This document shows positions 1 to 64,000 of a DNA stretch of 64,000 nucleotides, piece after piece. How positions within the stretch are numbered: the first letter of the stretch is position 1; every line of letters begins with the position of its first letter. The notes under the pieces were generated by a model that saw only the letters and a list, made by a program, of their open reading frames with translations, made no database searches and was not told the DNA's origin. The translations under genes were made by a program, and so were the position numbers. Source of the DNA: Brachybacterium timonense (GTDB taxonomy: Bacteria > Actinomycetota > Actinomycetes > Actinomycetales > Dermabacteraceae); NCBI RefSeq assembly GCF_900258505.1, contig NZ_LT984895.1, forward strand, positions 2,389,721 through 2,453,720. The letters run 5' to 3'.

Positions 1-40
1 GGTCGCGAAAGTAGAGTGGAGCACGTCGAGGTCTTTCGGG

Positions 41-353
41 ATGGCGAGCGTGAAGAACTTCCATCATCCGGGAGACCTCGACCCCTACCCGGCCACCCAC
101 GCGCTCACCCGACTACACCCTCGTTCGCGAAGAGCCGATCTGGTTCTTTGAAATCCGTCATGACCTTCGCCGACAGCACTATGGGGCTGAGTTTGCAAGG
201 CATCTGATCAGCCACTACGCAGGTTACCCCTTGATCGCTTTCTCCGAAGGCGCTGACGAGTTTTGGGTAGGAATTGGCTGGCACTATTACCCGCGTAAAG
301 ACGGGGATCCCCATTACCGCAAGCTCTTCGTTTCCCGGAAGATCGGCCCATGA
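41..353 (+). pseudogene. Small hypothetical protein gene with an internal frameshift
   Basis: From the ATG at 41 one frame reads MASVKNFHHPGDLDPYPATH and then runs on to a stop at 146-148. The next frame, from about 110 to the TGA at 351-353, carries the coherent continuation PDYTLVREEPIWFFEIRHDL followed by an aromatic-rich C-terminus ending SRKIGP. Joined near 100-115 they give a plausible protein of about 103 residues. I do not recognise its function. The break is either a one-base sequencing error or a true frameshift. No good ribosome binding site is visible before the ATG. Confidence 0.45.
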
Positions 354-378
354 CCCTCGCTCGCTGGAAGTGAACCAG

Positions 379-1506
379 TCAAGCGGCTAAATCGTAGTTG
401 GCGCGTGTTTGTATCCGTTGTGGCATGAAAGTTTCGAGGACGGTGAACGCGCACAGCTCGTCCAGAAGTTCCCTAGCCTCCTGGGGCGTGGTCGTCGCCG
501 CGATGCGCTCCCGCCAGGGGCGCACGATCGTGGGGGTGACGATCTTGAGGATGTCTGCCTCGTGCGTGTAGTGCGCACCGAACTCGGCGCGTCGCTCCTC
601 TCCCAGCACTCCCTCCATGAGGGAGCCGAAGATCGTCGGGTCGACCGCTCTCCAGTCGAAGGCGCATGCCTCGTGCAGGTGCTGCAGCTCCTCGCGGTTG
701 AGGTCGATCTCCGCCGGCTCCGCGAACAGCGACCCGTTGACGTACCGCGTCCCCGCGAGCAGCCCCTTGCGGTTGCGGGCGCTCTTCTGGTTCAGCACAC
801 GGAACAGGAATCCGAGGTCGCGTGCCGGTTGCGGATCCGGCGACCGCAGCAGTGCCTCGACCGTGAGCTGGAACGGGTACCCCTCGAGCATGCCGAGGTC
901 CTCGGCGAAAAGGCACCACACGGCCTGCATCGTGAAGTTCTGGATCTCCTCCAGGGGTGCCGCATCGCGATCGATCAGCGACGTGTACAGCGACGCCATG
1001 TGCTTCGCGGCGTCGGTCGTGAGCGCACGACGGTGCTCTGCGAAGACCGGTTCGAGGGTCGGTGCCTGAAGGAACAGCAGCGCGTCGTACCGCTCGGGCA
1101 GTTCGTCGATCGAGAAGACTGCGCGCGGCGCCTTCGGGAAAGCGCCCGGCTCCCAGATCTCGAACTGGGCGAAGTTGCAGGTGATGACATATCGCGCCGC
1201 CCGGATTCCCTGTTCGGCGTTCGACGACTCCTTCCAGTACCGCTCGCGCTGAGCCTCGGCCTTCGTCAGGGGGACCCCGGGCGCTTTCATCTCGACGATG
1301 AGGATCTCCGGCCAGAACAGGTCCATGAACCCGGCGGAGGACGCGAACGCCTCGAAGCGCGCCCCTGCCGCCGTACGGTTCGTGCCGTAGCAGGCGAACA
1401 GCTCGTTGAGGAAAGTCTGCGCTTCCGCGCGTTCCGATCCTTCGTAGCCGCGCCACCGCTGCACGAAGGACTCCAGAGCGCCTTTGATCTCGAGACCGCT
1501 ACGCAC
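379..1506 (-). pseudogene. MmeI-like type IIL restriction-modification protein, 3'-truncated
   Basis: The 375-residue product matches the N-terminal half of MmeI-type single-chain restriction-modification enzymes, which are normally about 900 residues or more. Residues 51-76 hold the PD-(D/E)XK nuclease motif: D62, then E72-M-K74. This is the D-X9-EXK spacing known for MmeI. A helical spacer follows, then the segment FGAHYTHEADILKIVTPTIV, which in the family leads directly into methyltransferase motif I (VLDPACGxGNFL). Here the reading breaks at FTVL: from about 434 downward the sequence becomes ETFMPQ and stops 18 residues later. The whole methyltransferase and target-recognition region is missing, so the gene cannot give a complete enzyme, though a free nuclease half could still be translated. 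The small gene at 1565-1843 lies just upstream on the same strand. Confidence 0.75.
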
Positions 1507-1564
1507 GCCGAGAACCCCCGTCCGGAAGCCGACGTCGCCCCGTGCGGACGTCGGGATTGATGGG

Positions 1565-1843
1565 TCAGATCAGGCGGGTGTCGGGGCCCGCGTAGTAGGT
1601 GTCCTGGACGAGGCGCTTCCGTGCGGCCTCGACATCCTTCATGAAGTCCGCGAGGGCGAGGTCGACGTTCCTCTCCGGCCCGCTGCTGGCCTCGGACGCT
1701 GCGAGCGCCTTGCGCCCCTTCTTCGCGACGTTGACGGCGTGGTCCAGGTTGAGCAGCACGCTGTCGACATACCCGAGGGCCTTCTCGTGCGAGGCATCCT
1801 CCGGCGAGCGCTCCATGGCCGCGCGCTCCGACATGCTCGTCAT
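1565..1843 (-). CDS. Hypothetical 92-residue protein upstream of the MmeI-like gene
   Basis: A small, charged, probably helical and cytoplasmic protein with no membrane segment or signal peptide. It ends 58 bp before the start of the truncated restriction-modification gene on the same strand, so the two may be co-transcribed. Two further in-frame ATG codons follow the first one within nine codons, so the exact start is uncertain. I do not recognise a domain. The context suggests a role tied to the restriction system, but this is association only. Confidence 0.5.
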   Translation of the reverse strand: MTSMSERAAMERSPEDASHEKALGYVDSVLLNLDHAVNVAKKGRKALAASEASSGPERNVDLALADFMKDVEAARKRLVQDTYYAGPDTRLI

Positions 1844-2014
1844 CGCCGCTCCTTACCGTTCGAGGGGTCCTGCGTCTGCTGACCGCCTCTCGGATCACGT
1901 GTCAGTGGCTCCAGGGTACCGGTGCCGACCGACGATCCCCGGACAAGCAATGCCGAGTGTGGACGAAGGCAGGACGGATCGATCCGGGCGGGAGCCAGTC
2001 GGTACAGTGCGCAG

Positions 2015-5177
<3,163 letters not shown>

Positions 5178-5180
5178 TCC

Positions 5181-5984
5181 GTGCCGCTCACCGCCTCGCC
5201 CGTCGACGGCACCTCGTTGCGCTTCGACGTCGCCGGGGAGGGGCCCGTGCTCGTGTTGCTGCACGGCTCGGTGCTCTCCCGGGCGATCTGGCGCGGCCTG
5301 GGATATCTGGAACTGCTCACCGCGCAGCGCACCGTGGTGCGGATGGACATTCGCGGCCACGGCTCCTCCGGGAAGCCCCATGCCGCCTCGGCCTACAAGC
5401 AGGACGTGCTGGTTGCGGACCTGCTGGCTGTGCTCGACGCGGTCGGCGCCGATCAGGCTGACCTGATGGGCTATTCGCTGGGGGCGCGCGTCGCCGTGAC
5501 AGCCGCGGTGCGTCACCCGCAGCGGGTGCGGCACGTGGTGAGCCTGGGCGGCTCGCCTGCGGATCAGCGCGGCGCCATCGAGACTGTGTTCTTCCCGGGT
5601 GTCCTGGACGTGCTGCGCAGCGAGGGTATGGAGGGCTTCTGCGCGCGCCAGGGGCTCGGCCCGAAGGTCGAGGACCGGCAGGCGCAGGCGACCCGGCATG
5701 CCTTCCTCGCCGCGGACCCGCTGGCCATGGCCGCCCTGTTCGAGGCCACCGAGGCGACACCGGCGATCTCCGAGGACCAGCTCGCCGCCTGCACGGTGCC
5801 GACCCTGTGGATCGCCGGCTCGAAGGACCAGCCGCGGGCCGATCAGTCCCGTCGGGCGGCGGAGCTCATGCCGCACGGACGGTACATCGAACTGCCGGGC
5901 CGCACCCACGGCACGACCCTGGCGCCCGCCGGGCCCGTGCTGCGTACCGCATTGCCGTTCGTGCTGTCGGGGCGGGTGCGGTGA
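5181..5984 (+). CDS. Alpha/beta hydrolase fold protein
   Basis: A 267-residue cytoplasmic protein with the alpha/beta hydrolase layout: an early HG oxyanion motif (LLHGSVLSR), the nucleophile elbow GYSLGA with its serine near residue 96, and a late histidine in RTHGTTL. The substrate cannot be told from the sequence. The GTG start lies 3 bp after the isocitrate dehydrogenase stop, so translation is very likely coupled and the pair forms one transcript. It converges on the FtsX-type permease gene, with only 6 bp between the stops. Confidence 0.8.
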   Translation: MPLTASPVDGTSLRFDVAGEGPVLVLLHGSVLSRAIWRGLGYLELLTAQRTVVRMDIRGHGSSGKPHAASAYKQDVLVADLLAVLDAVGADQADLMGYSLGARVAVTAAVRHPQRVRHVVSLGGSPADQRGAIETVFFPGVLDVLRSEGMEGFCARQGLGPKVEDRQAQATRHAFLAADPLAMAALFEATEATPAISEDQLAACTVPTLWIAGSKDQPRADQSRRAAELMPHGRYIELPGRTHGTTLAPAGPVLRTALPFVLSGRVR

Positions 5985-5990
5985 GCGCAG

Positions 5991-8243
5991 TTACTCCTTC
6001 GACGGCATCCACGCGTCGACACGACGACGCTGGAGATGGGCACTAGCGACCGTGACTGCGCTGGCCGCGATCACGGGCAGGACAACGGTTGCCCACCAAT
6101 ACCCTGCCGGCAACGTACCGTTGATCGGCGGGAGCGTCAGCGGGTACGTGGTCCAGAAGGCGGCACCAGCTGCGACCGTTATCGCGATCATCGACGGCGC
6201 CAGGACGGTGCCGAAAGCCACGGCATAGCTCAGTGATGCCGGTGGGGCCCACATTCGCACGACTCCTGATCGATCAGCCTGATCGCCGTTGTCACCGAGC
6301 AGTGCGCCGAGTACCGCCACTGTGAGCAGCAATAGTCCTACGGCCGCCAACAAAGGCATCCATGCAAAAAGATCTATGCGGTTCTGTGTGCCGATTCGCC
6401 ATTCGGAGGCCACGTCGGCTACCGGTGGAGGCGGCAGGATCGCATGCGCGATGTCGACGTTCATCTCGACCACGGGCAGCGGATCACCGTTCCGGCTCAT
6501 GGCGTACAGCGCGTACTCGGCCGAGGTATCCTCCGGCTCATCCATGGCGAACGGATCGTCGACCACCACGGTGAGGGTCGTGATGTAGCTGAGTGACCGA
6601 AGGTAGGTCATCCCCCGTGCCGGAGGCAGATCACTGACCGACATTTCACGCCCTTCACACCGAATGCCGAGCACGGTGAGCGCGCTGCAGTCTCCGACAA
6701 GCCGCACATCGCCGGGACGGTTCTTGGGGTCCGGGGTAATGAGACCGACGAATAGGGCGCGGTCACCGATCGCTGCGCTGAGAGCCGTGCGCTGAACGGC
6801 GTTCATAGGCCAGGCCACGGACACGATCTTCCCGTCAGCGAGCTTGTCGATCTCATTCGCCGCCTGCTCATCAGGACTGTTCAGTGTGCCGTGTACGAGC
6901 ACGTGGCCCGTCAACAGGATCGTGATGGCGATTCCGAGTGTGAGGCGTCGTGTTCCCCGGGGTTGTGCCAGCAGTTGTCGTCCCGCCAGCAGGAGACCCA
7001 CTCGTCCTCGCGCTATTCCTGCGCGGACCATGCCGCGAGCGGCCGCAGCACTCAGTCCTCCGATGAAGGACGGCATGGCCAGCGCCATGGCGCAGATCCC
7101 GATATAGATGAGGATCGTCCGAGCGAATGTGTCGGTGTACGCGATGCTCCAGGTGAATGCGGTGACGAAAAACCAGCACACGAGAGGCAGGATGAGAAGG
7201 CCCTTCACACCGTCTGGCGGATCCTTCGGGCGCGGTCTCGTCGACGACAGGACAGGCCGCGTTCTGTTGCGTCTCACGATGATGAGCGCGGCCATGCCAG
7301 CTGCGAGGATTCCCGGTGTGATGACGATCCCTGCGCCCCGGCGTAGATCCGCAGACTGGATCGTGTACGACACGAGTGGCAGCGGAAGGTCCACGAGCAG
7401 AACGCAGATCACCGCCGCCCCTGCGATCACAACGCCCCGCAACAGCGGCCGTCCCATGCTTCCCCACAGGTACGCACGGCGCTGGGCCGCCGATGCACCG
7501 AACAGTGCCAGAAGCTGCAGCTGCCGGTCCCGTCGTGCAGAACCAGCGCGTGCCGCAACGTGCATGAGCACCAGCGACGGCAGCACGAGCAGAACCAGGA
7601 CACCGCCGATAGCGACTGCGTAGGGCATCTGGCGCAGCGCTCCGGCCCACTGCCCGTCACTCCATGGCGCAACCTCGTCCGGGAAGCCGTAGTTCGTCAC
7701 TGCGAACCCCCGCCCAGGCTCGACGACGCCGGGACGCGCACGGATGTAAGCAATTCGCTCGGTCGATGAGACCAGCCCCTCGGACGTGATCTCGGTGGGC
7801 GCCTTGGTGCCATATTTCTGAACGATCTGATCGCCTGCAGCGGTCCCGGATAATGCAGGGGAGAGCACCACTTCACCGGGTGCGGGCCAGGCAGGGAGAC
7901 CGGGGGGAAGTGCCGTGTTCGGCCCCGGATCGATGACGAATACGTCGACCCAGCGTCCGTCTGCACTGTCGGAGATCGGGATGAATCGACCGGCACCCGG
8001 GGTGTCGTCTGCGATGGGCAGCGGCGAGCGAGCAGCGTCGCGGTGCAGTCGAGCGTCGTAGACGGCGGTCAGGATCCCGAGTGCCGTGCACGCCAGGATG
8101 AGAGCGGTTGTGGCGATCGTGATGAGCGCGCCGATTGTGCGCCGCTCAGGCCGTTGCACATCCACGGTGCGTCCGAGCTCACGCCAGGGCGATCGCGTTC
8201 CAGTGCCAGGCCATTCAGATGCCGGCTCGTCCACCTGGCTCAT
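5991..8243 (-). CDS. FtsX-like ABC transporter permease, bacteriocin-associated type
   Basis: A 750-residue integral membrane protein. One helix lies near residues 40-62, followed by a large extracytoplasmic domain of about 150 residues, then many hydrophobic segments and a second extracytoplasmic domain before the C-terminal membrane helices. This is the duplicated MacB/FtsX permease plan. Its ATG overlaps the stop of the upstream ABC ATPase gene by 4 bp (ATGA), and a secreted small protein gene heads the operon. Single-gene ABC permeases of this size beside a small secreted protein resemble lactococcin-972-type export or immunity loci. That functional label is inference, and a general MacB-like efflux role is the alternative. 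Confidence 0.75.
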   Translation of the reverse strand: MSQVDEPASEWPGTGTRSPWRELGRTVDVQRPERRTIGALITIATTALILACTALGILTAVYDARLHRDAARSPLPIADDTPGAGRFIPISDSADGRWVDVFVIDPGPNTALPPGLPAWPAPGEVVLSPALSGTAAGDQIVQKYGTKAPTEITSEGLVSSTERIAYIRARPGVVEPGRGFAVTNYGFPDEVAPWSDGQWAGALRQMPYAVAIGGVLVLLVLPSLVLMHVAARAGSARRDRQLQLLALFGASAAQRRAYLWGSMGRPLLRGVVIAGAAVICVLLVDLPLPLVSYTIQSADLRRGAGIVITPGILAAGMAALIIVRRNRTRPVLSSTRPRPKDPPDGVKGLLILPLVCWFFVTAFTWSIAYTDTFARTILIYIGICAMALAMPSFIGGLSAAAARGMVRAGIARGRVGLLLAGRQLLAQPRGTRRLTLGIAITILLTGHVLVHGTLNSPDEQAANEIDKLADGKIVSVAWPMNAVQRTALSAAIGDRALFVGLITPDPKNRPGDVRLVGDCSALTVLGIRCEGREMSVSDLPPARGMTYLRSLSYITTLTVVVDDPFAMDEPEDTSAEYALYAMSRNGDPLPVVEMNVDIAHAILPPPPVADVASEWRIGTQNRIDLFAWMPLLAAVGLLLLTVAVLGALLGDNGDQADRSGVVRMWAPPASLSYAVAFGTVLAPSMIAITVAAGAAFWTTYPLTLPPINGTLPAGYWWATVVLPVIAASAVTVASAHLQRRRVDAWMPSKE

Positions 8244-8938
8244 GCCGTCACCAGCTGTGCTGGACCGTCCTGGTCAGCGAGGAGCCTGTAGCAGGTGCCC
8301 ACCCGCGCTGCGAGAGCTTCATCGTGGGTCACCATCAGCAGCGCGCTCCCCCAGCGCCGCGGCACGTCGAGGATGTGTTCCGCGACGATGTCTCTGAACT
8401 CCGCATCGAGCGATCCCGTCGGCTCATCGGCGATCACGAGTCGAGGTGATGTCACGAGCGCGCGAGCGATCGCCACACGCTGACGCTCCCCTCCGGACAT
8501 ATCGCGCACCAGTGTCCCGGACGGCTCCAGCCCGAGGTCACGCAGGAGTGTTGTGGATCGTTCGTACGCGTCATCGCGGTCCATTTCAGCCAGGAGGGCC
8601 GCGACCATGACGTTCTCCCTCGCCTCGAGGTCATCGAACAGCTCCCCGTGCTGGAACACCACACCGATCTCATGTCGCAGATACTGTTCACGCTGAGAGC
8701 GTGACATGCGCGCAACATCGTGGCCGTCGAATCGGATCGTCCCTGCTGCCGGTTTCACCAGGCCGATCACTGCCGAGAGGATCGAGGACTTCCCCGAGCC
8801 CGATCGCCCGAGGATCGCTGCGCCGTCCCCCAACCCCACGGCGAAGCTCACCCCGTCGACGACGCGGCGGCGCCGATACCTCACAGCGAGGTCGCAGACC
8901 TCCAGGATCGGCGCCGCCTCAGACGTCACGGTCGTCAC
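8240..8938 (-). CDS. ABC transporter ATP-binding protein (MacB/LolD type)
   Basis: A cytoplasmic ATPase subunit of about 232 residues. It has Walker A (GRSGSGKS), a Q-loop region (GVVFQHGELFDDL), the signature MSGGERQR, Walker B plus catalytic glutamate (LVIADEPTG) and the H-loop histidine (MVTHD). It powers the FtsX-type permease encoded downstream, with which it shares a 4-bp ATGA overlap. The open frame reaches 8992, but GTG 8938 overlaps the TGA of the upstream small secreted protein gene by 4 bp (GTGA). That makes it the likely translationally coupled start; an ATG at 8992 is the alternative. Confidence 0.88.
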   Translation of the reverse strand: MTTVTSEAAPILEVCDLAVRYRRRRVVDGVSFAVGLGDGAAILGRSGSGKSSILSAVIGLVKPAAGTIRFDGHDVARMSRSQREQYLRHEIGVVFQHGELFDDLEARENVMVAALLAEMDRDDAYERSTTLLRDLGLEPSGTLVRDMSGGERQRVAIARALVTSPRLVIADEPTGSLDAEFRDIVAEHILDVPRRWGSALLMVTHDEALAARVGTCYRLLADQDGPAQLVTA

Positions 8939-9276
8939 GCGGGGTACTTCCACGCCTTGCAGCTGTCGAGACCAACAGGCACATCTCGACACACGTTGAA
9001 GCGATAGATCTTCGCTCCCGTGGAACTCACGGCTTGGCCAACTCCAGTTGTGATGAGCTGATACCTCTTACCACTGCCCTGCCGGTAGTAGTCCGAGTAG
9101 ATCCGGACACCGTCAGCGGACGTATCCTTCGTCGTCAGCTGCGTAGCGGCCGTATTGGTAAAGGCCGTCCCACCTTTGATGGAGATCTGGTTGGCTGCGG
9201 CAGCCATTCCCATGGAGGAAGCAACCAAGCCCACAGCGATCATGACTCCGGCTGAATACCTGCGGAAAACGGACAT
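8935..9276 (-). CDS. Small secreted protein heading an ABC transporter operon (bacteriocin-like)
   Basis: A 113-residue precursor with a clear Sec signal peptide: RR near the N-terminus, a hydrophobic core at about residues 9-25, and an AAA-ANQ cleavage site near residue 28. The mature part is about 85 residues, basic and rich in Thr, Ser and Tyr, with two cysteines near the C-terminus (NVCRDVPVGLDSCKAW) that could form a disulfide. It is the first gene of a three-gene operon with an ABC ATPase and an FtsX-type permease, each joined by a 4-bp overlap. The layout is like lactococcin-972-type loci, but the mature sequence lacks the Trp/His-rich N-terminus of lactococcin 972, so family membership is not shown. 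Confidence 0.7.
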   Translation of the reverse strand: MSVFRRYSAGVMIAVGLVASSMGMAAAANQISIKGGTAFTNTAATQLTTKDTSADGVRIYSDYYRQGSGKRYQLITTGVGQAVSSTGAKIYRFNVCRDVPVGLDSCKAWKYPA

Positions 9277-9421
9277 TCTCCACTCCCCTTCTCTGCTCTG
9301 ACAACAGTGTCAGAAGCGGTCGGGCAACACCCGATCGGCGTTGCTGCTCATACTTTGAGGGGGGTGAGCGCCTGTCCAGAATCCTCACCGATCTTCACCG
9401 ATCCGTAATGTTACCGGCACG

Positions 9422-10282
9422 TCACGCGATCTGGCGCACCAGCGCGACGACGGCGACCGCCACGATCGCGCCGCGCAGCACCGCATCCGGGAGTTTCTTG
9501 GCGATCTGCGCGCCGAAGAATCCGCCCAGCAGGGCGCCGACGGCGATCGCGGCTGAGGCGATCCAGAGGATCGGCGCTCCCCACAGGACGTGTGCGAGGA
9601 GGTAGACGCTCACCGCGGCGGCGTTCACGAGCAGGCTCAGCCAGTTCTTCAACGGGTTGACCTGCCCCAGCGGGCGGCCCGACAGCGACCCGAGGATCGC
9701 CATATAGATGATGCCCTGCGCCGCGGTGAAGTAGCCGCCGTACACCGAGGCGGCGCCCATCGCAGCCACCAGCGGGCCGGATCGGTACGGGTGGGGGCGG
9801 CGTGAGGCGATCACGGACGTCGAGTCGTGAGACGTGCCGCCGGAGTGTCCATGGGCGGCGCCGAGCGCGTCGGCTCGCACCGCGTCTCGGTGCGCCTGCC
9901 GTGTGCGAAGAGCTCGGGTGATGCGTTTCTGGAAGACCACAAGGAACAGCGCCACCACGATCAGGATCGGCACCACCACGTCCAGTGCGCGACTCGGTGA
10001 GACCAGCAGCAGACACGAGCCGAGCAGAGCGCCGAGCACGGCAACGATGCTCACGGGGCCGATATGCGCGCGATCAGCAGCGATCTCCTTCCGGAAGCCC
10101 GTGACCGAGCCGATGGTGGAGAACAGGATGCCCAGGGTGTTCGTGCGCACCGCCGTACCCGGCGAAACGCCCAGGGCGAGCAGAGCCGGCAACGTGAGCA
10201 GTGAGCCGGAGCCGACTGCAGAGTTGATCACGCCAGCGCCGATGCCGAGCACCAGCAGTATCAGCAGGGACGCCGCGTCCAC
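9422..10282 (-). CDS. TauE/SafE family sulfite or anion exporter
   Basis: A 286-residue integral membrane protein starting with the family pattern LGIGAGVINSAVGSGSLLTL and TNTLGILFSTIGSVTGFRKE. Two hydrophobic halves are separated by a His/Arg-rich cytoplasmic loop near residues 120-165, matching the TauE/SafE (DUF81) fold of about eight helices. Members export sulfite, sulfoacetate or other organosulfonates, and the substrate here is not defined. It stands alone, 70 bp from the DUF488 gene on the same strand. Confidence 0.85.
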   Translation of the reverse strand: MDAASLLILLVLGIGAGVINSAVGSGSLLTLPALLALGVSPGTAVRTNTLGILFSTIGSVTGFRKEIAADRAHIGPVSIVAVLGALLGSCLLLVSPSRALDVVVPILIVVALFLVVFQKRITRALRTRQAHRDAVRADALGAAHGHSGGTSHDSTSVIASRRPHPYRSGPLVAAMGAASVYGGYFTAAQGIIYMAILGSLSGRPLGQVNPLKNWLSLLVNAAAVSVYLLAHVLWGAPILWIASAAIAVGALLGGFFGAQIAKKLPDAVLRGAIVAVAVVALVRQIA

Positions 10283-10351
10283 TCGTGCTCCTTCCGCAGG
10301 CCGGGAGTCAGCCTACGCCTGCGGCAACCAGCATCTGTGCCCCGGGCTACG

Positions 10352-10768
10352 TCAACGGCCCAGCAGGTGCTCGCGCAGCACGATGCCGTGATTGTGCTCG
10401 GCATCCTTCGCGGCGATCAGCAGGAGCACCTCGTCGACGTCCTCGGAGCGGGCACGGTCCAGGAGTTGCTCGCCGGCGCCGGAGGCGTCGAGCTCAGCGG
10501 TGTAGCGGACGCGGAACTCCTCGAAGGAGAGGTGGTCACTGTGGAACTCCTTGCGCAGTGCGGTGCTCGGGGCGACGTCCTTGTCCCAGTCGCTGAGTTC
10601 CAGGCGATCCTTGCGAATGCCGCGGGGCCAGAGTCGATCCACGAGCACGCGCCACTGGTCTTCTGGCACCTGTTCGTCGAGGTGGTCGTGGACGCGGGCG
10701 AGGCTGATGGTGAGACCGCCCCCGACTCCGCGGCGGGAGTCGGGGGCGGCGTTGTCGTGCGACCTCAT
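10352..10768 (-). CDS. DUF488 family protein (YeaO-like)
   Basis: A 138-residue protein with the DUF488 core VLVDRLWPRGIRKDRLELSD and WDKDVAPSTALRKEFHSD, and a C-terminal AAKDAEHNHGIVLREHL. The biochemical role of the family is unknown. The only usable start is ATG 10768, since the codons between the hairpin and the conserved domain include no ATG and no GTG before the core begins. This places an 18-residue disordered leader (MRSHDNAAPDSRRGVGGG) over a strong hairpin at 10716-10749. No Shine-Dalgarno is evident, and the gene starts only 9 bp after the tpx stop. Confidence 0.75.
   Translation of the reverse strand: MRSHDNAAPDSRRGVGGGLTISLARVHDHLDEQVPEDQWRVLVDRLWPRGIRKDRLELSDWDKDVAPSTALRKEFHSDHLSFEEFRVRYTAELDASGAGEQLLDRARSEDVDEVLLLIAAKDAEHNHGIVLREHLLGR
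10716..10749 (-). terminator. Strong GC hairpin after tpx, overlapping the DUF488 coding start
   Basis: Two perfect 14-base arms (CCGCCCCCGACTCC at 10716-10729 and its complement at 10736-10749) enclose a 6-base loop. It lies 27 bp after the tpx stop in the direction of transcription, so it could act as an attenuator or terminator. It has no U-tract, and it sits inside the first codons of the DUF488 frame. Confidence 0.55.
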
Positions 10769-10776
10769 CGGCTCAG

Positions 10777-11277
10777 TCAGGCCGTCAGGGCCTTCTGGGC
10801 TGCCTCGTAGTCGGGCTCCTGGCCGATCTCCGGAACCTGCTCGGTGTAGGTGACGGTGCCGTTCTCATCCAGCACCACGACAGCGCGGGAGAGCAGACCC
10901 TGCAGGGGGCCGGACGTCATGGTCACGCCGTAGTCCTCACCGAAGGAGGAGCGGAAGGCAGATCCCACGGTCACGTTCTCGATACCTTCGGCGCCGCAGA
11001 AGCGCGCCTGGGCAAAGGGCAGGTCGCGGGAAACGCACACCACGACGGTGTTCTCCAGGCCCGCGGCGAGCTCATTGAAGCGGCGCACGCTCAGGGCGCA
11101 CACGCCCGTGTCGATGGACGGGAAGATGTTCAGCACCACGCGCTTGCCGGCGAGGTCGGCGCTGGTGACGGGCTGCAGCTGCGCGCCGACGAGATCGAAG
11201 GCGGGCGCCTTCTGACCGACGGCGGGCAGCTGGCCGATGGTCTCGACGGGATCGTTCTGGAAGCTAATGGAAGCCAT
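10777..11277 (-). CDS. tpx: Thiol peroxidase, atypical 2-Cys peroxiredoxin
   Basis: A cytoplasmic peroxidase of 166 residues reducing H2O2 and organic hydroperoxides with thioredoxin. The peroxidatic cysteine is C60 in [16 protein letters not shown], and the resolving cysteine is C94 in [14 protein letters not shown]. Both lie in the spacing known for E. coli Tpx. The frame is open to 11367, but ATG 11277 gives the typical start ([11 protein letters not shown]) and length. The DUF488 gene follows after 8 bp, and a strong hairpin lies between the two conserved regions. Confidence 0.95.
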
Positions 11278-11393
11278 GGCTCCATCCTGGGGCCCGTCGG
11301 ACCGCTGACACAAGACGGTCGGGCAGGCACTCTCAGTCGGGCAGACTGTCGCGGCCAACGGCGGCATCCCGATTCTCGTCTCGCGGGCCGTTC

Positions 11394-12290
11394 TCAGGCC
11401 TCCGACGCGCTCTGCATCGTCGCCGTCAGCCGTGCCTTCTGCTCAGCCACGTCGAAATCGGCAGCGGGCCACTGCGGGTCGATCGCCCGCAACGTGTCCA
11501 GCAGCAGCTGCTGAACGGCGATGCGGGAATACCACTTGCGGTCGGCAGGGATCACGTACCACGGGGCGTGCTCAGTGGCGGTCGCACGCAGTGCCGTGTC
11601 GTAAGCGTCCATGTACGCGGGCCAATGCTCGCGTTCATCGATATCGCCCGGATTGAATTTCCAGTGCTTGTCCGGGCGGTCCAGACGCTCCATCAGACGC
11701 TCGCCCTGCTCCTCATGGGAGATGTGCAGCATCACTTTGAGCACGGAGGTACCGGACTCCACCAGCCGCTTCTCGAACGCGTTGATGGCGGCGTACCGCC
11801 GCTGCAGCTCGTCTTCGTCGGCCCAGCCGTGGACGCGGTGGATCAGCACGTCTTCGTAGTGGGAGCGGTCGAACACGCCGATGATGCCCGGGGCGGGGAC
11901 GCGCTTTTCGATCCGCCACAGGAAGTCGTGCTGCTTCTCCTCGTCGGTGGGGGCCTTGAAGGCGGTGATGTCCACGCCCTGTGGGTCCACGGCGCCGACG
12001 ACATGACGCATGATGCCGCCCTTGCCGGACGTGTCCATGCCTTGGACGACGAGCAGGACACTGCGGCCAGTGCCGTCGAGCCGGGATGCGGCGTACAAGC
12101 GTTCCTGCAGCTCGTCGAGCGGCTCATCCAGATCGCCCAGACGGTCCTTGCCGTCCTGTTTGTCGCCGTCGAAGCCTGGCGTCGAACGCGGGTCGATATC
12201 GGTGACGCTGCCAGTCCAGCCCGGCAGGATCGGGACGCCGCGCGGGGCGTCGTCACGGGTGGAGATCATCGTCGACTCGGTGTGTGTCAT
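11394..12290 (-). CDS. ppk2: Polyphosphate kinase 2 family protein (polyphosphate:nucleotide phosphotransferase)
   Basis: A 298-residue cytoplasmic enzyme transferring phosphate between polyphosphate and nucleotides. It has the PPK2 Walker A motif GMDTSGKGG, the loop [20 protein letters not shown] and the Walker B region [18 protein letters not shown], then the lid [19 protein letters not shown] and [16 protein letters not shown]. The single-domain length of about 300 residues fits class I or III PPK2 enzymes. The preferred nucleotide (ADP or AMP) cannot be read with confidence. The gene diverges from the amidohydrolase gene at 12408. Confidence 0.92.
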
Positions 12291-12407
12291 GAATGGAGCG
12301 TAACGGGGCGGCAGCAGACCCCGGGCACACGGCCATCAGGAGCGGGGAATGCACGGCCGTGCGTCGTAGGTCAACCACTTGTCCCTGGTGGCGACTAGGG
12401 TCGGGGC

Positions 12408-13580
12408 ATGACCACAACAGCGATCGTGAACGCCCATGTCCATCCTGTCTCCTCCCCCGCTTTCGATGGCACCGTCGTCATTGAGGAGGGCCGCATCACC
12501 GCGCTCGGCGCCGACGTGCAGGCCCCCGAGGGTGCCGAGGTGATCGATGCTGGCGGCGCCTGGCTGCTGCCCGGTTTCGTCGATGCTCACGTACATCTGG
12601 GCGTGCACGAAGAGGGCGAAGGCTGGGCCGGCAACGACACCAACGAAATGACCGACCCGGTGATGGCCGCCGCACGCGCTCTCGATGCGATCAACCCGAT
12701 GGAGATCGGCTTTGACGACGCAATTAGCGGCGGCGTGACCGCCGTGAACGTCAACCCCGGCTCCGGCAACCCGATCGGCGGCCTCACGGTGGCACTGCGC
12801 ACGCATGGCCGTGTGGTCGATGACATGGTGCTGCGCGAGCCCTCCGGGCTGAAGGCCGCACTCGGTGAGAACCCCAAGCGGGTCTACGGCGAGCAGAAGA
12901 AGACGCCGTCCACGCGGCTGGGCACCGCGTATACGATCCGCAAGGCGTTCGCGACCGCCCGCGCATGGATGCAGAAGGATCCCTCCAACCGCGACCCTGA
13001 TCTGGTATCGGAGGCGCTCTCACGCGTCCTTTCCCGCGAGATTCCGTGGCGCCAGCATTCGCATCGGGCCGATGACATCGCCACCGCGCTGCGCATCGCC
13101 CAGGAATTCGACTTCGAGCTCGTGCTCGACCATGGCACCGAGTCCTACCTGATCGCAGATCGCGTGGCCGCCGCCGGAGTGCCGGTGCTGTACGGGCCGC
13201 TGATCGTCTCGCGTTCCAAGGTTGAGGTGCGCCACCGCACCCCGGCGGCGCCCGGGATCCTCGCCCGCGCCGGGGTGAAGGTCTCGATCATCACCGATCA
13301 CCCCGTCGTCCCGATCGACTTCCTGGCCACGCAGGCATCCCTCGCCGTGCGCGAAGGCATGGATCATCACGAGGCGCTGCGCGCCATCACGCTGAACCCT
13401 GCCGAGGTGATGGGGGTGGCCGACAGGATCGGCTCGATCGAGCAGGGTAAAGACGCGGATCTCGTACTGTGGGAAGGCGATCCGCTGGACGTGCGCAACC
13501 GGACGCTGCGCGTGTGGCAGGCCGGCCGCGAGGTCATGCACCGCGACGAGCAGGGCAGTCCGGTGATCGCCAGGCGCTAA
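12408..13580 (+). CDS. Amidohydrolase, imidazolonepropionase-like
   Basis: A 390-residue metal-dependent hydrolase of the amidohydrolase superfamily. The N-terminal beta sandwich is followed by the metal motif GFVDAHVHLGVH (HxH), later metal-ligand candidates in HSHRADD, LDHGTES and IITDHPVVPIDF, and the C-terminal sandwich strand IEQGKDADLVLWEGDPLDV. Such proteins hydrolyse cyclic amides or dipeptides; the substrate is not evident. The ATG at 12408 begins MTTTAIVNAHVHPV, where a beta-sandwich strand is expected. It diverges from ppk2. Confidence 0.85.
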   Translation: MTTTAIVNAHVHPVSSPAFDGTVVIEEGRITALGADVQAPEGAEVIDAGGAWLLPGFVDAHVHLGVHEEGEGWAGNDTNEMTDPVMAAARALDAINPMEIGFDDAISGGVTAVNVNPGSGNPIGGLTVALRTHGRVVDDMVLREPSGLKAALGENPKRVYGEQKKTPSTRLGTAYTIRKAFATARAWMQKDPSNRDPDLVSEALSRVLSREIPWRQHSHRADDIATALRIAQEFDFELVLDHGTESYLIADRVAAAGVPVLYGPLIVSRSKVEVRHRTPAAPGILARAGVKVSIITDHPVVPIDFLATQASLAVREGMDHHEALRAITLNPAEVMGVADRIGSIEQGKDADLVLWEGDPLDVRNRTLRVWQAGREVMHRDEQGSPVIARR

Positions 13581-13780
13581 GCGCGTCCCCAGGCACCGGG
13601 ACCACCGCGGGTGACATCCGTGGTGAGGGTCACTAGCGTGAAGGGCGGGTGGATTCACCGTCGGCACAGCGCCCGGTGCGCCCCGCCCTCGGACCGCGTC
13701 CGCGAGCGGCCCGGCGACCCGCACTCCGTGTCCGTGCCGCCGCCGCGTGCGGCGAACGATTCGCACACCGAGGAGAGAGA
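13581..13780. other. Intergenic stretch likely holding the promoter of the lost phosphoketolase gene
   Basis: These 200 bp carry no open frame I can support. The end carries a good ribosome binding site (CGAGGAGAGAG) just before the ATG at 13781, which now opens only a broken gene. Confidence 0.4.
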
Positions 13781-13957
13781 TGACTGAGAAGCCGCCCCAT
13801 CGTGTCGTTGAGCTACCTGATCAGCTCACATGTGAGGCGGCAGGGCCACAACGGTTTCTCCTACCAGGATCCGGACTTCATCAATCACGTGGTGAACAAG
13901 AATTCCGAGATCATCCGGGGGTACCTGGTGCGACAGAAGTGTCGCGAAAGTGCCTAG
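13781..13957 (+). pseudogene. Phosphoketolase remnant, 5' side of island
   Basis: A good ribosome binding site and ATG at 13781 start the short frame [12 protein letters not shown], which is out of frame with what follows. From 13793 another frame reads [20 protein letters not shown] and then [20 protein letters not shown], ending at the TAG at 13955. This is the internal phosphoketolase segment usually seen as [20 protein letters not shown] followed by DHVVNKKADVVRVY. The roughly 460 residues that should precede it and everything after it are missing. Phosphoketolase cleaves xylulose or fructose phosphates to acetyl phosphate. A C-terminal fragment of the same family lies at 19819-19926, so the gene seems to have been broken by the island between them. 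Confidence 0.75.
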
Positions 13958-14181
13958 ACCGCCACTATTGAGAACCGTATACGACCGTCCAGTAGCTGCC
14001 CTGCTGGCGTGCCCCAGTTTGGAACCTACCGCGCGATACCCGGCGGGACACCTCTCTGTGCATCAGCCTCTCGACTGCCCGGACTCAGCTGCTATGAAAT
14101 CGCGCATCAGCTCTGTCTTGAGCAGCCGAGCAAAGACCGCGCTAAACGCTCTCAGTTCCCCGAGGGTGTCATGATGGACGG

Positions 14182-14697
14182 GTGACATTGGTACCGGCGC
14201 TCGTGATCCTTCGCGGCAATTCCGCATCTGGCAAGTCCACGGTTGCCCGGCGCGTGCAGCGCGGGTTGCCGCGCGGCCGCGTTGCGGTGATCGGCCAGGA
14301 CCATGTGCGTCGGGAACTGCTATGGGAGCACGACTCAGGACCGGGCGACACCATCAGCCTTGTCGAGGTGATGGTGCGCCACTGTCTGGCGCGTGGTCGC
14401 ATCACCGTTCTCGAGGGCATCTTTAGATCGGCCCGCTATCAGCAGATGTGCGAGCGGCTCATCGTCGGCCATGACGGGCCGTCGCTCGTGTACTACCTCG
14501 ATGTCAGCCTCCCGGAAACGCTCCGGCGCCACTCGCTGAAGCCCATCGCCGACCATGTCAGCGATGAACAGGTCGCCTCCTGGTACATCCCAAACGACGA
14601 GCTCGCACTGCCCAGCGAGATCATCCTCGATGAGCGGCATAGCGAGGATGAGCTGGTCGCGCGGATATTGAGTGACCTCGAGGGCCTTGTGCCTTAG
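14182..14697 (+). CDS. P-loop kinase-like protein
   Basis: A 171-residue cytoplasmic protein with Walker A in ILRGNSASGKST, an aspartate after the second strand (GQDHVRRELLW), and a later hydrophobic strand with acidic residue (TVLEGIFRS). This is the layout of small nucleotide or small-molecule kinases such as uridine kinase or zeta-like proteins. The chosen start is GTG 14182. The nucleotidyltransferase gene begins 9 bp after the stop, so the two are probably one transcript. Substrate unknown. It is the first complete gene inside the island that interrupts the phosphoketolase remnant. Confidence 0.7.
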   Translation: MTLVPALVILRGNSASGKSTVARRVQRGLPRGRVAVIGQDHVRRELLWEHDSGPGDTISLVEVMVRHCLARGRITVLEGIFRSARYQQMCERLIVGHDGPSLVYYLDVSLPETLRRHSLKPIADHVSDEQVASWYIPNDELALPSEIILDERHSEDELVARILSDLEGLVP

Positions 14698-14706
14698 CCT
14701 CCAGGG

Positions 14707-15354
14707 ATGAGCAGCTGGCAAGCAGATTCCTTGGCCGCCATGAGAGATGCGCTTCCGGGCGCCGACATCGAACCCTATGGATCGGTGACCGACCCGGCGT
14801 TGCTCGATGGCTGGAGTGACCTCGACGTCGTCATTACCTCCCGCGCAGCGTTCGACGTCCAGGAGGCGCTGCAGGGACGGCTCTGGGCTTTTCAGTCGAC
14901 GAGTGACGGCGATGCACAGGTGGTGCGCGCGGTCCTCGCCGATGGCCGGCGAGTCGACGCAAAGATCCATGGCGCACCCGGGCTGCTGCCCGCACCCCCG
15001 ACCGACAACGCCGTCCGCTTCGACGCCGCCCTCGCAGCGGCGCGCTTCGGCCGCGGATGCCACCTGATCGGGCTCCACCTCACTCTGGGCGTCATCCGAG
15101 AAGCACTCGTTCATCGCATGGTCGCCGCCGACCGAGCTGTAGGGACGACTCACCATCGCTCCGAGACCCGATATGACGCAGACACCCCTTTAGCACTGGA
15201 AGCACTCGCAGAGCCTCTCGGGCCACAGACGGCACTGGACGCCTACGAGCTCTACGGCGCCTGGAGATCTGCGACAGAAGCCGGATACACAGCCGACCCG
15301 GTCGGCCTGCAGGCCGTGATCGACCGCGGCCGATGCGGCAGCCATCCTGCCTAA
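14707..15354 (+). CDS. Nucleotidyltransferase-fold protein
   Basis: A 215-residue protein with the polymerase-beta type signature YGSVTDPALLDGWSDLDVVI: GS, then an aspartate pair in SDLD near residues 38-40, and a third acidic position in RRVDAKIHG. This resembles aminoglycoside and lincosamide nucleotidyltransferases. The helical C-terminal half lacks a recognisable substrate motif. It follows the P-loop kinase gene by 9 bp, suggesting a kinase-nucleotidyltransferase pair. A role in modifying a small molecule or in antibiotic tolerance is inference. Confidence 0.65.
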   Translation: MSSWQADSLAAMRDALPGADIEPYGSVTDPALLDGWSDLDVVITSRAAFDVQEALQGRLWAFQSTSDGDAQVVRAVLADGRRVDAKIHGAPGLLPAPPTDNAVRFDAALAAARFGRGCHLIGLHLTLGVIREALVHRMVAADRAVGTTHHRSETRYDADTPLALEALAEPLGPQTALDAYELYGAWRSATEAGYTADPVGLQAVIDRGRCGSHPA

Positions 15355-15379
15355 CGACCTCCATAGTCAGAACTGGACT

Positions 15380-15412
15380 GCGGGCGACTGTGTCCTAGTG
15401 GGGTGTACCCAA
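15380..15412 (+). repeat. Partial third copy of the island structured repeat (3' end only)
   Basis: The end of this stretch, GTGGGGTGTACCC, is shared with the 3' ends of the complete repeats at 18038-18168 and 18798-18928. The part before it aligns only loosely. It looks like a decayed or partial copy. Confidence 0.35.
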
Positions 15413-15419
15413 ACGCAAC

Positions 15420-15531
15420 GTTGGTTCCGGCGACACCTCCGTCAGCGACCGGCTCGAGAAGCGGCACCACTCCGCGAACTACGTGCCCGGCTGGGGGGTT
15501 CGAGGACGTCAACTACATCAAGGTCGACTAG
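15420..15531 (+). pseudogene. Gene tail relic of unknown family
   Basis: One frame reads GSGDTSVSDRLEKRHHSANY and then VPGW. After a run of six G (15493-15498) the next frame continues FEDVNYIKVD and a TAG stop. A one-base change in the G-run would restore one frame. The body of the gene is absent upstream. I do not recognise the family. Confidence 0.35.
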
Positions 15532-15564
15532 TGATCACTGCATGATGGATACGCGCGGTGTTCG

Positions 15565-16557
15565 TTACCCCTGTTCACCGACGAGGTTCTCTCCCAGTTC
15601 GGTACGGCGGTAATGGACCTCGCGTCCCGTGCGAGCGCGATGCACGAGCCCAGCGCCCTCCAGTACGGCAAGGTGCCCGCCGACGGTGCCAAGCGCATAC
15701 CCGAGTTCGGCGTGCAGTTGGGAGGGCGTCCCCGGAAGGTCTAGCGCCAGCAGCACTGCAGCTCGCCCGGTACCGAGCAGCTTTCCGAGCGCCTTCCCCG
15801 TGCGTGGAGAGACGGCGGCCCGCGAGCCCCGTGCCCCATAGACGAGCGCGACGCCGACAGGGCCATCACAGGTCCACCTACCCCTGATCTGCGTAGTCGG
15901 TACGAAACAGAGGTGTGAGGAGACGGTGAGGCTGCGGTCCGTGCGGCGGGAGATGAGTAGCGCGTCGGGGTCCTCCCAGGTGACATCACGGGCGATGCCG
16001 TCCACCGCTCCTGCCCAGCCCGTAGTACCGACTAGTGCAGTGCGGAACGCGATCTCACGGCGCAGGATCCGCTGCCGGCGTGGCCAGTCCGCTGCGATCA
16101 ATTGATCCCACGCCGAGTCGAGCGCGGCGGCGATCCGGCCTGGGAGGTCCGGTGCAGCGAGCCATGCCGTCTGCTGCGGGGTCCACGCGGCGTTGATCGA
16201 GTCTTCGATGGTGCTCACGGCGGCTTGTTGATCCCACGCGGCGATCTGGGCAAGCTCGTCGATGAGGCGCACGTCCCCAGTTGCAGGGGGAGTGAGACCA
16301 ACCAGGTCAGGGAACCACTTGGTGTGCGCGATGAGGTCGGTGAAAGCGGAGTTCAGCGGGTCCGCGGTGCGCCAGCGATGGAAGGCGACGGGGTCGACCC
16401 CCTCGGTTCGAGAGGGTGCGGATGTCGACTGCGGCCGGGCGCGTCGCGGTTCCTCGAGAGCGGCTACTCCGCTGGCGAGTGCCCCGACCAGCTCTGCGAG
16501 CGGAGAGACAACGAACCGCGTGCGCGCGAGAGCACCCGGCGAAAGAACGAAACGCAT
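15565..16557 (-). CDS. ArsR-type helix-turn-helix regulator with long N-terminal domain
   Basis: A 330-residue protein. The last 90 residues form a winged helix of the ArsR/DUF5937 kind (GTPSQLHAELGYALGTVGGH, then LAVLEGAGLVHRARTGREVHYRR). The N-terminal 230 residues are a family-specific sensor region without recognised motifs. It diverges from the MFS transporter gene, and a perfect inverted repeat lies 10 bp before its ATG. A local pair of repressor and drug-efflux pump is the likely reading. Confidence 0.8.
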   Translation of the reverse strand: MRFVLSPGALARTRFVVSPLAELVGALASGVAALEEPRRARPQSTSAPSRTEGVDPVAFHRWRTADPLNSAFTDLIAHTKWFPDLVGLTPPATGDVRLIDELAQIAAWDQQAAVSTIEDSINAAWTPQQTAWLAAPDLPGRIAAALDSAWDQLIAADWPRRQRILRREIAFRTALVGTTGWAGAVDGIARDVTWEDPDALLISRRTDRSLTVSSHLCFVPTTQIRGRWTCDGPVGVALVYGARGSRAAVSPRTGKALGKLLGTGRAAVLLALDLPGTPSQLHAELGYALGTVGGHLAVLEGAGLVHRARTGREVHYRRTELGENLVGEQG

Positions 16558-16566
16558 GACCAGGCC

Positions 16567-16586
16567 CTTTCGTTTGAGGACGAAAG
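16567..16586. promoter_or_regulatory. Operator candidate between the ArsR-type regulator and MFS genes
   Basis: A perfect inverted repeat with 7-base arms, CTTTCGT and ACGAAAG, separated by TTGAGG. It lies 10 bp before the regulator start and 14-38 bp before the possible MFS starts, where one dimer could control both divergent promoters. Confidence 0.6.
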
Positions 16587-16623
16587 CCTATGGGTAAGTA
16601 TGCGGGTCGCCCACGATGATGTG

Positions 16624-17904
16624 ATGCCGCCCCCTTCAGCTGATCCCCCATCTGTGCCCGCCTCTCCCTGGACCCCCGCCTTCACTCGCTTCTTCCTTGC
16701 CCAATGCCTCTCCTGGTTGGGCAGCTCGATGACACCGGTCGCGCTGAGCTTCGGCGTGCTTCGTGCGACAGGCTCCACCACCGATCTTGGCCTGGTCCTC
16801 GCAGCCAACACGATCCCGATGGTCGCGCTGCTGCTGGTGGGGGGCGTCGTGGCAGACAGAGTGCCTCGCCGGGCGTTGCTGACCTTTGCCCACCTGGTCG
16901 CGGGTCTCGCCCAGGCGAGCAGCGCAATGTGGTTCCTGCTGGGTGTCCAGGCACTTCCGTTGTTGCTGGTAGCGGCGGCACTGAATGGCTTCGCTTCGGC
17001 GTTCACGGCACCGGCACTCCGCGGCATCATTGCCGATCTGGTGCCGCATGACGCGATCGGCCGCGCAAACGCCGTACGTACCACCTCGCGGAACCTCACT
17101 CGAATGCTCGGTCCCGCCGCCGCGGGCCTACTGGTCGCCGTAGCGAATGCAGGCTGGGCTCTTGCGATCGACGCAGGCTTCCTCCTTCTCGCCTCCGCCA
17201 TTCTTGCCACCATCCCGAACGCGGACACTGCCCGTCCGTCGACTCATGCGTCTGCCCGCCGTGGCGGACTTCCTGTCGGCGCCACCCTCCGCACCTTCAT
17301 GACGGATCTAAAAGGCGGCTGGCACGAGTTCACCCGTCACCGCTGGCTTTGGCTCGTGACCTTCGCGTTCACGGGGATGAACGTCCTGATCGGAGGGATC
17401 TGGCTGGTGCTCGGCCCGGCCAGTGCAGAGGACACCATCGGTGCCGCCGGCTGGGGGCTTCTGCTCGCGGCGCGGGCGGCCGGCCAGGTGGGCGGCGGAG
17501 CACTCGCCTACCACTTCTCACCGCGTCGTCCGATGGTCGCGGTGCTGCTGATGCCCATGCCGTACGCAGCGTTGTTCGCAGCGCTTGCTGCTGGTAGCGA
17601 CCTGCCGCTCCTGCTGGTGCTCGCGACACTGGCCGGAATCGGTTCCGCGGTCGAAAGCGTTCTGTGGGAGACAGCCCTCCAGCAGCGGGTCGCTCGCGAG
17701 GCGCTCTCCCGCGTAGCGTCGATCGACATGCTCCTCAGCTTCGTCTCGGTGCCGGCGGGGCAACTCCTCGCCCCCATGGCAGCAGCTCTGCTGGGTGTGC
17801 CAATCACCCTCGCGATCGGTGCAGGCCTGTGCGTCACGGCTCTGCTTACGCCGCTCATTTCTGCCGAAGTTCGCGGCCTGCGCCGACCTCCAACTGTTGT
17901 CTGA
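16624..17904 (+). CDS. MFS transporter, drug efflux type
   Basis: A 426-residue, 12-helix major facilitator protein. It begins PWTPAFTRFFLAQCLSWLGS and carries the loop 2-3 signature GGVVADRVPRRALL and a central loop near residues 190-230. Membership fits the enterobactin exporter (EntS)/DHA3-type exporters. The open frame extends far upstream to 16102 as an artefact of GC content. ATG 16624 is chosen because it directly precedes the hydrophilic leader and first helix; an in-frame ATG at 16600 is an alternative. Regulation by the divergent ArsR-type protein is suggested by the shared operator candidate. Confidence 0.85.
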   Translation: MPPPSADPPSVPASPWTPAFTRFFLAQCLSWLGSSMTPVALSFGVLRATGSTTDLGLVLAANTIPMVALLLVGGVVADRVPRRALLTFAHLVAGLAQASSAMWFLLGVQALPLLLVAAALNGFASAFTAPALRGIIADLVPHDAIGRANAVRTTSRNLTRMLGPAAAGLLVAVANAGWALAIDAGFLLLASAILATIPNADTARPSTHASARRGGLPVGATLRTFMTDLKGGWHEFTRHRWLWLVTFAFTGMNVLIGGIWLVLGPASAEDTIGAAGWGLLLAARAAGQVGGGALAYHFSPRRPMVAVLLMPMPYAALFAALAAGSDLPLLLVLATLAGIGSAVESVLWETALQQRVAREALSRVASIDMLLSFVSVPAGQLLAPMAAALLGVPITLAIGAGLCVTALLTPLISAEVRGLRRPPTVV

Positions 17905-18037
17905 GGACCACACGAGATCGCATCGTCACGAAAGACGATGGGGACTGATGCGCGATCAGGTGTCACAGGACCTGCGGCGCCGTAGAACAGCCCCGCGTCC
18001 GCAGCCCCTTCACGCAGAGGGGCGCCAGAGATCCGAA

Positions 18038-18168
18038 GCACCTCAACGCGACAGATCCGTCGCGTTGAGGCACACCCTGTGCGACGGTTACGCGACCGTA
18101 GTCTTACCTGTGCCACGAGGTCCAAAACGGCCGTTCTGCGACAGATCTGCCTCGTGGGGTATACCCCA
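18038..18168 (+). repeat. Structured direct repeat, copy A
   Basis: A 131-bp element matching copy B (18798-18928) nearly without gaps at about three quarters identity. It carries a perfect hairpin with 12-base arms (CCTCAACGCGAC at 18041-18052 and its complement at 18059-18070), an 8-base inverted pair (CCACGAGG 18113-18120 and CCTCGTGG 18150-18157), and a 16-base palindrome GTGGGGTATACCCCAC at 18154-18169. It lies just upstream of the P-loop kinase gene. Confidence 0.75.
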
Positions 18169-18243
18169 CAATGACACTACTAGAGCCGTTGGGGGCTGAT
18201 GGCTGTCGTGACCTAGTGGAAACGTCTCCGGTATGCTTTGCCG

Positions 18244-18795
18244 ATGCCTCCGTCGACATCCCCCGCCGCAGTAGTTCTAATCTTGGGTCCGCAAGCATCC
18301 GGAAAGAGCACCGTTGCGCGCGCACTCGTCGAGACACTCCGCGGCCGGAAGGAGCGCGTCGCCCTCGTGGAGCTTGATGAGATCGCAAGCATGGCCCTAC
18401 CAACGCTTCCAAGCTGGGACGTGGCAGGCCGAATTTTCGCCACGGTCATTGGCGAGTGGGCCCGGACCGACTTAACCTGTGTCGTTGCTGAGGGTATTGC
18501 GAGCCAGAGCGAACTGGAAGTGGTATCTGCCCGAGTACCCGAGTCGGCTGCGATCATTACGATCGTGATGACGACCGCACTTGAAGCCGCCGCACCTCGG
18601 GCACTTGCTGATCCCACTCGAGGCATCTCGCGCGACGAAAGATGGCTGGCGGACCGCTACGACGAGTGGCTACTCGAACGTGCCCGTATAGACGAGGACC
18701 TTGTTCTCGACATGGGAAGCCTCTCCGTGCAGCAGGGCGTCGCGCTTGCCGTGGCGGCCATCGAGGTTGCGCGCTCTGGACTGCTGCACGAGTAG
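18244..18795 (+). CDS. P-loop kinase-like protein between two direct repeats
   Basis: A 183-residue protein with Walker A in LILGPQASGKST, a conserved acidic residue after strand 2 (VELDEIASM) and a later strand (TCVVAEGIAS). The overall plan fits a small kinase of the adenylylsulfate kinase or zeta-like kind with unknown substrate. The frame also offers TTG at 18238, two codons upstream. The gene is bracketed by two copies of a 131-bp structured repeat, as if it were a discrete cassette. Confidence 0.65.
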   Translation: MPPSTSPAAVVLILGPQASGKSTVARALVETLRGRKERVALVELDEIASMALPTLPSWDVAGRIFATVIGEWARTDLTCVVAEGIASQSELEVVSARVPESAAIITIVMTTALEAAAPRALADPTRGISRDERWLADRYDEWLLERARIDEDLVLDMGSLSVQQGVALAVAAIEVARSGLLHE

Positions 18796-18797
18796 CG

Positions 18798-18928
18798 ACA
18801 CCTCAACCAGACACATCTGCCACATTGAGCACCACCCTGCGTGACAGCTACGGCACCGTAGACTCCCCCGTCCCACAGGGTCCAAAACAGCAGTTCCGGG
18901 ACAGATCTGCGCCGTGGGGTGTACCCCT
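18798..18928 (+). repeat. Structured direct repeat, copy B
   Basis: The second copy of the element at 18038-18168, offset by 760 bp. It keeps TCCAAAAC, ACAGATCTGC and the terminal near-palindrome GGGGTGTACCCC. The long first hairpin is degenerate here, but the pair around TCCAAAAC is kept with changed bases on both sides (CCCACAGGG and CCGTGGG), which hints at preserved base pairing. Confidence 0.7.
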
Positions 18929-19123
18929 TTGAAAAAGCAAGAAGATAGCTGGTCGCGGGATGCGGAGGTGGGCTGCACGCTGGGGTCTGGCGTGACAATG
19001 GTGAGTTTGGAAGCGCCGGATACTCACTCGAGCACGGCGTGCCATTGCGAACCGGTTAAGCGGCGGCATACAGTTCGGTCGCGCGCCAGGGTGGCGAGTC
19101 CACGCGAGCCAGAGAGGCCCTCG

Positions 19124-19771
19124 ATGCTGACTAGACGTGAGCGAGAACGCGCCGAAGCAAACCGGGCCGCCTTGGAGCTCGTACGGCAGGGCGTGTCTCC
19201 ACATCTCCGTGCGGCTGGGTTCCGCAAGGCGAGCATCAACACGTGGCGGCTCGATCGCCCTGACGTTGCCGTACGTTTTCAGCTCGAGTTGGGATCAAGC
19301 TCCCTGGGCCCCTGCACGGCCGTCAACGGCGACCTACAAGCTGTAGTGGCCGCTTCTCCGACTCCCGCGAAACCGTTCCGCGAGAGCGTCTTCGATAGCC
19401 AGCTCGAACTCGCACACCGCCCGGCGCTCTATCAAGTTGCGTCGGAGGCGGACAGAGCCGAATTCCTCGACGACTTCCTTGAGTTCTCGTTGCCATGGCT
19501 ACTGAAGTACGACACATTCGACGCGATATGGCGCGCCCTGCTTCACGCTGAACTGCCAGGGGCGATGACCCCTGTTCGTCCTGCTCGCCCGAAGGTGTAC
19601 GCCTGGCAGGCCCTAAGGGTGGCCTTCTATGATCGGCTCGGCCCCGCACTCACCGAAGAGGCCATCGCATACTGCTGGGACCGAGGCTTCATCTTCGACG
19701 CGACTACGTTCGACGCCGACATGTCAGAGATCGTGAACCGCCTACCCCTCAGCAGGAGTCAGCACGACTGA
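19124..19771 (+). CDS. Hypothetical protein, possibly DUF4304-like
   Basis: A 215-residue cytoplasmic protein. Residues 20-60 (SPHLRAAGFRKASINTWRLD, then an antiparallel strand pattern ending QLELGSSSLG) resemble the start of DUF4304-type proteins, whose role is unknown. The frame is open from 18914, but ATG 19124 is preferred because upstream codons overlap repeat copy B. It is the last complete gene of the island; the phosphoketolase C-terminal remnant follows directly. Confidence 0.5.
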   Translation: MLTRRERERAEANRAALELVRQGVSPHLRAAGFRKASINTWRLDRPDVAVRFQLELGSSSLGPCTAVNGDLQAVVAASPTPAKPFRESVFDSQLELAHRPALYQVASEADRAEFLDDFLEFSLPWLLKYDTFDAIWRALLHAELPGAMTPVRPARPKVYAWQALRVAFYDRLGPALTEEAIAYCWDRGFIFDATTFDADMSEIVNRLPLSRSQHD

Positions 19772-19818
19772 CCCCAGCCGGCATCGCATCATCCGTCAGC
19801 CGACGGTGGGCCGGCACC

Positions 19819-19926
19819 GAGACGCCGGGCGAGGACATTCCGGAGGTGGCCGAGTGGACCTGGTCCGACGATGATCGCGGTAATTTCGCGGAGGCTGCCG
19901 TGGACACCGGTGGTGACAACGTCTGA
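19819..19926 (+). pseudogene. Phosphoketolase C-terminal remnant, 3' side of island
   Basis: The frame ending at TGA 19924 reads ETPGEDIPEVAEWTWSDD and about 17 more residues. This matches the conserved phosphoketolase C-terminus, HGEDxPEVxxWxW. The upstream codons in this frame do not match the family, so the homology starts near 19815. Together with the fragment at 13781-13957 it brackets the 5.9-kb island. Confidence 0.6.
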
Positions 19927-20119
19927 GGCCGACGGCCAGCTGCGTATGACGATCGGGCGGCTCACCCCTGCGTGGGGTGGGCCGCCGTCGCCTGCCCAAC
20001 GTCCAACGCGACTGCCGCACCGGGTCGGTATGGGGACTCCTCCCCGTTTCCCGTCGGCCGTTCCCGCACTACCGTCACGGATGTACTGAGCATCCGTGCG
20101 AGATCCCGAGGAGCGAGTG

Positions 20120-21220
20120 ATGACACTGATTCGTCGACGTACCGCGCTCGCCGCCAGCGGCCTGCTGGTGACCAGTGCGACGCTGTCCGGCTGCGGACTG
20201 CCGCGCCTCATCCCACGCCTTGTCGGCGGCTCCGACGATCCGGAGGATTCCGAGGACTCCGGGGATTCCAGGCCGGACGATGAGTCAGACGATTCGAGCG
20301 GGGACGATGGCTCCTCCGATGAGGACTCACAGGACGGTGCCGACAACGCAGGCTCCGACGACGACTCTGGCCAGGACGCGCCACTGACCGAGCTCCCGCT
20401 CACCGCCCAGACCCTTCAGCAGCGTGTCAGTGCGCTCGCGGAGTTCGCCGGCACCTCAGCCGTCGGCTATGTGGAGATCTACCAGAACGACGTGCGCATC
20501 ATCCACAACGGGATCCAGTACGCCGATGGCACCGGTGAGCCGGCCGAAGCGATGGAACGGGAGCTGCAGGTGAACCGGTCTATGGGCCCGGTACACCCTG
20601 CCGAGCTGCCCTACGACGAGCTGATCTCGGCGATCGGGGCGCCGCCCGATGCCAGCCCCACCGGGACCGGGTTCGCGGCGCTGCTGTCCACCGGGACGCG
20701 GCTTGTCGGCGGGTCGAAGGCCTCCTTCATCAACGGCCGGGAGATGGCGACGACGCCGACGTTCCTGACGACAGCGGAGATCGCACGCACATGGGACCTC
20801 GCCTGCGCCGCGAGCAACAGTGTGCTGAAGGGGTTCCAGGCCTGGCCCACATTCGTGTCGATCGACGGCGGGGACAGCGGACCCGTCTTCGGACTGACCT
20901 CTACGGTGACCGGTTACGGTCTGATCGACCCGGAACGCGGTGAAGACGTCGGCGCCCCGAAGACGCATCAGATCCCGGCAGCCGCCACCGGGGCGCAGGT
21001 GGCGGATCTGCTTGATGCGCAGCTGAGCAGGATGGGCTGGGCGTGGTCGAGCCTGGGTTCGGTGCGGCTGGTGAACATGAACTGGCCCGAGCAGGGCATC
21101 GTCGACGTGCCGGGGCTCCAGTTCGGTGGTGACGGGCTGACGCTCTCTCGCGAAGGGGAGAACCTCGTCGCAGTCGATCCGGCCATCGAGAAGGTGAAAG
21201 TCGACGCCTTCTACGGCTGA
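20120..21220 (+). CDS. Lipoprotein with acidic low-complexity linker
   Basis: A 366-residue exported lipoprotein. The signal peptide has RRR, a hydrophobic core and a lipobox LSGC, with the lipidated Cys near residue 25. A long linker of about 60 residues is almost only D, S, E and G, and a folded domain of about 260 residues follows with no family I can name. GAGGAGCGAG precedes ATG 20120; the frame reaches 20096. It is probably anchored outside the membrane with the domain held away from it by the acidic linker. It begins 193 bp after the phosphoketolase remnant. Confidence 0.75.
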   Translation: MTLIRRRTALAASGLLVTSATLSGCGLPRLIPRLVGGSDDPEDSEDSGDSRPDDESDDSSGDDGSSDEDSQDGADNAGSDDDSGQDAPLTELPLTAQTLQQRVSALAEFAGTSAVGYVEIYQNDVRIIHNGIQYADGTGEPAEAMERELQVNRSMGPVHPAELPYDELISAIGAPPDASPTGTGFAALLSTGTRLVGGSKASFINGREMATTPTFLTTAEIARTWDLACAASNSVLKGFQAWPTFVSIDGGDSGPVFGLTSTVTGYGLIDPERGEDVGAPKTHQIPAAATGAQVADLLDAQLSRMGWAWSSLGSVRLVNMNWPEQGIVDVPGLQFGGDGLTLSREGENLVAVDPAIEKVKVDAFYG

Positions 21221-21354
21221 CATCGACACCTGCATGTCTCGGCGTGCATCCGGCAGGCCCAGGCCGACGGGGCGGCACGCTGGATCCTCACTCCGACGCC
21301 GTATCCTGAGCCGGGTCGCACCGGGCGGCCGCTGCACGGAAGGACCTGATCACG

Positions 21355-22377
21355 ATGGCCGGTGGACTCGCTGCCCTGCTCGATGACATCGCGGCGCTCG
21401 CCAAGCTTGCCGCCGCCTCCGCGGACGACGTCGCGGCCGGCTCCGCGAAGGCAAGCGCGAAAGCTGCCGGTGTCGTGATCGATGACGCCGCCGTCGCGCC
21501 GCAGTACGTGCAGGGCATCTCCCCCAAGCGTGAGTTGCCGATCATCTGGCGGATCACCAAGGGCTCGCTGATCAACAAGTTGCTGATCATCCTGCCGATC
21601 GCGCTGCTGCTCTCGCAGTTCGCTCCGTTCCTGCTACCGCCGATCCTCATGCTCGGTGGCCTGTATCTGTGTTTCGAGGGCGCCGAGAAGGTGTGGGAGC
21701 TGGTGCACGGTGGTGAGAAGGCCACCCCTGCCGCGGCGAAGGGCGCCGATGCCGAGGGCACGGTGGTCAAGGGCGCTGTGCGCACCGACCTGATCCTGTC
21801 GGCGGAGATCATGGTGATCTCCCTCAATGAGGTGGCCGACCAGCCGATTCTGACCCGCGCACTGATCCTTGTGATCGTCGCGATCGCTATCACGTTGCTC
21901 GTGTACGGCGTGGTGGGGGTGCTGGTGAAGATGGACGACATCGGCCTCGCCATGTCAAAGGACGAGTCCGAGGCGAAGCAGCGCTTCGGAAAGGCCCTCG
22001 TGGGCGCCATGCCCACCGTCATGACGATCATCAGCTACGTGGGCATGGTCGCGATGATCTGGGTGGGCGGCCACATCATCCTGGTGGGCACCCATGACCT
22101 GGGGCTCGCTCAGCCATACGGCGCCGTGCACACGATGGAAGCCGCCGCAGCGGGCATTAACGGGATCGGTGGCGTGCTCGCGTGGCTCGTGAACACGTTC
22201 TTCTCGTTCCTGCTGGGACTTGCCGTCGGCGCTGTGGTCCTCATGGTCGTGCACATGCTGCCGTTCGGGAAGCATGGCGACCCCGACGCGGAGCAGGCGC
22301 CCGCCAGCGATGGGACGGATCCGTCGACCGCCGGCCAGAAGCCGCAGGCCGTGCGGTACGAGGACGCTTCAGCCTGA
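21355..22377 (+). CDS. yedI: DUF808 family membrane protein (YedI-like)
   Basis: A 340-residue integral membrane protein. It begins MAGGLAALLDDIAALAKLAA, the conserved start of the DUF808/YedI family, and continues with DDAAVAPQYVQGISPKRELP and several membrane helices, including LNEVADQPILTRALILVIVA. The molecular function of the family is unknown. It ends with a hydrophilic tail of about 35 residues. It converges with the SDR-type gene at 22421. Confidence 0.88.
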   Translation: MAGGLAALLDDIAALAKLAAASADDVAAGSAKASAKAAGVVIDDAAVAPQYVQGISPKRELPIIWRITKGSLINKLLIILPIALLLSQFAPFLLPPILMLGGLYLCFEGAEKVWELVHGGEKATPAAAKGADAEGTVVKGAVRTDLILSAEIMVISLNEVADQPILTRALILVIVAIAITLLVYGVVGVLVKMDDIGLAMSKDESEAKQRFGKALVGAMPTVMTIISYVGMVAMIWVGGHIILVGTHDLGLAQPYGAVHTMEAAAAGINGIGGVLAWLVNTFFSFLLGLAVGAVVLMVVHMLPFGKHGDPDAEQAPASDGTDPSTAGQKPQAVRYEDASA

Positions 22378-22420
22378 GCCGCGCGACGGCCGAGCGGTGA
22401 ACCGGGGGGCCGGGCGGGGC

Positions 22421-23071
22421 TCAGTCGGCGAGCGCGGCGAAGACCTCTGTGATGTCCTCATCGCCGTCGTTCGCACGTACCTCAACACGGCTGAGGTGCT
22501 CCTGCTCCACCGCGGCCGCGATCATCCGCGCCACGTTGCCGCGAGAGATCTGACCGGCCTGATCCGCACGCGTGTCGATCCTCCCGGTGGGGTCCTCCAG
22601 GGTCAGGGCACTGGGCATGAGAATCACCCAGTCCAGCAGGCTCTCCCGCAGGTGGGCGTCGGCAGCAGCCTTCGCCTCCGCGTAGGCGTAGAAGCCGTCG
22701 GCGGGATCGATGCCGTGACCGGGGCCGGCTCCGAAGTAGCTGACCATGATGTAGCGGCGCACGCCACAGCGCTGCGCGGCATCCATGGACGCGACGGCGG
22801 CGCGATGATCCACCGTGGCGGTGCGCTCGGGGTTCCCTCCCCCGGCGCCGGCGGACCACACCACCAGGTCGCTGCCCTGAAGAAGAGCATCCCAGCTATC
22901 CGCATCAAGTGTCTCGATGTCTTGTAGCACGGGCTCGGCGCCCGCCGCCTGCACGTCCTTGGCGTGCTCCGGGTTGCGGATCACGGCACGGACGTCATGC
23001 CCGGCGGCGACCAGAAGCGGGTGAGTCAGCAGGGCGACCTTGCCGTGGCCGCCGATCAGGGTGATGTTCAT
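22421..23071 (-). CDS. NAD(P)-binding oxidoreductase of the atypical SDR type
   Basis: A 216-residue single-domain Rossmann protein with the nucleotide motif ITLIGGHGKVALL near the N-terminus and the later YIMVSYFGAG, like NAD(P)H-binding SDR proteins (YwnB/HSCARG type). The catalytic Tyr-Lys pair of classical SDRs is not evident, so it may act as a redox sensor or epimerase-like protein. The gene stands alone. Confidence 0.8.
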   Translation of the reverse strand: MNITLIGGHGKVALLTHPLLVAAGHDVRAVIRNPEHAKDVQAAGAEPVLQDIETLDADSWDALLQGSDLVVWSAGAGGGNPERTATVDHRAAVASMDAAQRCGVRRYIMVSYFGAGPGHGIDPADGFYAYAEAKAAADAHLRESLLDWVILMPSALTLEDPTGRIDTRADQAGQISRGNVARMIAAAVEQEHLSRVEVRANDGDEDITEVFAALAD

Positions 23072-23221
23072 GGGTCCTCCATGACGCCGGCCTGGGCCGG
23101 GCGGTTGTGGGCGGGCATGGCGCCGACGCAGCCGGACTGAGCCGAGCGCTCGCGGTCGAAGTCGAGCGGCCGCGGTCAGAGCCGGGCAGGTGCGGGCAGA
23201 GTCAGTCGGTATCGAGCATGC

Positions 23222-26200
23222 TCACCCCAGCAGTTCCACTTGGGCAAGGCGCAGCGGCCCCTGAGCGGTGACGATCACCAGACGATGGTGGGCGTACGCA
23301 CGCTCGGCATGGACAGCAAACGGACGGGTCTGGCGCCGCCACAGGAAGGTCTGCGCGACACGTTCATCGAGCACCTGCCAGCCGGCCTGCCCCGACGGGT
23401 CGTCGGTACCCTCAAGCCTCCAGGCGATCGGGTCGCCGCCTTCGGTTTCAGCGGAGGTGAGGGTGTAGAACCGTACCGGCTGCGGCTGCGTGAGCGCGGG
23501 CAGGTCGATCACCGCAGCGGCCTGTTCGAGCTGGGCCTCAGTGCGTGCATCGTCATCCAGCAGCGGGTCGGAGGCATCGCGCGGCAGCAGGTCCTGCAGC
23601 GGACGCGGATGCTCTCCGGTGGCGGTGAGCGAAGGCGGCACCGTGCCCCAACCGCTCGGCTCGGCGGCGAGCGTGAACTCCACCCGACCGTGCAGGTCGG
23701 CGTGCTCCACCCAGGCACCCTCGCGGGCCTCACCGTTCACGGTGAGCGCCGTGACGTACGGGTGATCGGGCGCCTGGTCGCGGGCGATCACCTCGAAAGG
23801 CTGGCCGCCGAGCGGCCGCACCTGCGCGGCGGCGAACAGTGGCGCCACCACGTGGTAGCGGGGCGTGCCCAGCTGCAGCGGGTACAGGCCGAGCGCGGTG
23901 AGCAGCCACCAGGCGCTCATCTCGCCGTTGTCCTCATCGCCCGGGTAGCCCTGGCCGATCTGCTCGCCGACGAACAGGCGGCGATGTACCTCGCGCACGA
24001 TCTCCATGGCCCGGTGCGGGGCGCCGGCGTGGTGGAACAGGAACGGGATGTGGTGCGAGGGCTGGTTCGACATGCCGAACTGGCCCATGCGCACGGCTCG
24101 CGCTTCGTCCATTTCGTGGATCACGTGACCGTAGGTGCCCTTGCGGTCGGCCCGCTCCGGGGTGGCGAAGAACTCTTCGAGCTTGGCGAGCAGGCTTTCG
24201 CGTCCGCCGTAGAGAGCGGCAAGCCCCTCGCCGTCGTGCGGCACGTGGAAGGCGAAGTTCCAGCCGTCGGTCTCGGTGAAGTCACCACCCCAGGAGAGCG
24301 GATCGAACTGTTCGGGGCTTTTCGCGAAGGCACCGTCGTTGCGGCGCCCCTGGAAGAAACCGATCGCGGGGTCGAACAGCAGCGCGTAGTTCAGGCTGCG
24401 GGCACGCAGGTAGGCGGCTTCCTCGCGCAACTGCGTGCGTTCGTCGTCGCTGAGCTGCACGGTGTCATCGGCGGCGATCAGCTCCGCCTGGGCGGCGAGG
24501 CCCTGGTCGTTGATGTGCGCCTCGAGCGCCCAGGAGACTGATTCGTCGGTATCGGTGTCGACGTAGCCGGTGAAAACGGCGCGCTCATTGCCCTTGCGAC
24601 CGACTTCGCGGCGTGGCGGTGCGACCGTCGCATTGCGCAGACCCGAGCGGTATGCCGCCACAGGATCCGGCAGGGCGATGCCCTTGACCTGTAGGTCCGC
24701 GAAGGAGATGTCGGAGGAGGTGCCGGTCATGCAGTCGGCGTAGCCCGGGGAGGACCAGCGCGGGATCCAGCCGCCCTCACGGAAGTGCTGCACGAAGCCG
24801 TCGGCCAGACGGGCAGCGAGCTGCGGATACAGCAGCGCGTAAGCGGGCCATGCGGTGCGGTAGGTGTCCCAGAAGCCGTTGTTCACGAACAGCTCACCCG
24901 GCACGATCTGCGCGTCGGTGCGGGTGGCCGTCACCTCGCCGCGGCGCGGCAGCACGGGGCTGGCGTGCATGTATCGGGGCTGCTCCGCAGTGCCGGTGTT
25001 CTCGTGATGGGAGTTCGGGTACAGGTTCAGCCGGTACAGATTGCCGTAGAGCGTGCGGCGCTGGGGCGGCGTCGCATCCGGCACGGTGATGACGCTCAGC
25101 CGCTCGCTCCAGGCACGGTGGGCGGCATCGCGAACCTGCTCGAGGGTGCGGTCCTGCAGCTCCTGGTGGAAGGTGCGGCGAGCCTGGTCAATGCCCAGGA
25201 AGCTCGTGGCCAGGTGCACGGTGGCGCGGCGTGTGCCTTCCGGGAAGGTGAGCACCGCTCCGCCGGGCGTGGCTCCGCGAGCGGAGCCCACGGCGACAGG
25301 CGCCGGCTCGACGCGGCCGAGCACGAACATGCGCGAGGAGCCTTCGAGCCGCGCGTCGCTGCCCATGGAGGAGTCGACCCAGCCGCGCAGCTCACCGTCG
25401 AGCACGGCGCCGGCGGCGTCGATCCGGGAGTTCTCATCGACGCCTTCGATCAGCAGATGCTCCCCGCCAGAGTCCGCAGCGAAGTCCACCTGCAGCACGA
25501 GACCGTGGTCGGTGGGGGCCACCTCGACAGCGGTGCCGTCGAGGAAGACGCACCGGTACTGGTCGGGGCGGGCGGTCTCCTGGTCGTGGTCGAAGGCACG
25601 TGAACGCTCCTGCGGGTCCGCGCTGGGCTGCGCGCCGGTCAGCGGCATGAGCATCAGCTGGTTGCGGTCACCCATCCACGGGCTCGGCTGGTGGGAGATG
25701 CCGATGCCCTGCAGGCGAGGCCGATTCTGTTCGCCATTCGTGCGGTGGTACTCATACAGCCAGCGGCGGGTGCGTGCATTCGTGGCCGGGGTGATGAAGC
25801 AGAAGCCGTTGGGCCAGGCGGTGGCTGGGATGTTGTTGCCACGGGAGAAGTCTCCCGAGGAGTGCGTGCCGCGGCGCGTGTCCACCCAGGCCACGGGATC
25901 ATCGACCGGCGGGTCGGCAGGCAGGGGGCCGACGTAGGGGCCGTCAATCCACCCGGTCAGCTCGCTGGGCACCTCCGGCGGCTCCGCCACGACGAGCACG
26001 TCGGTGATCGTGCGACCGACGGCGGCGTCGAGAGCGACCTGCACGTCGTTCCACTGATCGGGGAACAGCGCCTTGCCCTCGAGCTGGCCACGCGCGGTGG
26101 CCGTCATGCCGTACTGGTCTGTGGGCCGCAGCTCGCTGAGGCGGCTGCCGTCGTCGAAGACGAGGTCGAGGGCGACGGCCATGGCACCCCAGGTCTGCTC

Positions 26201-26413
26201 GGCGTCAAGCACAGGATGGATGTACCAGCGCAGAACGTCACCGCTGGCGACCACCGTCCTGCGCACCTCCGGCACATCGGGCAGAGCGGGCAGGGTCTCC
26301 TCCGCAATCTGACCGGCGCGGCAGGTGTACTGCACGGCCTCAACGGCGCGGAAACCCGCGCCATTGCTGCTTGTGGGGGTATCGATAGGACCGTTCTGGG
26401 AGCGGAGCATCAT
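23222..26413 (-). CDS. GH92 family alpha-mannosidase-like glycoside hydrolase
   Basis: A 1063-residue protein. The N-terminal region is a beta-sandwich type domain, and the C-terminal (alpha/alpha)6 barrel carries the GH92 signatures FWDTYRTAWPAYALLYP, MTGTSSDISFADLQVKG, and GDEDNGEMSAWWLLTALGLY with the acidic residues used in catalysis. GH92 enzymes are Ca2+-dependent exo-alpha-mannosidases acting on mannans and N-glycans. No signal peptide is visible at the N-terminus (MMLRSQNGPIDTPTSSNGAG), so the enzyme looks cytoplasmic and would act on imported oligosaccharides. No transporter gene lies beside it. Confidence 0.9.
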   Translation of the reverse strand: MMLRSQNGPIDTPTSSNGAGFRAVEAVQYTCRAGQIAEETLPALPDVPEVRRTVVASGDVLRWYIHPVLDAEQTWGAMAVALDLVFDDGSRLSELRPTDQYGMTATARGQLEGKALFPDQWNDVQVALDAAVGRTITDVLVVAEPPEVPSELTGWIDGPYVGPLPADPPVDDPVAWVDTRRGTHSSGDFSRGNNIPATAWPNGFCFITPATNARTRRWLYEYHRTNGEQNRPRLQGIGISHQPSPWMGDRNQLMLMPLTGAQPSADPQERSRAFDHDQETARPDQYRCVFLDGTAVEVAPTDHGLVLQVDFAADSGGEHLLIEGVDENSRIDAAGAVLDGELRGWVDSSMGSDARLEGSSRMFVLGRVEPAPVAVGSARGATPGGAVLTFPEGTRRATVHLATSFLGIDQARRTFHQELQDRTLEQVRDAAHRAWSERLSVITVPDATPPQRRTLYGNLYRLNLYPNSHHENTGTAEQPRYMHASPVLPRRGEVTATRTDAQIVPGELFVNNGFWDTYRTAWPAYALLYPQLAARLADGFVQHFREGGWIPRWSSPGYADCMTGTSSDISFADLQVKGIALPDPVAAYRSGLRNATVAPPRREVGRKGNERAVFTGYVDTDTDESVSWALEAHINDQGLAAQAELIAADDTVQLSDDERTQLREEAAYLRARSLNYALLFDPAIGFFQGRRNDGAFAKSPEQFDPLSWGGDFTETDGWNFAFHVPHDGEGLAALYGGRESLLAKLEEFFATPERADRKGTYGHVIHEMDEARAVRMGQFGMSNQPSHHIPFLFHHAGAPHRAMEIVREVHRRLFVGEQIGQGYPGDEDNGEMSAWWLLTALGLYPLQLGTPRYHVVAPLFAAAQVRPLGGQPFEVIARDQAPDHPYVTALTVNGEAREGAWVEHADLHGRVEFTLAAEPSGWGTVPPSLTATGEHPRPLQDLLPRDASDPLLDDDARTEAQLEQAAAVIDLPALTQPQPVRFYTLTSAETEGGDPIAWRLEGTDDPSGQAGWQVLDERVAQTFLWRRQTRPFAVHAERAYAHHRLVIVTAQGPLRLAQVELLG

Positions 26414-26547
26414 CGGACCAATCTATCGGGCCAGGGCCGCTATGGGGAGGCAAACCCCTGGTGGATGCCCGGATGCGTGACCGGACTGTTGCAGGGATAA
26501 TCGGTCACGGCGCACGCCGCCGCACATCACTGCAGAAGGGGGACCCG

Positions 26548-27048
26548 ATGGCGTTCGCGAATCCGGCTGTGACCCCGGGGGAGGCTCGACAGGGCACGCC
26601 GAAGCGGCCCACATGGCACTGGCTGGTGATCGGTGGTCTGCTCGCGGCCGCTGCATTCCTGGTGCTCGTGGTGGGCGCTGTTGTGCTGATCATGATCCTG
26701 GCGCGCGGTAACCCGCAGGACACTCTCGATAATTTCTACGAGTCGATGCGCACCGGGGACTGCGAACTGTTCATGGAGTCCACCAGCGAGACGTTTCGAG
26801 ACTCGACCGGCCTGACCAGCTGCGAGGTCTTCGAGGAGAACCTGGCGGGCATAGACATCGACTATGACGTCAACGAACGCGTGAACCGCAGCGGGTACGC
26901 AGTCTTCGGCGTCACGGAGCACTACCAGCACCCTGAGCTCGGCCCCGTGGACGTCGATATGGAGTTCTACATCGCGCGGCGGGACGGTGGCTGGCAGATG
27001 GATGGTGTGTTGGAAGCCAGTGAGGACTCGATCACCTCGGGTGACTGA
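26548..27048 (+). CDS. Single-pass membrane protein with small extracytoplasmic domain
   Basis: A 166-residue protein: a basic cytoplasmic leader, one membrane helix at about residues 27-51 (LVIGGLLAAAAFLVLVVGAV), then an acidic domain of about 110 residues with two cysteines (GDCELF and SCEVFE) that could pair. The pattern DTLDNFYESMRTGDCELFME resembles NTF2-like or DUF4878 extracytoplasmic domains. The frame is open from 26461; ATG 26548 follows a GAAGGGGG site. It is divergent from the GH92 gene. Function unknown. Confidence 0.65.
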   Translation: MAFANPAVTPGEARQGTPKRPTWHWLVIGGLLAAAAFLVLVVGAVVLIMILARGNPQDTLDNFYESMRTGDCELFMESTSETFRDSTGLTSCEVFEENLAGIDIDYDVNERVNRSGYAVFGVTEHYQHPELGPVDVDMEFYIARRDGGWQMDGVLEASEDSITSGD

Positions 27049-27269
27049 TCGACGGTCGCGGTACCGCGCGGCGTGGCCACACGTCGGTTTCCCGCGGCGA
27101 CGGCTCCACGGGGCCTACGGTCAGCCGCCATCCGGCATCGGCCAGATGTCCTGCTGGTGAACTCCTGTGCCGCGAGGGCTTCTGGTGCGCGAACGGATCC
27201 TCGGCTGATTTAGCGTGAATGGATCGGCTCCACGGCGTCGAACCGCCCCACGAGTGAAGGCAGTGATCC

Positions 27270-27416
27270 ATGAGCGTGCAGCAGAAGTCTCGTCCGGAAT
27301 CACCGGACGACCACAAGCGGTTCTCTCTGTCCGAAGACTGGGCGGCCACTGTGGTGGGGCTCATCCTGCTGGCACTGTGCCTGACAGGTCTGATCACCCC
27401 GGGAATGATCCCGTGA
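27270..27416 (+). CDS. 48-residue membrane peptide coupled to the YeiH-like gene
   Basis: An ATG at 27270 opens a 48-codon frame: hydrophilic start MSVQQKSRPESPDDHKRFSL, then SEDWAATVVGLILLALCLTG as one membrane helix, and a TGA stop. Its stop overlaps the GTG start of the YeiH-like gene by 4 bp. The EDW-helix resembles the first helix seen at the N-terminus of many actinobacterial YeiH homologues, so this may be that segment encoded as a separate peptide. Confidence 0.6.
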   Translation: MSVQQKSRPESPDDHKRFSLSEDWAATVVGLILLALCLTGLITPGMIP

Positions 27417-28753
27417 GCGCGCGCCCGGAGAGCCGCGCACCCGATACCGCGGACGAGCAGCAGTCCGCGAGCGAGCAGCCGCGCGGCGATGGATCGTCGG
27501 CCGCTGCCGGCCCGTCGGTCGGGGCCGCCTCGGGACCTGATGCTCCCCCGGCGGCCGACGCTGCGAGCACCTCAATTGGGTGGACCATCGCGGGCCTGGT
27601 GATCGTGGTCGCTCTGGCGGGCCTGGTGCAGTTTCTGACGGGCTGGGTTCCGCAGGTGAGTGCCGGGACGGGGCTCGGCGATATCGCCGACGCCATCGAG
27701 TACCCCGTCTACGCGATCGCGCTCGGTTTCCTGGGCAATGCTGTGCTGTCCCTGAGCGGTGTGCGCAAGCGGATGACAGCGGCTTTCCGCACCGAGTTCT
27801 TCATCAAGATCGGCCTCGTGCTGCTGGGCGCCTCGATCAACCTGGCGGTGATCGTCCGGGCTGCCGGCCCTGCTGTGCTGCAAGCGATCCTGCTGATCAC
27901 CGCCGTGTTCGCGTTCACCTGGTGGTTCGCTGGACGGCTGGGGCTGGACGACAGACTGCGGGCGCTGCTGGCCTCTTCCCTGTCGATCTGCGGCGTGTCC
28001 GCTGCGGTGGCGGCCGCCGGCGCGGTGCAGGCGAAGAAGGAGCAGCTGGCCTTCACCGCGACGCTCGTGGTGGTCTTTGCCGTGCCGTCCATCTTCCTGC
28101 TGCCGTGGCTGGCGGACCTGATGGGGCTGCCCGATGCGGTCACCGGCGCGTGGATCGGCGGCAATATCGACACCACGGCCGCTGTGACCGCGGCGGGTGC
28201 TGTCGCAGGTGAGCAGCCGCTGCAGATCGCCTCGATCGTGAAGGTCACGCAGAACGCCCTGCTCGGCGTGGTGGCGGTGCTGCTCACGCTCTACTTCGCC
28301 TACCGGCATGCCGCGCAGGCAGACGGCACAGTCGACCGGGCAGCTGGTGACTCTCTCGACGGTTCGGTGACGGGGTCTGCGGCCGATTCTGCAGCGCCGA
28401 CGGCTAAGGCGGCGACCGTCTCGAAACCATCGGTGTTCGACCCGGCGTCTTTGAAGATGCTGTGGGATCGCTTCCCGAAGTTCGTGCTGGGCTTCCTGGT
28501 CGCCTCTGTCGCGGTAACGGTGCTGGCGCAGTGGATACCGCAGGCTCGGCTCGAGCCGGCGTTGGATGCAGCGAAGTCTCTGCAGGGGTGGGCGTTGACC
28601 CTGGCGTTCGTCTCGATCGGCCTGGAGTTCAATGTGGCCTCCGCGAAGGATGCGGGCTGGAAGCCAGTTCTGGTGTTCGTTGTGGCCACCCTGGTCAACC
28701 TCGTGGTCGGGCTCGGCCTCGCCCTGTTGCTGTTCTCGAGCTTCCAGTTCTGA
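27413..28753 (+). CDS. YeiH/UPF0324 family putative sulfate exporter
   Basis: A 446-residue integral membrane protein with about ten helices. It keeps the family patterns YPVYAIALGFLGNAVLSLSG, RTEFFIKIGLVLLGASINLA, GGNIDTTAAVTAAGAVAGEQ, ASIVKVTQNALLG and SIGLEFNVASAKDAGWKP. A disordered Ala/Ser-rich leader of about 55 residues and a cytoplasmic loop of about 45 residues in the middle are extra. Start GTG 27413 overlaps the stop of a 48-residue membrane peptide (GTGA). The transported substrate of the family is not firmly established. Confidence 0.88.
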   Translation: MSARPESRAPDTADEQQSASEQPRGDGSSAAAGPSVGAASGPDAPPAADAASTSIGWTIAGLVIVVALAGLVQFLTGWVPQVSAGTGLGDIADAIEYPVYAIALGFLGNAVLSLSGVRKRMTAAFRTEFFIKIGLVLLGASINLAVIVRAAGPAVLQAILLITAVFAFTWWFAGRLGLDDRLRALLASSLSICGVSAAVAAAGAVQAKKEQLAFTATLVVVFAVPSIFLLPWLADLMGLPDAVTGAWIGGNIDTTAAVTAAGAVAGEQPLQIASIVKVTQNALLGVVAVLLTLYFAYRHAAQADGTVDRAAGDSLDGSVTGSAADSAAPTAKAATVSKPSVFDPASLKMLWDRFPKFVLGFLVASVAVTVLAQWIPQARLEPALDAAKSLQGWALTLAFVSIGLEFNVASAKDAGWKPVLVFVVATLVNLVVGLGLALLLFSSFQF

Positions 28754-28907
28754 TCACCTGCGGGTGACCACGCCCCGCTTGAATCCCCAGGGCGACCGCG
28801 TCCCAAGCGGAACATCCCTCCCCACATCTCAGCCAAACCTCCGATGTATCCTCGTACTTCCGGGTGTTGCTGCTGCAATACCCGCATTCGAGGCGAGGAG
28901 TGCTCCT

Positions 28908-29792
28908 ATGTTCCGTGGTGTGTATTGCCCGAGCATCACCCTGTTCACTGAGGACGGGCGCATCGATCACGCATCGACGAGTGCCCATCTCGACCGCATA
29001 GTGAGTGCCGGCGTGCAGGGAGTGCTGGTGCTGGGCAGCATCGGCGAGTTCTTCACCCTCACTCCGCAGGAGAAAACGGAGATCACCCGTACTGCCGTGC
29101 AGGCCGTCGGCGGACATGCCCAGGTGCTCGTGGGCACCGCCGATACGGATCTGCGACAGGTGAAGGCCCTGAACCAGATGGCCGCCCAGGAGGGTGCGGA
29201 TGCTGTCGTGGTGGTCTCTCCGTACTACTTCGGTCCGAGCCATGCCCAGGCACGACGGTTCTTCGGTGCTGTTGCCGAGGATTCGCCGCTGCCCGTCATG
29301 CTCTACAACTTCCCCGCGCGCACCGGCAGCGACCTCTCCCCCGAGCTTGTCCGGGATCTCGCCGCCACACATCCCGGCATCGTCGGCATCAAGGACACGG
29401 TGGACTGCCTCAGCCATACCCGGAAGGTGATCAGCGCGGTGCATCCGGTGCGGCCGGAGTTCTCGGTGCTCTCCGGGTTCGACGAGTATTACGTGGGCAA
29501 CCGTGTGGCGGGCGGCCAGGGGGTGCTGTCGGGCCTGACGAATGTGGTGCCTGAGGTTTTCGTGGCGATGGATCGCGCCTGGGAGAGCGGCGACCATGCC
29601 ACAGCACTCGAACAGGCCACGCGGATCTCTCGCCTCATGGCGCTGTACGACGTGGGCGATCTGTTCATCGGGGCCGTGAAGCAGGCCGCGCAGCTGCGCG
29701 GCACACCCGGCTCCGCCACGATGCGTGCGAGCGATATCCGGCTCGAGCCGGAGCACGTCGCGAGAATCGAGGAGCTGCTGGCCACCCTGTGA
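28908..29792 (+). CDS. Dihydrodipicolinate synthase/N-acetylneuraminate lyase family aldolase
   Basis: A 294-residue TIM-barrel class I aldolase. It shows the family patterns GVLVLGSIGEFFTLTPQEK, ADAVVVVSPYYFGPSH with the conserved tyrosine, MLYNFPARTG, and the Schiff-base lysine in GIVGIKDTVD. The true DapA for lysine biosynthesis usually lies with dapB. This lone copy, with a divergent C-terminus, more likely acts on a sugar-acid derivative. The frame is open from 28632; ATG 28908 follows CGAGGAG. Confidence 0.88.
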   Translation: MFRGVYCPSITLFTEDGRIDHASTSAHLDRIVSAGVQGVLVLGSIGEFFTLTPQEKTEITRTAVQAVGGHAQVLVGTADTDLRQVKALNQMAAQEGADAVVVVSPYYFGPSHAQARRFFGAVAEDSPLPVMLYNFPARTGSDLSPELVRDLAATHPGIVGIKDTVDCLSHTRKVISAVHPVRPEFSVLSGFDEYYVGNRVAGGQGVLSGLTNVVPEVFVAMDRAWESGDHATALEQATRISRLMALYDVGDLFIGAVKQAAQLRGTPGSATMRASDIRLEPEHVARIEELLATL

Positions 29793-29977
29793 CCGAGGCT
29801 CGTGCCGCGTCGTGGATCAACCCCACGGCCCCGGTGGCGCGCTGCCATCATGCACCGTGAGACGAGGCGCTGCGCTGGCACGTTTCGCGTTCCGAGAACA
29901 GCGGGTGCGCGGCAGCGTTCACACCAGACATGCTGAGGTTCGCGCGCCCGCGCATAGACCACCCTGAGGAGGCACCC

Positions 29978-30304
29978 ATGATTCTGATCAATGTGAAGTT
30001 CCCGGTGAAGCCTGAGTTCGCGGATCGGTGGCCGGAAATCTCGCGTCCGTTCACCGACGCCTCCCGCGCCGAGGACGGCAACCTGTGGTTCGAGTGGTCG
30101 CGTTCCGTCGAGGACCCAAACACCTACGTCCTGATCGAAGCATTCACCGACGAGGGCGCAGAGCCGCACGTGAACTCCGAGCATTTCACGCGGATGCAGG
30201 AGGAGTTCCCGCAGTATCTCGCCGCTACCCCGCAGATCGTCTCCCGCCAGGTCGAGGGCGACGAGGGTTGGGGGCCGATGGGCGAGGTCGCTGTCGAAGG
30301 CTGA
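29978..30304 (+). CDS. Antibiotic biosynthesis monooxygenase (ABM) domain protein
   Basis: A 108-residue ferredoxin-like fold protein with strand MILINVKFPVKPEFADRWPE, the FEWSRSVEDPNTYVLIEAFT core and the conserved NSEHFTRMQEEFPQYLA. Such proteins are small quinol monooxygenases or heme-degrading enzymes, often in oxidative stress defence. ATG 29978 is preceded by TGAGGAGG at good spacing. It is monocistronic. Confidence 0.85.
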   Translation: MILINVKFPVKPEFADRWPEISRPFTDASRAEDGNLWFEWSRSVEDPNTYVLIEAFTDEGAEPHVNSEHFTRMQEEFPQYLAATPQIVSRQVEGDEGWGPMGEVAVEG

Positions 30305-30361
30305 GCCGCGCACGTCAGGAACGCCGACGGGGTCGACCACCGTCGGGCGGTCGGTCCCGTC

Positions 30362-31327
30362 TCACGTCGGCGGCGGTCTCACCGAGCCGTTCGACGCCGC
30401 CGGGCGCGGGGCTGTCTGACGGGCCGCATACTCCCGCGGGGAGACGCCGAGCGCGTCCTTCACCGCGCGAGACAGATGCGCCTGGTCGGCATAGCCGAGG
30501 TCCGCAGCCACCTGCGCCCAGCGCACGCCGCATCCGGTGCGGGCCCGCTCGATCGCGGCGAGCAGGCGGAACCGGCGCAGGATCCACGATGGACCGGCGC
30601 CCACGGCACCGGGGACGAGCCGCTGCAGTGTGCGGGAGCTGACTCCGACAGCTCGAGCCCACTGCTCGACGGTGCGGATCCGCGGATCCTCCTCGGCACG
30701 GCGCGCCCACGACGCCACTTCGCGCGCGTCGCGCACGGCACGCGCTGGGCGGCAAGCGAGTGCGTCCGCGGCAGCGGTCATCAGCTCGTGGATCGCCTGC
30801 TCGATGGGGATGGCGTGGATGTCCTCCGCGTTCAGTCCGATGCCGAACTGCTCGGGCGGGAGCTCGCGGCCCGCAGGCTGCAGGTCGCGCACGTCGTCGA
30901 CCCAGGCGGCGAACCCGCCGATGGTGGAGCGAAGGGCGACGTTGCGGCCACTGGCGGACAGCACCCGACGTGTGAGCGTGCGGGTCATACCGGTGACATA
31001 AGCGCGCACCGGGAACGGACCGGGCCCAGGATCAGCTCCCTCCGGTGGTGCGGTCCCCACCGAGACGTTGACGGCCGGGAAGGGCAGCACGTCCTGCGCG
31101 AGCTGTGCTCCGCCGGGCAGTGCCCACTCGACATGCCAGCCATGGGCGATGAGCCCGTCGAGGGACTCGACCGGCGGGTGCTTGGCGAAGGAGACGGCGC
31201 GAAGCATCGCGGTGGGGTCGATGAGGGCGCGGGTGTCCGGAAGCAGCGCCGTCGTGGGCGGAACCTGTCGCGAATCTTCAAGAGAATCGACGTCACAGCC
31301 CCGAGACTGGAGGTCATGAGCATTCAT
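30362..31327 (-). CDS. AraC family transcriptional regulator
   Basis: A 321-residue protein. The N-terminal domain is of the DUF6597 kind (HGWHVEWALPGGAQLAQDVL). The C-terminal AraC double helix-turn-helix spans about residues 215-305, with second helix RWAQVAADLGYADQAHLSRA and the end pattern VKDALGVSPREYA. The ATG at 31327 overlaps the start of the divergent TIGR03086 gene by 12 bp, so either the transcripts overlap or a later start is used. Confidence 0.85.
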   Translation of the reverse strand: MNAHDLQSRGCDVDSLEDSRQVPPTTALLPDTRALIDPTAMLRAVSFAKHPPVESLDGLIAHGWHVEWALPGGAQLAQDVLPFPAVNVSVGTAPPEGADPGPGPFPVRAYVTGMTRTLTRRVLSASGRNVALRSTIGGFAAWVDDVRDLQPAGRELPPEQFGIGLNAEDIHAIPIEQAIHELMTAAADALACRPARAVRDAREVASWARRAEEDPRIRTVEQWARAVGVSSRTLQRLVPGAVGAGPSWILRRFRLLAAIERARTGCGVRWAQVAADLGYADQAHLSRAVKDALGVSPREYAARQTAPRPAASNGSVRPPPT

Positions 31328-31879
31328 GATGATCTACACCCCGTCCTGTCCGAGCTCGCTGATGTTCTGGATCGTATCGATCCCGCCGACGATGCACGCC
31401 CGACCCCGTGCGATGCGTTCGACGTCGCTGCGCTTCGGGCTCATGTGCTGCAGTGGCTGACGTCGTTCGCCACTGGACTGGCGCACCCCACCGGTCAGTG
31501 CCCCGTCACGGGGGTCGACGTGGAGGGCCGCGGCGGCGATCAGGTCCGCCTGCTCGCCGAGCGGATCGAGGGGACTCGCGCTCATCTGCCCGAGCAGCTC
31601 GTCATCGGCGGCGAGGGACTGCCGGTGGACCTCGCGCTGGGGATGATCCTAGGCGAGTACCTGGTGCACGGCTGGGATCTGTCCGCCGCCACGGAACAGG
31701 CATGGACACCCGATGAGGCTGCGTGCGCGCGCACGGCGGACCTCTACCGCCGGATGCTCACCGACGAGGCTTCGCGCGGCTCGAGCTTCGGTCCAGCTCT
31801 GGACGTCCGCCCGGAGGCGTCCGAGCTCGAGAAGCTGCTCGGCGTCACGGGGCGGGATCCGAGCTGGACCCGCTGCTGA
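31316..31879 (+). CDS. TIGR03086 family metal-binding protein (DinB/maleylpyruvate isomerase-like)
   Basis: A 187-residue helical protein of the mycothiol-dependent maleylpyruvate isomerase N-domain/DinB type: TPCDAFDVAALRAHVLQWL carries the usual P-C and conserved pattern, and GEYLVHGWDLSAA holds the second metal histidine. Members are thought to be mycothiol-linked S-transferases, a trait of Actinobacteria. It is head-to-head with the AraC-type gene, the ATGs overlapping by 12 bp, so the regulator probably controls it. Confidence 0.8.
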   Translation: MSIHDDLHPVLSELADVLDRIDPADDARPTPCDAFDVAALRAHVLQWLTSFATGLAHPTGQCPVTGVDVEGRGGDQVRLLAERIEGTRAHLPEQLVIGGEGLPVDLALGMILGEYLVHGWDLSAATEQAWTPDEAACARTADLYRRMLTDEASRGSSFGPALDVRPEASELEKLLGVTGRDPSWTRC

Positions 31880-31913
31880 TCAGCGCCTTCCCCAGCCTGT
31901 TGTGCGGTCGAGG

Positions 31914-32384
31914 TCAGGGCCTGAGTGTCTCGACGCCGCCCTCGTCGGCGCCCGGCCGCTCGAAGGAGGCGAGCCACCGGTCGAGCTGCGCCGGGTCGAC
32001 GTGCACGCGGTGCGGGCCAGGTCCCGCGGCGTTACGTTCAGCGAGCCGACGGTGCAGCTCCGCGGCGGGAACATCGAAGAACAGCACACGCACCTCGGCG
32101 CCGGCGTCACGGGCGAGAGCGCGGTACTCGTCGCGGCGGGAGCGTGAGGGCAGGGCGTAGTCGAGCACGACGTTGCGCCCGGCCGCGACAGCTTCCCGCA
32201 GGCGGCGTTTATGCGCGATCTTCAGGTCACGCTGCAGCGTGGCGGGCAGCGGCTGCTCACGGTGGCCAACGTCCCAGGCATCCTGGTCAAGGGAGAGCCA
32301 CAGCCAGCCCTGCTCGGCGAGGCGCGCGGCGAAGGTGGACTTCCCCGAACAGGTCAGCCCGCACAGCAGCAGGACCTGAGCCAT
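31914..32384 (-). CDS. P-loop AAA-type small kinase
   Basis: A 156-residue cytoplasmic protein with Walker A (LCGLTCSGKSTFA), an acidic residue after strand 2 (LSLDQDAWD), NVVLDYALPSRSRRDEYRAL for the third strand and LID, and FFDVPAAELHRRLAERN. The plan fits the YjaB/zeta-like phosphotransferase group. Substrate unknown. It diverges from an AraC-type regulator with 85 bp between starts. Confidence 0.8.
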   Translation of the reverse strand: MAQVLLLCGLTCSGKSTFAARLAEQGWLWLSLDQDAWDVGHREQPLPATLQRDLKIAHKRRLREAVAAGRNVVLDYALPSRSRRDEYRALARDAGAEVRVLFFDVPAAELHRRLAERNAAGPGPHRVHVDPAQLDRWLASFERPGADEGGVETLRP

Positions 32385-32469
32385 CGCTGCTCCTTCCCGT
32401 CGGCTCCATGCCGACCTGGCACGCGGCGTCGGGGTTCCCGGGCCGCGGCCCGATGTGTAGAGTCCAAGC

Positions 32470-33228
32470 GTGGCACAGCCGACGTCTGCTGGGGCGGACG
32501 CCCGTTGGGCGTCCGCACTGGAGCTTGCGCGCAGCGCGCCTCAGGAGCTGTCCGTCGCGGACCTCGCCGACGAGGTCGGATACAGCCCCTTCCACTTCAC
32601 GCGCCTGTTCACGCAGCGGACGGGTATCGGGCCGGGCCAGTACCTGATCGCCCAGCGCATCGACGCTGCCAAGCGCCTGCTGCTCACCGAGGATCTGCCG
32701 GTCATCGATGTGGCCACGGCGGTCGGCTTCGAGTCGGTCTCGAGCTTCTCGCGGCGCTTCAAGCAGACCGTCGGCGTCACACCCGGTGCGCTCCGGCAGC
32801 TCGCCGACAGGGTCGCCGACCATCCGCCCCAGCCGTTCGCACTGCTGCCACCGAGTCCGGACGTCGTGCGCGTGCACCTCGACGTCCCCGAGGAGGCCTG
32901 CCGACGCGGCGATCCCTCGCTGTGGGTCGGCTGGTATCCGGTGCCGGCCCCGATCGGTCTGCCCCGCGGTGGGATCCTGGCCCGGTCGATACCGTCGGTG
33001 GACCTGCCGCTCAGCCCCGGCGCCCCGTTCCTGCTGGCCTTCGCGGTCCGTGCCGAGGCGGATGTGCTCGACCAGCTCACACCGACCGCTCCCCTGGTCG
33101 CCGCCCATCCGGCCCCCTTGACCGCCTCTGCAGAGGTGACGCTAACGCTGCGTGTGGCCGACTCGACCGGGGTACCGATGCTGTCGGCACTACCGAGCCT
33201 GTGCCGCTCCGTCGGCGAGCCGGGCTGA
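32470..33228 (+). CDS. AraC family transcriptional regulator with N-terminal HTH
   Basis: A 252-residue protein with the AraC double helix-turn-helix at the N-terminus (about residues 12-110: LSVADLADEVGYSPFHFTRL, FESVSSFSRRFKQTVGVTPG). The C-terminal domain of about 140 residues has no named family and is probably the ligand sensor. GTG 32470 is used. HTH-first order is less common than HTH-last and fits the GyrI-fused kind. Confidence 0.85.
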   Translation: MAQPTSAGADARWASALELARSAPQELSVADLADEVGYSPFHFTRLFTQRTGIGPGQYLIAQRIDAAKRLLLTEDLPVIDVATAVGFESVSSFSRRFKQTVGVTPGALRQLADRVADHPPQPFALLPPSPDVVRVHLDVPEEACRRGDPSLWVGWYPVPAPIGLPRGGILARSIPSVDLPLSPGAPFLLAFAVRAEADVLDQLTPTAPLVAAHPAPLTASAEVTLTLRVADSTGVPMLSALPSLCRSVGEPG

Positions 33229-33379
33229 TCCCTTCGCGCACCCCTCGTTGGCCTGCTCCTCCCTGAGGACAGCAGGATCGGACATCCCTCCAGTCACACC
33301 CCAGCCGTAGCGTTCTCATCACCACGGGCATCCGCCCACCGATCATGCCGGGCGCCCGCCCGGTGCCTGAGGAGGACCC

Positions 33380-34195
33380 ATGTCTCGCCCCGTCGGAAGC
33401 AGCTGCTGGATCGACTGCAACACCAACAACCCTGACAAGACCATCCCTTTCTACGAGGGCCTGTTCGGCTGGACCTTCACCGACACCGGTGAGGACTTCG
33501 CGAGCTACCGGATCATCCGCAACCAGGGCGCCGTCGTCGGCGGCTTCATGGACGTGTCCGGCTTGACCTGCCCGGAGGGCGATCCCCTGCCGGCCATGTG
33601 GGACGTGTACCTCGCGGTCGAGGATGCCGATGCTCGCGCGAAGCTCGCCGTCGAGAACGGCGGCCAGCTCCTCATGGGCCCAGACGATGCCGGCACTGCA
33701 GGACGCTTCGCGATCGTCCTGGACGCCGCCGGATCGAACGTCTCAATGTGGCAGGCCGGCGAGACCGAGGGCTACGAGTTCACCGGTCAGCCCGGATCCC
33801 CCGTCTGGTTCGAGTTGATGACGCACCACTACGACAAGGCCGCTGAGTTCTACACGGCAGTGTTCGAGGCGAACCTCGTGCCGATGGGAGACGACCTGCA
33901 GGAGGACTGCGAGGCCGTCCGCTACTCCACCAACGGGGCCAGCGATCAGGCCACCTGGGGTCTGGGCGATGCGACCGGCATGATGCCGCAGGAGGCCACC
34001 GGCTGGAGGGTCTACTTCAGTGTCGCCTCCAGTGAGGAGGCAATCGCGAAGGTCCCCGCGCTCGGTGGCACGGTGCTCGACGGCCCCCAGCCCTCACCCT
34101 TCGGCACCATCGCCACGGTGGCCGACCCCGACGGCGCGACCTTCCAGATCTGCGCCATGAGCGAGTCCGTGCACGAACCTGCCCTGGGTTCCTGA
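33380..34195 (+). CDS. VOC family protein with two glyoxalase-fold modules
   Basis: A 271-residue protein with two vicinal-oxygen-chelate modules: the first begins SSCWIDCNTNNPDKTIPFYE, the second GSPVWFELMTHHYDKAAEFY. It resembles actinobacterial two-module proteins that may bind or modify antibiotics or hydrophobic ligands. GAGGAC precedes ATG 33380. A strong hairpin shared with the convergent fmdA gene follows. Confidence 0.88.
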   Translation: MSRPVGSSCWIDCNTNNPDKTIPFYEGLFGWTFTDTGEDFASYRIIRNQGAVVGGFMDVSGLTCPEGDPLPAMWDVYLAVEDADARAKLAVENGGQLLMGPDDAGTAGRFAIVLDAAGSNVSMWQAGETEGYEFTGQPGSPVWFELMTHHYDKAAEFYTAVFEANLVPMGDDLQEDCEAVRYSTNGASDQATWGLGDATGMMPQEATGWRVYFSVASSEEAIAKVPALGGTVLDGPQPSPFGTIATVADPDGATFQICAMSESVHEPALGS

Positions 34196-34209
34196 GCCAC
34201 GGCCGACGG

Positions 34210-34251
34210 CACGAGGCCCGGGCCTGCTGCGCGGCAGGTCCGGGCCTCGTG
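34210..34251. terminator. Bidirectional terminator hairpin
   Basis: Two 18-base arms (CACGAGGCCCGGGCCTGC at 34210-34227 and a partner at 34234-34251 with one G-U pair) close a 6-base loop TGCGCG. It lies between the convergent stops of the VOC gene and the acetamidase/formamidase gene. Confidence 0.85.
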
Positions 34252-34273
34252 GTACGGCGAGGTGCGTTGCCGA

Positions 34274-35536
34274 TCAGGCCGACGGATCCGCGGCACGCGG
34301 AGCGCCGATACCGGGGTCGATCTTCTGCGGCCCGGATGCCGATGGCCGGATATCGATGTCGAAGATCGCTGTCGGCAGATACACCGTGGCGCAGGAGTTC
34401 GGGATGTCCACGACGCCGGAGAAGCGGCCCTCGATCGGTGCGGCACCCAGCAGCAGGAACGCCTGCTCCGGGCTGTAGCCGAACTTCGTGAGGTAGTCGA
34501 TGGCGTGCAGGCAGGCCCGCTGGTACGCCAGCTGGGAGTCGAGGTAGCGCTGCTCGCCGTCCAGGGTTACCGAGGTGCCGGAGAAGGACAGCCACTCCGA
34601 GTACTGCGGCGCGACGTTGCCCGGCATGAAGATGGCGTTCTCGGTGACACCGTAGGTGTCCATGCCGCCCTTGATGATGTCGAGCCGCAGGTCGATGTAG
34701 CCGCCCATCTCAATGCCACCACAGAAGGTGATCTCTCCATCGCCCTGCGAGAAGTGCAGATCGCCCACGGAGAAGTTCGCGCCCGGCACGAACACCGGGT
34801 AGAAGACGCGGGTGCCCTTGGTGAGGTTCTTGATGTCCTGGTTACCGCCGTTCTCGCGCGGCGGCGCGGTGCGAGCACCCTCGGCCGCCACCCGGTCGTA
34901 GTCCTCACCGGTGAGCGAGCCGAGCACAGCGTCCTTCGGCTCGGGCGGAAGAGCCAGCGGAGGCAGACGGTCCGGATCAGTGGCGATCAGCGCCGCCTCG
35001 CGGGTGTTCCAGGTGTTCAGCAGCTCTTGCGACGGGGCGGTGCCCATCAGGCCCGGGTGCACGATGCCGGTGAAGGAGACCCCGGGGATGTGGCGCGAGG
35101 TCGCAGTCTGGCCGGTGAAGTCCCACACGGCCTTGTAGGCGTCCGGGAACTGGTCCACCAGGAAGGAGCCACCGTTGCTCTTGGCGAAGATGCCGGTGTA
35201 TCCCCAGCCCTGGCCAGCAAGCGGACCGGAATCCTCCTGGGGGATCGGGCCGACGTCGAGGATGTCCACGACGAGCAGGTCACCGGGCTGGGCGCCTTCC
35301 ACAGCGAACGGGCCGGAGAGCGCGTGCACCTTGCTCACCGGGGCGTTGAGGATGTCCTCTGCGCTGTCGTCGTTCTTGATGGCGCCGTCGAACCATTCGC
35401 GGCAGTCCGCACGGAAGGACTCGCCGGGCTTGACGGTCTCCACGGGCGGCACATCGGGGTGCCACCGGTTGTGGCCGGTCTTCTCTTGATCGGTGAAGGG
35501 CTTGCCGGAGTCCAGCGGGAACAGGTTGCGTGGCAT
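34274..35536 (-). CDS. fmdA: Acetamidase/formamidase family protein
   Basis: A 420-residue cytoplasmic amidase releasing ammonia from formamide or acetamide. It keeps the signatures HNRWHPDVPPVETVKPGESF, GDLLVVDILDVGP, FTGIVHPGLMG, HFSQGDGEITFCGGIEM and FLLLGAAPIEGRFSGVVDIP. The upstream frame is open to 35806, but ATG 35536 gives MPRNLFPLDSGKPFTDQEKT, the usual start, with AAAGGAT before it. The zinc-ribbon gene fmdB lies 40 bp upstream on the same strand. Confidence 0.92.
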   Translation of the reverse strand: MPRNLFPLDSGKPFTDQEKTGHNRWHPDVPPVETVKPGESFRADCREWFDGAIKNDDSAEDILNAPVSKVHALSGPFAVEGAQPGDLLVVDILDVGPIPQEDSGPLAGQGWGYTGIFAKSNGGSFLVDQFPDAYKAVWDFTGQTATSRHIPGVSFTGIVHPGLMGTAPSQELLNTWNTREAALIATDPDRLPPLALPPEPKDAVLGSLTGEDYDRVAAEGARTAPPRENGGNQDIKNLTKGTRVFYPVFVPGANFSVGDLHFSQGDGEITFCGGIEMGGYIDLRLDIIKGGMDTYGVTENAIFMPGNVAPQYSEWLSFSGTSVTLDGEQRYLDSQLAYQRACLHAIDYLTKFGYSPEQAFLLLGAAPIEGRFSGVVDIPNSCATVYLPTAIFDIDIRPSASGPQKIDPGIGAPRAADPSA

Positions 35537-35576
35537 GTCTGATCCTTTCGGGGGCGTACTGGTTCTCCCCCGCGCC

Positions 35577-35867
35577 TCATTCGGGGCGCGGAAGCTTCTG
35601 GTGCAGCGGGTTGCGACTGACCTTCCGTGGGGACGCTGCGGAACGGGCCGGGGGCAGCGAGGAGACAACCTCGGGTTCGTGCGCGCTGCGCTCGGTGGAT
35701 TCGATGAGCCGTTTCGCGGGAGACGAGCCGTGCAGGACGGCGCCGGTGATGCGCCGGGGCGATGCTGCGTCGCATCGGGGGCAGGTGATGTGCTCGGGCA
35801 CGTCACTCATCGGAAAGCTGCGCTCCACCGGGCCGCACTGGGCGCACCGGAACTCGTACAGCGGCAC
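35577..35867 (-). CDS. fmdB: FmdB family zinc ribbon protein
   Basis: A 96-residue protein starting PLYEFRCAQCGPVERSFPM, with two CxxC pairs (CAQC and CPRC) forming a zinc ribbon, the FmdB/SSF1 signature. It may regulate the amidase. The start is GTG 35867 with GGAGGT five bases upstream; the longer open frame to 35963 lacks support. It is the first gene of the fmdB-fmdA unit. Confidence 0.88.
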   Translation of the reverse strand: MPLYEFRCAQCGPVERSFPMSDVPEHITCPRCDAASPRRITGAVLHGSSPAKRLIESTERSAHEPEVVSSLPPARSAASPRKVSRNPLHQKLPRPE

Positions 35868-36066
35868 GGAACCTCCTTGCGTCCGGGCTCGGGGCGCAGC
35901 CCGTGACACGGCACACACTACGCCCACGGAGGTGTGCTGTCCCACGAACTGTGGATAGTCCATGGCTGACGGTGCGGCGGCGGGCTACACGGAGCGCTTC
36001 CCCTGTGCGGAACCCGTTGCCGGTTGCTGAGCCTCACCGGTGCTGTGCTTGCTACCATCCGCCCTC

Positions 36067-36360
36067 ATGGAGCGCATCATCATGAGCTGGGACTACACCG
36101 AGTGGCCTGTGTTCAGCAGCCCGGCTGGCACCGACCCCTACCCTGATGTCCGCTCACGCATCAGCCCAGACTTGGCCTCAGACCTCGGGCGGTGGGCAAC
36201 GGACATGTGTGTCGCATACGCCGATGAAACGGGGCTCACGCAACCGCCGACGTCAACAGCGGATGCGCTGGACGAAAGATTCGCCGACCTGGTGGATCGG
36301 CTACGCGGCGAGGGCGTCCGCGTCGAACGGGGCGAGTGCTGGTGGCGCGAGCATAATTGA
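36067..36360 (+). CDS. Hypothetical 97-residue protein
   Basis: A small acidic cytoplasmic protein rich in Trp and Asp (SWDYTEWPVFSSPAGTDPYP, ending RGECWWREHN). No family is recognised. The start could be ATG 36067 or ATG 36082. It lies alone before the polyol dehydrogenase operon. Confidence 0.5.
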   Translation: MERIIMSWDYTEWPVFSSPAGTDPYPDVRSRISPDLASDLGRWATDMCVAYADETGLTQPPTSTADALDERFADLVDRLRGEGVRVERGECWWREHN

Positions 36361-36527
36361 GCTGGCATCTTGCGGCGTGTAATCGCGTGGCCGACCCATC
36401 CCCGTCGTGCACGGATCCCTCCCCCACGCCAGACCGCATTCTCACCGGCGGACACAGCTGCGGGGCCGTCGCACTTAGACAGGCGAGCCCTTCACGGGCC
36501 CGCCGCACTGCCCTCAGGAGGAGCACC

Positions 36528-38015
36528 GTGACTCGCATGACCCGCCAAACCGTGGATGCCAGCACCCGGGTAGGTGCCGGTGCGCGTGGCCGCACCGGGA
36601 TCGTGCACCTTGGTCTCGGCAACTTCCACCGGGCCCATCTCGCGGTCTACACAGCGCTGGCTGGTGGCGGGGACTGGGGCATCGTCGGCGTCGCGAACCG
36701 CTCCCGCACCGTCGTCGACGCGATGACGGCGCAGGACCACCTCTACAGCGTGGTCACGCTGGACCCTGCCGTACAGGACGTTGGCGTGATCGACGTGCAC
36801 CGTCGTCTGCTGGTGGCCGCCGAGCAGCCCGGTGATGTTCTCGACGTTCTCGCCGACCCCGGCCACCGCATCATCTCGCTGACCATCACCGAAGCCGGGT
36901 ACCACCTGGATGCCACCACCGGGGAGCTCGATCTCTCCTCCCCCGGCATCGCCGACGATCTCGCGGCGCGTCCCGCGCAGGGAACCCTGCCGTCGACCAT
37001 GCTGGGGCTGCTCGCCTACGGCCTGCTGCGTCGCCACGCGACCGGGGGTGCTCCGGTGACGGTGCTGTCGTGCGACAACCTGGTTGCGAACGGGGACACG
37101 GTGCGGCGTGCCGTGCTCGGTTTCTGCCGCGCCGCTGGGGCCGACGCAGGTGCGGATGACGCGTTCTTCGACTGGGTCGAACGCTCGGTGACGTTCCCGA
37201 ACTCCATGGTGGACCGGATCGTGCCTGCCCCCACCGAGACCACCCGACAGACCGCCCAGCAGGTGCTCGGCCTGGAGGATCAGGCCGCCGTGCCTGCGGA
37301 GCGCTTCACCATGTGGGTGCTCGAGGACCGTTTCGCTGCGGGCCGTCCTACCTGGGAAACAGCCGGCGCCGTGTTCTCCTATGAGGTGGGGGCCTACGAA
37401 ATGGTGAAGCTGCGCCTGCTGAACGCCGCGCATTCCCTGATTGCCTACCTGGGCGGGCTCGATGGACGCCCCACGATCCCCGCCGCGCGCGGTGAGGAGT
37501 TCATCGAGCGCTGCACCCGAGTTCTTCTCGAGCAGGAGAATCTGCCCAGCATCGATCTGCCGCGCGGCTTCAACCCCAAGAACTACCTGGAGCAGCTGTT
37601 CGACCGCTGGAACAACACTGTGCTCGGTGACCTCACCTCACGCGTCGGCTCCGACGGCTCCACCAAGCTGCCGCAGCGCATTCCCGCACCCTCGCTGCGG
37701 ATGCTCGAGACGGGGCAGATCCCACGGATGAATGCCCTCACCGTGGCCGGCTGGATCGCCTGCACCGTGCCCCCGGTTGGCAGTGACCCGGGCGAGGTCG
37801 CCGCCGCGATGCAGGAGCCGCGCCGCGAGAGCCTGCAGCAGGCTGTCGCCGACGCCACGAGCGTGCGCGAGCACGTCCAGGCAGTACTCCGCACCGGGGT
37901 GCTGCCCGATGAGCTCGTCGCGCACACAGCGTTCGTCGACGAGGTGGTCACAGACCTCGAGCTGATCATCACCGAGGGTGTGCGGGCCGCCGCAGCGCGG
38001 GCGCTCGGTGAATAA
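36528..38015 (+). CDS. Mannitol dehydrogenase family oxidoreductase
   Basis: A 495-residue NAD(P)-dependent long-chain dehydrogenase. The N-terminal Rossmann pattern GIVHLGLGNFHRAHLAVYT and the catalytic KLRLLNAAHSLIAYLG (Lys, Asn, His) are both present, as in mannitol 2-dehydrogenase and fructuronate reductase. GTG 36528 is chosen because AGGAGGAG precedes it at ideal spacing; ATG 36537 is the alternative. It is the first gene of an operon with an idonate-type dehydrogenase and a GntP permease, which suggests a sugar-acid substrate such as fructuronate or 5-ketogluconate-related acids. Confidence 0.9.
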   Translation: MTRMTRQTVDASTRVGAGARGRTGIVHLGLGNFHRAHLAVYTALAGGGDWGIVGVANRSRTVVDAMTAQDHLYSVVTLDPAVQDVGVIDVHRRLLVAAEQPGDVLDVLADPGHRIISLTITEAGYHLDATTGELDLSSPGIADDLAARPAQGTLPSTMLGLLAYGLLRRHATGGAPVTVLSCDNLVANGDTVRRAVLGFCRAAGADAGADDAFFDWVERSVTFPNSMVDRIVPAPTETTRQTAQQVLGLEDQAAVPAERFTMWVLEDRFAAGRPTWETAGAVFSYEVGAYEMVKLRLLNAAHSLIAYLGGLDGRPTIPAARGEEFIERCTRVLLEQENLPSIDLPRGFNPKNYLEQLFDRWNNTVLGDLTSRVGSDGSTKLPQRIPAPSLRMLETGQIPRMNALTVAGWIACTVPPVGSDPGEVAAAMQEPRRESLQQAVADATSVREHVQAVLRTGVLPDELVAHTAFVDEVVTDLELIITEGVRAAAARALGE

Positions 38016-38095
38016 CCCATCGGGCACCGCTGCCCATCCGATTCCCGCATCGACCCCGAGTCGGCGCATCCGCTGACCCCATGAAGGAGAAAACC

Positions 38096-39184
38096 ATGAA
38101 GGCCCTGCTGATCCACGGCGCCGAACAGATGAGCGTCGAGGAGGTGCCTCTGCCCGAGCCCACCGGCACCCAGGTGCGTGTGCGCATGCTCTACGGCGGC
38201 ATCTGCGGATCTGATCTGCACTACTACTTCCAGGGCCGCAACGGCGAGTACGAGGTGCGTGAACCGTTCATCCCCGGGCACGAGATAAGCGGCGTGGTGG
38301 ATCTGGATCCCTCCGGCCGCCTCGCACCCGGCACTCCCGTGACGATCGCTCCGGCCACGTACGGCACGAGCGAACCCGGGATCGAGGGTCGTCGCCACCT
38401 CTGGCCCGGCGGCAGCTACCTCGGCTCCGCCTCCACGATGCCGCACACCCAGGGCGGTATGAGCGAGTACCGCGTGGTGGAGGACTTCATGATCCGGGTG
38501 CTTCCCGAAAACCTGGATCTGCGCACCGCGGCGCTTGCTGAACCGCTCGCCGTCGGCCTGCACGCGATCACCGTGTCGGCAGTCGATGTGACCGGAGCCC
38601 GCGCGCTCGTCAGCGGCGCCGGGCCGATTGGGCTGTGCGTGGCTGCCGCCCTGGTGGCCCGCGGCGCCGCCGACGTCACTGTCACCGACGTCATGCCCGA
38701 ACCGCTTGAGCGGGCGCGTGCGGTGGGCGCGCACCACACGGTGAACGTCGCCCACGAGGGCATTCCAGCGATGGCGTACGACGTCGTGTTCGAATGCTCC
38801 GGTGCTGCTCCCGCCGTCTCCCCGGCGCTTTCTGCAGTGCGCCGCGCCGGCACCGTGGTGCAGGTGGGCATGCTCCCAAACGAGATGGTGGGTGTGAACC
38901 TCGCGCCGTTCGTCTCCAAGGAAGTGACCTATGTGGGCACCTTCCGTTTCAACAACGAGATCGACGACGCCGTTGCTCTGCTCGCCGCCCATCCGGCGAT
39001 CGCGTCGATCATCACGCATGTCATCCCGGCCAACGATGCGGTGGCAGCTTTCGAGACCGCACGAGATTCGCGCATCTCCGGCAAGGTGCTCGTGGATCTG
39101 TGGAGCTCGGAGGGCGGCACAGCCTCGGAAGGCGGCACAGCCTCACAGGGCAGCTCAATCTCGAAGAGCGACGTCACGCGCTGA
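38096..39184 (+). CDS. L-idonate 5-dehydrogenase-like medium-chain dehydrogenase
   Basis: A 362-residue MDR enzyme. The catalytic-zinc region GGICGSDLHYYFQGRNGEYE and PGHEISG and the nucleotide fold SGAGPIGLCVAAALVARGA fit L-idonate 5-dehydrogenase. The loop that normally holds four structural-zinc cysteines (residues about 84-105, between TIAPATYG and the GSASTMPHTQGG stretch) contains no cysteine at all. An unusual C-terminal tail carries 18-base tandem copies coding SEGGTA. ATG 38096 is preceded by AAGGAGA. It follows the mannitol dehydrogenase-type gene and precedes gntP. Confidence 0.85.
   Translation: MKALLIHGAEQMSVEEVPLPEPTGTQVRVRMLYGGICGSDLHYYFQGRNGEYEVREPFIPGHEISGVVDLDPSGRLAPGTPVTIAPATYGTSEPGIEGRRHLWPGGSYLGSASTMPHTQGGMSEYRVVEDFMIRVLPENLDLRTAALAEPLAVGLHAITVSAVDVTGARALVSGAGPIGLCVAAALVARGAADVTVTDVMPEPLERARAVGAHHTVNVAHEGIPAMAYDVVFECSGAAPAVSPALSAVRRAGTVVQVGMLPNEMVGVNLAPFVSKEVTYVGTFRFNNEIDDAVALLAAHPAIASIITHVIPANDAVAAFETARDSRISGKVLVDLWSSEGGTASEGGTASQGSSISKSDVTR
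39111..39146 (+). repeat. Two tandem 18-base units coding SEGGTA in the idonate dehydrogenase tail
   Basis: TCGGAGGGCGGCACAGCC is followed at once by a near-identical 18-base unit (TCGGAAGGCGGCACAGCC) and a third degenerate unit TCACAGGGCAGC. The repeat is in frame and extends the C-terminus beyond the usual enzyme end. Confidence 0.7.
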
Positions 39185-39356
39185 GTCGCACACCACACCG
39201 GAACGGGCTGGGTGGTCCCGCCTCGAGCACCCGTGCGCGGCGTAGGGTGCCGGTTGTTCCTGGCGCTGTCGCCGATCACTGAGGATCGACGCGACATCGC
39301 AGGCCCGATGAGGCGTTTCGCCCCACCCCCGTTGTTCCACAGACAGGAGCTCCGCA

Positions 39357-40745
39357 ATGGAGATCGAAGGCTGGACACAGACGCTCGGCGCAGGCTCCCT
39401 GTTGGGCATCGCCGCCGCAGCGATCGCTGTGATCCTTCTGCTCGTCATCAAATTCCGCCTGCACGCCTTCCTCACGCTGATCCTGGTCAGCCTCGGCACC
39501 GCGTTCGCTACCGGTATTCCCGCGAACGAGATCGTCAATGTGCTGGTGGGCTCCTTCGGCAGCACGCTCGGCTCCGTGGCCCTGCTGGTGGGGCTCGGCG
39601 CCATGCTTGGCAAACTCATCGAGCATTCCGGCGGCGCCACGGTTCTGGCCGACACGATGATCGACATCTTCGGTGAGAAGCGCGCGCCGCTCGCCCTGGG
39701 GGTCGCCTCCCTGCTGATGGGCTTCCCCATGTTCTTCGATGCTGGCCTGGTCGTGATGCTGCCGATCGTGTTCGCAGTCGCGGCACGACTGGGTGGGCCG
39801 GTGCTGCTGTATGCCTTCCCCACAGCTGTGGCGTTCTCGGTGATGCATGTGTTCGTGCCGCCGCACCCCGGCCCCGTCGCTGCTGCTGAGGCCTATGGCG
39901 CGAACCTGGGGCTGGTGCTGGCTATCGGCATGGTGATCGCTGTGCCGACGTTCTACGTGAGCGGCATCCTGTGGGGGAAGTACTGCGCGAAGAAGTTCGG
40001 GTTCACCGTGAACGCCGGTTCCCTGTTCGGTGCCGAAACGGATGAGGATGTGAAGAACCCGCCGTCAGTGCTCACGGTGGTCCTTGTGCTGTTGCTGCCG
40101 ATGGTGCTGATCTTCATGAACACGGGCCTGGACTTCCTGCGCGCTGCGGGCACCGTGTCTGAGGAAGCGACCTTGTACCAGGTGGCCCGCGCCTTCGGCT
40201 CCTCCCCTGTCGCCCTGCTGATCTCCGTGCTCGTGGCTCTCGTCGTGCTGGGCTTCCGCCGTGGCGAGACCGGTAATGCACTGGAGAAGATCGTCGATTC
40301 CTCGCTCGGCCCGATCTGCTCGGTCGTTCTGATCACCGGCGCCGGTGGCATGTTCGGCGGTGTGCTGCGCACGTCTGGGATCGGCGATGCCCTGGCGAAC
40401 ACTCTCGACGGCCTGGGCGTGCCGCTGATCCTGGCGGCGTACCTCATCGCCGTGATCCTGCGTGTGGCACAGGGCTCGGCCACGGTGGCGCTCGTGACCA
40501 CCGCGGGTCTGCTGGCCCCTGCCATTGCGGCACAGGGGCTCTCGGCCGGTCAGATCGCTGCGCTCACGGTGGCGACCGCGGCCGGTTCCGTGTTCGCTTC
40601 ACATGTGAATGACTCCGGTTTCTGGCTGGTGGGTCGTCTGTTCAACATGGACGTGGCCACCACCTTGCGCACCTGGACGGTGCAGCAGGCTCTGGAGTCG
40701 CTGATGGGCTTCGTGCTCGCTGCCGGATTCTTCTTGGTGCTCTGA
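39357..40745 (+). CDS. gntP: GntP family gluconate/sugar-acid permease
   Basis: A 462-residue membrane protein with the GntP family patterns GLGAMLGKLIEHSGGATVLA, GFPMFFDAGLVVMLPIVF, HVFVPPHPGPVAAA and VARVAQGSATVAL-like AVILRVAQGSATVALVTTAG. It is an H+ symporter for gluconate or related aldonic acids. It completes a catabolic unit with the mannitol-type and idonate-type dehydrogenases. CAGGAG precedes the ATG by about 10 bases. Confidence 0.95.
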   Translation: MEIEGWTQTLGAGSLLGIAAAAIAVILLLVIKFRLHAFLTLILVSLGTAFATGIPANEIVNVLVGSFGSTLGSVALLVGLGAMLGKLIEHSGGATVLADTMIDIFGEKRAPLALGVASLLMGFPMFFDAGLVVMLPIVFAVAARLGGPVLLYAFPTAVAFSVMHVFVPPHPGPVAAAEAYGANLGLVLAIGMVIAVPTFYVSGILWGKYCAKKFGFTVNAGSLFGAETDEDVKNPPSVLTVVLVLLLPMVLIFMNTGLDFLRAAGTVSEEATLYQVARAFGSSPVALLISVLVALVVLGFRRGETGNALEKIVDSSLGPICSVVLITGAGGMFGGVLRTSGIGDALANTLDGLGVPLILAAYLIAVILRVAQGSATVALVTTAGLLAPAIAAQGLSAGQIAALTVATAAGSVFASHVNDSGFWLVGRLFNMDVATTLRTWTVQQALESLMGFVLAAGFFLVL

Positions 40746-40823
40746 CCGGTGCACGTTCGGCTCCGCGGGGGTTGCTCGGCGCGTCAGCGCCGGTGCGGCC
40801 CCCGCTGTTCGTAGCATCGACGC

Positions 40824-41063
40824 ATGTGCCCCACGCAACGCCGTCCTCGGCTGGTCCTCACCCGCCGCGGCCGTCTGGTGCGCACGATTCTCGTGGCAAT
40901 ACTTCTCCTGATCGTGCTGGCGCTGGCCCTGACCCTGGTGCTGCCGCGGCTGGGCGGCGACGCCGCGGGCAGTGCCGCGACAAGCAGTGCGACCTCCCTC
41001 GCGGGCAGCGGAGATCCTGTCGCGTCGCTGCCGCTCCTTTCTCGCAGGGGGGTAGCGTCCTGA
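40824..41063 (+). CDS. Small single-pass membrane protein
   Basis: A 79-residue protein with a basic N-terminus (RRPRLVLTRRGRLVR), one membrane helix (about residues 21-43) and a Ser/Ala-rich tail. It ends 3 bp before the Mop-domain regulator gene, so the two may be one transcript. No family is recognised; it could also be a chance frame. Confidence 0.45.
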   Translation: MCPTQRRPRLVLTRRGRLVRTILVAILLLIVLALALTLVLPRLGGDAAGSAATSSATSLAGSGDPVASLPLLSRRGVAS

Positions 41064-41066
41064 GGC

Positions 41067-41477
41067 ATGTCCGCCTATCGCATCAGCACCGCCGCCCGAC
41101 TGCTCGCCGTTTCGGATGACACCGTCCGCCGCTGGGTGCAGCAGGGGCGGCTGACGGTTCAGGAGTCTGCGACCGGCCCGCAGCTCATCGACGGCGCCTC
41201 ACTTGCGGCTCTCTGTCAGGAGATTGCTGCAGAGCAGTCTATCGACGGCATGGATACCGGAGCCGGTCGTCGTTCAGCACGCAACCATCTCACCGGGCTC
41301 GTCACCGCGATCCGCTCCGATCCGGTGATGTCGCAGGTGGATGTGCAGTGCGGCCCGTTCCGCGTGGTCTCGTTGATCTCCACGGAGGCGGTGGCGGAGC
41401 TCGGGCTCGAGGTCGGTTCCCTCGCCACCGCGGTGGTGAAGGCGACGAACGTGTCGATCGAGCGCGCCGAACGCTGA
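41067..41477 (+). CDS. HTH-Mop protein, molybdenum-pterin binding regulator
   Basis: A 136-residue protein. Residues 1-55 form a MerR/excisionase-type helix-turn-helix (YRISTAARLLAVSDDTVRRW). Residues 70-133 form one Mop domain (NHLTGLVTAIRSDPVMSQVD, VVSLISTEAVAELGLEVGSL, VVKATNVSIER) that binds molybdate. This layout is typical of small actinobacterial molybdate-sensing proteins beside mod genes, but none is seen nearby in the window. Confidence 0.88.
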   Translation: MSAYRISTAARLLAVSDDTVRRWVQQGRLTVQESATGPQLIDGASLAALCQEIAAEQSIDGMDTGAGRRSARNHLTGLVTAIRSDPVMSQVDVQCGPFRVVSLISTEAVAELGLEVGSLATAVVKATNVSIERAER

Positions 41478-41507
41478 GGTGGCGTTCGCTCCATTACCGT
41501 AGGACGC

Positions 41508-42086
41508 ATGATCCGCGGACTCATCGGCCGAGCCTTCTGGGTGGTGAGCCCGTGGCGCCTTGTCACCACGCAAGCCCCGCCAAGGCCGACGGTTCTGATC
41601 GGCGCTCCCCACACCTCGAACTGGGATTTCGTCATCATGCTGGCGATGGCGTGGCGGCTCGGTGTGAGGGTGCGCTGGCTGGGCAAGCACACGTTGTTCC
41701 GCGGCTGGGCGGCACCGTTCTTCCGTGCCGTCGGCGGTATTCCCGTGGATCGCACGAATCCGGCCGACGTTGTCGATCAGGTGGTCGAGCGCATTCACAG
41801 CGGCGCCGTGTTCGGTCTCGTGATCACGCCCGACGGCACGCGCACCAACACCACCGGATACTGGAAGTCCGGTTTCTACCGGATCGCCCGGAAGACCGGT
41901 ATGCCGGTGACGCTCGGCTACGTCGATCGCACGACGATGACCTGCGGGCTCGGCCCCACGTTCGAGCTGACCGGGCGTGTCGCGGAGGATATGGATCGCA
42001 TCCGCGCGTTCTACGCCGACAAAGCCGGGGTGAAGCCCGAGAACCGGATCGAGCCACGACTGCGGGACGAGACCGGCACGATCTGA
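41508..42086 (+). CDS. 1-acyl-sn-glycerol-3-phosphate acyltransferase-like protein
   Basis: A 192-residue membrane-associated acyltransferase. The catalytic HX4D motif appears as APHTSNWDF (H-T-S-N-W-D) and is followed by RAVGGIPVDRTN and the TPDGTRTNTTGYWKSGFYRI substrate loop. This short form is common in Actinobacteria and may act on glycerophosphate or other lipid precursors. It lies between the Mop regulator and a convergent kinase gene. Confidence 0.85.
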   Translation: MIRGLIGRAFWVVSPWRLVTTQAPPRPTVLIGAPHTSNWDFVIMLAMAWRLGVRVRWLGKHTLFRGWAAPFFRAVGGIPVDRTNPADVVDQVVERIHSGAVFGLVITPDGTRTNTTGYWKSGFYRIARKTGMPVTLGYVDRTTMTCGLGPTFELTGRVAEDMDRIRAFYADKAGVKPENRIEPRLRDETGTI

Positions 42087-42094
42087 ACGTGTGC

Positions 42095-42655
42095 TCACCG
42101 ACTTGCTGCGAGCTCATCCAGAAGACGATCAAGGTCAGCCGGCCGTGCGAGACGCAGCACCGCGGGCCCATCGGCAGCGGCCTGCCAGGTGCGCAGTCGT
42201 GCCCGTTTGCGGTGGAAGCTTCGGTGGTGCCACAAGAGGATCGACTCGGGGCCGAGCGCTCGCGCGAGCGTCTCGGTATTCCCGTTGCACACGCGATGGC
42301 GGCGCAGTATCCGCGCGGCCGTGCGTCGCAGCAGGCGTCCCAGCGTGAGAGGGCGGCTGTAGTCGAGCGCGACGATCACCTGGGCGCGCGCGAGGATCAC
42401 ATCGGACCACGACCTATAGGCAGAGTCCACCACCCAATACTCGGTCTCGGCGAGCGCGGCGGCGAGTTGATGCTGTTCATCGGCGGGACGCTGAGTCCAC
42501 TCCGGCAGCCAGCCGATCTCGTCATCCACCAGATGCACCGGCAGGCCCAGCACCTCGCCGAGCCGCGCGGCAGCAGTGGATTTACCGCTGCCCGTGACAC
42601 CGTGGCAGAGCACACGCTGGGCACTGCGCAGGTCCGCTGTAGACGCGGTGGGCAT
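42095..42655 (-). CDS. Adenylate-kinase-like P-loop protein (FlaR/topology-modulation type)
   Basis: A 186-residue protein with Walker A (LCHGVTGSGKSTAAARLGEV) and the family patterns LGLPVHLVDDEIGWLPEWTQ, WVVDSAYRSWSDVILARAQV and VALDYSRPLTLGRLLRRTAA. Members resemble adenylate kinase in fold, with unknown substrate. The ATG starts 3 bp after the stop of the phosphoribosyltransferase gene, forming an operon. Confidence 0.85.
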   Translation of the reverse strand: MPTASTADLRSAQRVLCHGVTGSGKSTAAARLGEVLGLPVHLVDDEIGWLPEWTQRPADEQHQLAAALAETEYWVVDSAYRSWSDVILARAQVIVALDYSRPLTLGRLLRRTAARILRRHRVCNGNTETLARALGPESILLWHHRSFHRKRARLRTWQAAADGPAVLRLARPADLDRLLDELAASR

Positions 42656-42658
42656 GGT

Positions 42659-43171
42659 TCAGTGTTCGTTGGCAGTGACGGGTGGCAGCGCCGACCAGGG
42701 GAAGACGATCCATTCGTCGGTGCGGCGCCACACGAAGTCGGGGTCCACCACGGAGGCCGACTTCGCGTAGATCACGGCGCTGCGCGCTTCGGCCCCCATG
42801 CCACGCAGCAGGTCGAGCACGAGTGCAAGGGTGCGGCCGGAGTCGGCGACGTCGTCGACCACCAGCAGGCGTTTGCCACGGATCGCGTCAACATCGAGCA
42901 TCGGGGCGAGCAGCACCGGGTCGGGCAGGGTCTCGTGAACGTCGGTGTAGAACTCGACGTTGATCGCATCAGCGAGCTTGACGCCGAGCGCGTAGGACAG
43001 CGCACCGGCAGGCAGCAGTCCGCCGCGGGCCACAGCGATCACGATCTCAGGGGTGTAGCCGGAGTCGACGATCTGCTGGGCAAGCTCACGGGAGCTCTGC
43101 CCGAACGTGTCCCAGGTGAGCACCTCCTTGGAGGCGAGATCCGACGAGTCGGCATGGAAGGCCTGCGCCAT
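42659..43171 (-). CDS. Phosphoribosyltransferase
   Basis: A 170-residue type I phosphoribosyltransferase. The PRPP motif is LLVVDDVADSGRTLALVLDL, with the AVARGGLLPAGALSYALGV loop before it and the WIVFPWSALPP end found in xanthine/hypoxanthine salvage proteins. It probably salvages a purine base. ATG 43171 is chosen over the frame start at 43207 because an AAGGAG site lies at the right distance. It is followed by the kinase-like gene with a 3-bp gap. Confidence 0.9.
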   Translation of the reverse strand: MAQAFHADSSDLASKEVLTWDTFGQSSRELAQQIVDSGYTPEIVIAVARGGLLPAGALSYALGVKLADAINVEFYTDVHETLPDPVLLAPMLDVDAIRGKRLLVVDDVADSGRTLALVLDLLRGMGAEARSAVIYAKSASVVDPDFVWRRTDEWIVFPWSALPPVTANEH

Positions 43172-43409
43172 GAGAGCTCCTTGCGCTGGGATGGTACGGG
43201 GCGGCACCGTGGCCGCGGGCCTTGATCGTACCGATCCTGTGTGCAGGGCGGGACACGCGGGCGATGCGCGCTGCAGAGGCGATGACGGTTCTCCAGCCGG
43301 TCGCGGCGATCCAGGGCTACCCTGAGCTCAGCAGATGATCATTCTCGGGCATTGCCCGGCTGACGGCGGTGTCACCGAGCAGTCGCGATGCGCGCGGAGA
43401 GGGGCAGCC

Positions 43410-44201
43410 ATGGCAGCACGACGCCACCGCCCTGCGCGCTCCCGGCATCCGCATCGGCCGCTGGAGGGTGAGCTGATCGCGCCAGCGCCAGCGGTGCGGA
43501 TGCCGCGTCGGCGCGGTCGATGGCTCACCCGGGATGTGCCGTTCTTCTTCGGGTGGTCGTCTGCTCTGTCCACGTTTCTCGTGTTCGGCATGGGGTCGCT
43601 CGTGGGTGGCAGCGGGCTGCTCGTCCCGGCGGCGGGGGCGCTCGGTGTGGGCGCATTCGTCACTGGCGGCCTCGCGTTTTTGCTGCGCAACCGCCGGCCC
43701 GCCGCGCCGCCGTATCGGGCGCTGGTGGACGGTATGCCGGAGTCCACACGCTCGGTGCTCGAGTCCGCAGCAGGGTCCGTGCTGCAGCAGCGCCGACGGA
43801 TCGCCGCTGCCCAACACTCCACGCCCCACCCCGCCGTGCGCCCCGTGCTCGACCACGCCGATGTTCTGCTCGCCCGTGTGGACGCCCTGGTGCGTTCTCC
43901 CGCTGTGCAGTCGCGTCGGCCCTACGAACCCGACGTGCTTCTGCTCGAGGGCATGGCCGAGCGTTACCTGCCCGAGCTGCTCGGCGCCCTGGAGGAGAAC
44001 CAGCGGTATCTCGCCTCGACGTTCACCCCGCAGTCGCAGCAGCAGGCGTTGGCGAACCTGGGTGTCATCGAACAGCAGCTTGCTCAGCTGGACGCCGGGG
44101 TGAATCGGATCGAGTCGGATCTCGTGCAGGGGTCCACCCGCTCTCTGGATGTGCAGACGGATTTCCTGCAGCAGCGACTGCACGGCGACTCAGTGCACTG
44201 A
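43410..44201 (+). CDS. XpaC-like membrane protein (5-bromo-4-chloroindolyl phosphate hydrolysis family)
   Basis: A 263-residue protein: a basic Arg/Pro leader, two membrane helices at about residues 48-92 (FFFGWSSALSTFLVFGMGSL, GVGAFVTGGLAFLLRN), then a long helical cytoplasmic region. The pattern YLPELLGALEENQRYLASTF with QTDFLQQRL at the end resembles the XpaC family, often found beside toxic-anion-resistance TelA genes. No telA is seen here. ATG 43410 follows GCGGAGAGG. Assignment is moderate. Confidence 0.65.
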   Translation: MAARRHRPARSRHPHRPLEGELIAPAPAVRMPRRRGRWLTRDVPFFFGWSSALSTFLVFGMGSLVGGSGLLVPAAGALGVGAFVTGGLAFLLRNRRPAAPPYRALVDGMPESTRSVLESAAGSVLQQRRRIAAAQHSTPHPAVRPVLDHADVLLARVDALVRSPAVQSRRPYEPDVLLLEGMAERYLPELLGALEENQRYLASTFTPQSQQQALANLGVIEQQLAQLDAGVNRIESDLVQGSTRSLDVQTDFLQQRLHGDSVH

Positions 44202-44338
44202 GCTCATGGGCTCTCGGCCGAAACACGCCTTCGTGGTCGGGCGACCCCGCACTGCACGGCGCCCCGACGGTGTCATGCCGACGGACGTCCTCACCGCACG
44301 CGACGCGGAGCGTCACTGACCACGAGCGCGCGATCGCC

Positions 44339-44935
44339 TCAGATGATCCCCGCCGCATGACCCACCTGACGCCACCAGTCGGCGAGCACCGGCAACGGGG
44401 CGTGGGCATTCAGCCCGCTGGGTTGCGGCAACACCCACACCTCGGCTTCTGCGATCTCCCGGTCCTGTTTACCGAGCACGGCGTTCTTGTCCTCGAAGGC
44501 GGTGCGGTAGGCGGTGATACCGAGGATCGCGATGACTCTCGGTGAGAGGCGCTGGGCGAGCTGCTCCAGTTGCACGCGCCCGGCACGCAGTTCCTCCGCG
44601 CTCAGCTCGGCGGCACGGGCACTCGCCCGGCCGACGATGTTCGTCAGGCTGAAGCCCTGCGCGGTGAACGTGGCGAGGTCGTCATCGCCAAGGCCCCGGC
44701 TCGCGTCGACCCGGTGCGGCATCAGTCCGGCCTCGGCAAGCGAGGGCCAGAACCGATTGGCGGGATGCGCGAACGGGGCATTGACGGCAGCGGTCCACAG
44801 CCCCGGGTTGATGCCGACGATCAGGAGCTTCGTGTGTTCGGCGATGACGTCGTCGATTGTGGCGTTCTCGAAGCCGGCGAGCTCGTCCCGGGTGGGTCGC
44901 CTGCCACCGAGCGGGGATCGTCGTGCAACGGTCAT
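44339..44935 (-). CDS. mug: G/U mismatch-specific DNA glycosylase
   Basis: A 198-residue DNA repair enzyme of the uracil-DNA glycosylase superfamily. The motif GINPGLWTAAVNAPFAHPAN holds the catalytic asparagine, followed by RFWPSLAEAGL, and the second motif is LPQPSGLNAHAP. It removes uracil or ethenocytosine from mismatches. ATG 44935 is preferred over 44962. It diverges from the kdp operon, with the phased repeats of its promoter between them. Confidence 0.92.
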   Translation of the reverse strand: MTVARRSPLGGRRPTRDELAGFENATIDDVIAEHTKLLIVGINPGLWTAAVNAPFAHPANRFWPSLAEAGLMPHRVDASRGLGDDDLATFTAQGFSLTNIVGRASARAAELSAEELRAGRVQLEQLAQRLSPRVIAILGITAYRTAFEDKNAVLGKQDREIAEAEVWVLPQPSGLNAHAPLPVLADWWRQVGHAAGII

Positions 44936-44979
44936 GGGTCGAGCGTAGCGATGGACGCTCACACCTCAGCACTGCGGCG

Positions 44980-45021
44980 TCAAGGACGCGTTAAGACGCC
45001 TTAAGAACGGATCCAGAACGG
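44980..45021 (+). promoter_or_regulatory. Four phased direct repeats upstream of kdpF, candidate KdpE sites
   Basis: The sequence runs TCAAGGACGCG, TTAAGACGCC, TTAAGAACGGA, TCCAGAACGGG: four related 10-11 base units in tandem, one per helical turn. OmpR-family response regulators such as KdpE bind tandem direct repeats of this spacing. The block ends about 36 bp before the kdpF start. Confidence 0.6.
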
Positions 45022-45056
45022 GCCTACGGGCCGCGGCGAGGAATGAACTGGGGCGC

Positions 45057-45143
45057 ATGATCCAAGACATCGTCGGAGCGCTCCTGGGATTCGCCATCGT
45101 GGCCTATCTACTGTTCGCGCTCACCCGACCCGAGAAGTTCTGA
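45057..45143 (+). CDS. kdpF: KdpF, small stabilising subunit of the Kdp potassium ATPase
   Basis: A 28-residue one-helix membrane peptide, MIQDIVGALLGFAIVAYLLF, then ALTRPEKF and a stop. The RPEKF ending is typical of KdpF. It sits 7 bp before kdpA in the expected position. KdpF stabilises the KdpABC complex. The start is unusual in lacking a strong ribosome binding site. Confidence 0.93.
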   Translation: MIQDIVGALLGFAIVAYLLFALTRPEKF

Positions 45144-45150
45144 GGCCGCC

Positions 45151-46794
45151 ATGTCGCCTGCACTCGCCACCACGTGCGCCCTGCTGCTGGTCATCGGTTG
45201 CCTCGCCGTCGTGCATGTGCCTCTCGGCAGCTATATGCACCGCGTGTTCGCTGACTCGCACCATACCCGCACCGAACGCTTCATCTATCGCCTCGTCGGC
45301 GTCGATCCCGACAAGGAGATGCGCTGGACGTCCTACGCGATCGCCGCGGTCGCCTTCGGCATCATCTCCGTCCTGGGCCTCTTTGTGCTGATCCTCGTGC
45401 AGGGTCTGCTTCCGTGGTCCTTCGGACGCTCACAGGACTGGCACACCGCGCTGAACACCGCGGTTTCCTTCACCACGAACACGAACTGGCAGAGCTACGG
45501 AGGGGAATCCGGCGCCGGGTACGTCGTCAGCATGGCTGGCCTCACGGTGCAGAACTTCGTCTCCGCCGCCACCGGCATCGCCGTTGCCATCGCTCTCTTT
45601 CGTGGTATCGCCCGGTCTTCGGCTGACACCATCGGGAATTTCTGGGTTGATCTCGTGCGTGCGAGTCTGCGGCTCTTGCTCCCGATCTCCGTCGGCGGCG
45701 CTGTCCTGCTGATGCTCGGCGGCGTGCTGCAGAACCTTGCAGAGCCGATGACGGTGACGACGGTAAGCGGGGAGCAGCAGACCATCCTCGGCGGTCCTGT
45801 CGCCTCGCAGGAAGTGATCAAGCTGCTCGGCACCAACGGCGGGGGTTTCTTCAACGCCAACTCCGCGCACCCCTTCGAGAACCCCAATGCCTGGACGAAC
45901 CTGCTGGAAATCCTGCTGGTGCTCTGCATCCCCTTCTCGCTGCCGTATACCTACGGCCGTTTCGTTGAGGACCGCCGCCAGGGCCTGGCGCTGACCGCCG
46001 TGATGGGAATTCTGTGGGCTGGCTCGGCTGCACTGCTGACCGGGGCAGAATTCAGCTGGGCCAACGGCGTCTTCGCGATGGAAGGCAAGGAGACCCGCTT
46101 CGGCACAGTCTGGACCGCACTGTTCGCCACGACAACAACGGGCACATCCACGGGCGCCGTCAACGCTATGCATGATTCCTTCAGCCCCTTGGGCGGCGGT
46201 CTGGTGATGTTCAACATGATGCTCGGCGAGGTCAGCCCCGGAGGCGTCGGCACCGGCATGTACAACATGCTGACCCTGGCGGTTCTGACGGTCTTCATCG
46301 CTGGCCTCATGGTGGGTCGCACACCGGAGCTGATGGGCAAACTGGTCGGCCGACGTGAGATCACGCTCGCCGCCCTCTCGACGATCACCATGCCCGCCTT
46401 GGTGCTCGGTTTCACCGGCGCGGCCGTGCTTTTGCCGGGAGTTCGAAGCGCCATGGCCAACACCGGTGCTCATGGACTGTCCGAGGTGCTGTACGCCTAC
46501 ACCTCCGGCTCGAACAACAACGGCTCCGCCTTCGCGGGCCTTGCCGCAGATCAGCCGTACCTCAACCTCACCGTGGCGGCCGCCATGTTCCTGGGCCGGT
46601 TCATCCCGATCGTGTTCATGACTGCCCTGGCTGGCTCTCTCGCCGCCCAGCAGCGCCGCCCGAGAACCGAGGGCACCATGCCAACGCACAACGTCACGTT
46701 CTGTGTGCTGCTGACCGTCATCATCCTCATCGTCGCGGGCTTGACGTTCCTGCCCTCGCTCGCGCTCGGCCCCATCGCGGAGGCACTCGCATGA
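45151..46794 (+). CDS. kdpA: KdpA, potassium-translocating subunit
   Basis: A 547-residue membrane protein, the K+ channel-like subunit of KdpFABC, of the family's usual length. The four selectivity-filter loops are visible: [43 protein letters not shown] and [11 protein letters not shown]. It overlaps kdpB by 4 bp (ATGA). The operon is induced when potassium is low. Confidence 0.97.
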
Positions 46795-48839
46795 CCACGA
46801 ATCACCCACCGAAACGCTCATTGAGCACGCTTGCTATCGCGAGCCTGCCCGACGCTTTCCGCAAGCTCGATCCTCGGCATCTGGTGCGACAGCCTGTGGT
46901 GTTCGTCGTGTGGATCGGCGCTGTCCTGACCACCATCTTGACTGTTCTTGAGCCAACGCTGTTCTCTATCAGCGTGACCCTCTGGCTGTGGGCCACGATT
47001 CTGTTCGCGAATCTGGCCGAAGCCATCGCCGAGGGCCGCGGTAAGGCGCAGGCCGCAACGCTGCGCCAGACCCGCACGGACTCGGTGGCGCGTCTTGTAC
47101 AGGCCGACGGCTCAGAGAAGCAGATCCCCTCGGCAGAGCTGACGATCGGTGACCGTGTGGTCGTCGAGGCCGGCCAGCAGATCCCGGGCGACGGCGACGT
47201 CATCGAGGGCGTCGCTACCGTCGACGAGTCAGCTATCACGGGCGAGTCCGCACCCGTCATTCGGGAAGCCGGTGGCGACCGGTGCGCTGTCACCGGCGGC
47301 ACGACCGTGCTGTCGGACAGGATCATCGTCCAGATCACTGCCAAGCCGGGCGAGACCTTCATCGACCGCATGATCAGCCTGGTCGAGGGTGCCGAGCGTC
47401 AGAAAACCCCGAACGAAGTCGCGCTCGGAATCCTTCTCACGACGCTCACCATCCTTTTTGTGCTCGCGGTCATGGCGATCCAGCCAATGGCCATCTACTC
47501 CGGGCACCGGCTCTCGCTGATCGCACTCGTCGCTCTCCTGGTGTGCCTCATTCCAACGACCATTGGGGCGCTGCTGAACGCCATCGGCATCGCAGGTATG
47601 GATCGACTGGTGCAGCACAACGTCCTTGCCATGTCCGGCCGAGCTGTCGAAGCAGCGGGCGATGTCTCGACCCTGCTGCTGGACAAGACCGGCACCATCA
47701 CTTTCGGCAATCGGCGCGCGACCGATGCTCTCGCCGTGGACGGGGTCGACCGCACCGAACTCATGCACTCTGCCTGGCTCGCATCACTGGCTGACGAGAC
47801 ACCAGAGGGCCGCTCCATCATCGACCTGGTGGAAAAGGCCGGGTTGGCCGGCACCGAGAACGCACAGACGCTGGTTCATCGGGGTGCACAGTTCGTTCCG
47901 TTCACCGCGCAGACCCGCATGTCCGGCGTGGATCTGCCTGATGGCACCCAGGTCCGCAAGGGTGCAGCCTCAGCGGTGGCTGCCTGGGTCCGGGAGGCCG
48001 ACGGGCACGTCGACGCCTCACTTGACGCGCAGGTCGAGTCGATCTCTCAGGCCGGCGGCACGCCGCTGACCGTCGCTCTGCGTCTGCCTGGGCAGTCTCC
48101 ACAGGTGATGGGTGTGATCCAGCTCACCGATGTTGTCAAGCCTGGCATTGCCGAGCGGTTCGCGCAGATGCGCCGCATGGGTATCCGCACCGTGATGATC
48201 ACGGGCGACAACCCGCTCACGGCAGCCGCCATCGCGAAAGAAGCCGGTGTTGACGACTATCTCGCTGAGGCCACGCCTGAAGACAAAATGCGTCTCATCG
48301 AGAAGGAACAGTCCGGCGGCCGCCTGGTCGCGATGATGGGCGACGGCACCAACGATGCTCCAGCACTCGCCAAAGCCGACGTCGGCGTTGCGATGAACAC
48401 TGGCACGTCAGCGGCCAAAGAGGCCGGAAATATGGTCGACCTCGACTCGGACCCCTCGAAATTGCTGGATATCGTCGCCATTGGCAAGCAGCTGCTGATC
48501 ACACGGGGCGCCCTGACGACGTTCTCCATCGCCAACGATCTCGCCAAGTACTTCGCCATCATCCCGGCCATGTTCATCGCGATCTTCCCTGGCCTGGGTG
48601 CTCTCAACGTGATGGGGCTGCACTCGCCCGAATCAGCCATGCTGAGCGCGGTCATCTTCAACGCGATCATCATCGTGCTGCTCATCCCGCTCTCGCTGAA
48701 GGGTGTGCGCTATCGCCCGCTCTCGGCTTCCGCGTTGCTCAACCGCAACCTGCTCATCTACGGCGTCGGCGGCATCATCGCGCCGTTCATCGGTATCAAA
48801 CTCATCGACCTCTTCGTTCAGCTCCTTCCAGGAATGTGA
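46791..48839 (+). CDS. kdpB: KdpB, catalytic P-type ATPase subunit
   Basis: A 682-residue P-type ATPase. The phosphorylated aspartate is D298 in [16 protein letters not shown], with TGES in AITGESAPV, the hinge [16 protein letters not shown] and a membrane segment with [18 protein letters not shown]. It couples ATP hydrolysis to transport through KdpA. Length and motifs are normal. Confidence 0.98.
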
Positions 48840-48841
48840 TC

Positions 48842-49411
48842 ATGAGTATTCTTCGTCAGTCGGTCACAGCCGTCCGTGCACTGTTTGTCCTCACCGTCAT
48901 CCTCGGAATCGCTTACCCATTCGCCATGCTTGGTGTCGGACAGGCTGTACCGACTCAAGCGAACGGTTCCCTGATTCGCATCGACGGAAACGTTGTGGGT
49001 TCAGCGCTGCTTGCCCAGCCAGCAACAGGGCCTGAATGGTTCCAGGCCCGTCCCTCGAGCGGCGACTGGGCTGGGGACGCCTCCGGAGGCAGCAACCTCT
49101 CCCCCACATCTCACGACCTCCTCGCCGCTCGACACGAGCGCGAGCATGCTCTGCTCGCCCAGAACCCCGACGCACCTGGGCCGGTGCCGGCGGAAGCCCT
49201 CCTCGCTTCCGGCAGCGGCCTGGACCCGCATATCACCCCTGCTTACGCTGCGTGGCAGGCACCACGGGTCGCGGCAGCCCGGGGATTGTCTCTCACCCAC
49301 GTGCAGCATCTGATCGACACGCACACCGATCGGGCGTTCCTCGGGTTCCTGGGCACCGACACCGTGAATGTCACAGAGCTGAACGTCGCCCTGCGTGAAA
49401 TGTCGCGTTGA
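48842..49411 (+). CDS. kdpC: KdpC, accessory subunit of the Kdp ATPase
   Basis: A 189-residue single-span protein with the family patterns GVGQAVPTQANGSLIRIDGN, VVGSALLAQPATGPEWFQAR, SGSGLDPHITPAYAAWQAPR and ending near the conserved FLGTDTVNVTELNVAL. ATG 48842 lies 2 bp after the kdpB stop. It helps assemble KdpABC. Confidence 0.97.
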   Translation: MSILRQSVTAVRALFVLTVILGIAYPFAMLGVGQAVPTQANGSLIRIDGNVVGSALLAQPATGPEWFQARPSSGDWAGDASGGSNLSPTSHDLLAARHEREHALLAQNPDAPGPVPAEALLASGSGLDPHITPAYAAWQAPRVAAARGLSLTHVQHLIDTHTDRAFLGFLGTDTVNVTELNVALREMSR

Positions 49412-49438
49412 GTCGTCAGGCACGGTGACAATCTGCTC

Positions 49439-51964
49439 ATGACTCGAGGACGACTGCGCATCTATCTGGGTGCCGCACCCGGCGTCGGCAAGACCGTTGC
49501 CATGCTTGCCGAGGGGAAACGGCGCGCGGATCGCGGCGCCGACGTCGTGGTTGCTCTCGTGGAGACCCACGGCCGTGAGTTCACCCAGGCTCAGACAGAG
49601 GGCATGGAGGTCATCCCCCGGCGCCATGTGACGTACCAGGGGGCGACGTTGAGCGAGATGGATCTCGACGCCGTTCTGGCCCGACACCCTCGCGTGGCAC
49701 TCGTCGACGAGCTCGCCCACACCAACGCCCCCGGCTCGCGTCATGAAAAACGCTGGCAGGACATCGACGAGCTGCTCGACGCCGGCATCGACGTGATCTC
49801 CACGGTGAACATCCAGCATGTTGAGTCGCTCAATGACGTCGTCACGTCGATCACTGGCATCGTGCAACGGGAAACCGTTCCCGACCGCGTGGTGCGCACA
49901 GCGCAACAGATCGACCTCGTCGATATGTCACCAGAGGCACTGCGGCGGCGCATGGCACACGGGAACATCTACTCCCTTGACAAGGTCGAGGCGGCCCTGG
50001 GGAACTACTTCCGGGTGGGCAACCTTTCTGCGTTGCGGGAGCTCGCGCTCCTGTGGCTCGCGGATCGCGTGGACGAGGGGCTTCTCGGCTACCGCGCTGA
50101 TCACGGCATCGACCACAGCTGGCCGGCGCGGGAGCGTGTTGTCGTAGCGCTCTCGGGTGGGCCCGAAGGCGAGGTGCTGCTGCGTCGTGGCGCACGCATC
50201 GCCTCACGCGGCGCTGGCGGCGAAATGCTCGCGGTGTACGTGACCCGTTCCGATGGCCTTTCCGGCGCGAGCATGCCTGACGTCGCACGTCTGCATCGGC
50301 TCACCGAGGAGCTCGGCGGCAGTTTTCACAGCGTCACGGGCGCTGATGCCGCCGCGGCGATTCTCGATTTCTCGAAGGCCTCGAATGCAAGCCAAATCGT
50401 GATCGGCACGAGCCGTCGGCCGCGGTGGCAGAGGTATCTCTCGCGTGGGATCAGCGACCGCATCATCGACGCCTCTGATGAGGTCGACGTTCATGTGGTC
50501 ACACTTGCCCGCGCCGCATCGGGCTTTCGAGCGTTGCGCCGACGCTCGCTCTCGCCAAGGCGCCAGGCTGAGGGGTATGGGCTTGCGCTCGTCCTCCCAG
50601 CCCTCGTCACCGTGCTCTTGCTTGGCCTTCAGGAACACACGTTGGCGCTGACCATCCCGCTGTACATGCTGGTCAGCGTGGTCGTTGCCCTTGTTGGTGG
50701 GATGTGGCCCGCCGTCCTGGCGGCGGTCGTCGGCTCGCTAGCTGGCGACTGGTTTTTCGCACCGCCCTTCGGCACATTCACGATCCAGCACCCAACGAAC
50801 GCGGCAGCCCTCGTCGTCACCGTGATCGTGGCTGTGCTGGTCGCCTCGCTCGTCAACGTCAGTGCCCGACGCGCAGCAGCAGCCATCAACGCACAGAACG
50901 AAGCAACCGCCATGGCGGGCCTTACCAACGTGTTGCTTGGCTCCACCGATCAGCTCGCACTTCTGTTGGACCGATCCGTCGAAATGTTCCACCGCACGGG
51001 GGCCGCTGTGGTGGAGAAGGACGACGCGGGCCACCCCAGCGAGATCATCCATGCAACCGATGGTTTCGACCCGTCGGCCCTCGAGGCAGGCGCCCATGAA
51101 CCCATCGATTCCCACCATGATCTGGTTCTCCAGCCAGCCGATCTACCTGCTTCACAGCAGCGCCTGGTCAGCGCCTTCGCCGTATATGCGGGAGCGATTC
51201 TTCAACGACGCGAGCTCATGGCGTCAGCGGCCGCAGCAGCCGAGCTCGCTCGCGACAACAGCGCCCGCACTGCGCTGCTCTCTGCTGTCTCGCATGACCT
51301 GCGCACCCCGCTGGCCGGAATCAAGGCCGCCATCGAGAGCTTGCGAAGCACGACCGTCACCTTCGAGCCTGAAGACGAGGCGGAGCTGATGGAGTCGATC
51401 GAATGCAGCGCAGACCGCCTCGATGATCTCATCGGCAACTTGCTCGATATGTCCCGCTTGCAGGCCGGGGCGCTGGTCGCCACGCCGGCCACGTGCGACC
51501 TAGGCGAGCTTCTGCCCGAGTACCGTGCCATGCTGAGCGCTCCGCAACGATGCACCCTCGAAGTCGGCCCGACTGCCCGCAACGTGGTTGTTGACGCTGG
51601 TCTTTTGGAGCGGGTGGTCATGAACGTCGCCGAGAACGCCCTGCGCCACCAGCCCACTGGTCATATCGAGATCACGAGCCGACGCACAGATGATGTGGTC
51701 CAGATCTGCGTCGTCGACCATGGGCCGGGCATCCCGGCCGCGGACCGCGACCTCATCTTCGAACCGTTCCAGCGCCGCGGGGACGCCCCCGGCAGCGACG
51801 GGGTGGGGCTCGGGCTCGCCGTGGCGCGCGGTCTGACTGAGGCGATGAGTGGCGTTCTGCACGTCAGTGACACCCGTGGTGGGGGCCTTACCATGGTGAT
51901 CTCGCTGCCCACTCGGCCCGGTCAGCGGGTCACGCCCGAGGATGCGCAGGAGGATGACGCATGA
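49439..51964 (+). CDS. kdpD: KdpD sensor histidine kinase
   Basis: An 841-residue sensor. The N-terminal KdpD domain has the ATP-binding motif GAAPGVGKTVAML near residues 11-23. A universal stress protein-like region follows at about 230-365, then four membrane helices (about 380-480) and a GAF-like section. The HisKA box has phosphoacceptor H619 in AVSHDLRTPLAG, and the HATPase region has MNVAENALRH and GVGLGLAVARG. It overlaps kdpE by 4 bp and responds to low potassium or turgor. Confidence 0.97.
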   Translation: MTRGRLRIYLGAAPGVGKTVAMLAEGKRRADRGADVVVALVETHGREFTQAQTEGMEVIPRRHVTYQGATLSEMDLDAVLARHPRVALVDELAHTNAPGSRHEKRWQDIDELLDAGIDVISTVNIQHVESLNDVVTSITGIVQRETVPDRVVRTAQQIDLVDMSPEALRRRMAHGNIYSLDKVEAALGNYFRVGNLSALRELALLWLADRVDEGLLGYRADHGIDHSWPARERVVVALSGGPEGEVLLRRGARIASRGAGGEMLAVYVTRSDGLSGASMPDVARLHRLTEELGGSFHSVTGADAAAAILDFSKASNASQIVIGTSRRPRWQRYLSRGISDRIIDASDEVDVHVVTLARAASGFRALRRRSLSPRRQAEGYGLALVLPALVTVLLLGLQEHTLALTIPLYMLVSVVVALVGGMWPAVLAAVVGSLAGDWFFAPPFGTFTIQHPTNAAALVVTVIVAVLVASLVNVSARRAAAAINAQNEATAMAGLTNVLLGSTDQLALLLDRSVEMFHRTGAAVVEKDDAGHPSEIIHATDGFDPSALEAGAHEPIDSHHDLVLQPADLPASQQRLVSAFAVYAGAILQRRELMASAAAAAELARDNSARTALLSAVSHDLRTPLAGIKAAIESLRSTTVTFEPEDEAELMESIECSADRLDDLIGNLLDMSRLQAGALVATPATCDLGELLPEYRAMLSAPQRCTLEVGPTARNVVVDAGLLERVVMNVAENALRHQPTGHIEITSRRTDDVVQICVVDHGPGIPAADRDLIFEPFQRRGDAPGSDGVGLGLAVARGLTEAMSGVLHVSDTRGGGLTMVISLPTRPGQRVTPEDAQEDDA

Positions 51965-52698
51965 CGCGCGTGCTGGCCGTTGACGACGATGCCACGATCC
52001 TGCGCACTCTTCGGATCAACTTGAAAGCGCGTGGTTACGAGCCGATCGCCGTCACCTGTGGGCGCGATGCTCTCAGCGAGCTGGTTGATTCTGAACCAGA
52101 TCTGGTGATTCTCGATCTGGGGCTGCCGGACCTTGACGGCACCGACGTTTTGCGCCAGATCCGCCGTACCTCGACCGTGCCGGTGATCGTGCTCTCGGCC
52201 CGCCACGACTCCGACGACAAAGTCGAAGCCCTGGACGAGGGCGCCGACGACTACGTCACCAAGCCGTTCGGGATGGAGGAGCTCATGGCACGTGTCCGCT
52301 CCGGGCTGCGGCGCGGCGGGCAGACACTCGCCACTGTCCCCCCGTTCGAGACAGACCATGTGGTGCTCGATTTCAGCGAATCGCACGCCACGCGTGACGG
52401 CGTGGCTGTTCACCTCACCCCCACCGAGTGGCGGATGGTGGCCGAGTTGGCTCGTGCTGAGGGCCGGCTGGTCCGGCACGATGCCCTGCTCAAGGCCATT
52501 TGGGGCCCCTCCTACGGGCGTGAGCTCAACTACCTGCGCGTCTATGCCAACCAGATCCGTCGCAAGCTGGAGCTGGATCCCGCCCATCCAGAATTGCTGA
52601 TCACCGAACCCGGGGTGGGATATCGACTCGTCCGGCCCTCGTCACGGGCCCTGCTGCCGGATGCACACGCGCTTGACGGCTCCGGCGAGACTCCCTAG
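51961..52698 (+). CDS. kdpE: KdpE response regulator
   Basis: A 245-residue OmpR-family regulator. The receiver domain has D8-D9-D10, phosphoacceptor D52 in LVILDLGLPDLDG and K103-type lysine in DDYVTKPFG. The winged-helix DNA-binding end reads LTPTEWRMVAELARAEGRLV and YLRVYANQIRRKLELDP. ATG overlaps the kdpD stop. It likely binds the phased repeats at 44980-45021. Confidence 0.97.
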   Translation: MTRVLAVDDDATILRTLRINLKARGYEPIAVTCGRDALSELVDSEPDLVILDLGLPDLDGTDVLRQIRRTSTVPVIVLSARHDSDDKVEALDEGADDYVTKPFGMEELMARVRSGLRRGGQTLATVPPFETDHVVLDFSESHATRDGVAVHLTPTEWRMVAELARAEGRLVRHDALLKAIWGPSYGRELNYLRVYANQIRRKLELDPAHPELLITEPGVGYRLVRPSSRALLPDAHALDGSGETP

Positions 52699-52749
52699 CC
52701 TCCCGTCAGGAGACGGCCGCTCGGTGACCGTCGTGTCGACGGAGTTGCG

Positions 52750-53397
52750 ATGACGATGCACCCGCCTCAGGGCCTGCCACCGCAGGACATCGTGGTGTTT
52801 CCGGTCCGTGGCCGCTCTTTGCTCCAGTTGCTGGTGGCGCTCATTGTGGGCGCGGTGTTCTTCGGCATCGCCGTGGCGATCGTGTACGCGGTCGTCACCA
52901 CCGGTGAGTGGATGTTCCTTATCGCGCTGCCGGTCATGGCGCTGGCCTTGATCGGCCTGTTCATCGACCAGTCAAAGAATCACCGCCGCGCTCGCACAGT
53001 TCGCCATAGCGAACCAGTGCTCGTGGTGAACAGTTATGGCATTGGAGACAGTCATCTGCACATTCCGTGGAGCGTAGTGCGCAGCGTCCATACGCGGGCC
53101 GCTCCGAGCAGGAGGTCGCCCGCTAACGACGGGTTGGGTGGAATTCTCGCGGAAAAGTTGGTCGCCTTCTCTGGCGTGCTCGACGGCGAGTTCCTGCTGG
53201 TCATCGACACGACGCATCCCCCACCGCCGCACCTCGCACAGCGCGGCGCATCGACGGTACGCGGCAACCACGTCGTGTACGACCTGGGCACAGCGATCCC
53301 GTCAGCCAGGTGGAAACCGTTGGAGCGAGCGATCACGCAGTACGCGGCCTGGCGGGGCGTGCCGGTCGGCGGCAGCGGTGTGCCGCCGCGGTCCTGA
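52750..53397 (+). CDS. Membrane protein with PH-like cytoplasmic domain, hypothetical
   Basis: A 215-residue protein with two membrane helices (about residues 25-50 and 57-76), then a cytoplasmic domain of beta-strand character (VLVVNSYGIGDSHLHIPWSV, FLLVIDTTHPPPPHLAQRG). The layout resembles bacterial PH-domain (DUF304-like) membrane proteins, but the match is weak. It follows the kdp operon by 51 bp and may be read from it. Role unknown. Confidence 0.6.
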   Translation: MTMHPPQGLPPQDIVVFPVRGRSLLQLLVALIVGAVFFGIAVAIVYAVVTTGEWMFLIALPVMALALIGLFIDQSKNHRRARTVRHSEPVLVVNSYGIGDSHLHIPWSVVRSVHTRAAPSRRSPANDGLGGILAEKLVAFSGVLDGEFLLVIDTTHPPPPHLAQRGASTVRGNHVVYDLGTAIPSARWKPLERAITQYAAWRGVPVGGSGVPPRS

Positions 53398-53472
53398 AGC
53401 CGGCGTGCAGCGTCGTTGATGTCCCGATCAGCAGAGAAGACGATCGCCGCCTCACCTGCATAACGCGGGGCC

Positions 53473-53530
53473 TCACAAACGCGGCACGGTGAACCGGAGC
53501 TCGACCGAGTTCTGGCAACGGCGACCATCA
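53473..53530 (-). repeat. EFRFNV-tail element, copy e
   Basis: On the minus strand it reads CQNSVELRFTV then PRL and a stop. ACGGTGAACCGGAGCTCGAC on the plus strand matches copy c at 63497 closely (22 of 25 positions over the core). It lies just after the truncated P-loop kinase frame. Confidence 0.6.
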
Positions 53531-53716
53531 CGGGGAACTGAGCGATGCTGTCTCAGAAACGCGACGCAGCGCGTCCTGCCTGACGAACGCGATGCCGCTT
53601 GGCCGGGCTACCAGGATGGCTTTGGCCAGGCTCGACTTCCCGCTACCGAAGCTACCGTGGATGATGACCAGCCAAGAGCCCTCCGAGCCGACGACCGTCG
53701 AGCTCGCGGAACTCAT
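53528..53716 (-). pseudogene. Truncated P-loop kinase coupled to higA
   Basis: A 62-residue frame with Walker A (IIHGSFGSGKSSLAKAILVA) and the second strand SGIAFVRQDALRRVS, after which normal kinases continue for about 100 residues. Here the frame ends in SETASLSSP right where tail element e begins. The ATG overlaps the higA stop by 4 bp, so it was part of the higBA transcript before it was cut. Confidence 0.65.
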
Positions 53717-54015
53717 GCCGACAGAAGAGGCCTGATCGCTGCGATCTGCTCCCCTGCACGATCCTCTGCACGGTCGAGCTCATAGTGGCTCTGCAGGTTG
53801 ATCCAGAACTCCGCCGACGTGCCGAAGTACTTCGCGAGCCGCAGCGCGGTGTCGGCAGTGATGCCCCGCTTGCCGTGCACGATCTCATTGATCCGCCGCG
53901 GCGGAACCCCGATCGAGACGGCGAGCTTGTTCTGCGTGATGCCGAAGCCCCGGATGAAGTCCTCCATGAGGACCTCCCCCGGGTGGATCGGCTTGATCCT
54001 GTCAGTGGTAGTCAA
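53713..54015 (-). CDS. higA: HigA family antitoxin
   Basis: A 100-residue HTH-XRE antitoxin: RIKPIHPGEVLMEDFIRGFG, the recognition region NKLAVSIGVPPRRINEIVHG and the conserved GITADTALRLAKYFGTSAEF. No ATG is available at the right place. TTG 54015 is the probable start, with GAGGAGG nine bases upstream, and it overlaps the end of higB by 14 bp. HigA neutralises HigB and represses the operon. Confidence 0.88.
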   Translation of the reverse strand: MTTTDRIKPIHPGEVLMEDFIRGFGITQNKLAVSIGVPPRRINEIVHGKRGITADTALRLAKYFGTSAEFWINLQSHYELDRAEDRAGEQIAAIRPLLSA

Positions 54016-54283
54016 CGATCTGCACCTCCTCGGGTCCGGCGTCGCTCCACACAAAGCAGATACGCCACTGGTCGTTGATCCTGATGCTGTACTGCCCGGC
54101 CCGATCACCCTTGAGGGCCTCGAGCCGGTTGCCGGGCGGGACCCGGAGGTCCTCGAGAGACTCCGCAGACCCCACCTGACGCAGCTTGCGCAGTGCGACG
54201 CGATGGATCCTCGGATCGATGGACCGCACGCGCTCACGACGCCACAGCCGTTCGGTCGCCTTGTCGCCGAACGATCTGATCAT
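54002..54283 (-). CDS. higB: HigB family toxin (RelE-like mRNA interferase)
   Basis: A 93-residue RelE-fold toxin with MIRSFGDKATERLWRRERVR, a central VALRKLRQVGSAESLEDLRV and the core GNRLEALKGDRAGQYSIRIN, ending in DQWRICFVWSDAGPEEVQIV. It cleaves ribosome-bound mRNA. Toxin-first order and the overlap with higA are typical of higBA. Confidence 0.9.
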   Translation of the reverse strand: MIRSFGDKATERLWRRERVRSIDPRIHRVALRKLRQVGSAESLEDLRVPPGNRLEALKGDRAGQYSIRINDQWRICFVWSDAGPEEVQIVDYH

Positions 54284-54316
54284 GGAGCCAATCTATAACG
54301 GGGGCCGTCATTAACG

Positions 54317-54400
54317 CTAGACGTTATACCTGAACTCAATCGAGTTACGGCACCGAAGAGCATGACGGATCACCACAGCCCAGGTCGTGAGGCCCAACGA
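54317..54400 (-). repeat. EFRFNV-tail element, copy d
   Basis: The minus strand reads TTWAVVIRHALRCRNSIEFR then YNV and a TAG. The core ACGTTATACCTGAACTCAAT differs from copy c mostly by silent changes. It lies between the GNAT gene stop (54405) and higB. Confidence 0.65.
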
Positions 54401-54404
54401 TCCT

Positions 54405-55379
54405 TCACAACGGCATGACCATGAACAAGCAGGGGTTGTCATCACCCCACAGATCAGTCTCCTCCAACGGCAGGAAACCGCACTTCTCGTAGAAGCGGCG
54501 GGTGCGGGCGTATCCAGCGTCGGAATGCGACGGCCCCAAGGTCTTCACTTGGAGCAGCCGGACACCATCGGCGCGGGAAGCGGACGCCACGGCCCTGAGC
54601 ATGGCCGATCCAACGCCCCGACCATGCCGGGCTCGGTCAACGACCATGAGGTGAATGTCGGCGGATACCGGGAAGTCGCGGTCGACCAAGGTCACGCCGA
54701 CGACCTTTCCGTGTTCGTCGCGCACAGACCACGTCTCCATGTGCCGGGCAGCGTCGATGTACTCCTGATTCGCTTCTTCCAGGCCGAACCACTCCGGGAC
54801 TGTCGCCAAAAGCCGCGCGACGTCATCCGGAAGCTGCGTGTCTCTGCGGCACTCCCAGAGTGATGGACGAGGACGCAATGCGCACATCTTCACGCTGTCC
54901 CAGCGTCGGCCGTTCCATGACCGTGCCTCGGGAATCCGGCCACACTCGACGAAACCGCATCGTCTCGCTGAGGCGATCATCCTCTCGTTGCCTGACCACG
55001 TCTGAAGGGTGACGACGTGAGCGTCAGTCTCGTCGAAGATCAGGTCGAGCCACTGGGTGAGCGCCGCCCGGCCGATACCTCTCCCCCACCAACGTGGGTT
55101 GAAGACCACGATGCCAAGCTCCCACCAGCCGCCGCCTGCGGGCTCCTCCTCGAAGCGCGAAACAAAACCAACAGGCTCTCCAGCGACCTCGATGATCCGA
55201 CGATCATGACTGCCTAATCCTGCACGTTGCCGCTGATCAAACTCCTCACGGCTGGGGTTCACAGGGGCCTCGAAGTAGGGCCCATCCCACAGCTTCCACT
55301 CGGCATCCGGCGTCGCGTGCTGCCAGGCCCACAAAAAGTCGAGATCATCGGCACTCACCGGCCGGAGAGTCACATTCAC
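54405..55379 (-). CDS. Tandem GNAT acetyltransferase, two fused domains
   Basis: A 324-residue protein formed of two GNAT modules. Residues 1-165 are RimJ/RimL-like (LRPVSADDLDFLWAWQHATP, LGIVVFNPRWWGRGIGRAAL). Residues 185-324 form a second module (DIHLMVVDRARHGRGVGSAM, with the QxxGxG/A-like RGVGSAM turn). Each has its own acetyl-CoA loop, but the acceptors are unknown. It lies between tail elements a and d, as one unit of the accessory region. Confidence 0.88.
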   Translation of the reverse strand: MNVTLRPVSADDLDFLWAWQHATPDAEWKLWDGPYFEAPVNPSREEFDQRQRAGLGSHDRRIIEVAGEPVGFVSRFEEEPAGGGWWELGIVVFNPRWWGRGIGRAALTQWLDLIFDETDAHVVTLQTWSGNERMIASARRCGFVECGRIPEARSWNGRRWDSVKMCALRPRPSLWECRRDTQLPDDVARLLATVPEWFGLEEANQEYIDAARHMETWSVRDEHGKVVGVTLVDRDFPVSADIHLMVVDRARHGRGVGSAMLRAVASASRADGVRLLQVKTLGPSHSDAGYARTRRFYEKCGFLPLEETDLWGDDNPCLFMVMPL

Positions 55380-55478
55380 TGCGCCAGCCTACCTCGGCCG
55401 AGACTGGAGACATCAGGCGCTTTCGTCTCTCGCCCAGATGGCGAAAGCGCCGCCGCTCGACGGCTCGGCAGACCGGAA

Positions 55479-55535
55479 CTACACGTTGAACCTAAATTCG
55501 ACGACGTATCGTTGCAAAAACACCTTCTCATTCGT
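55479..55535 (-). repeat. EFRFNV-tail element, copy a
   Basis: The minus strand reads FTNEKVFLQRYVVEFRFNV and a TAG. The core ACGTTGAACCTAAATTCGAC is shared with the other copies. No body of the parent gene precedes it. Confidence 0.65.
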
Positions 55536-55891
55536 GAATAGCAGCTAAAAACCACCACACCCCGCTATGTGCGGCAAAGATAGAGTGCACACCAGGTAGC
55601 CTCAGCCCCGCTCCTCGTGCAGCGGCATCCTTAAACAAGACATACATGGGATTCGCCCCACATACGATTAACTCAGGCTTCCGATGTCGCCCAAGCGATC
55701 CGTTGAAACTTAACCGAACGGTCCGTGCGGAATACTCGGCCATAAATGGGATTTATACGGCGGAAAGGTGGGCGCGAATGCATCAAACGTCCTGTCTGCT
55801 ACCTCCGCGTTCTACCGGTCCGACCACCTGCCGATGCACGATACCTGGACGCCAATGTTGGTGTAACCGCTTGACGCGTAGCATTGGCGAC
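55536..55891. other. Intergenic stretch without a supported gene, lower GC
   Basis: About 350 bp with visibly lower GC than the window average and stop codons in most frames. A minus-strand frame at 55528-55743 could encode 71 residues but has no recognised motif. The end holds the region before the DUF488 start at 55892. Confidence 0.4.
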
Positions 55892-56434
55892 ATGCGCATT
55901 TTCACCGTGGGCCACTCCAACCTCGAGTTCGAGGACTTCGCTGAAATGATCAAGGCTGCCGGTGTGGCATCCATCGTGGATGTGCGCAAGCTGCCCGGGT
56001 CCAGGAAGTACCCGTGGTTCAACGGCGACCCCCTTGCCGAACACCTTCCTACATGTGGCATCACTTACAGCAGAAGTGAGGGCCTCACCGGGCGGCGCAA
56101 CGTGTCCCACTCGGTGCCTTTTGAGGTTAACGGCAACTGGCGTAACCGCAGTTTCCACAATTACGCCGACCATGCGCTGGGCGGGGAGTTCTCGGACGCG
56201 CTCTCGCAGCTACGGGTGAACGCCGCCGAAACCCCCACCGCGATCATGTGCTCCGAGGCGGTGTGGTGGCGCTGCCACCGGCGTATCATCGCCGACCACC
56301 TCATCGCCCGCGGTGACGAGGTTGGCCACATTATGGGCCTGGGGGCAGCCGGGGCGACGGTGAACGAGGCAACGCTCAACGACGGCGCAGTCATCGGCAA
56401 CGATCTCCTCGTGCGCTACCCCGAGCGGAACTAG
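55892..56434 (+). CDS. DUF488 family protein (second type)
   Basis: A 180-residue protein with the DUF488 signature: FTVGHSNLEFEDFAEMIKAA, IVDVRKLPGSRKYPWFNGDP, the internal YSRSEGLTGRR and the CSEAVWWRCHRRIIADHLIA region with a Cys-Trp-Cys-His core. The biochemical role of the family is unknown. It is unlike the DUF488 gene at 10352, which belongs to the YeaO-like branch. It is on the plus strand while its tail-element neighbours read on the minus strand. Confidence 0.88.
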   Translation: MRIFTVGHSNLEFEDFAEMIKAAGVASIVDVRKLPGSRKYPWFNGDPLAEHLPTCGITYSRSEGLTGRRNVSHSVPFEVNGNWRNRSFHNYADHALGGEFSDALSQLRVNAAETPTAIMCSEAVWWRCHRRIIADHLIARGDEVGHIMGLGAAGATVNEATLNDGAVIGNDLLVRYPERN

Positions 56435-56675
56435 CGCGTACCCCAGAGGCCAGGGGTGCGGAAACTCGGACTATGCCTCAGGCGCGACCTACGCCTTGTA
56501 TTCATGGAGCGCCCGCCCCTTATGAGCAGCAGCATCGGAGGCACACCAGCGGATAGCACGCTCAAACGAGCTTTAGGTTAGGAAATCTGAACCCCTCAAT
56601 CTAAGAAGACCACCGGGAACCCCGGTAGTGCCCCAAAGCATCGAATCGAAAACTTGCTACCGACTTGCCACGGAC
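56435..56675. other. Intergenic stretch, no gene seen
   Basis: About 240 bp without a supported frame. A short hairpin, CACCGGG-AAC-CCCGGTAG, lies near 56610. It separates the DUF488 gene from tail element b. Confidence 0.4.
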
Positions 56676-56735
56676 CTAGACGTTGAACTTGAAGTCCACG
56701 ATATCTCGTTACAAAGTCACTCTCTCGTTAACACC
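56676..56735 (-). repeat. EFRFNV-tail element, copy b
   Basis: The minus strand reads VNERVTL, an in-frame TAA where copy a has glutamine, then RDIVDFKFNV and a TAG. The conserved end with a premature stop marks a decayed copy. Confidence 0.65.
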
Positions 56736-56756
56736 ACCAAAAGGAGCGTTATCCAA

Positions 56757-57003
56757 TGAAGCGTTCCGATTCTTAAGCTTCGGGCATTACGCCTTCGGTG
56801 GCCAGCGCGGGTCATCCGCGGAAAAGATCGCCAAGACTCATCTGGATCGCCCAGGCTGCGAACGAAATCGGCGTGAACGACGCGTCCTTTCGAGTCCACC
56901 ACTTCGTGCCGCAGGCCTCCGCCCCGATGCCGCTGCTCGGTGCTGTCGCGGCCACCACCAAACACATCGAGGTGGCCACCGGTGTCATCGACATGCGCTA
57001 GCG
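56757..57003 (+). pseudogene. LLM flavin-dependent oxidoreductase, N-terminal fragment
   Basis: After a ribosome binding site (AAAAGGAG) and ATG at 56757, the frame is broken within a few codons. Other frames then carry FRFLSFGHYAFGG and AQAANEIGVNDASFRVHHFV followed by PQASAPMPLLGAVAATTKHI and EVATGVIDMR. This is the N-terminus of luciferase-like monooxygenases. It stops exactly after IDMR, where the family continues YENPLY. The C-terminal part lies beyond the SulP-MerR pair at 59205-59870. Confidence 0.75.
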
Positions 57004-57094
57004 CATCTCATGGTTGTGACGTTGGATAGCGGCTGCCGCCCGCGGCTGCGCCGCGGTTGCCCCCGACGTGACCGACTGGCCCACCTGAGCCCTG

Positions 57095-58618
57095 TCAGTG
57101 ACCGTTGCCGAGTCCTCCCGTGAGTCGGGCGTGGAACGCAGTCGTGAACTCGTTCATCCCGACGAGCTCGACCGCCTTGCCGTGCTGTTCGTATTTGGTC
57201 TCGATTGCGTCGAGCGCCACGACGGTGGAGGCATCCCAGATGTGGGATCTCGTGAGGTCGATGATGACTCGGTCAGGGTCGTCGGCGTACTCGAACATGG
57301 TGGTGAGGTCGTTGCTGGAGGCGAACAGGAGCTGACCCTCGACTGTGTAATGCGCGATCCGAGCGCCATCCTGTTCAGTGATCTCACGCCTGACGTCGAT
57401 GAGGTGGGCGACGCGGCGCACGAACATCACAGAGGCGACGAACACGCCGACGACGACACCGACGGCGAGGTTGTGGGTGGCGACGACGACGGCGACGGTG
57501 ATGACCATGACGGTCGTCTCACTTTTAGGCATCCGGCGCAGGGTGGAGGGCTTGATGGAGTGCCAGTCGAAGGTACCTACGGAGACCATGATCATCACCG
57601 CGACCAGCGCCGCCATGGGGATGATCGCAACGATGTCGCCGAGGACGACGATGAGGGCCAAGAGGAACACACCTGCGAGGAACGTCGAGATGCGGGTGCG
57701 GGCCCCGGACGCCTTCACGTTGATCATGGTCTGCCCGATCATCGCGCAACCACCCATGCCGCCAAACAGGCCGGAGAGCAGGTTCGCGACGCCCTGCCCC
57801 CAGCTCTCCCGGGTCTTGTTCGAGTGGGTGTCGGTCACATCGTCCACGAGCTTCGCCGTCATGAGCGATTCCATCAGGCCTACCAGCGCCATCGCGAGGG
57901 CAAACGGCGCGATGATCGTGAAAGCCCCCCATGTCAGCGGCACATTCGGTATGAACAGCTCGGGAAGGCTGCGCGGCAGCTCACCCTTGTCGCCGACTGC
58001 GGGTACGTTGATCGAGAAGACGACCGCGGCGGCGGTCACCAGAGCGATCGAGACCAGTGGGGCCGGTATGACCTTAGTGATCTTCGGTATGAAGACCATG
58101 ATCAGCAGCCCGACCGCGACGAGGGGGTAGACCATCCAGGGCACGCCGATGAGTTCGGGCACCTGTGCCATGAAGATGAGGATCGCCAGCGCGTTGACAA
58201 AGCCGACCATGACGCTGCGCGGGATGAATCGCATGAGTCTGGCGACTCCGAAGACGGCGAGGAGGATCTGGAAGACCCCAGCCAGAAGCACCGTCGCGAT
58301 GAAGTAGTCCAAGCCGTAGTCGCGGGCGACGGGGGCGATAACGAGAGCGATAGCGCCCGTCGCCGCGGTGATCATGGCGGGTCTGCCACCGAGGAACGCG
58401 ATGGACACTGCCATCACGAATGAGGAGAACAAGCCCGCACGTGGATCGACGCCCGCGATGATCGAGAACGAGATCGCCTCGGGAATGAGCGCCAGCGCCA
58501 CGACCAGGCCTGCGAGAACTTCGCGAGTGAGGATGCGCGGGGTCTTCAGTGCGGTGAGCACCGACGGTTCGGGCCGGTACCGACCCTTGTCTTCTTTGGT
58601 CGCAGTGGGCAAGGCCAT
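57095..58618 (-). CDS. SulP family anion transporter with STAS domain
   Basis: A 507-residue membrane protein, a SulP (SLC26) transporter of inorganic anions such as sulfate or bicarbonate. It has the VVALALIPEAISFSIIAGVD start region, helices such as GGRPAMITAATGAIALVIAP and the signature LFGGMGGCAMIGQTMINVKA. The C-terminal STAS domain (residues about 400-500) contains RVIIDLTRSHIWDASTVVAL. It is divergent from a MerR-type regulator, with a palindrome in the shared promoter. The pair sits inside a broken flavin monooxygenase gene, so it entered by insertion. Confidence 0.93.
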   Translation of the reverse strand: MALPTATKEDKGRYRPEPSVLTALKTPRILTREVLAGLVVALALIPEAISFSIIAGVDPRAGLFSSFVMAVSIAFLGGRPAMITAATGAIALVIAPVARDYGLDYFIATVLLAGVFQILLAVFGVARLMRFIPRSVMVGFVNALAILIFMAQVPELIGVPWMVYPLVAVGLLIMVFIPKITKVIPAPLVSIALVTAAAVVFSINVPAVGDKGELPRSLPELFIPNVPLTWGAFTIIAPFALAMALVGLMESLMTAKLVDDVTDTHSNKTRESWGQGVANLLSGLFGGMGGCAMIGQTMINVKASGARTRISTFLAGVFLLALIVVLGDIVAIIPMAALVAVMIMVSVGTFDWHSIKPSTLRRMPKSETTVMVITVAVVVATHNLAVGVVVGVFVASVMFVRRVAHLIDVRREITEQDGARIAHYTVEGQLLFASSNDLTTMFEYADDPDRVIIDLTRSHIWDASTVVALDAIETKYEQHGKAVELVGMNEFTTAFHARLTGGLGNGH

Positions 58619-58761
58619 GCGGTACCTCCATCTGTTCAGGGCGGCGCTCTCAGGCCAGGAGCGGAGAATGTCTGGTGGTGCGCGACAACGTGCGGCTTCG
58701 CCTGGCGATAGATCGCCACGGCGGAGGCATGTCCAGTCTCATGTGGACACGAGAGTCAACA

Positions 58762-58776
58762 CTAACGTAACGTGAG
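58762..58776. promoter_or_regulatory. MerR-type operator candidate between SulP and MerR genes
   Basis: CTAACGTAACGTGAG is a 7-1-7 palindrome with one mismatch (CTNACGT and its complement). It resembles the CTCACGT-N-ACGTGAG sites bound by actinobacterial MerR-family proteins and lies in the 197-bp divergent region. Confidence 0.6.
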
Positions 58777-58815
58777 AGTTGTGTCGAACTGAGACGATGA
58801 GATGAGGAGGCCCCC

Positions 58816-59199
58816 GTGCCCGAAGCGGGAATGATGCACATCGGAGAGCTGGCTGAGCGGACAGCTCTGTCGCAGCGCACCATCCGCCACTACGACGAGA
58901 TCGGACTCTTGACACCCTCCGGACGCTCCGAGGGCGGGTTCCGGCTCTACACTGAGGGCGATCTCGGCAGACTCCTGCTGATCCGGCGCATGAAGCCACT
59001 GGGATACTCGCTCGATCAGATGGGCGACCTACTCCGGGCGCTCGACGGCGCAGATGGCGTCGGTGCTGCCGCCGAGAGCGCCCGGCGGGCGCTGAACGAT
59101 TTCCGCACCGACGCGGAGGAACGCCGCGCGAAGCTTGCCAAGCAGCTTGACGCCGCTGACGAGTTCATCGGCCTGCTCGCCGCGCACTCCTCGGACTGA
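58816..59199 (+). CDS. MerR family transcriptional regulator
   Basis: A 127-residue regulator with the MerR helix-turn-helix HIGELAERTALSQRTIRHYD, the wing EIGLLTPSGRSEGGFRLYTE and a coiled-coil helix ending near residue 115. It lacks the cysteines of metal-sensing members. GTG 58816 follows AGGAGG. Divergent to the SulP gene, it probably controls it and itself. The stop lies only a few bases before the resumed flavin monooxygenase fragment. Confidence 0.9.
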   Translation: MPEAGMMHIGELAERTALSQRTIRHYDEIGLLTPSGRSEGGFRLYTEGDLGRLLLIRRMKPLGYSLDQMGDLLRALDGADGVGAAAESARRALNDFRTDAEERRAKLAKQLDAADEFIGLLAAHSSD

Positions 59200-59204
59200 G
59201 TCGA

Positions 59205-59878
59205 AACAGACACACGATGCGCTATCTGTGCCAGCGAGGCCACTTCGAAGCGTTCATGGCTGCAGTGGACGGCAACGGATTCGCCACCGCCGCACCGCTG
59301 GACCGGCAGTAGCCCAACATATTCCAGCCCGGCTCCGCCCTGCCGGTCGTCCCCATGGTGCCCGAGCTGCGTTAGCACATTTCCTACGGCTCCGGCACCC
59401 ACGCTTCTGTCGAGCAAACCGCCGAGGACGGACTCAACCTGATGTCGTCCACTCTGGTCTCCGAGACCAACGCCGAGCCCCTGAGCGAAATCCAGGCAGA
59501 CCAGATCAGTCGCTACCGCGCCGCATGGAAGACGGCGGGCCATGCTTGGACGCCGCGCGCGTCGGTTTCGCGCTCCGTCTTCCCCATCGCTGACGGCGCG
59601 GACATGCAGATGTTCGGCATGCAGGCCACCGGCTCCGATCAGCTGGGCATGCTTCCCGACGTCGGCGCCTCCACCTTCGGTCGCACCTTCGCCGCTGAGC
59701 CCGACAAGCTCATTGAGCAGCTCAAAGCCGATCCCGCCGTCATGTCCGCCGACGCCCTGCTCATCATCATCCCCACCGGGATGGGCGTGGACGTCAACGT
59801 GAAGATTCTGGAGAACCTCGCCGCCCACGTCGCTCCCGCGTTGAGTGGCAACCGAACCACAAAGGATCAGTCATCTGC
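59205..59878 (+). pseudogene. LLM flavin-dependent oxidoreductase, C-terminal fragment
   Basis: The frame from about 59205 reads HFEAFMAAVDGNGFATAAPL, then has a TAG at 59310, PNIFQPGSALPVVPMVPELR and a second TAG at 59373. It then continues SYGSGTHASVEQTAEDGLNL, MSSTLVSETNAEPLSEIQAD and KLIEQLKADPAVMSADALLI to GVDVNVKILENLAAHVAPAL, after which the normal end is lost. It is the other half of the fragment at 56757-57003, and about 100 family residues between them are gone. Confidence 0.8.
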
Positions 59879-59944
59879 TATCCCATCGAGTAACTCCTGC
59901 AGGTCGCAAGCTCTTCGCTTCAATGTCAGTTCAGTGCGTTTGCG

Positions 59945-59972
59945 ATAGTTCAGTGGACACTGTATAGTTCAG
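59945..59972 (+). promoter_or_regulatory. cmtR promoter-operator region
   Basis: Two direct copies of ATAGTTCAG (59945-59953 and 59964-59972) flank the perfect palindrome CAGTGGACACTG (59951-59962). A TATAGT -10 box lies at 59963-59968, which puts transcription start at or near the ATG 59976, so the mRNA is probably leaderless. A repressor bound here would cover the -10 box. Confidence 0.6.
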
Positions 59973-59975
59973 CAC

Positions 59976-60335
59976 ATGCTGACTATTGCTTCACGCCTCG
60001 ACGTCATGAACCGGCTCGGCCGGGCCATGGCGGATCCGACGCGCTTCCTAATCCTGATGGCCTTGCTAGACAGCCCGAGCTACCCGGTCGTGCTTTCGCG
60101 CGACCTGGACCTGACCCGCTCGAACGTCTCGAATCAACTGAGCTGCTTGCGCGATTGTGGCATCGTCGTCGCCGAGCCGGAGGGCCGCAAGACTCGCTAC
60201 GAAATCGCCGATCCGCACCTCGCGGCAGCGCTCGACGCGCTAGTGAACGCGACGTTGGCTATCGACGAAAACGCCCCGCGCATCGCCCCCGAGTGCTCGG
60301 TGCCCGGCTGCGGCGAGAAAGGAGCGGACGCATGA
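59976..60335 (+). CDS. cmtR: CmtR-type ArsR/SmtB metal-sensing repressor
   Basis: A 119-residue winged-helix repressor. It aligns over its whole length with Mycobacterium tuberculosis CmtR, from the MLT start and RLGRAxADPTR. The sensing cysteines C57 and C61 are at the same positions (SCLRDCG), and a Cys-rich C-terminal pair C107 and C112 (ECSVPGC) stands where CmtR has C102. Cadmium or lead binding would release DNA. It overlaps the metal ATPase gene by 4 bp (ATGA) and its promoter holds a palindrome. Confidence 0.92.
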   Translation: MLTIASRLDVMNRLGRAMADPTRFLILMALLDSPSYPVVLSRDLDLTRSNVSNQLSCLRDCGIVVAEPEGRKTRYEIADPHLAAALDALVNATLAIDENAPRIAPECSVPGCGEKGADA

Positions 60336-62224
60336 GCTCGGCGTGTGGATGCGAACACGAACCAGCCGCGGAGATCGAAGATCTCGATCGGCCTTGGTGG
60401 AAGGACCCCGAGTTGCTACTGCCGATCTTCTCCGGCGTAGCCCTCATTACAGGACTGGCGCTGGATTGGTCCGACTTGGAGGCGCCCGCGACGGTGCTGT
60501 TTTGGGTCAGCCTGCTGTTGGGCGCGTACACGTTCGCGCCTGGAGCGATCCGGAACCTTGTCACGAAGCGAAAGCTCGGCATTGGTTTGCTGATGACGAT
60601 CAGCGCGGTCGGCGCGGTGATCCTTGGTTTCGTCGGAGAGGCCGCGGCGCTGGCGTTCCTGTACTCGATCGCCGAGGCGCTTGAAGACAAGGCGATGGAC
60701 CGGGCCCAAGGCGGACTGCGGGCACTGTTGAAGCTGGTACCGCAAACCGCGACCGTGCTGCGCGACGGTACGACGGCCGAGGTCGCTGCGAAGGACCTTG
60801 AGGTTGGCGAGCTCATGGTCGTACGCCCCGGGGAGCGGATCGCCACGGACGGCATCATTCGGTCTGGGCGCTCCAGCCTTGACACCTCAGCGATCACCGG
60901 AGAATCCATTCCGGAGGAGGTTGCGCCCGGCGACGAGGTGCCCGCGGGAGCAATCAACTCCGCCGGCGTTCTGGAGGTCGAGACGACTGCAGCTGGAACG
61001 GACAACTCACTGACCACACTCGTGGACCTGGTCGAGCAGGCGCAGGCGGAAAAGGGCGACCGCGCCCGGATCGCCGACCGGATTGCCCGCCCCCTAGTGC
61101 CCGGGGTGATGATCCTGGCGGTGCTGGTCGGCGTGATCGGCTCGCTGCTCGGCGACCCCGAGACGTGGATCACCCGTGCATTGGTGGTCCTGGTCGCAGC
61201 GTCGCCGTGCGCGCTGGCAATCTCCGTGCCTCTGACGGTCGTGGCCGCGATCGGGGCAGCCAGCCAGTTCGGAGTGATCATCAAGTCTGGCGCAGCGTTC
61301 GAGAGACTCGGCGGCATCCGCCACCTGGCAGTGGACAAAACCGGAACCCTTACCCGCAACCAGCCTGAGGTTACCGGAGTGATCCCGGCAGACGGATTCG
61401 ATCGGACGCAGGTGCTTTCCTTCGCGGCGGCAGTTGAGCAGCAATCGACGCACCCCCTCGCCGCGGCGATCGTGGCAGCGGAGCCCGAAGCGCCCACCGC
61501 CTTGGATATCAGCGAGGAAGCCGGTCATGGCATCGGCGGCACCGTCAAAGGCCGACGGGTACTTGTGGGCAGCCCCCGATGGATCGACGCCGGGCCACTG
61601 AAGGCGGACGTTGAGCGCATGGAGTCCGAAGGCCAGACCTGCGTCCTAGTCACCGTCGATGACGCTCTCGCCGGGGCGATCGGGGTGCGCGACGAGTTGC
61701 GGCCCGAGGTGCCCGATGCCGTGCAGTCCCTGCACGCCAACGACGTGGAAGTGAGCATGCTCACCGGCGATAACACTCGCACCGCCCGGGCGCTGGCTGA
61801 AATCGCCGGAATCGACGACGTGCGCGCCGAGCTGCGACCGGAGGACAAGGCAAGCATCGTCGCCGAACTCTCCTCCAAGACGCCGACGGCGATGATCGGC
61901 GACGGCATCAACGACGCGCCGGCACTGGCGGGCGCAACGGTGGGCATCGCGATGGGAGCGACCGGCTCTGACGCCGCGATCGAGTCCGCCGACGTCGCCT
62001 TCACCGGCCACGACCTCCGGCTAATCCCGAAGGCACTGCAGCACGCCCGCCGAGGCAGCAGGATCATCAACCAAAACATCGTGCTGTCTCTGGCCATCAT
62101 CATCGTGTTGATGCCACTGGCGATCAGCGGTGTTCTGGGCCTGGCCGCCGTCGTGTTGGTTCACGAAGTTGCCGAAGTCATCGTGATTTTGAACGGCCTG
62201 CGGGCTTCGCGAGCGAAACGCTAA
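60332..62224 (+). CDS. Heavy-metal translocating P1B-type ATPase with SPC motif
   Basis: A 630-residue membrane ATPase that exports metal ions. There is no N-terminal HMA domain, only a short Cys/His tail (SACGCEHEP). The transmembrane metal motif is SPC (VAASPCALAISVPLTV), not CPC, the phosphorylated aspartate is D335 in AVDKTGTLTRNQPEV, and TGES and GDGINDAPAL are present. SPC is the mark of the P1B-4 group, and the last helix carries LVHEVAEVIVILNGL. Coupled to cmtR by a 4-bp overlap, it likely exports cadmium, lead or cobalt. Confidence 0.93.
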   Translation: MSSACGCEHEPAAEIEDLDRPWWKDPELLLPIFSGVALITGLALDWSDLEAPATVLFWVSLLLGAYTFAPGAIRNLVTKRKLGIGLLMTISAVGAVILGFVGEAAALAFLYSIAEALEDKAMDRAQGGLRALLKLVPQTATVLRDGTTAEVAAKDLEVGELMVVRPGERIATDGIIRSGRSSLDTSAITGESIPEEVAPGDEVPAGAINSAGVLEVETTAAGTDNSLTTLVDLVEQAQAEKGDRARIADRIARPLVPGVMILAVLVGVIGSLLGDPETWITRALVVLVAASPCALAISVPLTVVAAIGAASQFGVIIKSGAAFERLGGIRHLAVDKTGTLTRNQPEVTGVIPADGFDRTQVLSFAAAVEQQSTHPLAAAIVAAEPEAPTALDISEEAGHGIGGTVKGRRVLVGSPRWIDAGPLKADVERMESEGQTCVLVTVDDALAGAIGVRDELRPEVPDAVQSLHANDVEVSMLTGDNTRTARALAEIAGIDDVRAELRPEDKASIVAELSSKTPTAMIGDGINDAPALAGATVGIAMGATGSDAAIESADVAFTGHDLRLIPKALQHARRGSRIINQNIVLSLAIIIVLMPLAISGVLGLAAVVLVHEVAEVIVILNGLRASRAKR

Positions 62225-62543
62225 GGCTGTGACCGGCAAGTCTCATAAGGGTTAAACCACACGCCAAGCGAACGTACCTTGGGCCAGGCACGTCATTCGA
62301 ATTCTCGGTCCGTCTCCGTGGAATCGGGATCGTCCTTGGCGGCCTGGCCCTTCTCGCTGCGTGCGGGCACGGGGGCCGTGAGCGAGCCCCCCGGCACGTG
62401 CCCCATCCGGTCAAGGGCCTCCGAGCGCTCCGCGTCTCGAACGCAGATCGTGGAAGGATCGAACTGCTGAGAGACCAAGCGTCATTGCAAAACTCTTTCC
62501 GGCCCGCAATTTGATTAGTTCAGCGGCCTTATACCGCGGACAC
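62225..62543. other. Intergenic stretch with no supported gene
   Basis: About 320 bp after the metal ATPase. A minus-strand frame at 62293-62478 could encode 61 hydrophilic residues (MVSQQFDPSTICVRDAERSE and onward), with no recognised family and a doubtful start. It may be a decayed tail. Confidence 0.4.
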
Positions 62544-63310
62544 TCATTCGAAGTGCTGCCGAGCTTCATCGACACGGCCACCGACTACCTGGGCAAAGTG
62601 TTTGACAAAGGACCCCACACCCTTCAGCGTTGCCGAGCCCTCGCCGGTCCAGTTGCCGTAACCGACCACATGCAGATTCTTCACCGCGGTTTCGCAGCCG
62701 CGCATGAGGCGGCGGGATGGACGAGGGCCGAACGACAACCAGTGCACCCGATCAGGTGGTCGTGGTCGAGCTCGCTCTAGCTATCGAGGATGGGAGTAGG
62801 TGAGCTAACCGGGGTTGAGGAGCTCACGTAGATGAGGGAGCGCGATAACGCCTCCGAGGTTTGAGCCGGAATCGCCGCCGAGAATCCGGCGGCAGCTGCG
62901 AAAAGAGAGATCGCGGCCACCGACATCACCAGGCATCCAGCGCGACCGCTCGAGTGTGAACCATGTGACCTCCGACGGCGGTCGAATCGAGGTCGAACAT
63001 CCCTCCCACATGGAATACGCAACGAACGTGCACTGGACGCCTAACCGCGAGGCCATACCGTCGTTCGTAGCTTTCCAGATAGTCGGTGGCATTGCGTGCC
63101 GGCGGGTACTCAGGGTATTGAGGTAGAGGCCAACCGGGCAGATTGGAGAACTCCGCGGCGGAGAAGTGCCTCTGTGAAGGCCACGCGTGCAACCACGCAC
63201 CGCCGGGTTCGCCTTGGTTGTCTCAGGCCGAGAAGTCCACTTTGAAGCGCCGCAGGTAGTATGCCGTAGCTAGGCCGGACGGGCCACCATCGACGGCGAT
63301 CGCCGTGTGA
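62544..63310 (-). pseudogene. ArsO-like flavin-dependent monooxygenase, decayed
   Basis: Three minus-strand fragments in different frames follow the order of an FAD-dependent monooxygenase of the ArsO kind. They are the FAD loop DGGPSGLATAYYLRRFKVDF near 63225-63285, HAWPSQRHFSAAEFSNLPGW and PLPQYPEYPPARNATDYLES near 63060-63190, and the end LHVVGYGNWTGEGSATLKGV near 62600-62660. Frameshifts and stops separate them. Such enzymes occur in arsenic or metal resistance loci, in line with the neighbouring cmtR-ATPase pair. Confidence 0.65.
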
Positions 63311-63493
63311 TGCTCAGCCCATCGATCACCCCTCCGTAGTCTCCCGAATGCACAGGGAGGGGAGCTTGGCAGCGTTAGTAAATAACCCCCATCGCGCTCT
63401 CGATTCCACAATCCTTCAGCGCCCTTGTCGGCGAACGAATGGATCGCGCTTCAACCTACCCCCAATAACGCGAAGCGTCATTGATGCCCCGCG

Positions 63494-63560
63494 TTACACG
63501 TTAAACCGGAACTCGACCGAGTGACGAAACCGTTGAGCGAGATAGATCAAGCGTGCACAG
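63494..63560 (-). repeat. EFRFNV-tail element, copy c
   Basis: The minus strand reads ARLIYLAQRFRHSVEFRFNV and a TAA. The core ACGTTAAACCGGAACTCGAC is nearest to copies e and d. It lies just upstream of the VOC gene at the window edge, about 7 kb from copy b. Confidence 0.65.
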
Positions 63561-63635
63561 GCAGTAGAGGGATGCAGCAGGACGGCCGCTAGCTAAGGAC
63601 CGAGAGCCTCCGACAACCTGGCCTAAACTCCACAT

Positions 63636-64000
63636 ATGACCAACCCCGTGCACCACATAGAGTTATGGACCACCGACCTGCACGCGTCCGCAGCTTCTTT
63701 CGATTGGCTCCTCCCCCTACTCGGGTGGCAGGCCCAGCACGATCCAAATTGGCCACGAGGAAGGACGTGGACTCACCCAAGCGGGGCATACGTGGTGCTG
63801 GAAGAGTCGCCTGCTATCACGGGCCCACACGACCGCATGCGAGCTGGACTGAATCACCTCGCCCTCCGCGCGAAAGATCGAACACTTCTCGATGAACTTC
63901 AACGGCAGTGCTCACGCCACGGGTGGACTGAGTTGTTTGCCGACAAGTACCCACACGCTGGCGGGCCTGAGCACACCGCTCTCTTCCTCGAAAACAGCGA
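63636..64000 (+). CDS. VOC family protein, partial (runs off the window)
   Basis: ATG 63636 opens a frame with no stop before the window end. It reads MTNPVHHIELWTTDLHASAA, then SFDWLLPLLGWQAQHDPNWP, GAYVVLEESPAI and GLNHLALRAKDRTLLDEL. This is a single glyoxalase-fold module (first metal histidine in HHIEL) of the antibiotic-resistance/glyoxalase type. Only the first 121 residues are visible. Confidence 0.8.
   Translation, partial: MTNPVHHIELWTTDLHASAASFDWLLPLLGWQAQHDPNWPRGRTWTHPSGAYVVLEESPAITGPHDRMRAGLNHLALRAKDRTLLDELQRQCSRHGWTELFADKYPHAGGPEHTALFLENS

Follow-up and report, generated by a model that had tools for sequence, protein, structure and literature searches.

Displaced ychF tails mark a row of small exchangeable units in Brachybacterium timonense, probably inserted by a phage-type serine integrase

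Repeated tails and the units between them

The window analysed here is a whole stretch of 64,000 nucleotides from Brachybacterium timonense (contig NZ_LT984895.1, positions 2,389,721 to 2,453,720). Towards its right end lie five copies of a short repeat, with cores starting at 53486, 54321, 55483, 56680 and 63498, all on a single strand, as a preliminary description of this DNA had proposed. Four of them (54318, 55480, 56677 and 63495) matched a core pattern with at most three mismatches, which had no match in any of 100 shuffles; the fifth, at 53486, was recovered with a longer pattern (likewise none in 100 shuffles). A 68-bp profile applied to positions 50,280-70,279 found all five and three further sites outside the window, at about 64,098, 66,026 and 67,924, and its reversed-sequence control gave no match over 4.7 Mb. 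The putative attachment sites delimited in this way are all on the minus strand: e (53483..53538, 36.6 bits, tail VELRFTV), d (54318..54373, 61.3 bits, IEFRYNV, central dinucleotide 54339-54340), a (55480..55535, 45.7 bits, VEFRFNV, central dinucleotide 55501-55502), b, which is degraded (56677..56732, 22.7 bits, VDFKFNV), and c (63495..63550, 49.3 bits, VEFRFNV). In site e, an arm called P (53506-53538) is followed by the central dinucleotide (53504-53505) and by a ychF-like half that extends down to 53483. The minus-strand peptides read earlier (NSVELRFTV, NSIEFRYNV, YVVEFRFNV, DIVDFKFNV and HSVEFRFNV) were recovered as they had been given.

That these copies recur by chance, or that each is the genuine 3' end of a different gene, has a negligible probability. 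Chance does account for weak matches: the core with at most three mismatches matched 22 places in the whole host genome, against 11 with the reversed pattern, and the 15 matches at exactly three mismatches are about as frequent as in this control and look like chance, so that single weak matches carry no meaning. The seven matches with 0-2 mismatches, however, all fall within a single stretch of 14.4 kb, five of them inside the window and the other two past its end, the shuffles and the reversed profile control are empty, and only one copy in the searched stretch ends an intact gene.

That gene is ychF. The VEFRFNV-stop tail is the C-terminus of YchF: an intact gene on the minus strand (L024:4622-5752; window coordinates 67,901-69,031), 3.9 kb past the window, has the outermost copy (around 67,924) as its own 3' end. 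A further two copies lie between the window end and this gene. Its product ends GKDYVMRDGDVVEFRFNV, matches YchF-GTPase_C (Pfam PF06071, 2.3e-37) and has its closest named YchF in a Brachybacterium MAG (89%). In the displaced copies one side is still the ychF tail, but the opposite side is other DNA; a second conserved arm precedes the displaced tails, which is why they often follow the residues R-N. The earlier suggestion that the copies are gene tails or attachment sites, produced as new DNA repeatedly joined the 3' end of one gene, is thus supported, and the full-length gene that it had called for exists. The copies do lack a gene body upstream inside the window, the gene itself being outside.

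The intervals between the copies carry distinct cargo. The first (835 bp, 53505..54340, minus strand) encodes a HigB toxin (54002-54283; Pfam HigB-like_toxin, 9.2e-19) and a HigA antitoxin (53713-54012; HTH_3, 3.9e-10). Relatives of HigB are present in 22 of the 125 related loci searched, and those of Cryobacterium (L064) and Actinomyces massiliensis (L086) start less than 50 bp from the ychF end. The second (1,162 bp, 54340..55502, minus strand) carries a two-domain GNAT acetyltransferase (54405-55379; Acetyltransf_1, 1.1e-22) with partial relatives, limited to the second half, in two other arrays (L151 and L171). The third (1,197 bp, 55502..56699) encodes a DUF488 protein (ORF 55646-56434; DUF488, 4.9e-26) on the plus strand, opposite to ychF. 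The fourth is a 6.8-kb composite unit (56699..63517) in which Pfam matches indicate a SulP permease (57095-58618, minus strand), a MerR regulator (58816-59199, plus strand), an ArsR-like protein (59976-60335, plus strand) and a CadA-like metal P-type ATPase (ORF 60155-62224, plus strand), the names ArsR and CadA being given by look. Over 2.5 kb, this metal-transport unit is 91% identical to DNA of Gulosibacter hominis (L057), where the match sits 1.2 kb downstream of the ychF end and shorter matches lie closer to ychF. The last unit (581 bp) starts in the window (63517..64000), encodes a VOC/glyoxalase-like protein (from 63636 onward, plus strand; Glyoxalase_4, 8.7e-10) and has its far site, placed by the profile, at about 64,098. 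In the ORF list, a hydrolase-like gene of this array is present only as overlapping pieces. At the other end, the 125 related loci contain no relatives of the protein at 52750-53397 or of the histidine kinase, so the ancestral far flank of this array is not demonstrable.

These sizes are typical. Among 116 measured intervals (78 in loci of the genus) the median is 1,254 bp, 83 are shorter than 2 kb and 84 measure 0.6-2.5 kb. Most units consist of one or a few cargo genes and lack an integrase. Further cargo includes LtrA, short-chain dehydrogenase, TetR, RibD_C and transposase domains (Pfam), an aminoglycoside-adenylyltransferase-like protein and restriction-modification genes.

Distribution, exchange and crossover point

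The genus was scanned with a 32-base pattern made up of arm and tail (38 genomes, at most three mismatches). The pattern matched in 32 genomes, its reverse in none of the 38, and at least one site besides ychF itself was counted by hand in 27. Only 7 of 396 genomes, the host among them, matched across the phylum with at most two mismatches; the strict pattern is therefore not common phylum-wide. The 68-column profile, built from 74 sites, matched 131 times at more than 12 bits, in 38 loci, and reversed sequence gave no match. Over all loci it had no match on the strand opposite to the array (control matches: 0 in 4.7 Mb) and, where ychF is in view, no match upstream of it. Of the 80 named ychF loci, 11 carry one or more additional sites (at least 20 bits): those of Demequina (L030, L039, L041), Brevibacterium senegalense (L040), Schaalia (L042), Cellulomonas (L068, where the second arm is missing), Nesterenkonia (L069), Prauserella (L070), Janibacter (L078), a Propionibacteriaceae MAG (L091) and a Nocardioides MAG (L104).

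Comparison of the units across genomes yielded 19 homologous pairs (more than 75% of the length, 73-99.9% identity), which are not independent, as several come from one cluster. Some are nearly unchanged: G405 and G416 share a 3,597-bp unit at 99.7% identity, and G399, G405 and G431 share one of 1,111 bp at 99.3-99.5%. Neighbours could be compared on 16 of the 38 sides and differed on all 16. By these alignments, homologous units recur in different species beside different neighbours, and the occurrence of the elements in many strains with different genes between them, which the preliminary description had put forward as a check, is found in the genus. Homologous recombination through the flanking DNA could also spread units while the tails remain passive, and it is true that the arrays adjoin a core gene and that flanks are common to related genomes. 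This is nevertheless very unlikely, given the non-homologous neighbours on 16 of 16 comparable sides and a best pair whose match stops at a GT dinucleotide.

In that pair (L156 unit 1 and L164 unit 5, 3.6 kb, 99.7%), mismatches abut the GT at both junctions: the left one stands directly before it and the right one directly after it. In another pair (L150/4 and L156/0) the right break is directly after GT and the left one within 4 bp. The exact GT breakpoint is fixed by one of nine unit pairs, and none of the other eight outright excludes GT: in four looser pairs the right junction shows 1-3 mismatches immediately to the left of GT, in one the DNA flanking the left junction is homologous on either side (ychF itself), and in one (L153/1 and L164/0) the right end is out of register. 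The central dinucleotide of 89 sites is GT in 79, AT in 4, GG in 3, GC in 2 and GA in 1; the host site at 66,026 has AT. Judged from the aligned junctions, crossover falls at the central dinucleotide, as in an array of serine-integrase sites. An empty site is also available. G408 and its sister genome G430 align up to the ychF end (89.6% identity); in G408 a 4.9 kb array follows, and from the displaced tail onward the two match again over 6.5 kb (98.0%). G430 has the uninterrupted ychF end.

Half-sites and adjoining integrases

Two kinds of half-site meet at the junctions: B', the ychF-like tail, is about GGAGTTCCGGTTCAACGTGTA, and P, the element-type half-site, is about CAGAGGTTGGTCCGTGCCGGAACGCG. 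The junctions within arrays, which join a P half to a B' half, are hybrids. Counting outward from the centre, the motif AACSTST fits best at offset 19 in 96 halves picked by the P arm (none above threshold in the control) and likewise in seven P' halves, which are fused to ychF and have a GLTS-type tail, but at offset 14 in B' (93 sequences with the FRFNV ychF end). Seven of the 96 P-arm halves are in fact P' halves from the other strand (the ychF ends of L158, L168 and L274 and four inside the G423 array), so P and P' are alike. For the Listeria LI integrase, a zinc-ribbon motif has been described in part of PMC3783163 as lying 5 bp closer to the centre in attB than in attP. The 5-bp shift between ychF and element half-sites fits this rule. 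This is evidence but not blind, since the sites had been inspected before the motif was picked and the sequence used to select the sets contains it.

The P arm was also scored at ychF ends and at element sites. Its score is -6.7 +/- 3.6 at ychF ends (maximum 0.2, n=103), and among nine sites beside an integrase or element end it ranges from 1.8 to 19.1 in eight and is -0.9 in the ninth, L262, whose integrase-adjacent site falls inside the ychF range. The sites beside the integrase fragments of G402 and G407 score 23.5. Because it includes real sites, a background taken at GTGGA in six array loci (mean -14.9, 99th percentile 28.2) says little. Polar decay along the arrays was considered and is not supported: the score is flat with rank from ychF (rho -0.06, p 0.59; the first site scores above the last in 17 of 25 arrays), so that ordered insertion next to ychF is unsupported.

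Excluding the seven P' half-sites on the other strand from the 96 P-arm picks leaves 89 sites selected by the neighbouring arm alone, in which the codons E-F-R-F-N-V could be compared. Departure from the consensus at codon positions 1, 2 and 3 is 0.157, 0.107 and 0.339, and every one of the six codons varies most at position 3. Altered codons are synonymous in 137 cases and non-synonymous in 97. The earlier statement that the differences are largely synonymous is partly borne out by these figures. The codon bias may reflect former use as the ychF C-terminus followed by decay after displacement.

Which enzyme uses these sites is suggested by the elements found beside them. Among the 16 viral contigs with a ychF tail that were returned, five phage-like ones (L216, L217, L220, L223 and L226) encode a protein of 449-470 aa that starts 32-47 bp from the GT, reads away from it and matches Resolvase and Recombinase in every case. 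By PHROGs, L226 has a terminase, L216 and L223 have primases and L217 an exonuclease; L226 has a tyrosine integrase too, across the site. The exact pattern of a full P-B' site had no match in the viral contigs. An integrase lies beside the site in the same manner on chromosomes (loci L262, L263 and L264; genomes G623, G664 and G636, in stretches that do not include ychF itself). In Schaalia (L042) and in G624, integrase homology directly follows ychF, which ends in VEFRTGLTSKK instead. The Schaalia integrase has one internal in-frame stop as assembled, and a displaced RN-AVEFRFNV tail occurs at 20,593, 9.5 kb on, with a relaxase (PF03432, 6.2e-12) and primase-like genes between ychF and this tail; in gene content, the insertion looks like an IME. 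A whole integrase stands between ychF and the array in G416, and N-terminal integrase fragments stand beside sites in G402 and G407. Overall, the enzymes found measure 449-518 aa. In a tree that leaves out L042 and the G402/G407 fragments, the integrases at ychF sites form one branch (support 100/98) with that of G703, which has neither ychF nor a site in view, to the exclusion of three other serine integrases of the genus. INPHARED and PLSDB gave distant relatives only: 244 of 50,697 phage records match the integrase, none at 60% identity or more, and the best 25 of these 244, headed by Microbacterium phages, are 33-44% identical.

The host is less well provided. No integrase gene lies just outside the window, where the preliminary description had proposed to look for one, and the host genome has no whole ychF-type integrase; it has a 106-residue partial match to this enzyme (42% identity). 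One PF07508 recombinase is encoded elsewhere in the genome and is unmatched by the ychF-type integrase query. Among ten array-bearing genomes checked, five (G405, G412, G415, G432 and G398) have no PF07508 recombinase. Given a host that lacks the whole enzyme and these five genomes, we infer that the units were moved in trans or that the enzyme was lost.

One form of loss would make the units decayed islands (CIMEs), immobile and eroded remnants of larger integrase-bearing elements, left by deletion after serial accretion. The integrase fragments of G402 and G407, the degraded sites of the array studied here and its fragmented hydrolase-like gene go in this direction, and accretion followed by decay is described in passages of PMC5704250 as a route to such tandems. 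Yet small units stay nearly unchanged across genomes (1,111 bp in three, 3,597 bp in two), the neighbours of recurring units differ wherever both can be compared, and G405, which bears recurring units, has no PF07508 recombinase at all. This origin is possible, though we rather doubt it.

The layout had also been called integron-like. The arrays of displaced sites justify this description, but the enzyme that they imply is a large serine integrase and not the tyrosine integrase of integrons. A true integron or a CALIN, with a tyrosine IntI and attC sites, would share the tandem small units, the toxin-antitoxin cargo and the single orientation of the sites, and attC clusters lacking an integrase are mentioned in parts of PMC8618304. 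However, no tyrosine-recombinase match was obtained in the array loci with a Xer-like seed model, which could miss others; the sole tyrosine match is weak (E 0.0017) and comes from L089, a locus without an array; G405, G413 and G414 have sites yet only two PF00589 matches each; and the enzyme adjoining the sites is a serine integrase, with a best pair that breaks at 2 bp. We consider this identity highly improbable. The attC reading had been prompted by GTTRRRY-like letters in the core and was dropped, the tail being YchF and the neighbouring enzymes serine integrases. A tyrosine-recombinase core with an 8-bp spacer, drawn from the inverted arms, was dropped on account of the serine integrases and the GT breakpoints.

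Proposed mechanism and likeness to known systems

Large serine integrases for which the ychF 3' end serves as attB very likely have their attachment sites in these repeats. An array would read, in the direction of ychF, as the B half of ychF, GT, a B' half, genes, a P half, GT, a B' half, genes, a P half, continuing in this order. A crossover at the common GT would place a new unit next to ychF and supply a new C-terminus; ychF would stay readable while the older tail is pushed outward. Integrase-bearing elements (the phage-like contigs and the IME-like element) would share the ychF site, and the units that lack an integrase were probably moved in trans by the integrase of a visiting element, or are remnants of elements that lost it. 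The moving enzyme, a circular intermediate and recombination between attB and a hybrid P-B' site would all be part of this process. Serine integrases normally pair attP with attB, and not attB with a P-B' hybrid. Such hybrid-site recombination is non-standard for these enzymes and counts against the explanation, as does the fact that neither excision nor circles were observed. Also on this side are the host genome and the five other genomes that lack the enzyme, the flat P-arm scores along the arrays, the looser unit pairs, the 10 of 89 sites whose dinucleotide is not GT and the ychF-range score of L262.

Taken further, the attachment-site reading suggests a serine-integrase counterpart of the integron, in which small cargo cassettes would be mobilised in trans by phage or IME integrases and enter the ychF attB, the C-terminus and with it the target site being rebuilt each time and the array able to grow. 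Each cassette would have one hybrid site, made of an attP-type half at one end and a ychF-like attB-type half at the other. We advance this tentatively, as a conjecture that could well prove wrong. The cassettes may have arisen by imprecise excision of an element together with the genes after ychF in a donor. If true, integron-like gene capture can arise through an unrelated recombinase chemistry. The ychF-linked site would also be a search handle for exchangeable cargo in Actinobacteria, giving access to toxin-antitoxin, restriction, metal-transport, acetyltransferase and resistance-like genes, and it makes testable the question of whether a serine integrase builds arrays through attP-attB hybrid sites. 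Searches of open-licence full texts gave no description of cassettes, or of serine integrases, that use the 3' end of ychF, which is weak evidence of absence.

Among known systems, the ychF arrays seem integron-like in their working and closer to SCC and CIME accretion in their build, the nearest in build being SCC at rlmH and the nearest in concept CIME accretion. SCC elements are inserted by a recombinase at the 3' end of a conserved gene (rlmH/orfX) that stays functional; their units stand in tandem, separated by direct repeats in which the last residues of the protein are encoded, and some units lack a recombinase (PMC4723332, in part). The ychF arrays share the 3'-end target that is kept functional, the terminal-residue repeats and the recombinase-less units, but they belong to another phylum, are associated with phage-type integrases and mostly consist of small units, and their target is ychF instead of rlmH. 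The Ccr enzymes of SCC are large serine recombinases. The likeness to CIMEs and IMEs lies in the Schaalia element, with its integrase homology, relaxase and displaced tail at the ychF site. Described cases are larger and mostly based on tyrosine integrases, whereas in the ychF arrays the integrase is of the serine type and numerous small units are reshuffled among species. With integrons and CALINs they have in common the tandem small units with one site each, the toxin-antitoxin cargo and possible action in trans (PMC8618304, in part); they differ in the serine half-site layout, in a coding gene as anchor and in IntI, which was not detected in the array loci with the Xer-seeded model. The serine integrases of phages of the A118/LI type are alike in their Resolvase and Recombinase domains, inverted half-sites, central dinucleotide and 5-bp motif shift (offset 14 in the attB-type half against 19, in a comparison that was not blind). 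A Resolvase/Recombinase integrase stands beside the site in other loci, not in the host genome, and no match to the ychF-type enzyme among the 50,697 phage records reaches 60% identity.

Pneumococcal prophages are described in parts of PMC8637289 and PMC10383233 as inserting adjacent to or upstream of ychF. Four of the viral contigs with ychF tails (L215, L218, L221 and L230) encode tyrosine-integrase-like proteins of 249-271 aa, apparently a separate use of ychF.

Apparently element-derived ychF ends, and internal junctions

At seven loci (L036, L042, L099, L158, L168, L261 and L273), the usual FRFNV C-terminus of YchF is replaced at the gene's own end by a GLTS-type tail, which was apparently supplied by the inserted element. 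One of these loci, L168 from genome G423, also contains four internal junctions (at about 2158, 2688, 4623 and 5472 on the ychF strand) where P'-type, GLTS-coding halves are found in place of the FRFNV halves. All four were overlooked by the profile, which had been trained on B' (ychF-type) halves, and the arrays may contain more units than were counted.

In locus L152, a segment of about 440 bp (10937-11381) lies at the point corresponding to the host site at about 66,026, beyond the end of the window. Both points have an AT centre, not GT.

Contents of individual units

Part of the window's 6.8-kb CadA/ArsR metal-transport unit (56699..63517) has a counterpart in Gulosibacter hominis (L057:12307-14843), 1.2 kb downstream of the end of ychF in that species. 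The two are 91% identical at the DNA level, a similarity which suggests a recent transfer across distant relatives.

Among the other units, one carries HigBA together with an aminoglycoside-adenylyltransferase-like gene (L150:13259-13753; Pfam PF10706), and another, immediately at ychF (L184:11544-13865), codes for a member of PDC-S06, a PADLOC candidate family (9.1e-199).

Phage contigs with ychF-like tails

Tails resembling the end of ychF are also present on four phage contigs (L215, L218, L221 and L230), where they adjoin tyrosine-integrase-like proteins of 249-271 aa. These contigs apparently represent a distinct lineage that likewise uses the 3' end of ychF.
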